Shown: piece by piece, positions 1 through 40,506 of the stretch
Layout: each line of letters opens with the position of its first letter
Numbering within the stretch: position 1 is the stretch's first letter
Source of the DNA: Candidatus Cloacimonadota bacterium
GTDB lineage: Bacteria > Cloacimonadota > Cloacimonadia > Cloacimonadales > Cloacimonadaceae
Direction: 5' to 3'
Assembly (NCBI GenBank): GCA_028695495.1
Contig: JAQVIX010000013.1
Coordinates: 1-40,506, forward strand
Length of the DNA stretch: 40,506 bases
The notes under the pieces: generated by a model
What the model saw: the letters and a program-made list of their open reading frames with translations, nothing else
Database searches by the model: none
What the model was told of the DNA's origin: nothing
Program-made: the position numbers and the translations under genes

Positions 1-36
1 TATAGCTCCACCAAGAAAATGATCATGATGAAGTAA
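1..36 (+). CDS. Possible C-terminal tail of a gene entering from the left edge
   Basis: Frame 1 is open from base 1 and ends in TAA at 34-36, giving a short lysine/methionine-rich tail (YSSTKKMIMMK). An intrinsic terminator follows 21 bases later, which is what one expects after the last gene of an operon. Eleven codons are too few to identify a family, and an open frame this short could occur by chance. Confidence 0.3.
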   Translation, partial: YSSTKKMIMMK

Positions 37-57
37 TATTCATCACTACATAATGAA

Positions 58-84
58 AGCCTGGCTGTAATGGTCGGGCTTTTT
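58..84 (+). terminator. Intrinsic terminator
   Basis: AGCCTGGC (58-65) pairs with GTCGGGCT (73-80) through eight pairs, two of them G-T wobbles, with a 7-nt loop and a TTTTT run at the end. It probably ends the transcript of the gene whose tail lies at 1-36. Confidence 0.6.
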
Positions 85-314
85 GTTAGGTGTCAGGTTT
101 CAGGTGTCGGGGCTGCGCTCGGCAGCCAAGCCCTTGGAGTTAATGGCGCTTATCCGCCTTTTACCCGATCAACGCCTTTCACAAGCGACATTGACTTCAA
201 GTGGCGGCAGCTAACAACGATAATAGTTCGTGAAGTCTATGGCGGCTGTAAATCCGGATAAGGGTATTCATATCTTGCCGCCATAAACTCCACGGTGCAT
301 AGGCTCTTCCTCTA

Positions 315-387
315 TTGCCTCCCTCGCAATGCCCTCACCTCTACCGGCAATTTCGGCGTAGAGACGAGGGCATTGCGAGGGAGGCAA
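315..387. repeat. Long perfect inverted repeat / hairpin
   Basis: Bases 315-336 pair perfectly with 366-387 (22 bp). After a 2x2 internal loop, a further 6-bp stem forms (339-344 with 358-363). Any transcript through it would fold into a very stable hairpin. The motif ATTGCGAGGGAGG resembles, from memory, widely dispersed bacterial intergenic palindromes; I could not check this. Confidence 0.75.
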
Positions 388-436
388 ACGAGAAAGAAAC
401 GAAAATGGAAACAAGATAGATGCCACATCTACGATA

Positions 437-551
437 CAGGTTGTCCAGAAATATGCAAAAATACAACAACAAGAAATGTCCTCACCTGAAATGTAGGGGT
501 TCAAGGCACCCAAACCCGCCGAGAATTACACGCAACAGGTAATCATTACTT
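437..551 (-). mobile_element. MITE-like repeat, copy A (truncated, inverted)
   Basis: On the minus strand this reads as the right part of the element present in full at 14638-14847 and 26190-26433: the TAATGATTACC block, the CGGCGGGTTTGGGTGCC block, the GACATTTCTTG block, then a terminal repeat close to ATTTCTGGACAACCTG. The left half of the element is missing; similarity stops near base 551. It contains no coding sequence. Confidence 0.7.
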
Positions 552-589
552 GATGATTGTGTCTTTTTTCGTAAATGTGAAGATTTTGA

Positions 590-611
590 GGGCAGACACG
601 CAGGTCTGCCC
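590..611. repeat. 8-bp palindromic hairpin repeat
   Basis: GGGCAGAC (590-597) and GTCTGCCC (604-611) are perfect complements around a 6-nt loop, followed by CTAC. This type of GGGCAGAC...GTCTGCCCCTAC hairpin is familiar from many bacterial intergenic regions, but that is from memory and not tested here. Confidence 0.5.
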
Positions 612-789
612 CTACAATTCCGTGGTGGCATTCGCATAGATTAGCGGTTAAAACCCTTATGCCGCTTCCAACACATTATGTATGAACCGAACGCAGCTAC
701 GAACAACCTGCGCTTGCGCAGCCGCCATTATTCATTTGCGAGTTTGCTCGCATGCCCGACACCTGAAACCTGATACCTGGATATTTTTC

Positions 790-817
790 TTGACATTATC
801 TTAGCATCAGATAAATT
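790..817 (+). promoter_or_regulatory. Candidate sigma-70 promoter of rpsU
   Basis: A perfect -35 TTGACA (790-795) is followed after 16 nt by a weaker -10 TAAATT (812-817). The start would fall near 824, leaving a leader of about 28 nt that contains the AAGGAGGTGA ribosome site at 837-846. The -10 is imperfect, so the exact start is uncertain. Confidence 0.45.
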
Positions 818-851
818 GAACTCTCAGTATAGAAAAAAGGAGGTGATTTGT

Positions 852-1058
852 TTGCCGACCGTCATCGCAAAAGAAAATGAGTCCTTTGATTATCTTTTGA
901 AACGATTTAAAAAGAAGTGCGAAAAAGCCGCAATTCTTTCGGAAATAAAGAAGAATCAGGCCTACGAAAAGCCAAGCGTAAAGAAAAAGCGCGAAGCCAA
1001 CGCAGCCAGACGCAAGATGCTGAAGCTTCAGCGCCGCATGCAACGCTACATGAGATAA
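852..1058 (+). CDS. rpsU: 30S ribosomal protein bS21
   Basis: Encodes a 68-residue basic protein of the small ribosomal subunit that helps initiation-region mRNA pairing near the 3' end of 16S rRNA. The family signature is clear: an N-terminal VIAKENESFD segment, then LLKRFKKKCEKAAILSEIKK, then YEKPSVKKKRE and an Arg/Lys-rich tail. The TTG at 852 is chosen because a near-perfect AAGGAGGTGA ribosome site sits 5 nt upstream and the product then starts MPTVIAKENES like its relatives; the longer frame from TTG at 816 runs through the ribosome site. It lies ahead of cvpA-mutS2-dnaG-rpoD, recalling the rpsU-dnaG-rpoD operon, but a strong terminator separates it, so it is probably expressed mostly on its own. 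Confidence 0.93.
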   Translation: MPTVIAKENESFDYLLKRFKKKCEKAAILSEIKKNQAYEKPSVKKKREANAARRKMLKLQRRMQRYMR

Positions 1059-1085
1059 GCCCTTTTTATAGGCTTGAAATGAATT

Positions 1086-1123
1086 GCATACAGGGATCCT
1101 AAAAATCCCTGTGTGCTGTTTTT
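1086..1123 (+). terminator. Intrinsic terminator after rpsU
   Basis: GCATACAGGGAT (1086-1097) pairs with ATCCCTGTGTGC (1105-1116), a 12-bp stem with one wobble and a 7-nt loop, followed by TGTTTTT. It lies 27 nt past the rpsU stop and should uncouple the abundant S21 message from the downstream genes. Confidence 0.85.
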
Positions 1124-1146
1124 ATCTAAATAAATAGAGGTACCAA

Positions 1147-1671
1147 ATGGGTGTAATTGATTGGATTATCGTCATCTTCCTGCTGGTTTTCATTGTAATA
1201 GGGATACGGCGCGGTTTGGCAGGAGCGCTTATCCAGCTGGCAGGTTTTATCCTAAGTTTCTTTTTGGTAGGGCATTACTATCCGCTATTGGCAAATCAGC
1301 TAATGCTCAAATATGGCATTATGAAGCTTTGGGCTACCATCTTTGCCGTAATTATGATTCTTATCCTGATTACCGTTGTTATCCGTTTTGTCACCTGGGC
1401 GATCAATCGCTTTATCAAGAGCTTGAGGCTTTCCAATCTCAATCGCTTTTTAGGGGCACTTTTTGGTTTGCTCAATGGGCTGCTTTTGGTAATCATCTTT
1501 AGCATTGTAATGGACTATATGCCAAATCTTTCTACTCCCTTAAAAGATGGCAGGAAACACCGGGTTTATGCTGCGGTAGATGTGCTAAAAAACGACCTTT
1601 TTGATACTTTGAAGCTGCAAAGCCGCCTGAAATACATCGATATGTCTGCCAAACAAAAGCCCAAGGAGTAG
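1147..1671 (+). CDS. cvpA: CvpA family membrane protein
   Basis: A 174-residue integral membrane protein. The N-terminus (IDWIIVIFLLVFIVIGIRRG) matches the CvpA pattern of a first membrane helix followed by a charged turn and a glycine-rich second helix. Four hydrophobic helices can be seen at about 5-20, 25-48, 62-85 and 100-122, followed by a polar cytoplasmic tail. The family is named for colicin V production; its biochemical role is not settled, though envelope stability has been implicated in enterobacteria. The start ATG has AGAGG 5 nt upstream. It is 9 nt ahead of mutS2, a pairing common in other bacteria. Family call firm, function open. Confidence 0.82.
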   Translation: MGVIDWIIVIFLLVFIVIGIRRGLAGALIQLAGFILSFFLVGHYYPLLANQLMLKYGIMKLWATIFAVIMILILITVVIRFVTWAINRFIKSLRLSNLNRFLGALFGLLNGLLLVIIFSIVMDYMPNLSTPLKDGRKHRVYAAVDVLKNDLFDTLKLQSRLKYIDMSAKQKPKE

Positions 1672-1680
1672 TAAAACACC

Positions 1681-4020
1681 TTGATTGACCTCGAATATCC
1701 CCAGCTTGTAATGCAGATAGCCCTGCGCTGCCATAGCGATTTGGGCAAACACATAGCGCAAAAACTGCAACCCTTGGTGAGTCTGGATAAAATCCGTAAA
1801 TCTCAGGCATTGATCGGCTCTTTTCAAGAGGCGCTTCAACGTGGATTGGAGCTAAACTTGGGAGACTTGCTGGAACTGGAGCCGCTCTTTAAAGAGCAGG
1901 GCATCTTCGATTGGGAAGAATTCCGGGTATTGGCGCTTAATGCCGAACTGGCGGTAATTGCACACAGCAAGTTAGAGGCTTTTGAGGATTACCCTTTGGC
2001 GCGTAAACAGATAGAGCGTTTGGTACCCATGCCGGATATCATGCAGGCTTTTAATCGCATCTTCGATGTGGAAGGCGATGTAATGGACAACGCCTCGCCG
2101 GAGCTTTTTCAAATCCGCAAAAGGATCATGTCCATCCGCAGCCGTGTACAAAAAACCGTGCAAAATATGCTGGGGGAACCCCGCCTTTCCTCCTATTTGC
2201 AAGACCATTTTGTAACCCAAAGAGAAGAGCGCTTTGTGCTGCCGATCAAGGAATCTGCCGCACCCTTTGTAAATGGCATTGTGCAGGGGCGTTCCAGCAG
2301 CAAAGCCACGGTGTTTATCGAGCCGGCGGAGATAGTGCCGATGAACAACGAGCTTCAGATGGCAAAGCAGGATGAAAAGCGGGAAATCTACCGTATCTTA
2401 AGGGATTTTAGCCTCTCCATTCTATTGCGTAAGGATGCCTTTTTGCGCAATCAAACGAATCTGGCGGAATTGGACTACCTTTATGCCTGTGCGCGGCTGG
2501 GTGTGGCTATCAAGTCTCAGGTGCCCAGAATGCACAGCCAGCCCACTCTTAAGCTTATCTCTGCGCGACATCCGCTTTTGATCTTGCGCATGATCTCCGA
2601 AGGCGGCAGAGATGCCTATCATAAAGTGGTACCCTTTGATCTAAATCTGGGCGAGGATTACAATCTACTTATTCTCTCCGGACCCAATACCGGCGGTAAA
2701 ACCGTGCTAATGAAGGCAGTGGGGCTTATCACCCTGATGGCGCTTTCCGGCTTGCCTGTGCCCGTGGATGCGGATAGCGAGATTGGGCAATTTGCGGCAG
2801 TTTATGCCGATATAGGTGATGATCAGTCCATCGAAAATGCGCTTTCCACCTTCTCTTCCCATTTAGATAAGATTCGTGTAATGCTGGAAAATGCGGATAC
2901 CAATAAGCTGATTTTGATAGACGAAATTGGTGCGGCTACAGACCCGCAGCAGGGTTCCGCTTTGGCGCAGGCAATCCTGGAAAAGCTGGCAGCTTCCGGC
3001 ACCAAGGGGATAGTAACTACCCACTATACGGCGCTTAAGGTCTTTGCCGAAAACCACGCCGGTTGCATCAATGCCAGTATGCAGTTTGATCTCAAAAGCA
3101 TGATTCCCACTTACCGCTTTAGCCCAAATATCCCCGGCGATAGCTTTGCCATCGAGGTGGCAGCATCTTTGGGCATGGAGCCTTCGCTTATCGAGCGCGC
3201 CAAAAGCCTGGCGGGGAGTCAAAATCTGGAGTTTACCGCTCTGCTAAAGAAAATGCAGGAAGAAAAGAAGAACTTTGCCCGCCAAAGCTATCAATTTGAG
3301 CTAAAAAGCCGCAACCTGGAAGCCAAGCTTCAGGAATTGGACGAACGGGAAGCGGAGTGGCAAAAGGAGCTAAAGAGCCGCAGGAAACAGCATCTTAAAG
3401 AGCTGCAAGGGGAGCTACTTCACTACCAAAAGCTCTATACCAAAGAGATAAGTGAGCTTAAAAACCTGGATAAGGAAGAACGTAAGAAGCTTTCGGAAAG
3501 AAAATTGCAAGTTATTACGGATAAGGCTTTGGAGATTTCCGAAGAGCTAATCAAGAGCAATGCCGAAGGCAGACTGCCACTTAGAAATCCCAAAGCTGGC
3601 GATAAGGTATGGCTTGCCAATTTCGATGCCGATGCCATCATTTTGTCCATCGAAGGCGAAAGCGCCAGGGTGGATATGAATGGCATCAGCTTCAAAACCG
3701 AGCTGAGCAATCTTTACCCGCCCCAGCGCGAGGATACCGAACCCGTAAAGCCACTGGTGCGTGTGCAGAGCAATATTCGGGTGCAAACCGAACTAAAGCT
3801 TTTGGGGCTTACCTTTGAGGAAGCCCAGCCGTTGATAGATGAGTTTTTGGATAACGCTGCCATGGCGGGAATCGGCACCCTGCGCATCGTACACGGCAAA
3901 GGCACCGGCGCCCTAAGAGACAAGGTGCAAAGCTATCTAAAGAAGAATAAGAGAATTAAAAGCCTGGAGACCCCGCCGCTTTTTGAAGGCGGCAGTGGCG
4001 TTACCGTGGTGAGATTGTAA
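1681..4020 (+). CDS. mutS2: MutS2 family ATPase with C-terminal Smr domain
   Basis: A 779-residue MutS2 protein, a family that acts on branched DNA or collided ribosomes rather than in mismatch repair. Seen in order: MutS core (about 1-320); Walker A GPNTGGKT near 334-341; Walker B LILIDEIGAATDP near 410-422; the TTHY switch segment; a long charged coiled coil (about 510-630); a KOW-like linker; and a Smr domain (about 700-779) with HGKGTG at 738-743 and the GGSGVTVV end. The usual LDLRG motif at the start of Smr reads LKLLG (705-709), so the Asp and Arg linked to nuclease activity in studied homologues are missing. The start is TTG, with AAGGAG unusually far (12 nt) upstream; a later start would cut into the conserved N-terminus. 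It sits 5 nt before dnaG. Confidence 0.93.
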   Translation: MIDLEYPQLVMQIALRCHSDLGKHIAQKLQPLVSLDKIRKSQALIGSFQEALQRGLELNLGDLLELEPLFKEQGIFDWEEFRVLALNAELAVIAHSKLEAFEDYPLARKQIERLVPMPDIMQAFNRIFDVEGDVMDNASPELFQIRKRIMSIRSRVQKTVQNMLGEPRLSSYLQDHFVTQREERFVLPIKESAAPFVNGIVQGRSSSKATVFIEPAEIVPMNNELQMAKQDEKREIYRILRDFSLSILLRKDAFLRNQTNLAELDYLYACARLGVAIKSQVPRMHSQPTLKLISARHPLLILRMISEGGRDAYHKVVPFDLNLGEDYNLLILSGPNTGGKTVLMKAVGLITLMALSGLPVPVDADSEIGQFAAVYADIGDDQSIENALSTFSSHLDKIRVMLENADTNKLILIDEIGAATDPQQGSALAQAILEKLAASGTKGIVTTHYTALKVFAENHAGCINASMQFDLKSMIPTYRFSPNIPGDSFAIEVAASLGMEPSLIERAKSLAGSQNLEFTALLKKMQEEKKNFARQSYQFELKSRNLEAKLQELDEREAEWQKELKSRRKQHLKELQGELLHYQKLYTKEISELKNLDKEERKKLSERKLQVITDKALEISEELIKSNAEGRLPLRNPKAGDKVWLANFDADAIILSIEGESARVDMNGISFKTELSNLYPPQREDTEPVKPLVRVQSNIRVQTELKLLGLTFEEAQPLIDEFLDNAAMAGIGTLRIVHGKGTGALRDKVQSYLKKNKRIKSLETPPLFEGGSGVTVVRL

Positions 4021-4025
4021 AGATT

Positions 4026-5747
4026 ATGGACAATAGCCTGATAGACCAGATAAGACACGCAAACGACATCGTGGATGTAATCCAAAGCTACATCCCGCTG
4101 AAGCACGTGGGTTCAAATTGGCGCGGCATTTGTCCCTTTCATTCGGATACCCGCCCCTCGCTGTATATAAGCCAGCCCAAGCAGATCTTCAAATGCTTTG
4201 CCTGTGGCAAGGGCGGCAATGTATTCACCTTTGTGCAGGATTACGAGAAGCTTAGCTTTATCGAGGCGGTAAAGCAGCTTGCCCGCCGCGCAGGCATCCA
4301 GATACCGGATCAATACCGCAGCAAAACCGTATCTACAAAACGGCAGCAGCTCATTTTAATCTACAAAACGGCAGCGGAATTCTATAGCCAGATGCTTTTT
4401 GAACATGGCGAAGGCGCCTTGGAATACTTGCATAACCGCTCTTTTGATACCCAAACTATCAAAGAGCTATCTTTGGGCTACGCATTACCCGCACAAAAGG
4501 CGCTTTTAAATAGCCTGATGAAGGAAGGGCACGGAGTAGATATCCTCAAAGAAAGCGGGCTTTTTGGCGAGTATTCCGGCGCGGTATTAGACCTCTTTCG
4601 AGACCGCCTTATCTTCCCCATCCATAACCATACTGGAGATGTAATTGCCTTTGGCGGGCGCATCCTGGAAGCCAAAGAAAACGTGGGCAAATATATCAAT
4701 TCCCCAGGCACCGAGCTATATACCAAAGGCAAAGAGCTTTACGGGCTTTACAAAACCAAATACATCATCAGCAAGAAAGACCAGGTTTTGGTATGCGAAG
4801 GCTATTTCGATTTCCTGCGTTTATACGGCAGTGGCTTCGACAATTCTGTGGCATCCCTGGGAACGGCGCTTACCGAGGAGCAGGTGCTGCTTTTGGCACG
4901 CTATACCAAGAAAGCGGTAATGCTGTATGACGGCGATAGTGCCGGCATCAAAGCGGCGGTAAGAGGGGCGCTTAGCTGCCTTAGCCGCGGCATGGAAGTG
5001 CGCATTGTGCTCTTTCCCGAAAAGCACGATCCGGATAGCTATCTGTTGCAATTTGGCAAAGATGCCATGCAAGAGCTTATCGATAGCGCCCCGGAATTTA
5101 TCCAGTTTTGGGCAAACAATCCCAAGCTGGAAAGCCCGGTAAAAGAGCGCATAGAGATGGTATTGGACGCTTTAAGGAGTCTGGACGACCCCATCCAGAA
5201 GGAGCTGTATATCCGGCAAGTCTCGGAAGCCTTTGGCATCTCCGTAAATACCCTCTTTGCTTCGCTAAAGCGCAGTTCCGGCAGCTACAGAGCAGCGGAA
5301 AAGCCGGAGATCAAACCGGATTTTGAGAGTCCGGAAGAGCGTCAGAGCCTCATTTTGGCATTAAGAGATGTAAATAACTATAATTTGCTTGCCAAAGAGT
5401 TGAAAGTGGATTATTATACTAATAGATTGTATAGGCGTGTCTTCACGTTTTTACAGGAAAAGCTGGAACAAAACCCGGATACAGACGCAGCGGCACTGCT
5501 GGATATGGCAGAAGAAAGCGATTTGAAGGATATACTCGCCGAATTGCTCTTGGACGAAGGGGAGTTTCCGGCAATAAATAAGATTATAGAGGCTATAAAA
5601 TTGCGCAAGATAGAGAACGATCTTAAGCTTTTGGACAAAGCTATCGCTCAAGACCCAGAAAATCAAGAATTAAAAGCTGAAAGAAAGAAACTCTCGCGCA
5701 TTCATAGTTCAATTACCACAAAAGTCGTAAAAAGGTTACCATATTAG
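4026..5747 (+). CDS. dnaG: DNA primase
   Basis: Makes RNA primers at the replication fork. The 573-residue protein has the DnaG order: N-terminal zinc ribbon (C36, H39, C57, C60); catalytic core with the TOPRIM acidic motifs EGYFD near 258 and DGDSAG near 302; and a helical C-terminal region (about 430-573) of the kind that binds the replicative helicase. Length is normal for the family. Start ATG lies 5 nt after the mutS2 stop, with only a weak ribosome site, so translational coupling to mutS2 is likely. rpoD follows after 28 nt, giving the conserved dnaG-rpoD pair. Confidence 0.96.
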   Translation: MDNSLIDQIRHANDIVDVIQSYIPLKHVGSNWRGICPFHSDTRPSLYISQPKQIFKCFACGKGGNVFTFVQDYEKLSFIEAVKQLARRAGIQIPDQYRSKTVSTKRQQLILIYKTAAEFYSQMLFEHGEGALEYLHNRSFDTQTIKELSLGYALPAQKALLNSLMKEGHGVDILKESGLFGEYSGAVLDLFRDRLIFPIHNHTGDVIAFGGRILEAKENVGKYINSPGTELYTKGKELYGLYKTKYIISKKDQVLVCEGYFDFLRLYGSGFDNSVASLGTALTEEQVLLLARYTKKAVMLYDGDSAGIKAAVRGALSCLSRGMEVRIVLFPEKHDPDSYLLQFGKDAMQELIDSAPEFIQFWANNPKLESPVKERIEMVLDALRSLDDPIQKELYIRQVSEAFGISVNTLFASLKRSSGSYRAAEKPEIKPDFESPEERQSLILALRDVNNYNLLAKELKVDYYTNRLYRRVFTFLQEKLEQNPDTDAAALLDMAEESDLKDILAELLLDEGEFPAINKIIEAIKLRKIENDLKLLDKAIAQDPENQELKAERKKLSRIHSSITTKVVKRLPY

Positions 5748-5775
5748 GGAGAGGACAATATCCTAAGGAGCATTG

Positions 5776-7515
5776 ATGATTACTTATAACGAATGCTTGA
5801 AAAAGCTGGTGGATCTTGGCAAGGAATCTGGCTACATCACCTTTAAACAGATTAACGAGATACTGCCCAATAGCCCCTTCTTTTTGGACAAAGTAGATGA
5901 CATCATTTTTGATCTTTCTCAGGATGGGATAGAGATCGTAGATGAAACCGAAAAGCGCATCACCAAAAGCGGCGCTGCCCTGCGCAAGCCAGCCGCCCCC
6001 AAAAAGTACAAATCCAAACGTTTCTATGACGACCCTGTGCGCATGTATCTGCGCGAGATGGGCAGGGTGCCCTTGCTGGATAGGGAAGGCGAGGTGCGCG
6101 TAGCCAAAAAGATAGAAACATACCAGAAAATGATAAATCAAAACGTATTCCAGGCAGGTTCTACTTTGCGCGAAATGTATAACTTCCTGCATCGCTACCG
6201 CGAGCGCCGCGTAAGGCTGGACCAGATATTTAAGATGGATATCGGCACCTGGATCGAGAAAAACCAGGATCAAAAGCTGATTGACCGCTTCAAAGAAATC
6301 CTGAAAGAAAACGAAGGGACGCTGGATAAGATTGGCTCGATCCTGGATAATTGCGATTTTGACGATACCGGCAGCGCCAGCCGCCAGGAAGAGATAGACG
6401 CCCTGCGCGATCTGGTGGTAAGCACCTTTATGAGCCTTTCTTACAACGATAAGCTAATCAAGCGCATGGTGTATCGCATCCGCAGCCTGGTTGACCGCAT
6501 CAAGGAAAGCAACAACTCCATCAACGAGCTTACCCGCATCAAACGCTATACCATAGACGAGATCTGCACTTACGGGCGCCGCGCCAAAAAGAGCGATGAA
6601 GATATGGAAGAGGTGCGCGCCGAGACCAATATAGACCCGAATGTATTTATCGAAACCCTGCGCAAGATCAAAAACGCCCGCCGCAAGATTCGCCGCGTAG
6701 AGCTGGAAACCAAGATGACGGGCAATGAATTGGTCTTTTTGGAGCGCGAGATAGACCGTGCCGAGCGCAACAAGGAAAAGGCGCAGAACGAGATGATAGA
6801 AGCAAACGTGCGCCTGGTGATAAGCATTGCAAAGCGCTACAATAACCGCGGATTGGAGTTTCTAGACCTCATTCAGGAAGGCAATACCGGACTCATGCGC
6901 GCCGTGGAGAAATATGACTATCGCAAAGGCTTCAAGTTCAGCACTTATGCCACCTGGTGGATACGCCAGGCGATTACCCGCGCTATTGCAGACCAAGCCC
7001 GCACCATCCGCATTCCGGTGCACATGATAGAATCTATAAACAAGATAAACCGCACCAGCCGCCGCCTAATGCAAAAGCTGGGGCGCGAGCCTTACCCCGA
7101 AGAGATTTCGGAAGTATTGGATATGCCGGTGGATAAGATTAAAAACATCCTTTCCATCAGCAAAGAGCCTGTTTCGCTGGATAAACCCATCGGGCATGAT
7201 AGCGAAGATAGCATCTTGGGAGATTTTATAGAGGATAGAACCATTATCTCGCCTGAGCGCTTGGCCGAACGGAACCTCCTAAAAGAACAGATGGATGAGG
7301 TGCTAAAGACCCTTACCCCGCGTGAAGAGCGGGTGATACGCCTGCGCTTTGGCATCGATGATGGCTACCACCGCACTTTGGAAGAGGTGGGAAATATCTT
7401 TCAGGTTACCCGCGAGCGCATCCGCCAGATTGAGGATAAGGCGCTTAAGAAACTAAGGCATCCCAGCCGCGCGGTGATACTCCAGCAATTCCTGGATAAC
7501 TTCCACCTGCAATAA
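5776..7515 (+). CDS. rpoD: RNA polymerase primary sigma factor (sigma-70)
   Basis: Housekeeping sigma factor, 579 residues. Visible regions: region 1.1 (about 1-75); region 1.2 with [17 protein letters not shown]; a non-conserved insertion (about 130-330); region 2 with [19 protein letters not shown] and [13 protein letters not shown] for -10 recognition; region 3; and region 4 with [20 protein letters not shown] for -35 recognition. ATG at 5776 is preferred over the in-frame TTG at 5773 because AAGGAG (5765-5770) then has a 5-nt spacing. The conserved recognition helices predict TTGACA/TATAAT-type promoters, in line with the promoter-like sites found in this window. Confidence 0.96.
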
Positions 7516-7565
7516 CCCTACAATAGCCACGCTGCGGCAGCCGCCACAAAGCGCAGCACAGGCTT

Positions 7566-8357
7566 TTAGATACCGAGCTTTTGGCACGCCAGACGGGCTG
7601 CTTCCTGGTGTGCCGATTTCTTTGTATTGCCTTTACCTACGCAGCTTAGCTTACTGCCTACTTTTACCTCCACCACAAATGTCTTTTGGTGTTCTGGTCC
7701 CTCTTCGGAGATGGTCACATATTTGGGCGGTTCCTGATTGCGCCCCTGCAAATACTCCTGCAATATGGATTTGTAGTTTACCAATTCATCACGGGTAATA
7801 AGCTCGCTATAGTCCTTTAATACATGCACTTTGATGAATCTTGCCGCCGCCGCAATCCCGCTATCCAGATAGATGGCGCAGATCAGCGCTTCCACGCTAT
7901 CCGAGAGGATGGAAGGCTTATTTGCCCCGCCGGAAGCAGCTTCTTCCGGGCTGAGCAGGATGTATTTATTTAGCTCCAGATTTTGCGCCTTGAGGGTAAG
8001 ATAGGTTTCGGATACAATCTTGGATTTTAGCTTGGAAAGCTTGCCTTCCTGCTCGTTAGGATGGGCGATAAAAAGCTCTTTGGAGATGATAAAGCCCAGG
8101 ATGCTATCTCCCAGAAACTCCATGCGTTCAAAGGGTGAAGGTGCTTTGTGATCGTCAAAATGCCGGCGCAGGTAGGATTTATGCGTAAGCGCCGCCTTGA
8201 GCAGATTGGTGTCGGAAAAGCTATAGTCTATGCGCTTCTGAAGCTGAGCCAGGCTTTTCTCCCACTTCTCGTAAGGCTCCGGCATGCGCTTGCCATTGAA
8301 GTAATCCCAGATTTGTGCGGCGATCTTCTTTAGTTTGGAACTCATAATATAATACAT
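7566..8357 (-). CDS. rnc: Ribonuclease III
   Basis: Double-strand-specific endoribonuclease that processes rRNA precursors and some mRNAs. The 263-residue protein has the catalytic signature ERMEFLGDSILGF (77-89, with E80 and D84) and the second acidic pair D153/E156 in DSVEALICAIYLDSG, followed by a double-stranded-RNA-binding domain (about 190-263) ending in KKSAHQEAARLACQKL. The ATG at 8357 is chosen: AGAG lies just upstream inside a hairpin arm, while the alternative ATG at 8345 has no ribosome site. It is the last gene of the fatty-acid operon, 45 nt after fabF. That gap is almost wholly a 17-bp hairpin that abuts the start codon. Confidence 0.95.
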   Translation of the reverse strand: MYYIMSSKLKKIAAQIWDYFNGKRMPEPYEKWEKSLAQLQKRIDYSFSDTNLLKAALTHKSYLRRHFDDHKAPSPFERMEFLGDSILGFIISKELFIAHPNEQEGKLSKLKSKIVSETYLTLKAQNLELNKYILLSPEEAASGGANKPSILSDSVEALICAIYLDSGIAAAARFIKVHVLKDYSELITRDELVNYKSILQEYLQGRNQEPPKYVTISEEGPEHQKTFVVEVKVGSKLSCVGKGNTKKSAHQEAARLACQKLGI

Positions 8358-8399
8358 AAAGCTCTCTTTAGCTTATCAAGTAAAGCCAAAGAGAGCTTT
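8358..8399 (-). promoter_or_regulatory. 17-bp leader hairpin abutting the rnc start codon
   Basis: On the minus strand AAAGCTCTCTTT, a G-T wobble and GCTT pair with AAGC and AAAGAGAGCTTT, giving a continuous 17-bp stem around an 8-nt loop. The 3' arm ends one base before the rnc ATG and contains the only purine-rich ribosome-site candidate (AGAGAG). It could be a weak terminator after fabF (the U-tract is poor), a translation block, or an RNase III cleavage site for autoregulation, as is known for the rnc leader in E. coli. The autoregulation reading is inference. Confidence 0.7.
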
Positions 8400-8402
8400 C
8401 TT

Positions 8403-9644
8403 TTATCCTTTGTAACGGGTAATTACAATAGCGCTATTGTGTCCGCCAAAGCCCAGAGAATTGGAAATGGCGGCATTTACTTCCTGTTTGATCGCAGTGC
8501 CCACGGTGTAATCCAAATCGCAATCCGGATCCGGATTTACCAGGTTGATAGTAGGGTGGATGATTCCGGTTTCGATGCTCTTGGCGCAGGCGATGGCTTC
8601 GATAGCCGCAGCCGCACCCAGCATGTGCCCCACCATGGATTTGGTGGAATTGATCTTGATCTGATAAGCACGTTCGCCAAAACACGTTTTCAGCGACCTG
8701 GTTTCACCCTTGTCATTTAGCGGCGTGGAAGTGCCGTGTGCATTGATATAATCAATATCTTCCGGCTTCAGCCCGGCATCTTGAATAGCCATCGAGAGTG
8801 CGCGGGCGCTGCCTTCACCATCTTCTACAGGAGCGGTAATATGGAAGGCATCTCCGGAGGCGCCATAGCCCTTGAGCTCGGCATAGATCTTTGCCCCGCG
8901 GGCAAGTGCATGATTTAGCTCTTCCAATACCAAAAAGGCTGCCCCTTCGCTCATTACAAAGCCATCCCGCTCTTTATCAAAGGGACGCGAGGCGGTCTGT
9001 GGATCGTCATTGCGGGTAGAAAGCGCGCGCATGGAAGTAAATCCACCCACGGCGAGAGGGGTAACCGCCGCTTCGGTGCCACCGCTGACGATGATATCCG
9101 CATCACCATATTGGATAGACCTCAGCGCCGTGCCCAAAGCGTGGTTTGCACTGGCGCAAGCGCTCATTACATTGAAATTGATCCCTTTCAAATTGTGTTC
9201 GATACTGATGTGTGCCGCCGCGATATTGCCGATCATTTTGGGAATGAAAAAGGGGCTAATGCGACGTGGCCCAGCAGTATGGCATTTGACGCACTCTTCT
9301 TCGAAGGTAAGAATGCCGCCGATACCGGCTCCGGTAATTACGCCTGTGCGGTTGGGATCAAAGTTCCCCGCTTCCAGCCCGGCATCTTTTACCGCTTCGC
9401 GCGCGGCGATCATGGCATATTGGGTATAAATATCCAGCTTACGGGCTTCCTTGGCATCAAAATAGTCCTCTGCTTTATAATTCTTTATTTCAGCAGCTAT
9501 TTGTACTGGCAGATTGCTGCTATCGAAGTGCGTAATCTTATCAATTCCGCTCACCCCGTTTATCAGGCTTTGCCAGGTTTGCTTCAGGTCGTGCCCCACC
9601 GGTGTAATAGCGCCCATTCCTGTTATTACTACGCGTCTTTTCAT
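8403..9644 (-). CDS. fabF: 3-oxoacyl-ACP synthase II (FabF)
   Basis: Elongating condensing enzyme of type II fatty-acid synthesis: joins malonyl-ACP to acyl-ACP in the cytosol. The 413-residue length is typical. The Cys-His-His triad is visible: C163 in SACASANHALG, H303 in NAHGTSTPLND and H340 in KSMVGHMLGAAAA. The ATG has AGAGG 7 nt upstream. It is separated from acpP by a 128-nt gap holding a strong terminator-like hairpin, so its expression relative to acpP is probably set by partial read-through. Confidence 0.96.
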   Translation of the reverse strand: MKRRVVITGMGAITPVGHDLKQTWQSLINGVSGIDKITHFDSSNLPVQIAAEIKNYKAEDYFDAKEARKLDIYTQYAMIAAREAVKDAGLEAGNFDPNRTGVITGAGIGGILTFEEECVKCHTAGPRRISPFFIPKMIGNIAAAHISIEHNLKGINFNVMSACASANHALGTALRSIQYGDADIIVSGGTEAAVTPLAVGGFTSMRALSTRNDDPQTASRPFDKERDGFVMSEGAAFLVLEELNHALARGAKIYAELKGYGASGDAFHITAPVEDGEGSARALSMAIQDAGLKPEDIDYINAHGTSTPLNDKGETRSLKTCFGERAYQIKINSTKSMVGHMLGAAAAIEAIACAKSIETGIIHPTINLVNPDPDCDLDYTVGTAIKQEVNAAISNSLGFGGHNSAIVITRYKG

Positions 9645-9710
9645 ACATTTACCTCTAATCTATTGGCTGCCGGAAGTTGCTCCAGCCGCCCATACTCTTG
9701 ATTTTGCTGC

Positions 9711-9758
9711 AAAAATTGGAACCAATCCTGATACCACAAGGCTATCAGGATTAGTTCC
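9711..9758 (-). terminator. Terminator/attenuator between acpP and fabF
   Basis: A 16-bp stem with a single wobble (9718-9733 with 9743-9758) and a 9-nt loop is followed on the minus strand by AATTTTT. This is the best intrinsic-terminator structure in the lipid operon. It lies after acpP and before fabF, suggesting an acpP-rich message with limited read-through into fabF-rnc. Confidence 0.8.
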
Positions 9759-9772
9759 TTGGGGGGTGTCGA

Positions 9773-10006
9773 TTAGCCGAGTTTTTCCTTCAGGTAATCG
9801 ATGGCTTGACCAACGGTACGAAGTCTATCCTGATCTTCATCAGGAATAGTAATGCCAAATTCATCTTCAAATGCCATTACCATCTCCACTGTATCCAGGG
9901 AATCGGCACGCAAGTCTTCGATGAAGTTTGCTTCCGGTACAATCTGAGCTTCTTCTACGTTCAGTTTGTCCATTACGATCTGTTTTACTTTAGCTTCAAT
10001 ATCCAT
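9773..10006 (-). CDS. acpP: Acyl carrier protein
   Basis: A 77-residue acidic helical carrier of growing acyl chains. The phosphopantetheine attachment site is S36 in the [11 protein letters not shown] motif. The usual acidic helix II and the C-terminal TVGQAIDYL are present. An excellent ribosome site (AGGAGG, 5 nt before ATG) fits its known high abundance. It lies between fabG and the terminator-like hairpin that precedes fabF. Confidence 0.97.
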
Positions 10007-10070
10007 TGTTCCTCCTATGGTATTGATCGGGTATTATTTTTGTATTTGCAGGGCAGATAAGCCCCATAGT

Positions 10071-10817
10071 TTATTGCATGGTAAGCCCGCCATCCACGGC
10101 AATGGTTTGCCCCGTAATGTATTGGCTTTCACTGGATGCCAAAAAGAGGCAGAGCTTTGCCACATCCAGGGGGCTGCCCATCTTTGCCAGAGGGATTACT
10201 TTGGCATATTCGGCGCGCACCTGGTCGCTTAGCACCGCCGTCATTTCAGTTTCGATAAAGCCAGGCGCCACCGCATTTACGCGGATATTGCGGCTGGCAA
10301 ATTCCTTGGCACAACTTTTGGTAAAAGCGATCATCCCGCCTTTGGAAGCGGCATAATTTGCCTGACCGGCATTGCCCATTAGCCCGATTACGCTGGCGAT
10401 ATTGATGATGCTGCCTGTGCGCGCCTTCATCATGTGTTTAAACGCCTTTTGGGTGCAGATAAAGGCACCTTTCAGATTGATGGATAGTACCAAATCCCAA
10501 TCCTCTTCCTTCATCCTTAGCATCAGGTTGTCGCGGGTGACTCCGGCGTTATTGATAAGGCTATCCAGCTTGCCATGTTCGCTAATAATCTGGCACATAA
10601 GCGCTTCCATCGCAGCGCCATCTGTTACACTACCAATATAGCCAAAGGCTTTGCCGCCCTTATCATTTATTTCCTTTACCGTAGCTTCCACCGCTTCGGC
10701 ATTCAAATCCAGTATCAGCACCGTGGCGTTTGCCTGGGCAAAGTATTCGGCAATGGTTTTGCCAATGCCTCGCGCCGAACCGGTAATAAGCACCGTTTTA
10801 TCTTGCATATCGTACAT
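10071..10817 (-). CDS. fabG: 3-oxoacyl-ACP reductase (FabG)
   Basis: NADPH-dependent short-chain dehydrogenase performing the first reduction of the elongation cycle. The 248-residue protein has the Rossmann motif TGSARGIGK (12-20), NNAG at 89-92, and the catalytic residues S142, Y155 and K159 (YAASK). The ATG at 10817 follows AAGGA at about 10 nt; an in-frame ATG at 10808 is a less likely alternative. It is placed between fabD and acpP, which makes a role in core fatty-acid synthesis much likelier than another SDR function. Confidence 0.95.
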   Translation of the reverse strand: MYDMQDKTVLITGSARGIGKTIAEYFAQANATVLILDLNAEAVEATVKEINDKGGKAFGYIGSVTDGAAMEALMCQIISEHGKLDSLINNAGVTRDNLMLRMKEEDWDLVLSINLKGAFICTQKAFKHMMKARTGSIINIASVIGLMGNAGQANYAASKGGMIAFTKSCAKEFASRNIRVNAVAPGFIETEMTAVLSDQVRAEYAKVIPLAKMGSPLDVAKLCLFLASSESQYITGQTIAVDGGLTMQ

Positions 10818-10872
10818 TATCTTTTTTCCTTAAAATCTTTTTACTCGCTTAGCAGCTTATTTTGAATCTCAT

Positions 10873-11805
10873 TCAGCTTAGAACTTCTTTCATTTCAAGC
10901 AGATCCTGTATTTGATCCAGATTAATACACTGCGCTTCTTTGTCAATGTTCTTTATCATACCGCTTAAGACTTTCTGCGGGCCAAACTCGATAAAGCGCT
11001 CTACCCCATGCTCTTTCATGTATAGAACGCTCTCTACCCAGCGCACCGGCGAGATAATCTGCTTTGCCAGCTTTTCCTTGATTTCGGCGCCATCGATACT
11101 GGGCTTTACATCCAGATTCGAGATTACGGGGATACTGCCCTCCTTAAACTCCATCTTTGCCATCTCAAAAGCAAGCCAAGTACTGGCTTTGTCGATCAAG
11201 GGAGTATGGAAAGGACCGCCCACCACCAGGGGGAGGGCACGTTTGGCTCCCGCAGCTTTGGCGAGTTCACGCGCTTTTGCCACGCCGCTCGCAGTTCCGG
11301 AAATCACGGTTTGTATAGGGGTATTGAAATTAACCGCTTGCACCAGTCCGGCAGCGCTGGCTTCCTCACATATTTCCTTCACCCGTTCGGCATCCAGTCC
11401 AATCACCGCCGCCATGGCAAAGGGGGTATCGCCCACCGCTTTGATCATGAATTCCCCGCGCTTGTGCACCAAATGCAGCGCATCTTTCAGGCTTAACACG
11501 CCAGATGCCACCAAAGCGCTAAACTCTCCCAAAGAGTGCCCTGCCATATATGCGGGCCTTATATCATATTCTTTTTGAAATGCCCAATATGCGGCAATAC
11601 TATGCAGCAGGATTGCCGGCTGGGTTAAATGCGTTTGCTTCAGTAGCTCTTCCGGTCCCTCGCTCATGGCTTGGGCGAGAGTGGTATTATGCTCGGCATC
11701 AAAAATCTCAAGCACTTCTGCCAGTCTGGGTTCCGCCGTCAGAAAGTCTTGCGCCATGCCGATATATTGGGCGCCTTGCCCAGGAAATACAAAAGCTGTT
11801 TTCAT
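10873..11805 (-). CDS. fabD: Malonyl-CoA:ACP transacylase (FabD)
   Basis: Transfers malonyl groups from CoA to acyl carrier protein. 310 residues, with PGQGAQ near the N-terminus, the nucleophile S91 in GHSLGEFSAL, the substrate-binding arginine R116 and catalytic H200 in GGPFHTPL. AGGAG lies 7 nt before the ATG. It begins 9 nt after fabH ends and is followed by fabG after a 55-nt gap, the common fabH-fabD-fabG order. Confidence 0.96.
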   Translation of the reverse strand: MKTAFVFPGQGAQYIGMAQDFLTAEPRLAEVLEIFDAEHNTTLAQAMSEGPEELLKQTHLTQPAILLHSIAAYWAFQKEYDIRPAYMAGHSLGEFSALVASGVLSLKDALHLVHKRGEFMIKAVGDTPFAMAAVIGLDAERVKEICEEASAAGLVQAVNFNTPIQTVISGTASGVAKARELAKAAGAKRALPLVVGGPFHTPLIDKASTWLAFEMAKMEFKEGSIPVISNLDVKPSIDGAEIKEKLAKQIISPVRWVESVLYMKEHGVERFIEFGPQKVLSGMIKNIDKEAQCINLDQIQDLLEMKEVLS

Positions 11806-11814
11806 CTAAAGCTC

Positions 11815-12807
11815 CTAATACCGCGCCAAAATGCTGCCCCAGGTAAGGCCGGCGCCAAAAGAAGTAAGCAGGATTATATCCCCCCGGCGAATCTTTTTGC
11901 TGCGGATACTTTCATCCAGTGCCAGAGGGATGGTGGCAGAAGAGGTATTACCATATTTATGGATATTTACGATTACCTTGCTCATGGGAACGCGCATCTT
12001 TTCTGCCAAGGCTTCGATAATGCGCATGTTTGCCTGATGTGGTATTATCCAATCGATATCCACGCCAGAGAGGTTGTTCCGCCTTAGTAGCTCGTCTGAT
12101 GAGGCATACATGCTTTTCACGGCGTTTTTGAAGATGCGGTTGCCTTCCATATAAACGGTATGTTGATTTGCTGCAACGGTTTCCGCACTGGCAGGCAGAC
12201 GTGAGCCCCCTGCTGCTTGGATCAGGAATTCACCCTGACTGCCATCGGCATCGATCTTGCTATCGATAATGCGGGAAATATCGCTGGGTTCGGCGCGAGA
12301 CATTACGCAGGCGCCGGAAGCATCGCCAAAAAGCACGCAGGTATTGCGGTCGTTCCAGTTTGTAATCTTGGTAAGCACTTCCACGCCAATGATTAGGATG
12401 TTATTCACCGTGCCATTTTCGATGTATTGCCTGCCGATATCGCAGGCGTAGATAAAGCCTGTGCAGCCGGCAGAAATATCAAAGGCGGGGATGTTTTTCA
12501 GCCCCAGCTTTTTCTGCACGATGCAGGAGGTGGAGGGAAAGGGGTGGTCTGGCGAGATGGTGGCTACGATGATCATCTCAATCTCTTTGTAGCGCACCTT
12601 GGAAGCTTCGATGGCATTGATGGCGGCTTGATATGCCAGATCACTGGCAGCCTCTTCGGGAGAGGCGATATGACGCTCCACCATGCCGGTGCGGGTGCGG
12701 ATCCACTCATCCGTGGTATCCACAATCTTTTCCAAATCCTGATTTGTAAGGATCTTTTTCGGAGCGAAACTCCCAAAAGACTCAAATTTGGCAAAATAGT
12801 ATCCCAT
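11815..12807 (-). CDS. fabH: 3-oxoacyl-ACP synthase III (FabH)
   Basis: Starts fatty-acid synthesis by condensing acyl-CoA with malonyl-ACP. 330 residues with the Cys-His-Asn triad at C115 (SAGCTGFIYA), H257 (PHQANMRI) and N287 (GNTSSATIPLAL). The start codon shares one base with the plsX stop (TAATG), and GGGAG lies just upstream, so translation is probably coupled to plsX. Confidence 0.96.
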   Translation of the reverse strand: MGYYFAKFESFGSFAPKKILTNQDLEKIVDTTDEWIRTRTGMVERHIASPEEAASDLAYQAAINAIEASKVRYKEIEMIIVATISPDHPFPSTSCIVQKKLGLKNIPAFDISAGCTGFIYACDIGRQYIENGTVNNILIIGVEVLTKITNWNDRNTCVLFGDASGACVMSRAEPSDISRIIDSKIDADGSQGEFLIQAAGGSRLPASAETVAANQHTVYMEGNRIFKNAVKSMYASSDELLRRNNLSGVDIDWIIPHQANMRIIEALAEKMRVPMSKVIVNIHKYGNTSSATIPLALDESIRSKKIRRGDIILLTSFGAGLTWGSILARY

Positions 12808-13802
12808 TATTTACTCCCAAAATAGTCTTGAGTGTGTTTTACATAGCCAGATTCGGCAATGCGGGCGGCAAAACGGATGGCATTTTTGATTGCCTTGCCG
12901 TTGCTACGCCCGTGTGAAACTACGGAATAGCCATTCAAACCCACCAAAAGAGCGCCACCATATTCAGTGTGATCCAGCTTTTTCTTGATATAACTGTATG
13001 CCGGATACGATAATAGAGCGCCAATCTTTGCCACCCAATCTTTATTGATCTGCTCTTTCAGAATGGCAAAGATGCTAAAGCCTACACCTTCAATGGTTTT
13101 AAGCATTACATTGCCCACAAAGCCATCGCATACTATTACGTCTGTAATCCCGCTCAGCACGTCTTTACCTTCGATATTGCCGATGAAATTGATGTCCGGG
13201 TTGGCAGCGATCAATTGATAAGCGCCTTTGGACATACTATTGCCCTTGGCGCTTTCTTCGCCGATATTTAAGAGGCTTACGCGCGGCTGCGGTTCCTTAA
13301 AGAAATATTCAAAGTATTTGGAGCCAATGATGGCAAATTGCATGAGATGCTCGGCATCGCAATCCACATTTGCGCCAATATCCAAGATGATCTGAGGGCC
13401 CTGTTGCGTAGGAAATACACCGGCAATGGCAGGACGCGATACGTTTTTGATGCGTCCCAAAGTGATTAGCGAAGCACTCATCATGGCGCCGGTATTTCCA
13501 GCGGATACCACCGCATCTACACGCCCCTCTTTGTGCAAGCCTATCGCCCGCACCATGGAGGAATCCTTTTTGCTGCGTACCGATGCCGCCGCACTATCGT
13601 CCATACCGATGCGCTCGGTGGCATGCTCTACCTTGATATGAACGGGGTCGTAATAGTATTTAGCAAGCTCGCGGGATATGATACTCTCATCTCCCACCAA
13701 GATTACTTCGCTCGCCAAGCCTTCTTTTACAGCCAATACGGCGCCTTCAATCTCAGGGAAGGGTGCCGAATCGCTGCCAAAAGCGTCCAGCGCTACACGC
13801 AA
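12807..13802 (-). CDS. plsX: Phosphate acyltransferase PlsX
   Basis: Converts acyl-ACP to acyl-phosphate for phospholipid synthesis, acting peripherally at the membrane. The 331-residue protein opens with the family motif RVALDAFGSDSAP and has SAGNTGAMM, LDIGANVDC, GNIEGKDV and CDGFVGNVMLK. The start is TTG at 13802, two bases after the rpmF stop, with AAGGA inside the end of rpmF. The rpmF-plsX-fabH order is widely conserved and ties ribosome supply to membrane lipid synthesis. Confidence 0.95.
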   Translation of the reverse strand: MRVALDAFGSDSAPFPEIEGAVLAVKEGLASEVILVGDESIISRELAKYYYDPVHIKVEHATERIGMDDSAAASVRSKKDSSMVRAIGLHKEGRVDAVVSAGNTGAMMSASLITLGRIKNVSRPAIAGVFPTQQGPQIILDIGANVDCDAEHLMQFAIIGSKYFEYFFKEPQPRVSLLNIGEESAKGNSMSKGAYQLIAANPDINFIGNIEGKDVLSGITDVIVCDGFVGNVMLKTIEGVGFSIFAILKEQINKDWVAKIGALLSYPAYSYIKKKLDHTEYGGALLVGLNGYSVVSHGRSNGKAIKNAIRFAARIAESGYVKHTQDYFGSK

Positions 13803-13804
13803 GG

Positions 13805-13984
13805 CTATTCCTTTACGCTAATAAGCTGTCTGCCGCTATAGGTACCGCAATTTTCGCATACATGGTGCGCACGGGAAGTTTCGTTGCACTTCGGGCACAC
13901 GCTGTAGCCGGGAGCGCGTAGTGCATCGTGGCTTCTGCGCTTGTTCCTGCGGGTTTTGGAAGTCTTCCTTTTTGGTACTGCCAT
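13805..13984 (-). CDS. rpmF: 50S ribosomal protein bL32
   Basis: A 59-residue protein read on the minus strand from ATG at 13984 to TAG at 13805. It begins MAVPKRKTSKTRRNKRRSHD, the nearly invariant L32 N-terminus, and carries two CxxC pairs (CPKC and CENC), making it the zinc-binding form. An AAGGAGA ribosome site lies about 9 nt upstream. It is the first gene of the lipid operon, two bases ahead of plsX. The DUF177/YceD gene often found just upstream in other bacteria is absent. Longer reading frames on the same strand at this place are in another frame and not coding. Confidence 0.96.
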   Translation of the reverse strand: MAVPKRKTSKTRRNKRRSHDALRAPGYSVCPKCNETSRAHHVCENCGTYSGRQLISVKE

Positions 13985-14637
13985 TTTCTTTTATTCTCCT
14001 TAGTCTATTTTCAATAACTGAATAGGATTCACTTTTGATGGCTAATTGCCAATACAAGCTATTCCTAACTGCAATTTCAAATGCTGCATAGCATAAGTAA
14101 TACACGATTTATGAAGTGCCATTTTTGTCAATACCAATTTTGTAGCCCAGGTATCATGTAGCAGGCGCTGCGCTCGGTGTAGCTTATAGCTTGTAGGCTG
14201 GCGCTCGGAATGAAGCCGCTTTGTTATTTGCTTGCTTTTAGCTGAGAGCAAAGAGCGCAGCGCCAGCTTTTTGGACTTCGGCGCGCTTATCCGCCTTCAA
14301 GTGCTGCCAACGCCTTTGTTTAGCGCGCAGGAGTTCAAAAAGCTTTCCCAAATTATACGATAACGTGCCAGCTTGTAATAAACCGTTGCGAGCTTGCGAG
14401 CAATACCGCCAGCCCTATCACCTAAAACCTTCCCTGTCACCTGCTACCTGCAACCTTGAATACAGCTTCGCCCCGTGACTTAGGCACGCCACGCCTCACG
14501 CAGATACCTCCGCCAGATTTTTTATTAAGAAAATCCAAACCTGGGTATCCAATATTACTATAGTGGACAAGCAGTGGACAAAACCGGAATTATTTTTTGC
14601 GTTTGTTCATTCGATGTGGCTAAAGCCTTCATAATAT
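13985..14637. repeat. Intergenic repeat region with heptad arrays (locus 2)
   Basis: No gene is seen. The first 60 bases hold the rpmF leader. A left array at 14148-14168 has a 7-nt period (CAGGTAT, CATGTAG, CAGGCGC) and runs into TGCGCTCGG. An opposite-strand array at 14420-14456 shows ACCT at 14420, 14427, 14439, 14446 and 14453, spaced by 7, 12, 7 and 7. In between are GCGCTTATCCGCCTT (also in locus 1) and TTGCGAGCTTGCGAGCAAT near 14383-14403 (also in locus 3). Confidence 0.6.
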
Positions 14638-14847
14638 GAGGCTGTCCAGAAATGCCAAAATCAAGCACGATATCTGCCACATTGGGAGTGTAGGGGCGTA
14701 AAGCGCACACCGTAATGAATTGATATTGAGTCCGTAATGATTACCGGTTGCGTGCTAATTTCGGCGGGTTTGGGTGCCTTGAACCCCTACATTTCAGGGG
14801 TGGACATTTCTTGATGTTGTGTTGTTTGCGTATTTCTGTACAGCCTC
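14638..14847 (+). mobile_element. MITE-like element, copy B
   Basis: A 210-bp non-coding element whose ends are inverted repeats: GAGGCTGTCCAGAAAT at the left and ATTTCTGTACAGCCTC at the right (one mismatch in 16). The interior matches copy C (26190-26433) in the same orientation, with a block of nearly 50 bp next to the left end apparently identical. No transposase is encoded. It lies 59 bp beyond the hsdS stop, marking the left flank of the restriction island. No clear target-site duplication could be assigned by eye. Confidence 0.75.
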
Positions 14848-14906
14848 TAGCCTTATTCCCATCTTGAACCTACCTTCTGTCTCAATTATTATGATTTCAA
14901 TTATTA

Positions 14907-16181
14907 TTAACACCCCCTATAGAATATCTTGGCTAGCAAAGACTGCTCAATTTTATTAATATGGGCAATTGCGGTTTGGTATTTAGTATGGATTGTATCT
15001 GCAAGTTTAAGCAACTGCTGAACTTGTCTAACAATCTCTTTTTGCTCTTCAATTGGTGGTAAAGGGATTAAAAACGTTGATAACATAGTAGCGTTAATAT
15101 TTGACTGCCCGACTCCATCTATTCTTACTTCTTTGCACCATTGACGTCCATAGTTTGAGTTGAGACAGTAATTGAGGTATTCAGACAGAAGCAGCTCACG
15201 TCTGTTCTTGATTTTGATTATGTACCCCGCGAAAATGGCCTTTGTCTGACCTTGGAAAATGGAGGTTTTACCTACTAAATCTGGGCTATTGGTCCTGTTA
15301 AATAATACATCTCCATCTGATAAAGCATATTTTTCTATATCTGAATCATCACTTGAATATTTAAGATTTGACCAGTCTATTTCTCCATTTTGCAGGTTCC
15401 CCATTCTGATGACAGGCACCAAGCCTTCTAATTCTGATTTTTTAGAAGTGCCGTACTGGAATCCCTCAGATAATCTTTTTAAGTCTACCATTATCCAGTG
15501 GTCTGGGAAACCATCAATTGAATCATTAGCATCATTCTCAAGCATTCTTATAACTTCTACCCATTTGTCGTGATTATAAGTATCGTAGTTTTCTAATAGA
15601 ACTCCACTACATGCAGCACTGAGAACACTCTGGCGAAATCTTTTGAGAAGGATAGGTATTTTCTCAAGCCGTACCTTTAGCTGTCTGACTTTTGGTAGGA
15701 TGACATCCAGCTTTTCCACTATTTGTTCTTGTTCGCCTAATGGGGGAAGAGGAAACAATATACTAGAAAGATTGGCATCATTTATGGAAATTTGTGTGCA
15801 TCCTGTTGCCCCGTCATCTTTCAGTTGTAGAAAATGAGGAGACTGCAAATAGTAGTATACAAATCTTGGATTAACGGAATTATCTAATGGTCTAAAATGC
15901 ATAAAACCAGTTGAGAAAAGACAGGAATCTAAATCGTCATCTACAAAAACCGGTTTATTAGTATCTTTCATTCTGGCTTGCAAGATATCGCCCTTTTTTA
16001 CAATTCTATTAGCCCTTGATGGTCTGTCATTGTATGAGAATTCTCCCTCAGAAGTGAGTCCATTGATTTGAATACTGCCAGTCGAAAAGTACTTTTTCTT
16101 ACCTTCATAAGGGTGAACACCAGTTTTTATATATTTAATAGCCTTAAAAATAGGTTTGTGTTCCCAGTTTTCAGTTCTCAT
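14907..16181 (-). CDS. hsdS: Type I restriction-modification specificity subunit
   Basis: DNA-recognition subunit of a type I system. The 424-residue protein has two target-recognition domains (about 1-140 and 225-375). Each is followed by a conserved helical spacer: PLPPLGEQEQIVEKLDVILP (about 148-210) and PLPPIEEQKEIVRQVQQLLK (about 370-420). These determine the two halves of a bipartite target site. Both half-domains and spacers are intact, so the gene appears functional. The start overlaps the hsdM end by 11 nt. Being the last gene and next to a MITE, it is well placed for exchange of specificity domains. Confidence 0.93.
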   Translation of the reverse strand: MRTENWEHKPIFKAIKYIKTGVHPYEGKKKYFSTGSIQINGLTSEGEFSYNDRPSRANRIVKKGDILQARMKDTNKPVFVDDDLDSCLFSTGFMHFRPLDNSVNPRFVYYYLQSPHFLQLKDDGATGCTQISINDANLSSILFPLPPLGEQEQIVEKLDVILPKVRQLKVRLEKIPILLKRFRQSVLSAACSGVLLENYDTYNHDKWVEVIRMLENDANDSIDGFPDHWIMVDLKRLSEGFQYGTSKKSELEGLVPVIRMGNLQNGEIDWSNLKYSSDDSDIEKYALSDGDVLFNRTNSPDLVGKTSIFQGQTKAIFAGYIIKIKNRRELLLSEYLNYCLNSNYGRQWCKEVRIDGVGQSNINATMLSTFLIPLPPIEEQKEIVRQVQQLLKLADTIHTKYQTAIAHINKIEQSLLAKIFYRGC

Positions 16182-17574
16182 TGTTGCTTTCCACTAATTC
16201 TGAAAGTTCCTTGAGTTCATCCAAAACTGCTTCCAGTTCCGTTACAGCCTCATTAATCAGATCAATTGGTTCAGGCAGATTATCCGGATCATCCAAAGAC
16301 TCATCTTTCAGCCATTTAATATCCAGATTGTAATTGCGGGCTTTGATTTCCTCAATGGAGAATTTGCGGAATCTACCCGTTTCACCTTGATCGGTACGTT
16401 TGCTATTACCATTTGGATCACCGCCGTAGCATTGCTCAAAGTCGGTGAACATCTCAGCGGTTAAGGGTCTGTCTTTCTTAGTGCAGGTGGGGATATTGGT
16501 ACGGCAGTCATAAATCCAGGTTTCTTTGCTTGCTTTGCCTTTTTGGAAAAAGACCACATTGGCTTGGGCGTTTGCGTAAGGTATAAAAGTCCCTCTGGGT
16601 AAGCGCAAGATAGTATGCACGTTACAATCTGTCATTAGAATTTCAAACACGTCTCCGGCTTTGTCTTCAAAGAGACAATTATCCGGCAAAACCACAGCAG
16701 CCCTGCCACCCGGTTTGTGGATGGTGAGAATGTGTTGCAGGAAGTTCAATTGCTTATTGGCTGTGCGGATAGTAAAATCATCCCGCGCTGGTGCTTCGCC
16801 GGCTCCTTTGGTACCAAAAGGTGGATTAGTGAGAATTATGTCATAACGTTCTCCGCGACCTGCTTCGTAGATGGTGTCCCCCAGATAGATGGTGGGGTTC
16901 AAGCCATGCAGATAGAGATTCATCAAAGCCAATCGCCGGGGACGAGGTACCAGGTCTTGACCATAGTAGGTCTTTTCTTTGATGCGTTTGATCTCCTTTT
17001 GGGGCAATGCACCTTTGGTTTCTTGGATCAGCCATTCATAAGCAGCTATCAGAAAACCACCTGTCCCACAAGCAGGATCGCAGATTGTAATAGCTTGTTT
17101 GATTGGATCAGGCTTCATTACCCGGACAATGGACTGGATCAGCACCCGGGGTGTAAAATACTGTCCAGCTCCTTTCTTGCCTTCGCTTGCAGCTTTTTCC
17201 AGCAGACCTTCAAAAGCTTCGGCTTTCACGTCCACACCTAAGGCAGACCAATCTTCGCCATCAATCACATTCAGGATTTTCTTAAGAGCTACCGGATTGG
17301 CAAACTTGGGCATGGCCTGGGCAAAGATATCTCCCAGGAGTCCCGGAGCTTCCCTAAGGGTTTGCAGAACTATCAGATAGTGATCTGTAAGGGCAGTTCC
17401 ATTCTTTTCTTTTAGGGTAGTCCAGTCGCAGTCGGCAGGTAGTTGGATTTCCTTTTCTTCAGCCATTTTGATAAATAGCAGATAGGTAAGCTGTTCTATG
17501 TAATCGCCATAATCGATACCATCATGGCGCATGGTATGGCATAAACCCCACAGTTTGTTTACAACATCAGCCAT
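16171..17574 (-). CDS. hsdM: Type I restriction-modification methyltransferase subunit
   Basis: N6-adenine methyltransferase of the type I complex. 467 residues with an N-terminal helical domain (LWGLCHTMRHDGIDYGDYIEQL), the S-adenosylmethionine motif DPACGTGGF (166-174) and the catalytic NPPF (250-253). It begins 15 nt after hsdR and overlaps hsdS. All key residues are present, so active protection methylation is expected. Confidence 0.95.
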   Translation of the reverse strand: MADVVNKLWGLCHTMRHDGIDYGDYIEQLTYLLFIKMAEEKEIQLPADCDWTTLKEKNGTALTDHYLIVLQTLREAPGLLGDIFAQAMPKFANPVALKKILNVIDGEDWSALGVDVKAEAFEGLLEKAASEGKKGAGQYFTPRVLIQSIVRVMKPDPIKQAITICDPACGTGGFLIAAYEWLIQETKGALPQKEIKRIKEKTYYGQDLVPRPRRLALMNLYLHGLNPTIYLGDTIYEAGRGERYDIILTNPPFGTKGAGEAPARDDFTIRTANKQLNFLQHILTIHKPGGRAAVVLPDNCLFEDKAGDVFEILMTDCNVHTILRLPRGTFIPYANAQANVVFFQKGKASKETWIYDCRTNIPTCTKKDRPLTAEMFTDFEQCYGGDPNGNSKRTDQGETGRFRKFSIEEIKARNYNLDIKWLKDESLDDPDNLPEPIDLINEAVTELEAVLDELKELSELVESNNEN

Positions 17575-17589
17575 GTATGTTCAATCTCC

Positions 17590-20274
17590 TTAAGCAGTTA
17601 TCTTGAGGGTTATTTCGGTGATGAGGTCATCCAGAAAGGAGCCAAAGACCTTTCTGGCTCTTGCCAGACCGCCGTGCATCTCCAATATTGGAATTAAGTT
17701 AAAGGCGTGCTTGTCCAAAGTAAGGTTTTGGATCAAGTGTTCTTTAATGAAAGCGAGCCACTGCAATTGTTCAGAATTGAAATCATGAGCTTGAATCATC
17801 TCTGTTATTACTCGTTCTACCCTTTCCTGGGCAGTGTAGAGCGGATAAATCTCATCTTCGGCATGATGTATCATGGAGATGATATCAGCCATTGCCTTGT
17901 GCCCGGATTTCTCATGGGCTTTCTGGACTTTCTCCTCGTCAAAGCTATTTCTTTTTAGTTCGTTGCGTAGCTCAGTAAGCGCCTCATAGTTCCATTTGTA
18001 AGGATTATTGAGCAAGATGGAAAGGGCTTCGATCTTGTCTTTGTTGAGCTTTACAAACTCGGCAAAAGCGTCCAGATAGTCTTCGGGTTTTAACTGATCA
18101 TCTCCCACCCTGAACACATATTCCGAGCTTACTGAATCTCTCTCAGCGTAATCGATGTAGAAAGGCTTACGTGCTCTGTCATAGTTGATCAGCAGGTCTT
18201 GAAACTTAGGATTTCTGAGGATAGCCATTGTGCCAGTGAAGTCATCTTTTAGCATTGTTTTCAGGTTATCGGCAAAGCCTTTAAGGTCCCCATCGGGAAT
18301 GAAAGCTTCAAAAGCTTCCCTGGCTTTGGCGCTCATGGTCTCGGCAATTCTACGCAAGCGCTTGATAAGGCGATTCTTGTTGTATTCGGACTCAATATTG
18401 TTCCAGATGTTTTCAATGATTTCCTTGATAGTAACGGCTTGCCCTTCTTCAGGAATCTCAATAATAAAATCGGTAGAATACGTAAAATACTGGATCAGAG
18501 TACCATCGAAGCAATCAAAGATAGTGAAACACTCTTTATTGATCTCGGTGCATTTACGGGTACCCCGTCCCAGCATCTGAGTCCAGAGGATACGGGATTT
18601 TACTGGTCTGAGGAAGACAATGTATTCTAATGCTGGGATATCTACTCCGGTGGATAGCATATCTACTGTAACAACTACTGAAGGCTCAGGACGGTTGCGA
18701 AAACGCCTGATTTTTTCCAGCGGCTTATCCACATTGGGGTTGCCGGTTATCTTTTGTACAAAATCATCCCCACGCATGAGAATCTCTCTTGCGATACGTA
18801 CGAGCTGATCAGAATGAGATTTGTGTTGGATATCATTTACAGCGAAGATCAGTGTTTTGGGGAATCTGCCGGTACGATCTTCATGCTCAAGGGCGTAGCT
18901 GAAAACCTCAGTGAGAATCTTTCGGTTGCTATCCAGAGAAGTGATGTTTTGCTCTATCTCACTGGCATCGAATTCTCTCACATCTTCAAGTGCATCGATC
19001 CTTTCCTGCCCGGTCTCGGTATCTTTCATGCCAATCTTTTCCCCTTCACTCAAGAAAATGCCATTGATCCGGACTTTGGAGCTTATCTTCACGGCCTCAT
19101 AATCAACCAGGAAACCGTCTAAAACGGCTTGTTCATAGGTATAGCGATAAACCGGCTGACCAAAGATGGCAGTGGTATGAGCGGCAGGAGTGGCAGTAAG
19201 TCCAACTTTGATGGCATCAAAGTGATTTATGGTGTTTCGCCAAATGCCCTCATCCCTGGGCGTGTAACCACGGTGGCATTCGTCTGCAATGATCACATCA
19301 AAGGCATTATTGGCAATATCCAGTCTTATAGCTTCATCGTCAATGTCTGGGTCATCACCTTGAAGAAAGCTATTCTCCCTGCCAAAGAGATTCATAGCCA
19401 TGCGCTGGATCGTGCAGATATAGACAAATGACTTGGCGGAATCGGGGCTTGTGAGATAGTTATTGGGTAGTATATTCACATCAAACTTTTCGTCTTCTTC
19501 AAAGTCATCAGCCTGAAAGCGTTGGCTGTAAACCTCATATTCTTGATTAAACTTATTACGAGACGGGGTTTCAAAAGAATGAAAAGCCACTGCTGCCTGG
19601 GCTGCCAAAGCCCTACGATCAACCAGAAAGAGAACTCGCTTGGCAAGACCGGACTTAAGTAAACGATAAATCATAGCCACAGCAGTATAGGTCTTTCCTG
19701 TGCCCGTAGCCATCGCCAGCATCATCACACGTTTGCCGCTTTCTATCGTTCTTTCAATAGATTGGATGGCTTCGATTTGGTAATACCGGATTTTATCAAG
19801 ATCAATAGGATTAAGTTGGAGCCATTCGTAAGCGTTGCCAACAGATTGATTGAACATATCCAGCATTGCCTGACTGCTGTGAAAGCCACTCAGATCGCGG
19901 GCATAGTATGTAGAACTTCTTAGATCTGCAAACGATATGCGGGTTCCATTGCTGGAATAGATAAAAGGTACTCGGAAGGCGTTCCATTCACCTATTGTGT
20001 AGGGACATCCAAGAGAATAGCGTTTAGCTTGTTCCAGGGCATTTTGAGCGTCTATAGAGACTTTCTTTGCTTCAATAATCCCAAGCAGCTTTCCTTGAAC
20101 AAACAGGGCATAATCTGCAAATCCGTTTTGGGTGGGGTATTCTTCTACTGCATGATGTGTAAGAGCGGATGTATCCTTTACTTGATTGTAGTGGATTATC
20201 TTCCAGGATGGATTCAATGCCCTAAGCTGGTAATCAATACGCCGTTTTCTTGTTAACCATTCAGATTCGTACAC
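17590..20274 (-). CDS. hsdR: Type I restriction endonuclease subunit (motor and nuclease)
   Basis: ATP-driven DNA translocase and nuclease. The 894-residue protein has an N-terminal PD-(D/E)xK nuclease (GFADYALF with D54, then IIEAKK with E68 and K70), a helicase core with ATGTGKT (189-195) and DECH (331-334), the later motif DMLSTGVDIPALEYIVFLRPV, and a C-terminal helical region of EcoEI/EcoR124 type. The start is GTG at 20274, giving MYESEWLTRKRRID, with only a weak ribosome site. The gene is unbroken. First of three tightly linked hsd genes; a small unknown gene lies 22 nt upstream. Confidence 0.94.
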   Translation of the reverse strand: MYESEWLTRKRRIDYQLRALNPSWKIIHYNQVKDTSALTHHAVEEYPTQNGFADYALFVQGKLLGIIEAKKVSIDAQNALEQAKRYSLGCPYTIGEWNAFRVPFIYSSNGTRISFADLRSSTYYARDLSGFHSSQAMLDMFNQSVGNAYEWLQLNPIDLDKIRYYQIEAIQSIERTIESGKRVMMLAMATGTGKTYTAVAMIYRLLKSGLAKRVLFLVDRRALAAQAAVAFHSFETPSRNKFNQEYEVYSQRFQADDFEEDEKFDVNILPNNYLTSPDSAKSFVYICTIQRMAMNLFGRENSFLQGDDPDIDDEAIRLDIANNAFDVIIADECHRGYTPRDEGIWRNTINHFDAIKVGLTATPAAHTTAIFGQPVYRYTYEQAVLDGFLVDYEAVKISSKVRINGIFLSEGEKIGMKDTETGQERIDALEDVREFDASEIEQNITSLDSNRKILTEVFSYALEHEDRTGRFPKTLIFAVNDIQHKSHSDQLVRIAREILMRGDDFVQKITGNPNVDKPLEKIRRFRNRPEPSVVVTVDMLSTGVDIPALEYIVFLRPVKSRILWTQMLGRGTRKCTEINKECFTIFDCFDGTLIQYFTYSTDFIIEIPEEGQAVTIKEIIENIWNNIESEYNKNRLIKRLRRIAETMSAKAREAFEAFIPDGDLKGFADNLKTMLKDDFTGTMAILRNPKFQDLLINYDRARKPFYIDYAERDSVSSEYVFRVGDDQLKPEDYLDAFAEFVKLNKDKIEALSILLNNPYKWNYEALTELRNELKRNSFDEEKVQKAHEKSGHKAMADIISMIHHAEDEIYPLYTAQERVERVITEMIQAHDFNSEQLQWLAFIKEHLIQNLTLDKHAFNLIPILEMHGGLARARKVFGSFLDDLITEITLKITA

Positions 20275-20296
20275 GCTTAACCTACTTTTCTTACCA

Positions 20297-20593
20297 TCAC
20301 TTCGTTGTTTTTCTATTATGGTATCCAGAAGCTATTACACCTCTGGACGATATTAAGGTTTCAACGGATTCACCTGGAGGGGGAGATGTCGGAGCTGTAA
20401 GATCAGGAAAGGATATATCCCACAGATTTTGGACTTTCTCAATTTTGTATTCGGCAAAAGATTCATCAGGCTTCCAGATATTCCACTCTATTTTTTGGTA
20501 TATTCGCCCTACTAGCGAAAAACTAACATGTTGCTCATCGGAGAACACGCCATCTTTAAGCAGCTTCCTGAAGATTTCAATTACTCCTTTCAT
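20297..20593 (-). CDS. Hypothetical protein upstream of hsdR
   Basis: A 98-residue protein I do not recognise. It has an amphipathic N-terminus (MKGVIEIFRKLLKDGVFSDEQ), a tryptophan-rich middle (WNIWKPDE, NLWDISFPDL) and a Pro/Gly-rich stretch near 70-75. There is no signal peptide or membrane segment. A GAGGG-like ribosome site lies just before the ATG and hsdR starts 22 nt after its stop, so it probably leads the hsd transcript. Possible roles include an antirestriction-type regulator or a control peptide, but nothing in the sequence shows this. Confidence 0.5.
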   Translation of the reverse strand: MKGVIEIFRKLLKDGVFSDEQHVSFSLVGRIYQKIEWNIWKPDESFAEYKIEKVQNLWDISFPDLTAPTSPPPGESVETLISSRGVIASGYHNRKTTK

Positions 20594-20646
20594 TCGTCCC
20601 TCTTACCTTTCTTTTTACTTATTTGCAACTAATATAACATTGATGT

Positions 20647-20662
20647 ATCTGTCAATCAAAAT
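20647..20662 (+). repeat. 16-bp direct repeat, left copy
   Basis: ATCTGTCAATCAAAAT occurs exactly here and again at 25980-25995, in the same orientation, on either side of the methylase / GHKL / receiver genes. It could mark the edges of an inserted segment, or be two copies of a promoter element (its complement contains TTGACA). Confidence 0.5.
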
Positions 20663-20720
20663 TTCTGCCACATCCTGCCGCATTAAAAAACAACGCAAAA
20701 AGACTTAGCTTCTACAATCC

Positions 20721-20837
20721 CGAAATGCCAAAACATGCACTCCAAAAGGAACTCCGTTAGGAGTGGCATTTCAGATAGCCCAGGGTCTTCGCCGCCCAAA
20801 AACGAGCTTGCTTGTCTTGGGTAAGATAAACCCTGGG
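20721..20837. repeat. Nested REP-like hairpins
   Basis: GAAATGC (20722-20728) pairs with GCATTTC (20766-20772) enclosing CACTCC (20738-20743) with GGAGTG (20760-20765). Next to it CCCAGGGT (20779-20786) pairs with ACCCTGGG (20830-20837) enclosing CCCAA with TTGGG. The first 13 bases (CGAAATGCCAAAA) also match the left end of MITE copy C. Confidence 0.6.
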
Positions 20838-21075
20838 TAATGGTTGCGTTTTGATGAATATCTTTTGTCCCCCCGCCCCATGCCCATCTTGAATATGATG
20901 CTGTTTTTTGGCTTGATTATTCCTGTTTTGATCCATTATATTTTCTTAGCCACCATAATTGAGCTTGAACCAATAATAATCCTGCACTTTTGGATAAACC
21001 AAACACGAATAATGCGCGAGAGTAGGCTGTGTTGGATACTAAGGGTTTCGGATAAGCACTCAGCATAATTGGTTA

Positions 21076-22296
21076 TTATTTGATTATACTGTTGCCGACT
21101 CTATTCAGATAGCAAGAAGTTTTTGCTTGGATCTCGTTTGAAAGAGCTCTTCGGATACGGAATTCAGGGACTTCCAGATCGCTTTCTGATGCAAGCATAG
21201 TAGTTCCTAAATGAAGGCAAATCTGCGCTATCTTATTATCATATAGAAAAGGTCCGAAACATTCTATTGCTTGAGTTTTTTTAATTTTTGTGTCATTTGC
21301 AAGAATCAAGCCCTTCAACACGCGATGTATAGTTTCATTGTCTTTTGTTTTTAGAGTCTTTTTTTGTGCAATATCACATTCAGATGTAATTACAACATCT
21401 ATGTGGCAAAGCACCCCATCAGCCTGCTGTACATTGAAGTATTTTTTTACCGATTTTACGCAATCATCTTCAGTCTTACATTTCATGACATCGCCTGTTC
21501 TAATCGATTCATGGGTGTTGCTGTCTATAAATAACCAGTTATTTATCTTGGCTTTTATCTCCTCTTCCAGCTTCCTGTATTGTAGTTCAAAACCATCCGG
21601 ACAGCTCAAATCATTGTTGGTGAGTTTATGTAAAATATCATCAAAACTCTGATTCAGCAATCTTAACGCTGCTTTGAAATTAGTATCATTATCATTTGTA
21701 TTCTGACCTAAATCAGCTTGTGCCATTCCGTATAATATTCCTGATATTTTAGATGACCATTCCTCGTCTACTTGAACCAAAGATGAAAAATCGTGAACAA
21801 AATCTGAACAAGACTTGTGAACGAGATTTTCCCATTGTACCAAAGATAATAAGGCACCGTTTTCTTTAAGCTTATCGTTAATGAAGATAGGAAGATCATG
21901 ATAACTGTTTGCCGCGCACGTCGTTTTTTCAAGGTCTACGTAATGTATGGGAGGGATTTCTGCCTTTTTACAATAATTGATTACGTTCTCAATAATCTCT
22001 TGATGCTTAGTCCAAAATATAACTGTAAATGGTCCGTTTTCCTTGGAAATGATTTTGCTTAGTTTACTGACAAGTGATGATGCCATACTTTTTTCGTCTC
22101 TCCCGCCAAATCCATCAAGCTCAATATCTAAGAAAACAAATCTAATCCCATTCATGGGAGCTTTTGGCAAATCGTCTTCTTCTCCTGAAAAGTAATAGTA
22201 AGGCGCACCCATCTTTGATAATGACACCATCAGAGGGAGAACTTCATTAAGTTTGTCATCGATGATTACTATACGACCGCTGTTTGTTAAATACAT
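21076..22296 (-). CDS. Receiver-domain protein with unassigned C-terminal domain
   Basis: A 406-residue protein. Residues 1-130 look like a response-regulator receiver: RIVIIDDK with acidic D13/D14, the predicted phospho-acceptor D57 in FVFLDIELDGFGG, T96 in VIFWTKH and a K124 at the place of the conserved lysine. Residues 130-406 match no output domain I know; they contain a helical segment (about 145-255) and a conserved-looking VVITSECDIAQKK stretch at 301-313. There is no obvious DNA-binding helix-turn-helix. It starts 2 nt after the GHKL gene, so the two are almost certainly co-translated, suggesting the GHKL protein is its partner kinase. Base composition is more A+T-rich than in the flanking core genes. 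Confidence 0.75.
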   Translation of the reverse strand: MYLTNSGRIVIIDDKLNEVLPLMVSLSKMGAPYYYFSGEEDDLPKAPMNGIRFVFLDIELDGFGGRDEKSMASSLVSKLSKIISKENGPFTVIFWTKHQEIIENVINYCKKAEIPPIHYVDLEKTTCAANSYHDLPIFINDKLKENGALLSLVQWENLVHKSCSDFVHDFSSLVQVDEEWSSKISGILYGMAQADLGQNTNDNDTNFKAALRLLNQSFDDILHKLTNNDLSCPDGFELQYRKLEEEIKAKINNWLFIDSNTHESIRTGDVMKCKTEDDCVKSVKKYFNVQQADGVLCHIDVVITSECDIAQKKTLKTKDNETIHRVLKGLILANDTKIKKTQAIECFGPFLYDNKIAQICLHLGTTMLASESDLEVPEFRIRRALSNEIQAKTSCYLNRVGNSIIK

Positions 22297-22298
22297 CT

Positions 22299-24401
22299 TT
22301 ATTCCTTTTTAAAAGCCAACTGAATAATCGCACCCTTTGAGAATTCTTGCGGAATCTCAAAATCCTCGAAGTCAGGGAAAAGCAGCATACCTTCCTGAAA
22401 CTTCATTAACATCTCAGTAAGATGAAGTCCAATACCGGTGCCATCAGGCTTCTCTGTCACAAAAGCTTGTATCATCATATGTGGTGATAGTGTAAAGCCA
22501 CAACCATTATCTGCAATGATTATGCTTGTGTGTCCAGCAGGAGCATCTACAATGTTAACGAATATCTTCTTTATCTTCTGTCTTGAATAATCAAGCCACC
22601 ATAGTGAATTGTCAATTACACTAATCATGGAATTCATAACATGATTTTCCGAACAAATGGCATAACTAATAGGTAAATTAGTTTTTACCATATTGACAAC
22701 CTCTACTTCATGCTGTCTTATTCGGAATATCATACTGTCAAGACACCGATTGACAATTTTGTTAATATTTTGTTTCTTGACATCAGTTTTCCTTACAATG
22801 ACGCTATACCCCTCAACTAATCTTGATAACAACTTCAGGCTATCCTCAATCTTTTCATGGGAAACCTCATTTTGATTCATTAGAATTAGTTCTTTTATCA
22901 TTTTCTCCACTTGATGAAGCACAGTAAACATTGCTAACCCTGCTCCAGCACTTTTTATTAGAACATCGATAACATGCTGATACTCAACCCGGATTCTATC
23001 CAAATACTTATAAATTTGTTTTTTAACGATGGGTTCAGCGACCCTCTTTTCAACAAATTCTTCCAATTCTCTGATAGATTTATTTACAGGTTCAGTTTTA
23101 GACTTAGTGTTATATGCAATTCTGATTCTGTCCTTATCAATTTGTCGCTGCGATTCAACTCTGTTAAGTGCATAAAGCACTGCATTCCTAAGTGTAATGA
23201 AGGCATTGTTTTCAATGAAACCTTCTCGGTTTGACTTCTCAACAAGATCCATACTACTTTCCGCACTAATGTAAACTGCGCCAATAATTAGGTTATTGCT
23301 TACTCTTTTTGTTGGAAGATTTATTCGTCTTACACCAAGCCCGAGCCAGTCTGTGTTGGGTTCACCATAATCTAAAACCCGCATTGAATCCCTATATACC
23401 CTTATGCCACCATTGTTATCTAAGTACTTCTTAACTGATGTTTTTTCAATATTCATTAAGCTAAGAATCTGTGCGTCAAGATCAAATATAACGCCCCTAA
23501 ATCTTACTTTTCCTATTCTGTAGATATCTAAATCGACGGTTTTTATTTCCTTATTATCATCTTTAACAATCATCCGACAGGTTTTTTTTATGTTCTCGTT
23601 AGACATGTCAATATGGCGATTACTGATCTTATCCATTGTACCCCATGGGGAAAATCGATAGTCAAAATCCACAATAGAATCGCCTTTCATTGTCACGTCA
23701 AATGAAAATAAACTATTTGATAGTATATCATCAACTGCAGGAAGCCCTGACAACCAGTCACTGCCTATTATATTAAACTCAGTTCTAAATTTACTCTCAT
23801 CTTCAAAAGGAGAGTTTAGAGACGTAATAATCCTTGCACTTTCTCTTGCGGTTTGTTTCGTCCATGCGTTTCTCAGCTTTGATATTTCAATTACAGTACC
23901 TGTCGAGTTTATAAAGTGCTTTGGATCTCTTTGAATGATCAATACCGGAAGTGATTCAATATAATCTGTTTGGGAAACTTGATCCCATTTGATTGTTACA
24001 ACAAATTCTTTTTCATCCCTTCTCGTTATTATTGTTATTATTCTACCTAATTTATGGACACCAAATCGTCCAATTCCTTTTTCTCCCAGTCTTTTACGGT
24101 GATATTTTTTTGTTAGCATAGACAATTTGTTCTTTTCTATATCAGATTTATAATCTGTTCCTATCTCCAGCCAAGCCTTCTTGATAATATGCTCATTCAT
24201 ACCCTCGCCATCGTCTTCGATAATAATCTTACCTAATTCAACATCCCAAGGTTCTCTCATCGTAACCTTACAATATGATGCATCAGCGTCATATGAGTTC
24301 TTAATTAACTCTAATAGTGCTACTGATTCGTTTCTAATGAGTTGCTCGCCGAGTTGTTCAAGTAATCTGGCTCTGGTTTTAAACTGAGCTTCAATCTTCA
24401 T
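22299..24401 (-). CDS. Protein with two GHKL ATPase modules (MutL/MORC-like plus histidine-kinase-like)
   Basis: A 700-residue protein when started at ATG 24401, which has AAAGG 9 nt upstream; the upstream ATG at 24410 abuts that site. N-terminal GHKL ATPase: ELIKNSYDADA (31-41), DDGEGM (63-68), GEKGIGRFG (106-114), followed by a transducer-type domain containing GGIRVYRDSMRVLDYG. A helical linker follows with a possible phospho-acceptor H496 in FTVLHQVEKMIKEL. A second, histidine-kinase-type ATPase ends the protein: N-box VIDNS with N598, G1 DNGCGF at 631-636, and DGTGIGL at 653-659. No membrane segment, so it is cytoplasmic. It overlaps the methyltransferase gene by 11 nt and is followed by the receiver gene. 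GHKL ATPases of the MORC/MutL type are known near restriction-modification genes; the exact role here is inference. Confidence 0.85.
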   Translation of the reverse strand: MKIEAQFKTRARLLEQLGEQLIRNESVALLELIKNSYDADASYCKVTMREPWDVELGKIIIEDDGEGMNEHIIKKAWLEIGTDYKSDIEKNKLSMLTKKYHRKRLGEKGIGRFGVHKLGRIITIITRRDEKEFVVTIKWDQVSQTDYIESLPVLIIQRDPKHFINSTGTVIEISKLRNAWTKQTARESARIITSLNSPFEDESKFRTEFNIIGSDWLSGLPAVDDILSNSLFSFDVTMKGDSIVDFDYRFSPWGTMDKISNRHIDMSNENIKKTCRMIVKDDNKEIKTVDLDIYRIGKVRFRGVIFDLDAQILSLMNIEKTSVKKYLDNNGGIRVYRDSMRVLDYGEPNTDWLGLGVRRINLPTKRVSNNLIIGAVYISAESSMDLVEKSNREGFIENNAFITLRNAVLYALNRVESQRQIDKDRIRIAYNTKSKTEPVNKSIRELEEFVEKRVAEPIVKKQIYKYLDRIRVEYQHVIDVLIKSAGAGLAMFTVLHQVEKMIKELILMNQNEVSHEKIEDSLKLLSRLVEGYSVIVRKTDVKKQNINKIVNRCLDSMIFRIRQHEVEVVNMVKTNLPISYAICSENHVMNSMISVIDNSLWWLDYSRQKIKKIFVNIVDAPAGHTSIIIADNGCGFTLSPHMMIQAFVTEKPDGTGIGLHLTEMLMKFQEGMLLFPDFEDFEIPQEFSKGAIIQLAFKKE

Positions 24402-25608
24402 GCATATCATCCTTTATAGCAGAAGCAATAGCCTCTGAAAGTTTCACTGGAACAGCATTGCCTATTTGTCTGAATGCTGCTGAAAAGGAAGGATTGATTC
24501 CTTTTGATTCAAAAAAGAAATCATCTGGAAATGTTTGTAATCGTGCAGCTTCGCGTGGAGTTAATGAGCGGTTCTGATTAATATCAGGGTGTATATAGTA
24601 ATGTCCATCTTTACTGAGGTGTGCTACAATAGTATGCGAAAATTTATTGTTTCCTGCAACTACCTTAAATCGATCTTTGAATACCATTCGATTCCTGTGA
24701 GTTTTTAAATGTTCTGGAAGATCATCATAATTAACTCTTTCATTATTTTTGTCCCATTTTAAGACAACATACCTGTAAATTTCGAGATCTCTTTCAGAGT
24801 TTCTGCGAGAAATATGCTGTGTCAGTGGTGGTGTTTTGCCAATGTCTTTCCATTTACCCTTTCCTGCATTAATTTTGGGTAAGTCACCTAAGACATCCCA
24901 TACTGTTCCGTCCCATTGATTCTTAGGAATTTCGGGAAAAAACCCGTCAGGTGAACAACGTTTGCCAATAAGTATTACTCTTTTACGCAGTTGCGGAACA
25001 TTATAATCGTTAGCAGAAAGGACTCTATGTTCTGTAGTATAACCATAAGTAAAAAAAACTTCTTTCATGGTATCAATATGTTTTTTTCCATTTACATCCT
25101 TTGCAGATAAAAGACCCGTAACGTTTTCAAAAATGAAATATTTTGGCTGGAAGCGCTTAAGAAATTGAGCGTAAAAACGATATAGATAGTTTCTGCTATC
25201 GGTCAACATTCTATTCTTATCCCGAGAACGACCTACAAGAGAGTAAGCTTGGCAAGGTGGTCCTCCGATAATTAGGTCAAGTTGATTACCGTCAAGTCTT
25301 TTCTCAACACTAAGGAATAAATCATGTACTGTGTTTTCTGAAATCTCGGAATTGATAACAGCATCTATAATATTCGGTGGTGCCAATCCATACAATTCGT
25401 CTCGGGTTATTTCGTTCTTCAAATACTTGTAATACAATTCGATAGAATTATTCTCCCGCAACCAATGATAAACTTGTCTTGTTTTTAAAGTGTTGCATGC
25501 TGCAGCGTCAATTTCAATATGCGCAACAGGTCGAAACCCCTGTCTGACGAACCCCTCAGACAGGCCACCGCAACCTGCGAATAAGTCTAAGAAACTGATT
25601 AATTTCAT
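24391..25608 (-). CDS. DNA cytosine-5 methyltransferase
   Basis: A 405-residue C5-MTase with all main motifs: I FAGCGGLSEGF (10-20), IV GGPPCQ (115-120) with catalytic C119, VI ENV (161-163), VIII QLRKR (206-210), target-recognition region about 240-345, IX SLTPREAARLQTFPDDF and X QIGNAVP (381-387). There is an insertion of about 60 residues between motifs II and IV. No restriction endonuclease of the matching type is present; the next genes encode a double-GHKL ATPase and a receiver protein instead. It leads that three-gene unit, and its 3' end overlaps the GHKL start. It is A+T-richer than the core genes, in keeping with transfer. Confidence 0.95.
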   Translation of the reverse strand: MKLISFLDLFAGCGGLSEGFVRQGFRPVAHIEIDAAACNTLKTRQVYHWLRENNSIELYYKYLKNEITRDELYGLAPPNIIDAVINSEISENTVHDLFLSVEKRLDGNQLDLIIGGPPCQAYSLVGRSRDKNRMLTDSRNYLYRFYAQFLKRFQPKYFIFENVTGLLSAKDVNGKKHIDTMKEVFFTYGYTTEHRVLSANDYNVPQLRKRVILIGKRCSPDGFFPEIPKNQWDGTVWDVLGDLPKINAGKGKWKDIGKTPPLTQHISRRNSERDLEIYRYVVLKWDKNNERVNYDDLPEHLKTHRNRMVFKDRFKVVAGNNKFSHTIVAHLSKDGHYYIHPDINQNRSLTPREAARLQTFPDDFFFESKGINPSFSAAFRQIGNAVPVKLSEAIASAIKDDMHED

Positions 25609-25640
25609 ATTTATATTACCTAGGAGAATGAGTTAAATCT

Positions 25641-25679
25641 CACATAATTCCCTCATAATTATTGTGGTTTTTTTGTCAA
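25641..25679 (-). promoter_or_regulatory. Candidate promoter and operator of the methylase operon
   Basis: On the minus strand TTGACA (25679-25674) is followed after 16 nt by TATGAG (25657-25652), 43 nt before the ATG. An imperfect inverted repeat, CACATAATT (25641-25649) with AATTATTGTG (25657-25666), overlaps the -10. Such a site could bind a repressor; C5-methylases sometimes repress themselves, but no binding evidence exists here. Confidence 0.45.
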
Positions 25680-26189
25680 TAACATTCGTATATCGCTGTA
25701 GTCCTCCCGAGCTTAACATAAAGCTAAATACTATGTTTCGTGACGTGGATATTTTTCAATACCATCCTTCGTTACCTGGTTCCAGCTTTTTTGTTATCCC
25801 CTTTTGGCAAATGGGGCTTGTGGCGAGGCTTGAAAAATGTCTTTGCCTGCCAATAATCCTTAAAACTATGAAGCGTCTAAACCCACTTGCGTTCTTGCCC
25901 GCAGCCTTACATAGTTTCAAAGACTATCCACCAGTATCACATCTATATTTGAATATTTGCAAGCTTATTTAAGCTAAAAATCTGTCAATCAAAATAATGC
26001 TTGCATGCTTTTTTGTGGGGTGCGTTTGCATACCCTCGTAACTCGTTAGTTTCCCGTTAGTTGTGCGGCGGATGGACGGGGAAGGGACGGGGAAGCACCA
26101 CACCAATATCGAATATAAAGCGTAAGATGCAGCATTATCAGGGAGATAGCGCTTGTCCGCCGGGCAGTAAAACTTCGATTTGGCTTAAA
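25680..26189. other. Non-coding stretch upstream of the methylase operon
   Basis: No supported gene. It contains the right copy of the 16-bp repeat ATCTGTCAATCAAAAT (25980-25995) and a short tandem of GACGGGGAAG near 26072-26094. A weak open frame at 25664-25972 has no ribosome site and no recognisable family. The region may hold relics of insertions but I cannot name one. Confidence 0.4.
25980..25995 (+). repeat. 16-bp direct repeat, right copy
   Basis: Exact second copy of ATCTGTCAATCAAAAT, first seen at 20647-20662; together they bracket about 5.3 kb containing the methylase, GHKL and receiver genes. Confidence 0.5.
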
Positions 26190-26433
26190 GGGCTTGTCTC
26201 GAAATGCCAAAATCAAGCACGATATCTGCCACATTGGGAGTGTAGGGGCTTGAGGGCTTTGCGACCGCTTTTGATAAAGCGTGTGCGCAGCACATACCGT
26301 AATAAATGGATACTGAGTCCGTAATGATTACCGGTTACGTGTAAATTTCGGCGGGTTCAATGCCTTGAACCCCGACATTTCAGGGGTGGACATTTCTTGT
26401 TTTGTGGGTTTTATTGTGTTTCGGGACAGCCTC
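26190..26433 (+). mobile_element. MITE-like element, copy C
   Basis: A 244-bp non-coding element in the same orientation as copy B. The left end GGGCTTGTCTCGAAAT and right end GTTTCGGGACAGCCTC are imperfect inverted repeats. It shares a block of nearly 50 bp with copy B just inside the left end, plus the GTAATGATTACCGGTT and GACATTTCTTG blocks. It carries about 35 extra bases near 26250-26295. It marks the right flank of the restriction island. Confidence 0.72.
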
Positions 26434-26656
26434 AAGACCTTTGTTCAGCTTGGATTTGAAACCATATTTGGCTGCATTCCCTCTATATTAGCTAATTGTT
26501 TTTTCTTTACCCACCAGGTTTGAAAGTAAGCCAAAATCTATATTCGCACCGGCAATCCACCCAAATTCACAAGTCCCGAATAACCCTTTTCTCTACCGCT
26601 TTTGCAAGGCTTTTGCCCTATTTTATTAAATTATTTTGCAAATTTGCATTTTTCTC

Positions 26657-26684
26657 TTGCCAAAATTTTGCCGCTAATAATAAT
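26657..26684 (+). promoter_or_regulatory. Candidate promoter of the histidine kinase gene
   Basis: TTGCCA (26657-26662), 16-nt spacer, AATAAT (26679-26684), one base off the consensus -10. Transcription would start near 26691, just before the ATG at 26693, leaving a leader of about 32 nt with GAGG ahead of the ATG at 26723. This supports the shorter start of the kinase. Confidence 0.35.
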
Positions 26685-26722
26685 GCTTTTAAATGTTAAA
26701 ACTATATAAACATGAGGTTTTA

Positions 26723-29700
26723 ATGCTGGAATATGATAAACACCAAAGGCATTTGACCACGGTTTTTTCCGTGATCCCGCTATTGCTCTCTTTCCTTGGC
26801 TTGGTCAATTGGATTTTGAGAGCCACCACGTCTTTTGCCGGATTAGGCTATTTATCGGCATTTGCGTTCAGCACAATGCTTTCGCTGTTTATCATCTCCG
26901 TTCTGGTAATGCTGCGCGGCTATTACAAAAACCACCGCTGGGGTTTGATTGACTACCTGCTTTTGGGGATAATTATAGTTTATAGCGTTTGCCATCTCCT
27001 TTCGGTATTTTGGGCATCTGTATCAAACCCGGAAAGCCTTATTTTGGATAAAACCCATTCGCCGGCTCAAAATCTCTTGGCACCCATGGCTCCATTTACG
27101 GCTATCAACCTTATTTTTATATCCATTAGCTATATGATACTGTATGCACCTGTATTTCAGACAGCTACCAAACGCAGATTTAGCGGCTATTTTTCCTTAC
27201 TTGTATTTATCGGACTGTGTCTGTTATTCATCTCGCAGTTTAGCCAAACTCATTTGACGCCTGCGATGGGCTTGGTGCCCATGGCAATGCTTACGGCTAT
27301 TGCATTATTTTGCCTTACGTTAGCGCTTTTAGAATCTGTAGATTTGGGAGTGCTCAGGGTCTTGCATTATGTATCTGGAAATATCCGGGACAAAAAGAAG
27401 CCGCTCAATCAGTTAAATGCCCTTATCTTCGTTTTTATCATTTGTATCGCGATAAGCACCATAGTGCTCATCTTGCAAGCGGAAAAGCGAAGTATCCAGC
27501 AAAACTTGCGAGAGCAGCTATTACTGAACCTGGATGCTCATAAAAATGCCCTAAACCTCTGGATGGCAAGCCACTATCAAACGATGGAAGCAGCTATTTC
27601 AGACCCCCGGCTTAAACAAGGTTTGGTGGAGCTTTATCGCGGTAATAGTTTGAGCGAAAATGCCCAATTCGCCCACTATTGGGTGCAAATCACCAAAAAG
27701 CAGTATCATAGTATCCGCATTGCGATCTACGATCCCTATAGCGACGGTCAAAAATCTTTTGGTGAAGAAATCTATTTTTCGCCCCGGGAATTGCAGCAAA
27801 TCCGGGCAAACGTAAATAACTCACAGAGTATTTGGGTAAAAAGCGATTTCTCTGCTTTTCCTAATAAACCGGACTATCTTGAAGCGGGATATCTCCGTTT
27901 TTGGGGGCACTTGCCCGATAAAGAAAGGGATTATTTGTTGCTTTTGGAGCTGCAGCCGGAAGCCTATCTCAATAGTGTTTTCAACCAGATTATAAGCAAT
28001 AGTCAGATAAACCATAATCATATCTTTGGCTACGATGACAATATGCTGCATTTTATTACCGAGCCGGAAAATAGCAATCAGGATTGCATCTGCTATCATA
28101 TCCGCCATTTGATAAATGCCCACATTGCAAAAGAGGGCAGCGATCTTGCGCAACCTATTTATGCTGAAACCTATAGCCACAAAGGCAGCGTTGTGTATTT
28201 TGCTGCGGCGAAAATAGATTATGTGCCCTGGCTAATGGTTCAAAGCATCGATTCCATCCACTGTACCAAAGATTTGGCAAAATGGTCTTGGCTTGTATCC
28301 GGCATTGCTGCGCTGCTCTTTTTGGGGCTGGCGTATTATATGCATCATAGTTCGCGGCGCAAGGCTATTTTGGACGATCAAACTGCAGTTCAGGAATGGC
28401 AAAATACCTTCAATGCCGTGCCCAGCGCCATCTGGCTGATGGATGCGCAGGGCTATATCCAGCGTTCCAATAATGCAGTAAAACAACTTTTTGACCTCAA
28501 TGAAATTGAGCTTATCGGCAAGCACTATCAGGATATCGTCCCCGATTTGCCGTGTCAATTGGATTCGGAGCTATTGCAAAAGGGGCTGGAAGTGCATAGC
28601 GAATTTGGACACAATAAGGGTTGGTATGAAAGCTCCATTGCGCCAATAATGAGCTCTGGAAATAAACCGCAGGGCTTTGTACAGATTACAAACGATATTA
28701 CCGAGAAAAAGGAAAATATACACCGCCTGAAGGCCAGCGAAATCCGCTTTAGAGCTATCTTTGATCAATCTCCCATCGGCATCAGCATAGTTTCTTCCGA
28801 TCTCCTGTTTCTCAGCACAAATAGTAGCTTTATCCGCATATTTGGATATGATGAACAAGAGCTTTTGGGGTTCAAACTCAGCAAGACTGCGCATCCGGAT
28901 TTTCGCCAGCAAATGGAAACAGGCATTCAAAATCTGCTGGCGGGCAAATCGAAATACTTCCGCCTTGAAACTCGCTTTTTCCGCAAAGATGGCAGCGAAA
29001 TCTGGGGATTGCTCATTTGCATTCTGATTTCGGATCCCAGCCTGGAAGGGGATTTTGTGCTCGCTATGGTGGAAAACATCCAAGACCGCGTGCAAGCAAT
29101 GCAAGAGCTATATCGTGCCAAAGAGATGGCAATCATGAGCGAGCAGCTCAAAAGTAGTTTTATGCAAACTATTTCCCACGAATTCCGTACGCCCCTGAAC
29201 GGAATATTGGGCTTTAGTCAGGTATTGAAAACCGGGCAAATAGCATCGGAAGAAGTTAAAGACTATGCAGATAGCATCTATCAAAGCGGCAAAAGAATGC
29301 AGCAGCTTATCGAAAATATCATTAGCTTTGCAAAGCTGGATTCCGGGCAGGAAAATCTCACAAATAGTCCTTTTTCGCTACAACAAATGCTGAATAAGAT
29401 TTATGATCTGTATAAGGGGCGCGCGATGAGCAAAAATCTGGATTTGGTGTGCGATCTGGCACCGGAATATGCCGGAAGTGTCCTCGTAACCGATGAAAGT
29501 AAGATCATCCAAATCCTGGCAAAATTGATGGATAACGCCATTGCCTTTACCGAGCGGGGGCGGGTAGACTGCCGTGCAAGTTTGGATATGAATATCCTTG
29601 TTTTGCAGGTAAAAGATACTGGAATCGGCATCCCCGAAGCAAAGCTAAACCAGATTTTCGAGAGATTTTATCAGGCAGATATGTCTTTTACCCGCACCCA

Positions 29701-29842
29701 TGATGGTGCCGGACTGGGGCTTTCCATCTGCAAAGGATTGGCAAATATCCTTAGTGGGGATATCAGCGTAAGCTCCGAACTAAACGTGGGCACTACCTTT
29801 ACTGTAAAAATACCGGTAATGCAAAACGCACAAGATACCTAA
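26723..29842 (+). CDS. Membrane-bound PAS sensor histidine kinase
   Basis: A 1039-residue kinase when started at ATG 26723, which has GAGG 5 nt upstream; the in-frame ATG at 26693 has no such site. The N-terminus carries about seven membrane helices (to residue 245), then a roughly 270-residue sensor region, one more helix near 530-550, two PAS domains (about 559-660 and 673-790), a HisKA domain with H819 in ISHEFRTPLNG, and a HATPase domain with N938, DTGIGI near 965 and GAGLGLSI near 995. It should autophosphorylate on H819 in response to an envelope or membrane signal. No receiver domain is fused and no response regulator lies next to it, so it is an orphan kinase. The metabolic genes downstream run in the same direction. 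Confidence 0.9.
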   Translation: MLEYDKHQRHLTTVFSVIPLLLSFLGLVNWILRATTSFAGLGYLSAFAFSTMLSLFIISVLVMLRGYYKNHRWGLIDYLLLGIIIVYSVCHLLSVFWASVSNPESLILDKTHSPAQNLLAPMAPFTAINLIFISISYMILYAPVFQTATKRRFSGYFSLLVFIGLCLLFISQFSQTHLTPAMGLVPMAMLTAIALFCLTLALLESVDLGVLRVLHYVSGNIRDKKKPLNQLNALIFVFIICIAISTIVLILQAEKRSIQQNLREQLLLNLDAHKNALNLWMASHYQTMEAAISDPRLKQGLVELYRGNSLSENAQFAHYWVQITKKQYHSIRIAIYDPYSDGQKSFGEEIYFSPRELQQIRANVNNSQSIWVKSDFSAFPNKPDYLEAGYLRFWGHLPDKERDYLLLLELQPEAYLNSVFNQIISNSQINHNHIFGYDDNMLHFITEPENSNQDCICYHIRHLINAHIAKEGSDLAQPIYAETYSHKGSVVYFAAAKIDYVPWLMVQSIDSIHCTKDLAKWSWLVSGIAALLFLGLAYYMHHSSRRKAILDDQTAVQEWQNTFNAVPSAIWLMDAQGYIQRSNNAVKQLFDLNEIELIGKHYQDIVPDLPCQLDSELLQKGLEVHSEFGHNKGWYESSIAPIMSSGNKPQGFVQITNDITEKKENIHRLKASEIRFRAIFDQSPIGISIVSSDLLFLSTNSSFIRIFGYDEQELLGFKLSKTAHPDFRQQMETGIQNLLAGKSKYFRLETRFFRKDGSEIWGLLICILISDPSLEGDFVLAMVENIQDRVQAMQELYRAKEMAIMSEQLKSSFMQTISHEFRTPLNGILGFSQVLKTGQIASEEVKDYADSIYQSGKRMQQLIENIISFAKLDSGQENLTNSPFSLQQMLNKIYDLYKGRAMSKNLDLVCDLAPEYAGSVLVTDESKIIQILAKLMDNAIAFTERGRVDCRASLDMNILVLQVKDTGIGIPEAKLNQIFERFYQADMSFTRTHDGAGLGLSICKGLANILSGDISVSSELNVGTTFTVKIPVMQNAQDT

Positions 29843-29861
29843 TTCAGAGGCTGCGTTTTGC
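29821..29861 (+). repeat. 10-bp inverted repeat across the kinase stop codon
   Basis: GCAAAACGCA (29821-29830) and TGCGTTTTGC (29852-29861) are perfect complements with 21 bases between them, spanning the TAA at 29840-29842. There is no T-run after it, so it is not a classical terminator; it may slow read-through or protect the transcript end. Confidence 0.4.
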
Positions 29862-29890
29862 TGCATTATACCAAATATAAGGAACGAATT

Positions 29891-30949
29891 ATGAGAATAA
29901 AACTTAGTAGAGAATTGCTAAAGGAGCTGCCTAAAACAGACCTGCATCTGCATTTGGATGGCAGTCTGCGCCCCGAAAGCATTATCGAGATGGCAAAAGA
30001 GCAGAAGGTACAGCTCCCCACTTTCGATTTGGAAGAGCTAAAAGCGCTTATCGTATGTGGAGAACACACCCAAAGCCTGGAAGACTATCTGCGCGGATTT
30101 CATATTGTAAATCTGGTATTGCAGGATAAAGAGGCACTGGAAAGAGCGGCTTTTGAGGTGGCGGAAGATGCCGCAGCAGAAAATACGCTTTATCTTGAAA
30201 TGCGCTATGCCCCTATGTTGCACGCAAATAGAGGGCTAAGCTACAATGAGATAGTCTCTGCCGTATTGGCTGGTTTGGAGCGGGCTGAGCGGGATTTTGG
30301 CATCAAAACGGGGCTAATCATCTGCGGAATCCGTAATATGGCGCCCAGCAGCTCGTTGCAAATGGCGGAGCTGGCGGTGGAGTATAAAGATAAAGGAGTG
30401 GTTGCCTTTGACCTGGCGGGAGGTGAGCTTAATTTCCCGGCTAAGGCACATAAGGCGGCATTTGAGCTGGCGGGGCAGCACCGGCTGAATATTACCGCCC
30501 ATGCCGGCGAAGCTTCCGGCGCCCAATCCATCCAGCAGGCGCTTTTCGATTGCGGGGCACATCGCATTGGGCACGGCACCCGACTCTTTGAAGATAAGGA
30601 GCTGATGGATTATGTAAATAACCATCGTATCCCGCTGGAAATCTGCCTTACCAGCAATCTGCATACCAAAGCGGTGCAAAGCATTGCCGAGCATCCCATA
30701 AACTACTATTTGGAGCAAAGCCTGCGGGTAACCCTCAATACGGATAACCGGGTAATAAGCAATACCACACTTACAGATGAATATCTTTTGGCATGCCAAA
30801 CCTTTGATTGGGATTATGCTACGCTAAAACGGGTAATCATCAATGGCTTCAAAAGTGCCTTTAGCCCCTATCCGCAGCGCGTGGAGCTTATCCAGCAGTG
30901 TTTATTGAAAATGGCGATGTTGGAAGCGGTTCATACCCAGGAGACATAG
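29891..30949 (+). CDS. add: Adenosine deaminase
   Basis: Hydrolyses adenosine or deoxyadenosine to inosine. The 352-residue protein has the metal and catalytic residues of the family: H19 and H21 in HLHLDG, H204 and E207 in HAGE, H228 in GHGT and D285 in NTDN (many relatives have NTDDP; the NTDN form with a following SNTTLT also occurs in the family). ATG at 29891 is chosen for its AAGGA site 7 nt upstream; the frame extends further but without support. The stop codon directly abuts the gmhA start. With the secreted nuclease two genes on, a nucleoside-salvage role is plausible. Confidence 0.93.
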   Translation: MRIKLSRELLKELPKTDLHLHLDGSLRPESIIEMAKEQKVQLPTFDLEELKALIVCGEHTQSLEDYLRGFHIVNLVLQDKEALERAAFEVAEDAAAENTLYLEMRYAPMLHANRGLSYNEIVSAVLAGLERAERDFGIKTGLIICGIRNMAPSSSLQMAELAVEYKDKGVVAFDLAGGELNFPAKAHKAAFELAGQHRLNITAHAGEASGAQSIQQALFDCGAHRIGHGTRLFEDKELMDYVNNHRIPLEICLTSNLHTKAVQSIAEHPINYYLEQSLRVTLNTDNRVISNTTLTDEYLLACQTFDWDYATLKRVIINGFKSAFSPYPQRVELIQQCLLKMAMLEAVHTQET

Positions 30950-31549
30950 ATGGATACTATTGGGAAAAGCCAGATTTTAAGTGCCTTGAGTGATGCGGCA
31001 AAGCTCTTGCAGGGCTTTCTTGCAGATGAGGATAATGTCCTAAAGATTGCGTCTATTGCAGATACAATAGTGCAGGCTTATGCCAAGGGCGGCAAGGTAA
31101 TCATCTTTGGAAATGGCGGCAGTATGTGCGATGCCATGCACTTTGCCGAAGAGCTTACCGGCAGGTTTAGGGAAAACCGTCCGGCGCTGCCGGCAATCGC
31201 CATTAGCGATCCCTCCCACATCACCTGCGTGGCAAACGACTTTGGCTTTGCAGAAATCTTTGCGCGCGGCGTGGAAGCCTATTTTCATCCACACAATGTA
31301 GTAATCGGGCTTTCTACCAGCGGTAATTCTGAAAACGTATATCGGGCGCTGCTTTATGCCCAAGAGCGGGGAAATGGCTGCGTGGCGCTATTAGGCGGTA
31401 GCGGCGGCAAGCTCAAAGGGCTTTGCCAACACGAAATCATCGTTCCCACCAGCGGCAGCGACCGCATCCAGGAAATCCATACCCTCATCCTACACATCCT
31501 GGTAGAACAGATAGAACTAAGGCTATTTAGCCAAAATAAGGAGGACTAA
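30950..31549 (+). CDS. gmhA: Sedoheptulose-7-phosphate isomerase (GmhA)
   Basis: First step of ADP-heptose synthesis for the lipopolysaccharide inner core. The 199-residue SIS-domain protein closely follows GmhA: GNGGSMCDAMHFAEELTGRF, SDPSHITCVANDFGF, STSGNS and DRIQEIH. The catalytic glutamate (E68, E65 in E. coli numbering) and histidine (H177, H180 in E. coli) are kept. E. coli has His where this protein has M59. It starts immediately after the add stop, with no spacer. Presence of this pathway supports an outer membrane with LPS. Confidence 0.92.
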   Translation: MDTIGKSQILSALSDAAKLLQGFLADEDNVLKIASIADTIVQAYAKGGKVIIFGNGGSMCDAMHFAEELTGRFRENRPALPAIAISDPSHITCVANDFGFAEIFARGVEAYFHPHNVVIGLSTSGNSENVYRALLYAQERGNGCVALLGGSGGKLKGLCQHEIIVPTSGSDRIQEIHTLILHILVEQIELRLFSQNKED

Positions 31550-32572
31550 ATGAAGAAGTATATATTACTCTTGCTGGCTTTTGCGCTGTTTATCAGCCTA
31601 AACGCAGATTATTACGATAGCATTACAGATCAAAATCAGGAAGCGCTGCTCTTGGCACTGCGCAATCTGATTTCTACTAATACATACTCAAATTATAGCG
31701 GCGCCAAGGTCTTTCTCTTTCAAACTTTGGATAATGAAGATGGCGTAGTGCGCTGTATTTATACTGGCGAAGAGTATGAGATAGAGCCTGGCTATTCAGG
31801 GCAAACAAGCCCCAATACCGAGCATACTTATGCCCAAAGCTGGTTTAGCACGCCTGAAAGCAGCATCAAAAAGGCGGATTTGCACCATCTCTTTATCTGC
31901 ACCATGCAGGTAAACTCCGCACGGTCAAATTATCCCTTCGGAGTGGTGGCAAGTCCTGCCATTGCCGATGTTTACTATCCGCATACCCCCTGGCAAAGCT
32001 ACCGCGGAAATGATAACTGGCAACACCGGGTATTTGAACCGGCAGACCAATCCAAGGGCGATATCGCCCGTGCACTGATGTATTTTCATGTGAGATACAA
32101 CGATAGCCTTACCCAGAGCAATGTGAATATGATCCCCACCTTCAGAATCTGGCATCAGGCAGATCCCCCTACCCCTGCCGAGATAAGCCGCAATAACGCT
32201 GTGCAAGGCTTTCAGGGCAATCGCAACCCCTTTGTGGATCATCCCGAATATGTAGAGCGCATCTGGGGACCCGTTTCCAATGAAGACTTCGTGCAAAACG
32301 CCAGCCCGCAGCTCCGCATTGATAGCCTCTATCCCAATCCCTTCAAAGAAAGCATCCAGGTAATAGTGGATAACCCCAAAGCCAGCCCCGCCCATATCGA
32401 GATTTACAATATCCGAGGCGAAAAGGTATATCAGGAAGCCATTAGCGGCAAAGAGAACCGCTTCCAGTGGCAGGCGCGCGACCAAAAAGGCAATAAAATG
32501 AAGGCGGGAGTGTATTTTATCCGGGTATGTGATGGGGAGACAAGCGTAGTCTCTAAGGTATTATATTTGCAA

Positions 32573-32575
<3 letters not shown>
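31550..32575 (+). CDS. Secreted endonuclease I family nuclease with C-terminal sorting domain
   Basis: A 341-residue protein with a signal peptide (about 1-19), an endonuclease I / beta-beta-alpha-metal fold (about 30-245) and a C-terminal beta-sandwich of FlgD/type IX secretion kind (about 255-341: SLYPNPF, IEIYNIRGEKVY, GVYFIRV). Catalytic and structural motifs: NTEHTYAQSW (E91, H92), DLHHLF, NSARSNYPFG, KGDIARALMYFH. It should cleave nucleic acid outside the cell or at the surface. An AAGGAGGA site precedes the ATG, which abuts the gmhA stop. Together with add it suggests use of external DNA or RNA. The route of export depends on a secretion system not seen in this window. Confidence 0.88.
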
Positions 32576-32742
<167 letters not shown>

Positions 32743-34050
32743 TTAGCTGCGCTTGCGCAGCGACTTCCACCACTCCAGCCGCTTCTTTATTTCCCGTTCA
32801 AAGCCATATTCTCCAGGGCTGTAATACTCCTTTTTCCCCATCTGTTCCGGGAAGTAATCTTGGTAATGGTAATGGTTTGCATAATCGTGATCGTATTTGT
32901 AATCCTTGCCGTAGTCCAAATCCTTCATCAGCTTGGTGGGGGCATTGCGGATATGCAGGGGCACCCCGTAATGGCTGGTTTTACGGGCATCCTGGGCGGC
33001 TTTGAAATAGGCATTATCTGCACTATTACTTTTGGGGGCGGTGGCAAGATATACCGTGAGCTGCGCCAGCGCTGCACCCGCTTCGGGCATTCCGATAAAG
33101 AGCAGGGCGTCTTTGGCGGCAATCGCCTGCACCAGGGCATTGGGGTCTGCCAAGCCAATATCCTCGCTGGCAAAGCGGATAAGCCGGCGCACCACATAGC
33201 GCGGGTCTTCCCCCGCTTCAATCATGCGCGCCAGCCAATACAGCGCCGCTTGGGGGTCGCTGCCGCGCAGGGATTTATGTAGGGCAGATATCAGGTTGTA
33301 ATGCTCCTCGCGGTTCTTATCGTAATACATGGTGCGCTTTGCCAATACCCGCGCCAAATCCTTGATTTCCGGATGCGGAGTCTCCCTTAAGTAGCCCTGA
33401 ATAAGCTCCAGCTCGTTCAAAGCGCGGCGGGCATCTCCCCCGCTATTATATGCCATCCAGGCAATTACATCTGTATCCTCTTCCAGCCCCAATTCGCCAA
33501 AACCCTTGCCCAGTATCAGGGCAATATCCTCTTCCCGCAGCGCTTCCAATACAAATACATGGCAGCGGGATAGCAGCGCCGGAATCACTTCAAAGGAAGG
33601 GTTTTCCGTGGTGGCGCCAATGAGGATTATCGCGCCGCTTTCCACATAGGGCAGAAAGGCGTCTTGTTGGGATTTATTGAAGCGATGGATTTCGTCGATA
33701 AAGAGCAGGGTGCGCTCGCCCTTATACTTATGGGCATAGTCTGCCTCGCGCATTACAGATTTTACATCGTTGATGCCAGAGAGCACGGCGGAAAACTGCA
33801 CAAAGCGTTGCGATGCACTATGCTGGATAATGCGGGCAATGGTGGTTTTCCCCGTGCCGGGCGGACCCCAGAGGATAAAGCTCTGGTAATTCCCGCTGGC
33901 GATCATCTCGCGCAGGCGGGAATCCTTTTGCAAGAGCTTTGGCTGCCCTACCAGCGCTTCCAGCATCAGCGGGCGCAAGCGCTCTGCCAGGGGCAAATCC
34001 CGTATGGCGGGCGCTTCCGCCTCAAAGATGTCGCTCTGTCTTTTATCCAA
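32743..34050 (-). CDS. rarA: Replication-associated recombination protein A (AAA+ ATPase)
   Basis: A 435-residue clamp-loader-like ATPase acting at stalled forks. Walker A is GPPGTGKT (62-69), Walker B FIDEIH (117-122), followed by sensor 1 GATTENPSFEV, then the RarA-specific C-terminal oligomerisation region with YYDKNREEHYNLISALHKS and the GVPLHIRNAPTKLMK motif. The start is TTG at 34050, one base after the stop of the ferritin-like gene. The last residues (SLRKRS) are encoded by a CTGCGCTTGCGCAG palindrome at 32747-32760, a dispersed repeat. Confidence 0.94.
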   Translation of the reverse strand: MDKRQSDIFEAEAPAIRDLPLAERLRPLMLEALVGQPKLLQKDSRLREMIASGNYQSFILWGPPGTGKTTIARIIQHSASQRFVQFSAVLSGINDVKSVMREADYAHKYKGERTLLFIDEIHRFNKSQQDAFLPYVESGAIILIGATTENPSFEVIPALLSRCHVFVLEALREEDIALILGKGFGELGLEEDTDVIAWMAYNSGGDARRALNELELIQGYLRETPHPEIKDLARVLAKRTMYYDKNREEHYNLISALHKSLRGSDPQAALYWLARMIEAGEDPRYVVRRLIRFASEDIGLADPNALVQAIAAKDALLFIGMPEAGAALAQLTVYLATAPKSNSADNAYFKAAQDARKTSHYGVPLHIRNAPTKLMKDLDYGKDYKYDHDYANHYHYQDYFPEQMGKKEYYSPGEYGFEREIKKRLEWWKSLRKRS

Positions 34051-34051
34051 A

Positions 34052-34519
34052 TTACTCTTCCATCAAGCCTGTAAGCTCTGCTGGATCGTACCATTCCAGT
34101 ATCCCTTGCAGGCGCTCCAGTTCTGCCACAAGCACCTCTTTGTGTTGCGCTTCTTCTTTGGCAAATTGCAAGAGTATTTCCCGGGTATCTGCCTCCGCCG
34201 TCTGTTCGGCTAATTTGCGGTAGATATTCTCGGCAAGCTCCTCGCGGGAGATGGCAAATTCCAGCACCTGGTTTGGGTTTCTCAAGTCAATGCCCTTTAG
34301 CTCGGTATGTAGTTCGCCGATTAGCTCCAGCTTTTCGCCGGGGTATTCTGTGGCAAAGATATCCCGCATCTCCGCTTCGTGATACTCTTCAAAGATAATC
34401 AGGCGGGTAAATACCTGCTCGCTTTGGGGATTGCCAAAGCTCTTGGCGAGGGCTTTATAGAGGTTTTGGGAGCGGATTTCCGCTTCGATGGCTATTCTGA
34501 TGGCTTCACGTCTTTCCAT
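34052..34519 (-). CDS. Ferritin-like / rubrerythrin-type diiron protein
   Basis: A 155-residue all-helical protein. The four-helix diiron ligand set can be read: EAEIRS on helix 1, EEYHEAE (ExxH) on helix 2, REELAENIY on helix 3 and EEAQHKE (ExxH) on helix 4. There is no rubredoxin domain, so it is the short erythrin form. Likely roles are peroxide reduction or iron handling in an anaerobe; the substrate cannot be told from sequence. GGAGA precedes the ATG; rarA starts one base after it and the permease gene ends 9 bases before it. Confidence 0.82.
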   Translation of the reverse strand: MERREAIRIAIEAEIRSQNLYKALAKSFGNPQSEQVFTRLIIFEEYHEAEMRDIFATEYPGEKLELIGELHTELKGIDLRNPNQVLEFAISREELAENIYRKLAEQTAEADTREILLQFAKEEAQHKEVLVAELERLQGILEWYDPAELTGLMEE

Positions 34520-34528
34520 GGTTTTCTC

Positions 34529-35770
34529 CTATACGTTTCTGCGGATCAATTCCACTGCATCGATCTCGCTAAGCTGTTTCAGCGGCCACTGCACGCTGAT
34601 AATGGTAAGTATATAAGATATAGTAATCACAATCACAAAATCAAGCAACTGGATATGCACGGGCAATACGATGTGCCCGGAGAGCTTGATAAGCCCTGTA
34701 GAAGCTTGAATACCCAAGAGGATAAGCGCCAGTATTATCCCCAGCAGGATGCCCAAGGTGCAGAGGATAAGCCCCTGCAAGAGGAAGAGGCGCCTGAGAT
34801 CGGCATCTTCATAACCCAAAGCCTTTAGCAAGCCCAGTTCGCGCTTCTTTTGAGAGATGATCTTGAGCAGCGAACCCGTGAGATTGAAGCTGGCAATGAT
34901 GAACATAAAGAGCAGAATTACAAACATCAGGAACTTCTCGAAGCGGATAGCAAAGTAAAGGCTGCGGTCGAAGCTGCTCCAATCCTCCAATTCATACTGG
35001 GGGAAAAGCGGGGCTAAGCGCTTGATATACTTGCGGCTCTGGGCGTGATCCGCACCCCGTATCTCCAGATAGTCCACTTGCGCACCCGCAGCACTCATCT
35101 CCTGCGCCACCGCCAGGGGGATATAGCAGAAGTTCTGATCATATTCCGGCATGCCTGCACCAAATATGGCTTGCACCTTTAGCTTCTTAAGCTGCGGCAA
35201 AAGCCCAAAGGCAGAAGGGGTACTCAAGTTTGGCGAGATAAGCAGGATATCATCTCCCAGATACACCCCCAGGCTTTGCGCCAGTCCTGCCCCCAAAACG
35301 ATGCCGCCTTCCTTATTAAAGAGCGTGGGATCCAGCTCGCCGGCAAGGATGCCTTCACCGGCTACAGCGCGGCTTAGCACCGGACTGATGCCTTGCTGCC
35401 TTATGGCATCGATGCCAAAGCATACCGCCGGATTCGCCCCAGCCTCGCTTTTTAACATTAGCTCCAGCCGTAATACCGGCGCCGCCTTGAAGCCCTCTGC
35501 CTCCACCTTATCCACCAGCGCTTCATAATCCACTATCCGGTCACCATCCTTGCCGCTTAAACGCATTTGGGAAAGGGTGCCCACAATGCGCCCGCTGATA
35601 TCCTCACGAAAGCCGTTCATTACAGAGCTAACGGTAATAAGCGCCATCACGCCCAGGCAGATGCCCAAAAGCGTAAAGATATGCTCTGCCCCCAGCCCAT
35701 AACGGCTTTGGGCAGCCAAGTATTTGCTTGCCAAAAAGATAAGGCTTTTATTCTCGTTTCGTTTACGCAT
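34529..35770 (-). CDS. ABC transporter permease of LolC/E (FtsX-like) type
   Basis: A 413-residue inner-membrane protein: cytoplasmic start, membrane helix 1 (about 30-50), a large periplasmic domain (about 55-275), then three helices in the FtsX-like domain (about 280-400) with the coupling segment SQKKRELGLLKALGYEDADLR. This is the LolC/LolE arrangement for releasing lipoproteins toward the outer membrane. Its ATPase (LolD) is not in the window, so a MacB-like or other substrate remains possible. The start ATG has no good ribosome site and appears to lie at the transcription start of a promoter at 35777-35804. Confidence 0.85.
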   Translation of the reverse strand: MRKRNENKSLIFLASKYLAAQSRYGLGAEHIFTLLGICLGVMALITVSSVMNGFREDISGRIVGTLSQMRLSGKDGDRIVDYEALVDKVEAEGFKAAPVLRLELMLKSEAGANPAVCFGIDAIRQQGISPVLSRAVAGEGILAGELDPTLFNKEGGIVLGAGLAQSLGVYLGDDILLISPNLSTPSAFGLLPQLKKLKVQAIFGAGMPEYDQNFCYIPLAVAQEMSAAGAQVDYLEIRGADHAQSRKYIKRLAPLFPQYELEDWSSFDRSLYFAIRFEKFLMFVILLFMFIIASFNLTGSLLKIISQKKRELGLLKALGYEDADLRRLFLLQGLILCTLGILLGIILALILLGIQASTGLIKLSGHIVLPVHIQLLDFVIVITISYILTIISVQWPLKQLSEIDAVELIRRNV

Positions 35771-35776
35771 AATATC

Positions 35777-35804
35777 ACCATAATGAAAGCCGCCTTTCAG
35801 TCAA
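35777..35804 (-). promoter_or_regulatory. Candidate leaderless promoter of the permease operon
   Basis: On the minus strand TTGACT (35804-35799), 16-nt spacer, TATGGT (35782-35777). The expected start is about 7 nt further on, at the A of the ATG (35770), leaving essentially no leader. The -10 matches consensus at four of six positions. Confidence 0.4.
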
Positions 35805-35832
35805 GCACCTTTTTTAGTAGCCTTAAAGCCGT

Positions 35833-35863
35833 TTGTCAAAGCGCCCAATTCGCTTACTATATC
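35833..35863 (+). promoter_or_regulatory. Candidate promoter of the ECF sigma gene
   Basis: TTGTCA (35833-35838) is followed by an A+T-rich TTACTATATC block; TACTAT at 35855-35860 gives 16-nt spacing and TATATC at 35858-35863 gives 19-nt. The start would lie only about 10 nt before the ATG at 35878, so a very short leader. Confidence 0.3.
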
Positions 35864-35877
35864 TTGTGGTAGCCACG

Positions 35878-36375
35878 ATGAAGAAAGAAGATTTTGAAGA
35901 TTTCCTCAGCCAGCATGAGAAGCGTATCTTTCGCTATCTCATGGGTCTTACCGCCAATGAACACGATGCCATGGACCTCGTGCAGGCGGTATTTATTGCC
36001 GTATATGAGCATTTTGAGCGCATCGAAGAGCCTACCGCCTTATCCTATACCTACCGCATAGCGCATAATAAGGCAATGACCTTCCTGAAACAGCGCAGCC
36101 GCTATATCCCCGTGGAAATGGAGAAGTTCCAAAATCTGCCCAATCCCAAAGTGGAAGAAGAGCCGGATTATAGCGATCTGAAAAAAGCGATAGCAGAATT
36201 GCCCCCCCGTTTAGCGTCGGTAATCCAATTACAATATTACGAAAAGATGAGCTACAAAGAGATTTCGGAACACCTGGGCATTAGCGTAAAAGCGGTGGAA
36301 TCCCTCTTGGTACGAGCCAAACGTTTTTTACGCAAAAAAATCATGCAGGAAATGAAAGAGAGGGGAGTAAAATGA
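35878..36375 (+). CDS. ECF-type RNA polymerase sigma factor
   Basis: A 165-residue group 4 sigma factor. Region 2 (IFRYLMGLTANEHDAMDLVQAVFIAVY) and region 4 (LPPRLASVIQLQYYEKMSYKEISEHLGISVKAVESLLVRAKRFLRK) are present; regions 1 and 3 are absent. ATG 35878 gives MKKEDFEDFL, matching where such proteins begin; the upstream in-frame extension is unsupported. An anti-sigma gene follows after 40 nt and then two Spy/CpxP-like envelope genes, so it most likely drives an envelope- or metal-stress response, possibly including its own operon. Confidence 0.9.
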   Translation: MKKEDFEDFLSQHEKRIFRYLMGLTANEHDAMDLVQAVFIAVYEHFERIEEPTALSYTYRIAHNKAMTFLKQRSRYIPVEMEKFQNLPNPKVEEEPDYSDLKKAIAELPPRLASVIQLQYYEKMSYKEISEHLGISVKAVESLLVRAKRFLRKKIMQEMKERGVK

Positions 36376-36415
36376 GTGGAAGCAAACACGCTTTACAAAA
36401 ACAAGGAGAAGAACG

Positions 36416-36835
36416 ATGAGATGCCATACTGCTGAACGCTACATCAATCGCCAGCTTGATAACGAACTGCCGGCAAAGAAAGCACTTAGGCTGCAAAAGC
36501 ACCTTAGCCGTTGTTCTTCTTGCCGAGCCTTGCAGAAGGAATATCAGGAATTGCAGCATGCCCTTAGCAGCCTGCCCCAGCCTGAATATCCCGCATTTCT
36601 GCATCACAAAATCATGAATGCTCTGCCGGTAAAATCCCGTCGCTACGAGCAAAGCAGATTCAGGCTCTCGCTTGCCACAGCCGCATTATCCCTCCTCCTT
36701 AGTATCGGCGCCGGAACCTTTGTAGGCCTCAAAGGTTTTGATCTTTCGGAAGTGGAAGATAATGCTATTGCCGAAACCGAAGCTCAGCTTTATTTTGGCG
36801 AAAACAGCCTGATGGTGGTATCTTATGATTACTAA
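36416..36835 (+). CDS. Zinc-finger anti-sigma factor
   Basis: A 139-residue single-pass membrane protein. The N-terminus has the zinc anti-sigma pattern: RCHTAERYINRQLDNELP, then HLSRCSSC (H-x3-C-x2-C). A membrane helix lies at about 83-102, with a short periplasmic tail. It should bind and hold the ECF sigma factor until an envelope signal arrives. AAGGAG precedes the ATG. Its stop overlaps the next gene by 11 nt. Confidence 0.85.
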   Translation: MRCHTAERYINRQLDNELPAKKALRLQKHLSRCSSCRALQKEYQELQHALSSLPQPEYPAFLHHKIMNALPVKSRRYEQSRFRLSLATAALSLLLSIGAGTFVGLKGFDLSEVEDNAIAETEAQLYFGENSLMVVSYDY

Positions 36836-37364
36836 GCGATTGCTTTATATGCTATTGATGGTATCGCTGGCGTTTAATCTGGCGGTGGTGGGCAGCCTTG
36901 TATGGTTCAAAGCCCTGCATCCCAAGCACCCGCCCCGTGAACGCAATTTCCAGCGGGATTTCCCCAAAATGCCAGAACATATCATGCGTGAAGAATGGTC
37001 TTCGGAAATAATCCAATACCGTAAAGACTTCGATAATAGCAAGCTAAGGCTGATGGAAGAATTGCAGAAAGAGACTCTCGATGAAACAATAATCGAAAGT
37101 ATCATCGATTCCAGCCTGGTAGCCCAAAACAATCTGGAAAGATATCTGGGCAAAAGACTTGTGAATTATCGCGAACAAATGACTGCCGAAGAAGCAGATG
37201 AATACTTTGGCAAAAGAATTGAACACATCAAAAACCGAAATAACTACTTTAGACAATCCAGGAGAAATCCACATGAAAAAGATAATCGTAACCACCCTGA
37301 TGCTCGCCCTGCTTTTCGGGATTCTACCCGCACAAAGAGCAGAAGGCGCTACCCGAACGGCTAA
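36825..37364 (+). CDS. Membrane-anchored Spy/CpxP-like (CnrR-type) protein
   Basis: A 179-residue protein with an N-terminal membrane anchor (about 5-28), a charged helical periplasmic domain (about 50-140: RKDFDNSKLRLMEELQKETLDETIIESIIDSS) and a strongly basic, low-complexity tail (about 145-179). The pattern resembles heavy-metal sensor / Spy-CpxP family proteins, which often serve as co-sensors with ECF sigma/anti-sigma pairs. Its last 92 nt overlap the start of the next gene in another frame; the odd basic tail lies exactly in that overlap and may be a recent read-through extension. Confidence 0.65.
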   Translation: MITKRLLYMLLMVSLAFNLAVVGSLVWFKALHPKHPPRERNFQRDFPKMPEHIMREEWSSEIIQYRKDFDNSKLRLMEELQKETLDETIIESIIDSSLVAQNNLERYLGKRLVNYREQMTAEEADEYFGKRIEHIKNRNNYFRQSRRNPHEKDNRNHPDARPAFRDSTRTKSRRRYPNG

Positions 37365-37812
37365 TCCCGAAGCCAAAATGCACCCCATGCAAAGCTGCAT
37401 TGAAAAGATGAAGCTTACTGATGCCCAAATGCAGAAGTTTGCTGCCGCCAAAGCGCAATATCAGAAGCGAGATAACAGCCTTAGCGCTGAGATTAAGAAC
37501 CTGAATCTCGACCGCACCGAAGCGATCAAAGCCGAAAACCTGAAGCGCGCCAAAGAGCTGAATAAACAGATTTCAGACAAAGAATTGCAGCTTAAAAATG
37601 CCCGCATCGATCTGATGGCAGATATGCTAAAAGAGCTTACCCAGGAACAAAAGGAAATCTGGAAGCAAAATGCCGGCATGATGATGGGAAATATAGGCAT
37701 GATGATGGGGCAAGGCATGCACTGGCAGAATGCCCGCGGCGCCCGCAGATTTCCCCATAAGAACTCTAAACAAGACCATAAATCCCGCATGTATCATCGC
37801 GGGAAAAAATAA
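37273..37812 (+). CDS. Periplasmic Spy/CpxP-like protein
   Basis: A 179-residue exported protein with a signal peptide (about 1-26, KKIIVTTLMLALLFGILPAQRAEG). The mature part starts with a CIEKMKLTDAQMQKFAAAK motif typical of Spy/LTXXQ proteins, then a long charged helix (about 65-130), a Met/Gly-rich segment (MMMGNIGMMMGQGMHW) and a His/Arg/Lys-rich end. The Met- and His-rich tail suggests metal (for example copper) binding, but that is inference. AGGAG lies 8 nt before the ATG. Last gene of the sigma operon, followed by a strong terminator. Confidence 0.75.
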   Translation: MKKIIVTTLMLALLFGILPAQRAEGATRTANPEAKMHPMQSCIEKMKLTDAQMQKFAAAKAQYQKRDNSLSAEIKNLNLDRTEAIKAENLKRAKELNKQISDKELQLKNARIDLMADMLKELTQEQKEIWKQNAGMMMGNIGMMMGQGMHWQNARGARRFPHKNSKQDHKSRMYHRGKK

Positions 37813-37836
37813 TCCCTCCTCAGCAACACACAAAAC

Positions 37837-37873
37837 CGAAGCCATGGTTCCTCTTACCGTGGCTTCGTTTTTT
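37837..37873 (+). terminator. Intrinsic terminator (probably two-way)
   Basis: CGAAGCCATGGT (37837-37848) pairs with ACCGTGGCTTCG (37856-37867), 12 bp with one wobble and a 7-nt loop, followed by TTTTTT. The opposite strand also ends in TTTT, so it can serve the convergent nitroreductase gene too. Confidence 0.88.
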
Positions 37874-37882
37874 ATCTCCCCG

Positions 37883-38434
37883 CTAATCCTTATAGATTAC
37901 AATATCCTCCAAAGCCAGGCGTTCACCACCTCCGCCAAAGAAGGATAAAGCTTTGGTATAGAGCTTTTTCTCGCCCTTGGGATAGCCAAAGGGGCTAAGC
38001 GCCACAATGCGCCAGCTTTTGGGGATTTCGAGATATTTCGCCAGAGTTTTCTGGGAAAAAGCCGCCATCCAGCAAGTGCCCAGCCCGTGGCTATGCGCAC
38101 ACAAGATCATCTGATGAAAGGAGATGGCGGTATCCACCAAATAATAATCCTGCTTATTTACCCGCAGGTTTTTCTTCATTTCGGCGCAAGCGATGATTAC
38201 CAGCGGCGCTTCCTTGATAAAGAAATTGGAAAGCCCGATCAAGCCCGTCTTTTGGGCCAATTCCCTGATGCGCTCGCGGTTTCTAAACACGATATAGCGC
38301 CAGGGTTGCCGATTTTGCGAGCTGGGAGCAATGCGCCCCGCTTCCAAAATCTCCGATAGTACTTCTGGCGGCACCGCATCCGGCAGAAAATCCCTTACGC
38401 TATGCCGACTGGAAAGAAGCTTAAGAAAATCCAT
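37883..38434 (-). CDS. Nitroreductase family flavoprotein
   Basis: A 183-residue FMN-dependent oxidoreductase. The N-terminal SRHSVRDFLPDAVPPEVL and the segment RIAPSSQNRQPWRYIVF are the family's FMN-binding hallmarks; GLGTCWMAAF and the VALSPFGYPKGEKK segment follow. The natural substrate is unknown; relatives reduce nitro compounds, quinones or flavins. It stands alone between two terminator or repeat regions. Confidence 0.87.
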   Translation of the reverse strand: MDFLKLLSSRHSVRDFLPDAVPPEVLSEILEAGRIAPSSQNRQPWRYIVFRNRERIRELAQKTGLIGLSNFFIKEAPLVIIACAEMKKNLRVNKQDYYLVDTAISFHQMILCAHSHGLGTCWMAAFSQKTLAKYLEIPKSWRIVALSPFGYPKGEKKLYTKALSFFGGGGERLALEDIVIYKD

Positions 38435-38499
38435 TGTTTAACCTCAGTGTGTTCTTTGTAGGCAAGTAATCAGATACAGAGATTTTGTCAAATACTTCG

Positions 38500-38668
38500 A
38501 GGTGGCAGCTTGCAGGTGGCAGGTGGCAGGCGCTGCGCGCGGTGTAAAGCATTTCTATTTTTAGTACTAATTTCGGGTAATTGGATTGTTCTAAAGACAT
38601 GAACAACATAGAGAGTAGCTATCAAACCCGCGCAGCGCCTAACACCTAATACCTATCACCTAACACCT
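38500..38668. repeat. Inverted heptad arrays bracketing an intergenic segment (locus 4)
   Basis: Left array, period 7: AGGTGGC, AGCTTGC, AGGTGGC, AGGTGGC, AGGCGCT (38500-38534). Right array in opposite sense: AGCGCCT, AACACCT, AATACCT, ATCACCT, AACACCT (38634-38668). The innermost units are exact reverse complements and extend into GCGCG on both sides. The roughly 100 bases between contain no gene. The inner AGGCGCTGCGC also occurs at locus 2 (14163-14173). Confidence 0.7.
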
Positions 38669-38692
38669 ACTGAGCGCAGCGAAGCATTGTGC

Positions 38693-38720
38693 TTGACATA
38701 TATAGCGCCCTTTCTAAAAT
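38693..38720 (+). promoter_or_regulatory. Strong sigma-70 promoter giving a leaderless transcript
   Basis: Perfect -35 TTGACA (38693-38698), 16-nt spacer, -10 TAAAAT (38715-38720; five of six). The expected start, 6-7 nt downstream, is the A of the ATG at 38727. No ribosome site precedes that ATG. Confidence 0.65.
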
Positions 38721-38726
38721 GTATTC

Positions 38727-39293
38727 ATGAGAAATATCCTGATAATTATGCTTATGCTAATCGCCCTGAGCGGCTGCGAGCTCTTTACTTTGAGAGAACC
38801 CAGCCAGCCTTCCGATGCGGCAGCCTGGAACGAGCCTGCCTCAACGGTGGAGCTTGCCCTGCAAAACCTGCTTTACGCATATCAGGATTCCCGCAATTCT
38901 GTAAATTACAGCCGTATTTTCCACGAGAATTACCAATTCTATTTTGCCACTCAGGATATTACGGATTTCAGCACCCCCGCCCAGTGGGAGCGCCAGCAAG
39001 AGCAAGATATGCTCTTCAATCTGCACGGGCGCTACGATAGCATCAAGATAGACTTTCAGCCTTTGGACACTCCGGATGAACAAGGCGCCAATGAAGCCAA
39101 GCTATACCGCGCCTACAATATCAAAGCCAAAACCCAAACCTCGGCGCGGGAGATAGATCTGGCCGAAGGACATACAGAGCTACACTTTCTAAGGGCTTAC
39201 GACCGCTGGTATCTGTATAAATGGAAGGATTACCGCAGTAGCAGCGCTGGCAACGCCCGCACCTGGGGGAGATTGAAATATGAAAATAGCTAA
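38727..39293 (+). CDS. Lipoprotein of unknown function (first of a related pair)
   Basis: A 188-residue exported protein with a signal peptide and lipobox (LIALSGC, Cys near 17). The mature part is rich in aromatic residues: VELALQNLLYAYQDSRNSVNYSRIFHENYQFYF, then a region ending HFLRAYDRWYLYKWKDY. This pattern resembles NTF2/SnoaL-like small alpha-beta folds, but that is only a guess. The next gene encodes a protein with the same layout, so they look like tandem paralogues. The last 14 nt overlap that gene. The start codon coincides with the expected transcription start. Confidence 0.75.
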   Translation: MRNILIIMLMLIALSGCELFTLREPSQPSDAAAWNEPASTVELALQNLLYAYQDSRNSVNYSRIFHENYQFYFATQDITDFSTPAQWERQQEQDMLFNLHGRYDSIKIDFQPLDTPDEQGANEAKLYRAYNIKAKTQTSAREIDLAEGHTELHFLRAYDRWYLYKWKDYRSSSAGNARTWGRLKYENS

Positions 39294-39858
39294 GCTGCTC
39301 CCCCTCTGCCTGCTCCTGCTTTTGGTGGCAAGCTGCGAAAACCCCTTCCGCCCAAGGATGTGGGACCGCTCCAGCAATGAGGTTTACAATCGCGATCCCA
39401 TCGAGCTTTTGCAAAACCTGGTAAAAGCCTACAGCGAAAAGAATACCAAAATATTCAAGAGCCTTTTGCATCCGGAATACCGCTTTGAACTTTTGCAAAG
39501 CGAATATAACAGCATCGGCATCGATATGGATGGAGATGGCATCAAAGACTCCTGGTGGGGCTACGACGAAGAGATTGAGCTGCATAAGAATATGTTTGAA
39601 GGCGGCTCCAGCGACGGGCTTTATCCCTCTCCGGATAAAATCGAGATCAAGCTCCAGATTCCCCCCCAAGAGCTTTGGGAAAAAGACCCCGCCGATGGCA
39701 GAGAAGATTGGCTGGTAATCCCCTGCTTTTTCAATCTCAGCGTTGTTTACCACGATACCAATAGCAGCTATATCGCCAGCGGAGTAGCCCGTTTTTACCT
39801 GGTACAGGAAGGCGGCAGATGGTATATCCGCATCTGGAGGGACGAATCGCTTTTATGA
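39280..39858 (+). CDS. Lipoprotein of unknown function (second of a related pair)
   Basis: A 192-residue protein with a signal peptide and lipobox (LLLVASC, Cys near 19) followed by ENPFRPR. It shares with its neighbour the layout IELLQNLVKAYSEKNTKIFKSLLHPEYRFEL near the start and VARFYLVQEGGRWYIRIWRDE at the end, again NTF2-like in outline. GGGGAGA lies upstream of the ATG. Its stop overlaps the ruvX start (ATGA), so the genes are translationally coupled. Confidence 0.75.
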   Translation: MKIAKLLPLCLLLLLVASCENPFRPRMWDRSSNEVYNRDPIELLQNLVKAYSEKNTKIFKSLLHPEYRFELLQSEYNSIGIDMDGDGIKDSWWGYDEEIELHKNMFEGGSSDGLYPSPDKIEIKLQIPPQELWEKDPADGREDWLVIPCFFNLSVVYHDTNSSYIASGVARFYLVQEGGRWYIRIWRDESLL

Positions 39859-40271
39859 GCGGCAGAATCATGGCTTTGGACTATGGCGAAAAGCGCATTG
39901 GAATTGCCTTCAGCGACCCCATGCAGATTTTTGCCAAACCCTTTATCACCCTGCCCAATAGTGGTTTGGATGGCGTTTTAGCCGAAATAAGGAAGCTTTG
40001 CACGGAATACGTGGTAAGCGAAATCCTGGTAGGCGTACCTTATGCCATCGATGGCACAAACACCCCTAAGACCCTGGAAACTCTGGACTTTATCCAAAGC
40101 TTGCAAGATGCCCTCAGCCTGCCCATTACCAAATGGGACGAGCGCTATAGCTCGCAGGAAGCGGAAGCGGAGCTAAAAATGATGGGCAAAAGCTGGCAGG
40201 AAGCGCGGCAACTGGTAGATGCCATGGCTGCGGCAATAATCCTTAAGAACTATCTGGAAAATAAGCATTAA
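39855..40271 (+). CDS. ruvX: Putative pre-16S rRNA nuclease / Holliday junction resolvase (RuvX/YqgF)
   Basis: A 138-residue RNase H-fold protein. Acidic residue D9 lies in ALDYGEKRIGIAFSD; VGVPYAIDG, WDERYSSQEAE and VDAMAAAIIL carry the rest of the active-site pattern. The family matures 16S rRNA in E. coli and was earlier proposed to be a resolvase. ATG 39855 is chosen because the product then starts just before the LDYG strand and the start overlaps the upstream stop as ATGA. The mltG gene follows, a common neighbour. Confidence 0.9.
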   Translation: MSGRIMALDYGEKRIGIAFSDPMQIFAKPFITLPNSGLDGVLAEIRKLCTEYVVSEILVGVPYAIDGTNTPKTLETLDFIQSLQDALSLPITKWDERYSSQEAEAELKMMGKSWQEARQLVDAMAAAIILKNYLENKH

Positions 40272-40307
40272 GACGAGCCACCTCCGGCTGATATATATAG
40301 GCAATAC

Positions 40308-40506
40308 ATGAAACTATTGGAACGCACTCCTTTTAGAGTAATAATCCTGATCATCATCTTTGGCAGCATTGGCGGAATTTGCCACCTGCTCTTAATGCTG
40401 CTAAGCCCTCGCGAAAGCACCGAACGCATTGTGCGCATTGAAAATGGAGATAGTGCCCGAAGCATTGGCAAAAAGCTGCAAGCTGCCTCCATCGTAAAGA
40501 GTGCCA
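40308..40506 (+). CDS. mltG: Endolytic murein transglycosylase MltG (partial, runs off the right edge)
   Basis: Sixty-six codons are visible from ATG 40308. A short cytoplasmic start (MKLLERTPFR) is followed by one membrane helix (about 11-32) and then IVRIENGDSARSIGKKLQAA, the LysM-like start of MltG/YceG proteins, which cut nascent glycan strands. The catalytic domain lies beyond the window. Placement directly after ruvX supports the call. Confidence 0.8.
   Translation, partial: MKLLERTPFRVIILIIIFGSIGGICHLLLMLLSPRESTERIVRIENGDSARSIGKKLQAASIVKSA

Follow-up and report, generated by a model that had tools for sequence, protein, structure and literature searches.

The window analysed here, a 40,506-nt stretch of a Candidatus Cloacimonadota genome, carries three intact genes on its minus strand, which ORF and Pfam calls bear out as the single operon originally predicted; all window features described below lie on this strand. 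The first gene encodes a C5-cytosine DNA methyltransferase of 405 aa (24391..25608), identified through PF00145, TIGR00675, and its motifs. It is followed by the gene for a double-GHKL protein of 703 aa (22299..24410; PF13589 and PF02518), in which a MORC-like ATPase is joined to a histidine-kinase module, and by the gene for a receiver-effector protein of 406 aa (21076..22296), recognized from its AlphaFold model and its adjacency to the GHKL gene. The methylase and GHKL genes overlap by 20 nt when the GHKL protein is read from its first ATG (24410); starting at the ATG at 24401 shortens the protein to 700 aa and reproduces the predicted overlap of 11 nt. The GHKL and receiver genes are separated by 2 nt, as stated earlier. 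In the longest GHKL reading, the histidine first numbered H496 becomes H499.

Conserved Features of the Three Proteins

The methylase matches PF00145 (E 5e-59) and TIGR00675 dcm (E 5e-51), and its nearest PADLOC model is DrmMII (E 8.5e-152). The C5 motif set is full and the catalytic motifs are intact (FAGCGG at 10, PPCQ at 117, FENV at 160, and RQIGNAV at 380). Sequence and structure prediction support an enzyme that is able to mark host DNA.

At its N-terminus, the GHKL protein matches HATPase_c_3 (PF13589, residues 30–151, E 1e-20) and NF050001 BbrUII/HgiDII (E 4e-23). The hydrolase-type GHKL domain extends over about residues 28–180 (23871..24329), with Glu34 and Asn38 as its catalytic residues by conservation: E34, N38, G68, and G70 are each present in 64/64 relatives, and D66 in 63/64. 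The E-x-x-x-N motif (here E34-x-x-x-N38) is the hydrolase form, as in MutL, GyrB, and MORC, while N-x-x-x-N is the kinase form, which does without the catalytic Glu. The latter belongs to the C-terminal kinase-type HATPase_c domain (PF02518, E 3e-11; about residues 588–701, 22308..22649), where the N-box N597-x-x-x-N601 is kept in 63/64 proteins and N601 in 64/64, the window copy reading S-x-x-x-N (Ser597). Sequence and structure prediction support an S5 region after the MORC-like ATPase, followed by dimerization/phospho-acceptor helices (DHp) and then the kinase-type ATPase. These helices (about residues 441–538, 22797..23090), delineated by AlphaFold and conservation, carry His499 (22914–22916), which is present in 64/64 relatives. 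The next residue is an acid in 59/64 and Glu in 57/64; it is Gln in the window copy, as it is at loci L014 and L019. In HisKA kinases, an acid just after the phospho-acceptor His aids autophosphorylation, thus the window copy may be a slow kinase.

When the AlphaFold model of the GHKL protein (pLDDT 84.8) was searched with Foldseek, MORC3 (E 1.3e-11) and MORC2 ranked first, in alignments spanning about 470–500 columns, and HK853 appeared within the best 20 matches (E 3e-10). Since the hydrolase and kinase motifs differ and Foldseek returns MORC3/MORC2 together with HK853, the original reading of a MORC/MutL-type N-terminal ATPase and a kinase-type C-terminal module, which the Pfam matches also support, was right.

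Pfam detects nothing in the receiver protein. Its AlphaFold model (pLDDT 92.7, pTM 0.85) comprises a beta/alpha receiver fold (~1–143), a helical middle (147–256), a mainly beta C-terminal domain, and a terminal helix. The receiver domain (about residues 1–143, 21868..22296), assigned by conservation and fold, bears the phospho-acceptor Asp57 (22126–22128). In CheY-type receivers, the acid, T, and K site residues come after beta-strands 1, 3, 4, and 5, and D13/D14, D57, T96, and K124 sit at the ends of these same predicted strands. All of these residues, whose retention had been read from the sequence, are present, and conservation among 60 receivers is high (D57 in 60/60, D13 and K124 each in 59/60, and T or S at 96 in 57/60). 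Sequence and structure prediction therefore support a complete phospho-acceptor pocket, accompanied by a separate C-terminal domain. The best PDB folds for the receiver half are PorX, FixJ, and NtrX (Foldseek), and the receiver profile gives weak matches to the PDB, every one of them a response regulator. A homologue on a Campylobacter plasmid (L006), which falls in the same profile family as the window receiver (E 1e-30), has a sub-threshold match to PF00072 (E 2e-5).

The C-terminal output domain (about residues 240–406, 21079..21579) carries an N..G..CD signature, formed by N252, G268, C307, and D308, that is invariant in 60/60 receivers. Foldseek matched the receiver protein to MazF-mt1 (E 1e-3, TM 0.66), and a fold search of BFVD, a second independent library, returned PemK/MazF (E 4e-4, TM 0.68). 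Because response regulators already match the receiver half, the PemK/MazF match probably belongs to the C-terminal segment, and this predicted fold at the receiver C-terminus is new here. The likeness to MazF/PemK toxins lies in the predicted fold, whereas profile-level sequence similarity is absent (no PF02452 match, and nothing from an hhalign profile comparison with a mostly correct MazF set) and the invariant residues differ. MazF catalysis uses Arg and Thr, for which inspection by eye found no conserved counterpart in the 60 receivers. Given the lack of MazF profile kinship and of conserved MazF catalytic residues, RNase activity is not claimed, and the domain is, on its model, best described as a PemK-like barrel that has a conserved site of its own. 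Neither the AlphaFold model nor the fold searches gave an HTH in this domain. At two other loci, the receiver ORF is shortened to about 245 aa, and the gene behind it (L063:10931-11887 and L072:10925-11899) is of the metallo-beta-lactamase fold and perhaps an alternative output module.

Recurrence, Companion Genes, and Genomic Context

Further loci were picked by the GHKL protein alone, blind to the methylase and receiver, with one genome scanned per species. This yielded 80 loci, and in 78 of them the GHKL gene is full-length. Directly after it, on the same strand, comes the receiver gene in 72/75 loci with room; on the other side, its immediate upstream neighbor is a same-strand C5 methylase gene in 40/76, and 65/78 have a C5 methylase anywhere in the locus. 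The trio postulated as a unit thus recurs, in a layout far beyond chance, and the refuting outcome named with the original prediction, that the genes would not co-occur elsewhere, is clearly contradicted. Across 35 complete trios, the correlation of distances is r = 0.92 between GHKL and receiver, 0.39 between methylase and GHKL, and 0.45 between methylase and receiver, and 0/2000 permutations reached any of the three values. From these correlations, the kinase–receiver pair moves as one unit and methylases are swapped more often. Members of the branch occur in many bacterial phyla and in two archaeal MAGs, and also on plasmids and viral contigs, with complete trios in the IMG/VR contigs L170, L171, L173, and L174; a single-sequence scan of viral contigs gave no match, but an alignment-based scan did. 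In one of the loci, from an uncultured Cenarchaeum MAG (L021), GHKL–receiver pairs occur in tandem, with no C5 methylase in the 10 kb of sequence covered.

Vsr is present in 35 of 78 loci, and in many relatives a repair gene stands right behind the trio, an observation new here. Vsr lies directly 3′ of the receiver gene in L011, L014, L020, L029, L045, and L071. Its place is taken by an HhH-GPD (MutY-like) glycosylase gene, according to Pfam, in L012 (11353–12015), L013 (3876–4529), and L037 (4990–5625), and by similarity in L017; in L022, an ORF resembling an HhH-GPD glycosylase stands behind an HNH_2 gene. Vsr repairs T:G mismatches arising from deaminated 5-methylcytosine, a role shared by some HhH-GPD enzymes such as Mig.Mth. 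The two are therefore probably equivalent in role at these loci, the HhH-GPD genes likely being a second route for repair of 5-methylcytosine deamination, and the methylase is presumably active. A genome-wide search found no Vsr anywhere in the source genome, thus its absence at the window trio is not merely a lack of linkage.

The window operon contains no type II endonuclease and no cognate endonuclease for the methylase, and no convincing remnant of an endonuclease gene turned up in the stretch from the receiver gene to hsdR. The 98-aa ORF in this interval (20297–20593) has no Pfam, PADLOC, or NCBIfam match. Several close relatives likewise have no recognizable endonuclease beside the trio, which is also new here: L011, L012, L014, L017, L020, and L029 consist of the trio with Vsr or an HhH-GPD glycosylase, and the window trio is of this same endonuclease-less type, minus Vsr. 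The earlier statement that the methylase has no endonuclease partner therefore stands for the window and these relatives, but not for others, which carry XhoI (L016), AspBHI/Mrr (L025), HNH_2 (L022 and L060, with an HNH_2 cluster also in L019 and L058), a gene annotated as a type II endonuclease (L002 and L003), or, at about a dozen loci, a Z1/second-GHKL cassette. This cassette resembles previously reported operons (Iyer et al., 2008; PMC2292703) and a predicted system described in PMC9523054.

The trio has a G+C content of 36–38%, against 45–50% over most of the window, and is absent from 59 related genomes, 11 of them from the same genus. This A+T-richness and absence point to horizontal acquisition. 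Relatives of the trio are found on plasmids and IMG/VR contigs, and the kinase gene flanking the trio in the window is not kept in relatives. About 0.8 kb downstream lies an apparently intact type I R-M operon (14907–20274), made up of hsdR (17590–20274), hsdM (16171–17574), and hsdS (14907–16181), which by Pfam possesses its own methylase and specificity subunit. This set was considered as a partner of the trio and set aside, since it seldom accompanies the trio across about 80 loci. The 15-nt motif TTTTGATTGACAGAT occurs upstream of the trio (25980..25994) and, as an exact copy, upstream of the type I R-M genes (20647–20661). No exact copy is expected in the window, and these two are also the only ones genome-wide; each is followed after 17–18 nt by TTGCAAATA. 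TTTTGATTGACAGAT may be a promoter or operator that the trio shares with this type I R-M operon, or else the trace of an insertion.

Relationship to Known Systems

The original prediction knew of no characterized system with this layout and allowed that related operons might be catalogued. They are, and the layout was already described, as a prediction, for proteins combining HATPase_c_3, HEF_HK, and HATPase_c whose genes have those of Response_reg_2 proteins and C5 methylases as neighbors (Bellieny-Rabelo et al., 2021; PMC8011034). That study named HEF_HK (PF19191) and Response_reg_2 (PF19192), reported linkage of the two genes in 91.6% of 644 regions, and noted a C5 methylase/Vsr context around them. 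The window trio shares with these systems its gene types and their order, the HATPase_c_3 + DHp + HATPase_c architecture with a His-bearing DHp, an adjacent receiver with an invariant Asp, a nearby C5 methylase, and, in relatives, Vsr in the vicinity. The window branch is shorter, however, with proteins of 703 and 406 aa versus about 990 and 540–670 aa. PF19191 has no match in the window GHKL protein, none over the cut-off in its own genome, and none in any of 64 family members, and PF19192 matches nothing in that genome and 0/60 branch receivers. Among 12 PF19192 loci (L106–L117), the methylase–GHKL–receiver order is found in 11/12, the exception being L109, where the methylase is downstream in the opposite direction. 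The GHKL partners at these loci match the GHKL profile with E 1e-73 to 1e-83, and on this profile evidence the GHKL proteins of the two branches are plainly homologous. The receivers are linked to PF19192 profiles by profile–profile comparison only (E 9e-5 for the N-terminus and 1.5e-4 for the C-terminus), with CD and RxG signatures common to both. As PF19191 and PF19192 miss it, the window trio appears to be a shorter sister branch of the HEF_HK/Response_reg_2 systems and not a Pfam-defined member, though some members of the branch may already be in the published list. A search of open-access papers yielded no experimental study of the trio.

ParaMORC/MORC GHKL ATPases, including paraMORC3 and the HgiDII/BbrUII restriction enzymes, have been described in R-M operons (Iyer et al., 2008; PMC2292703). 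The window protein and its relatives show their features, namely an N-terminal GHKL domain with the catalytic Glu and then an S5 module, in a context of cytosine methylases, Vsr, and R-M genes. In paraMORC3, however, the C-terminus is a nuclease domain, whereas the window protein has a histidine-kinase module there and a receiver gene next to it. An annotated ParaMORC3 lies beside a Dcm methylase in the P2-like Escherichia phage PhiR44_1 (L250:3989-7037); it is related to the N-terminal GHKL module but is of the nuclease type.

A histidine kinase and receiver also serve defense in Detocs, an anti-phage two-component system with a nucleoside-phosphorylase effector and without a methylase or MORC module. 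The trio differs in having both of the latter, and Pfam detected no phosphorylase-type effector gene in its operon.

Possible Functions of the Operon

The best explanation, about which confidence is evenly divided, is that the operon is a mobile, methylation-coupled signaling or defense module, from the shorter branch that is sister to the predicted paraMORC two-component-like (HEF_HK/Response_reg_2) systems. Sequence and structure prediction establish its architecture, the conservation of its phosphotransfer residues and of its gene linkage, and the co-inheritance of its genes. In the mechanism proposed, the MORC-like part would act as a clamp, gated by ATP, that closes on DNA and would signal DNA without the host C5 mark, upon which the kinase part would phosphorylate Asp57 of the receiver. 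Phosphorylation would free the C-terminal domain, which may then act on nucleic acid in a restriction-like or growth-arresting manner, or alternatively may license an associated endonuclease where one exists. Several observations weigh against this module. The canonical two-component residues (phospho-acceptor His and Asp, and Mg/ATP residues) are conserved, but the window copy has Gln after His499 and Ser in its N-box; the MazF catalytic Arg and Thr appear to be without counterparts, and the MazF profile comparison was empty; and other relatives carry conventional endonucleases, which would be superfluous to a self-sufficient effector. A more specific proposal, in which a restriction-like immune system without an endonuclease uses a MORC-type clamp to sense DNA without the host C5 mark and passes the signal through a His-Asp relay to a receiver with a PemK/MazF-fold effector domain, seems unlikely.

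The chief rivals dispense with either the effector or the phosphate. It has been speculated that such pairs have a regulatory role (PMC8011034), and the GHKL–receiver pair could be a cytoplasmic two-component regulator that adjusts how strongly the methylase and nearby R-M genes are expressed or how active they are, with the receiver's C-terminal domain binding DNA or the methylase. The conserved phosphotransfer residues and the many different endonucleases that accompany the pair fit such a role, and TTTTGATTGACAGAT upstream of both the trio and the type I R-M genes would suit co-regulation; the output domain, however, is without an HTH and resembles PemK/MazF in fold, and several loci offer only the methylase and a repair gene as targets, which leaves regulation rather unlikely. 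The GHKL and receiver proteins might instead work together as a mechanical switch or clamp complex gated by ATP, in which phosphotransfer is lost or secondary and MORC-type DNA looping, as proposed for MORC/paraMORC in R-M systems (PMC2292703), does the work. His-Gln in place of His-Glu, seen in the window copy and two relatives, Ser597 in the N-box, and MORC as the top structural match would all agree with this, yet His499 and Asp57 are invariant family-wide, His-Gln members included, and a switch of this kind is distinctly unlikely. Least credible is that the trio provides the modification function for a larger restriction complex whose nuclease is encoded elsewhere, for example by the adjacent HsdRMS set or an unlinked endonuclease. 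This is very improbable: type I-like genes, besides those 0.8 kb downstream of the window trio, recur in L033, L041, L048, L075, and L078, but these make up only 5 of about 80 loci, and the type I set is already equipped with a methylase and specificity subunit.

The methylation-coupled signaling or defense module, if its relay is real, would wire methylation-based discrimination of self from non-self to a phosphorelay and not directly to a nuclease, and would give a prokaryotic MORC-like ATPase a testable signaling role. The short branch escapes present Pfam models and is widespread, and its compact trios are easy to clone and test.
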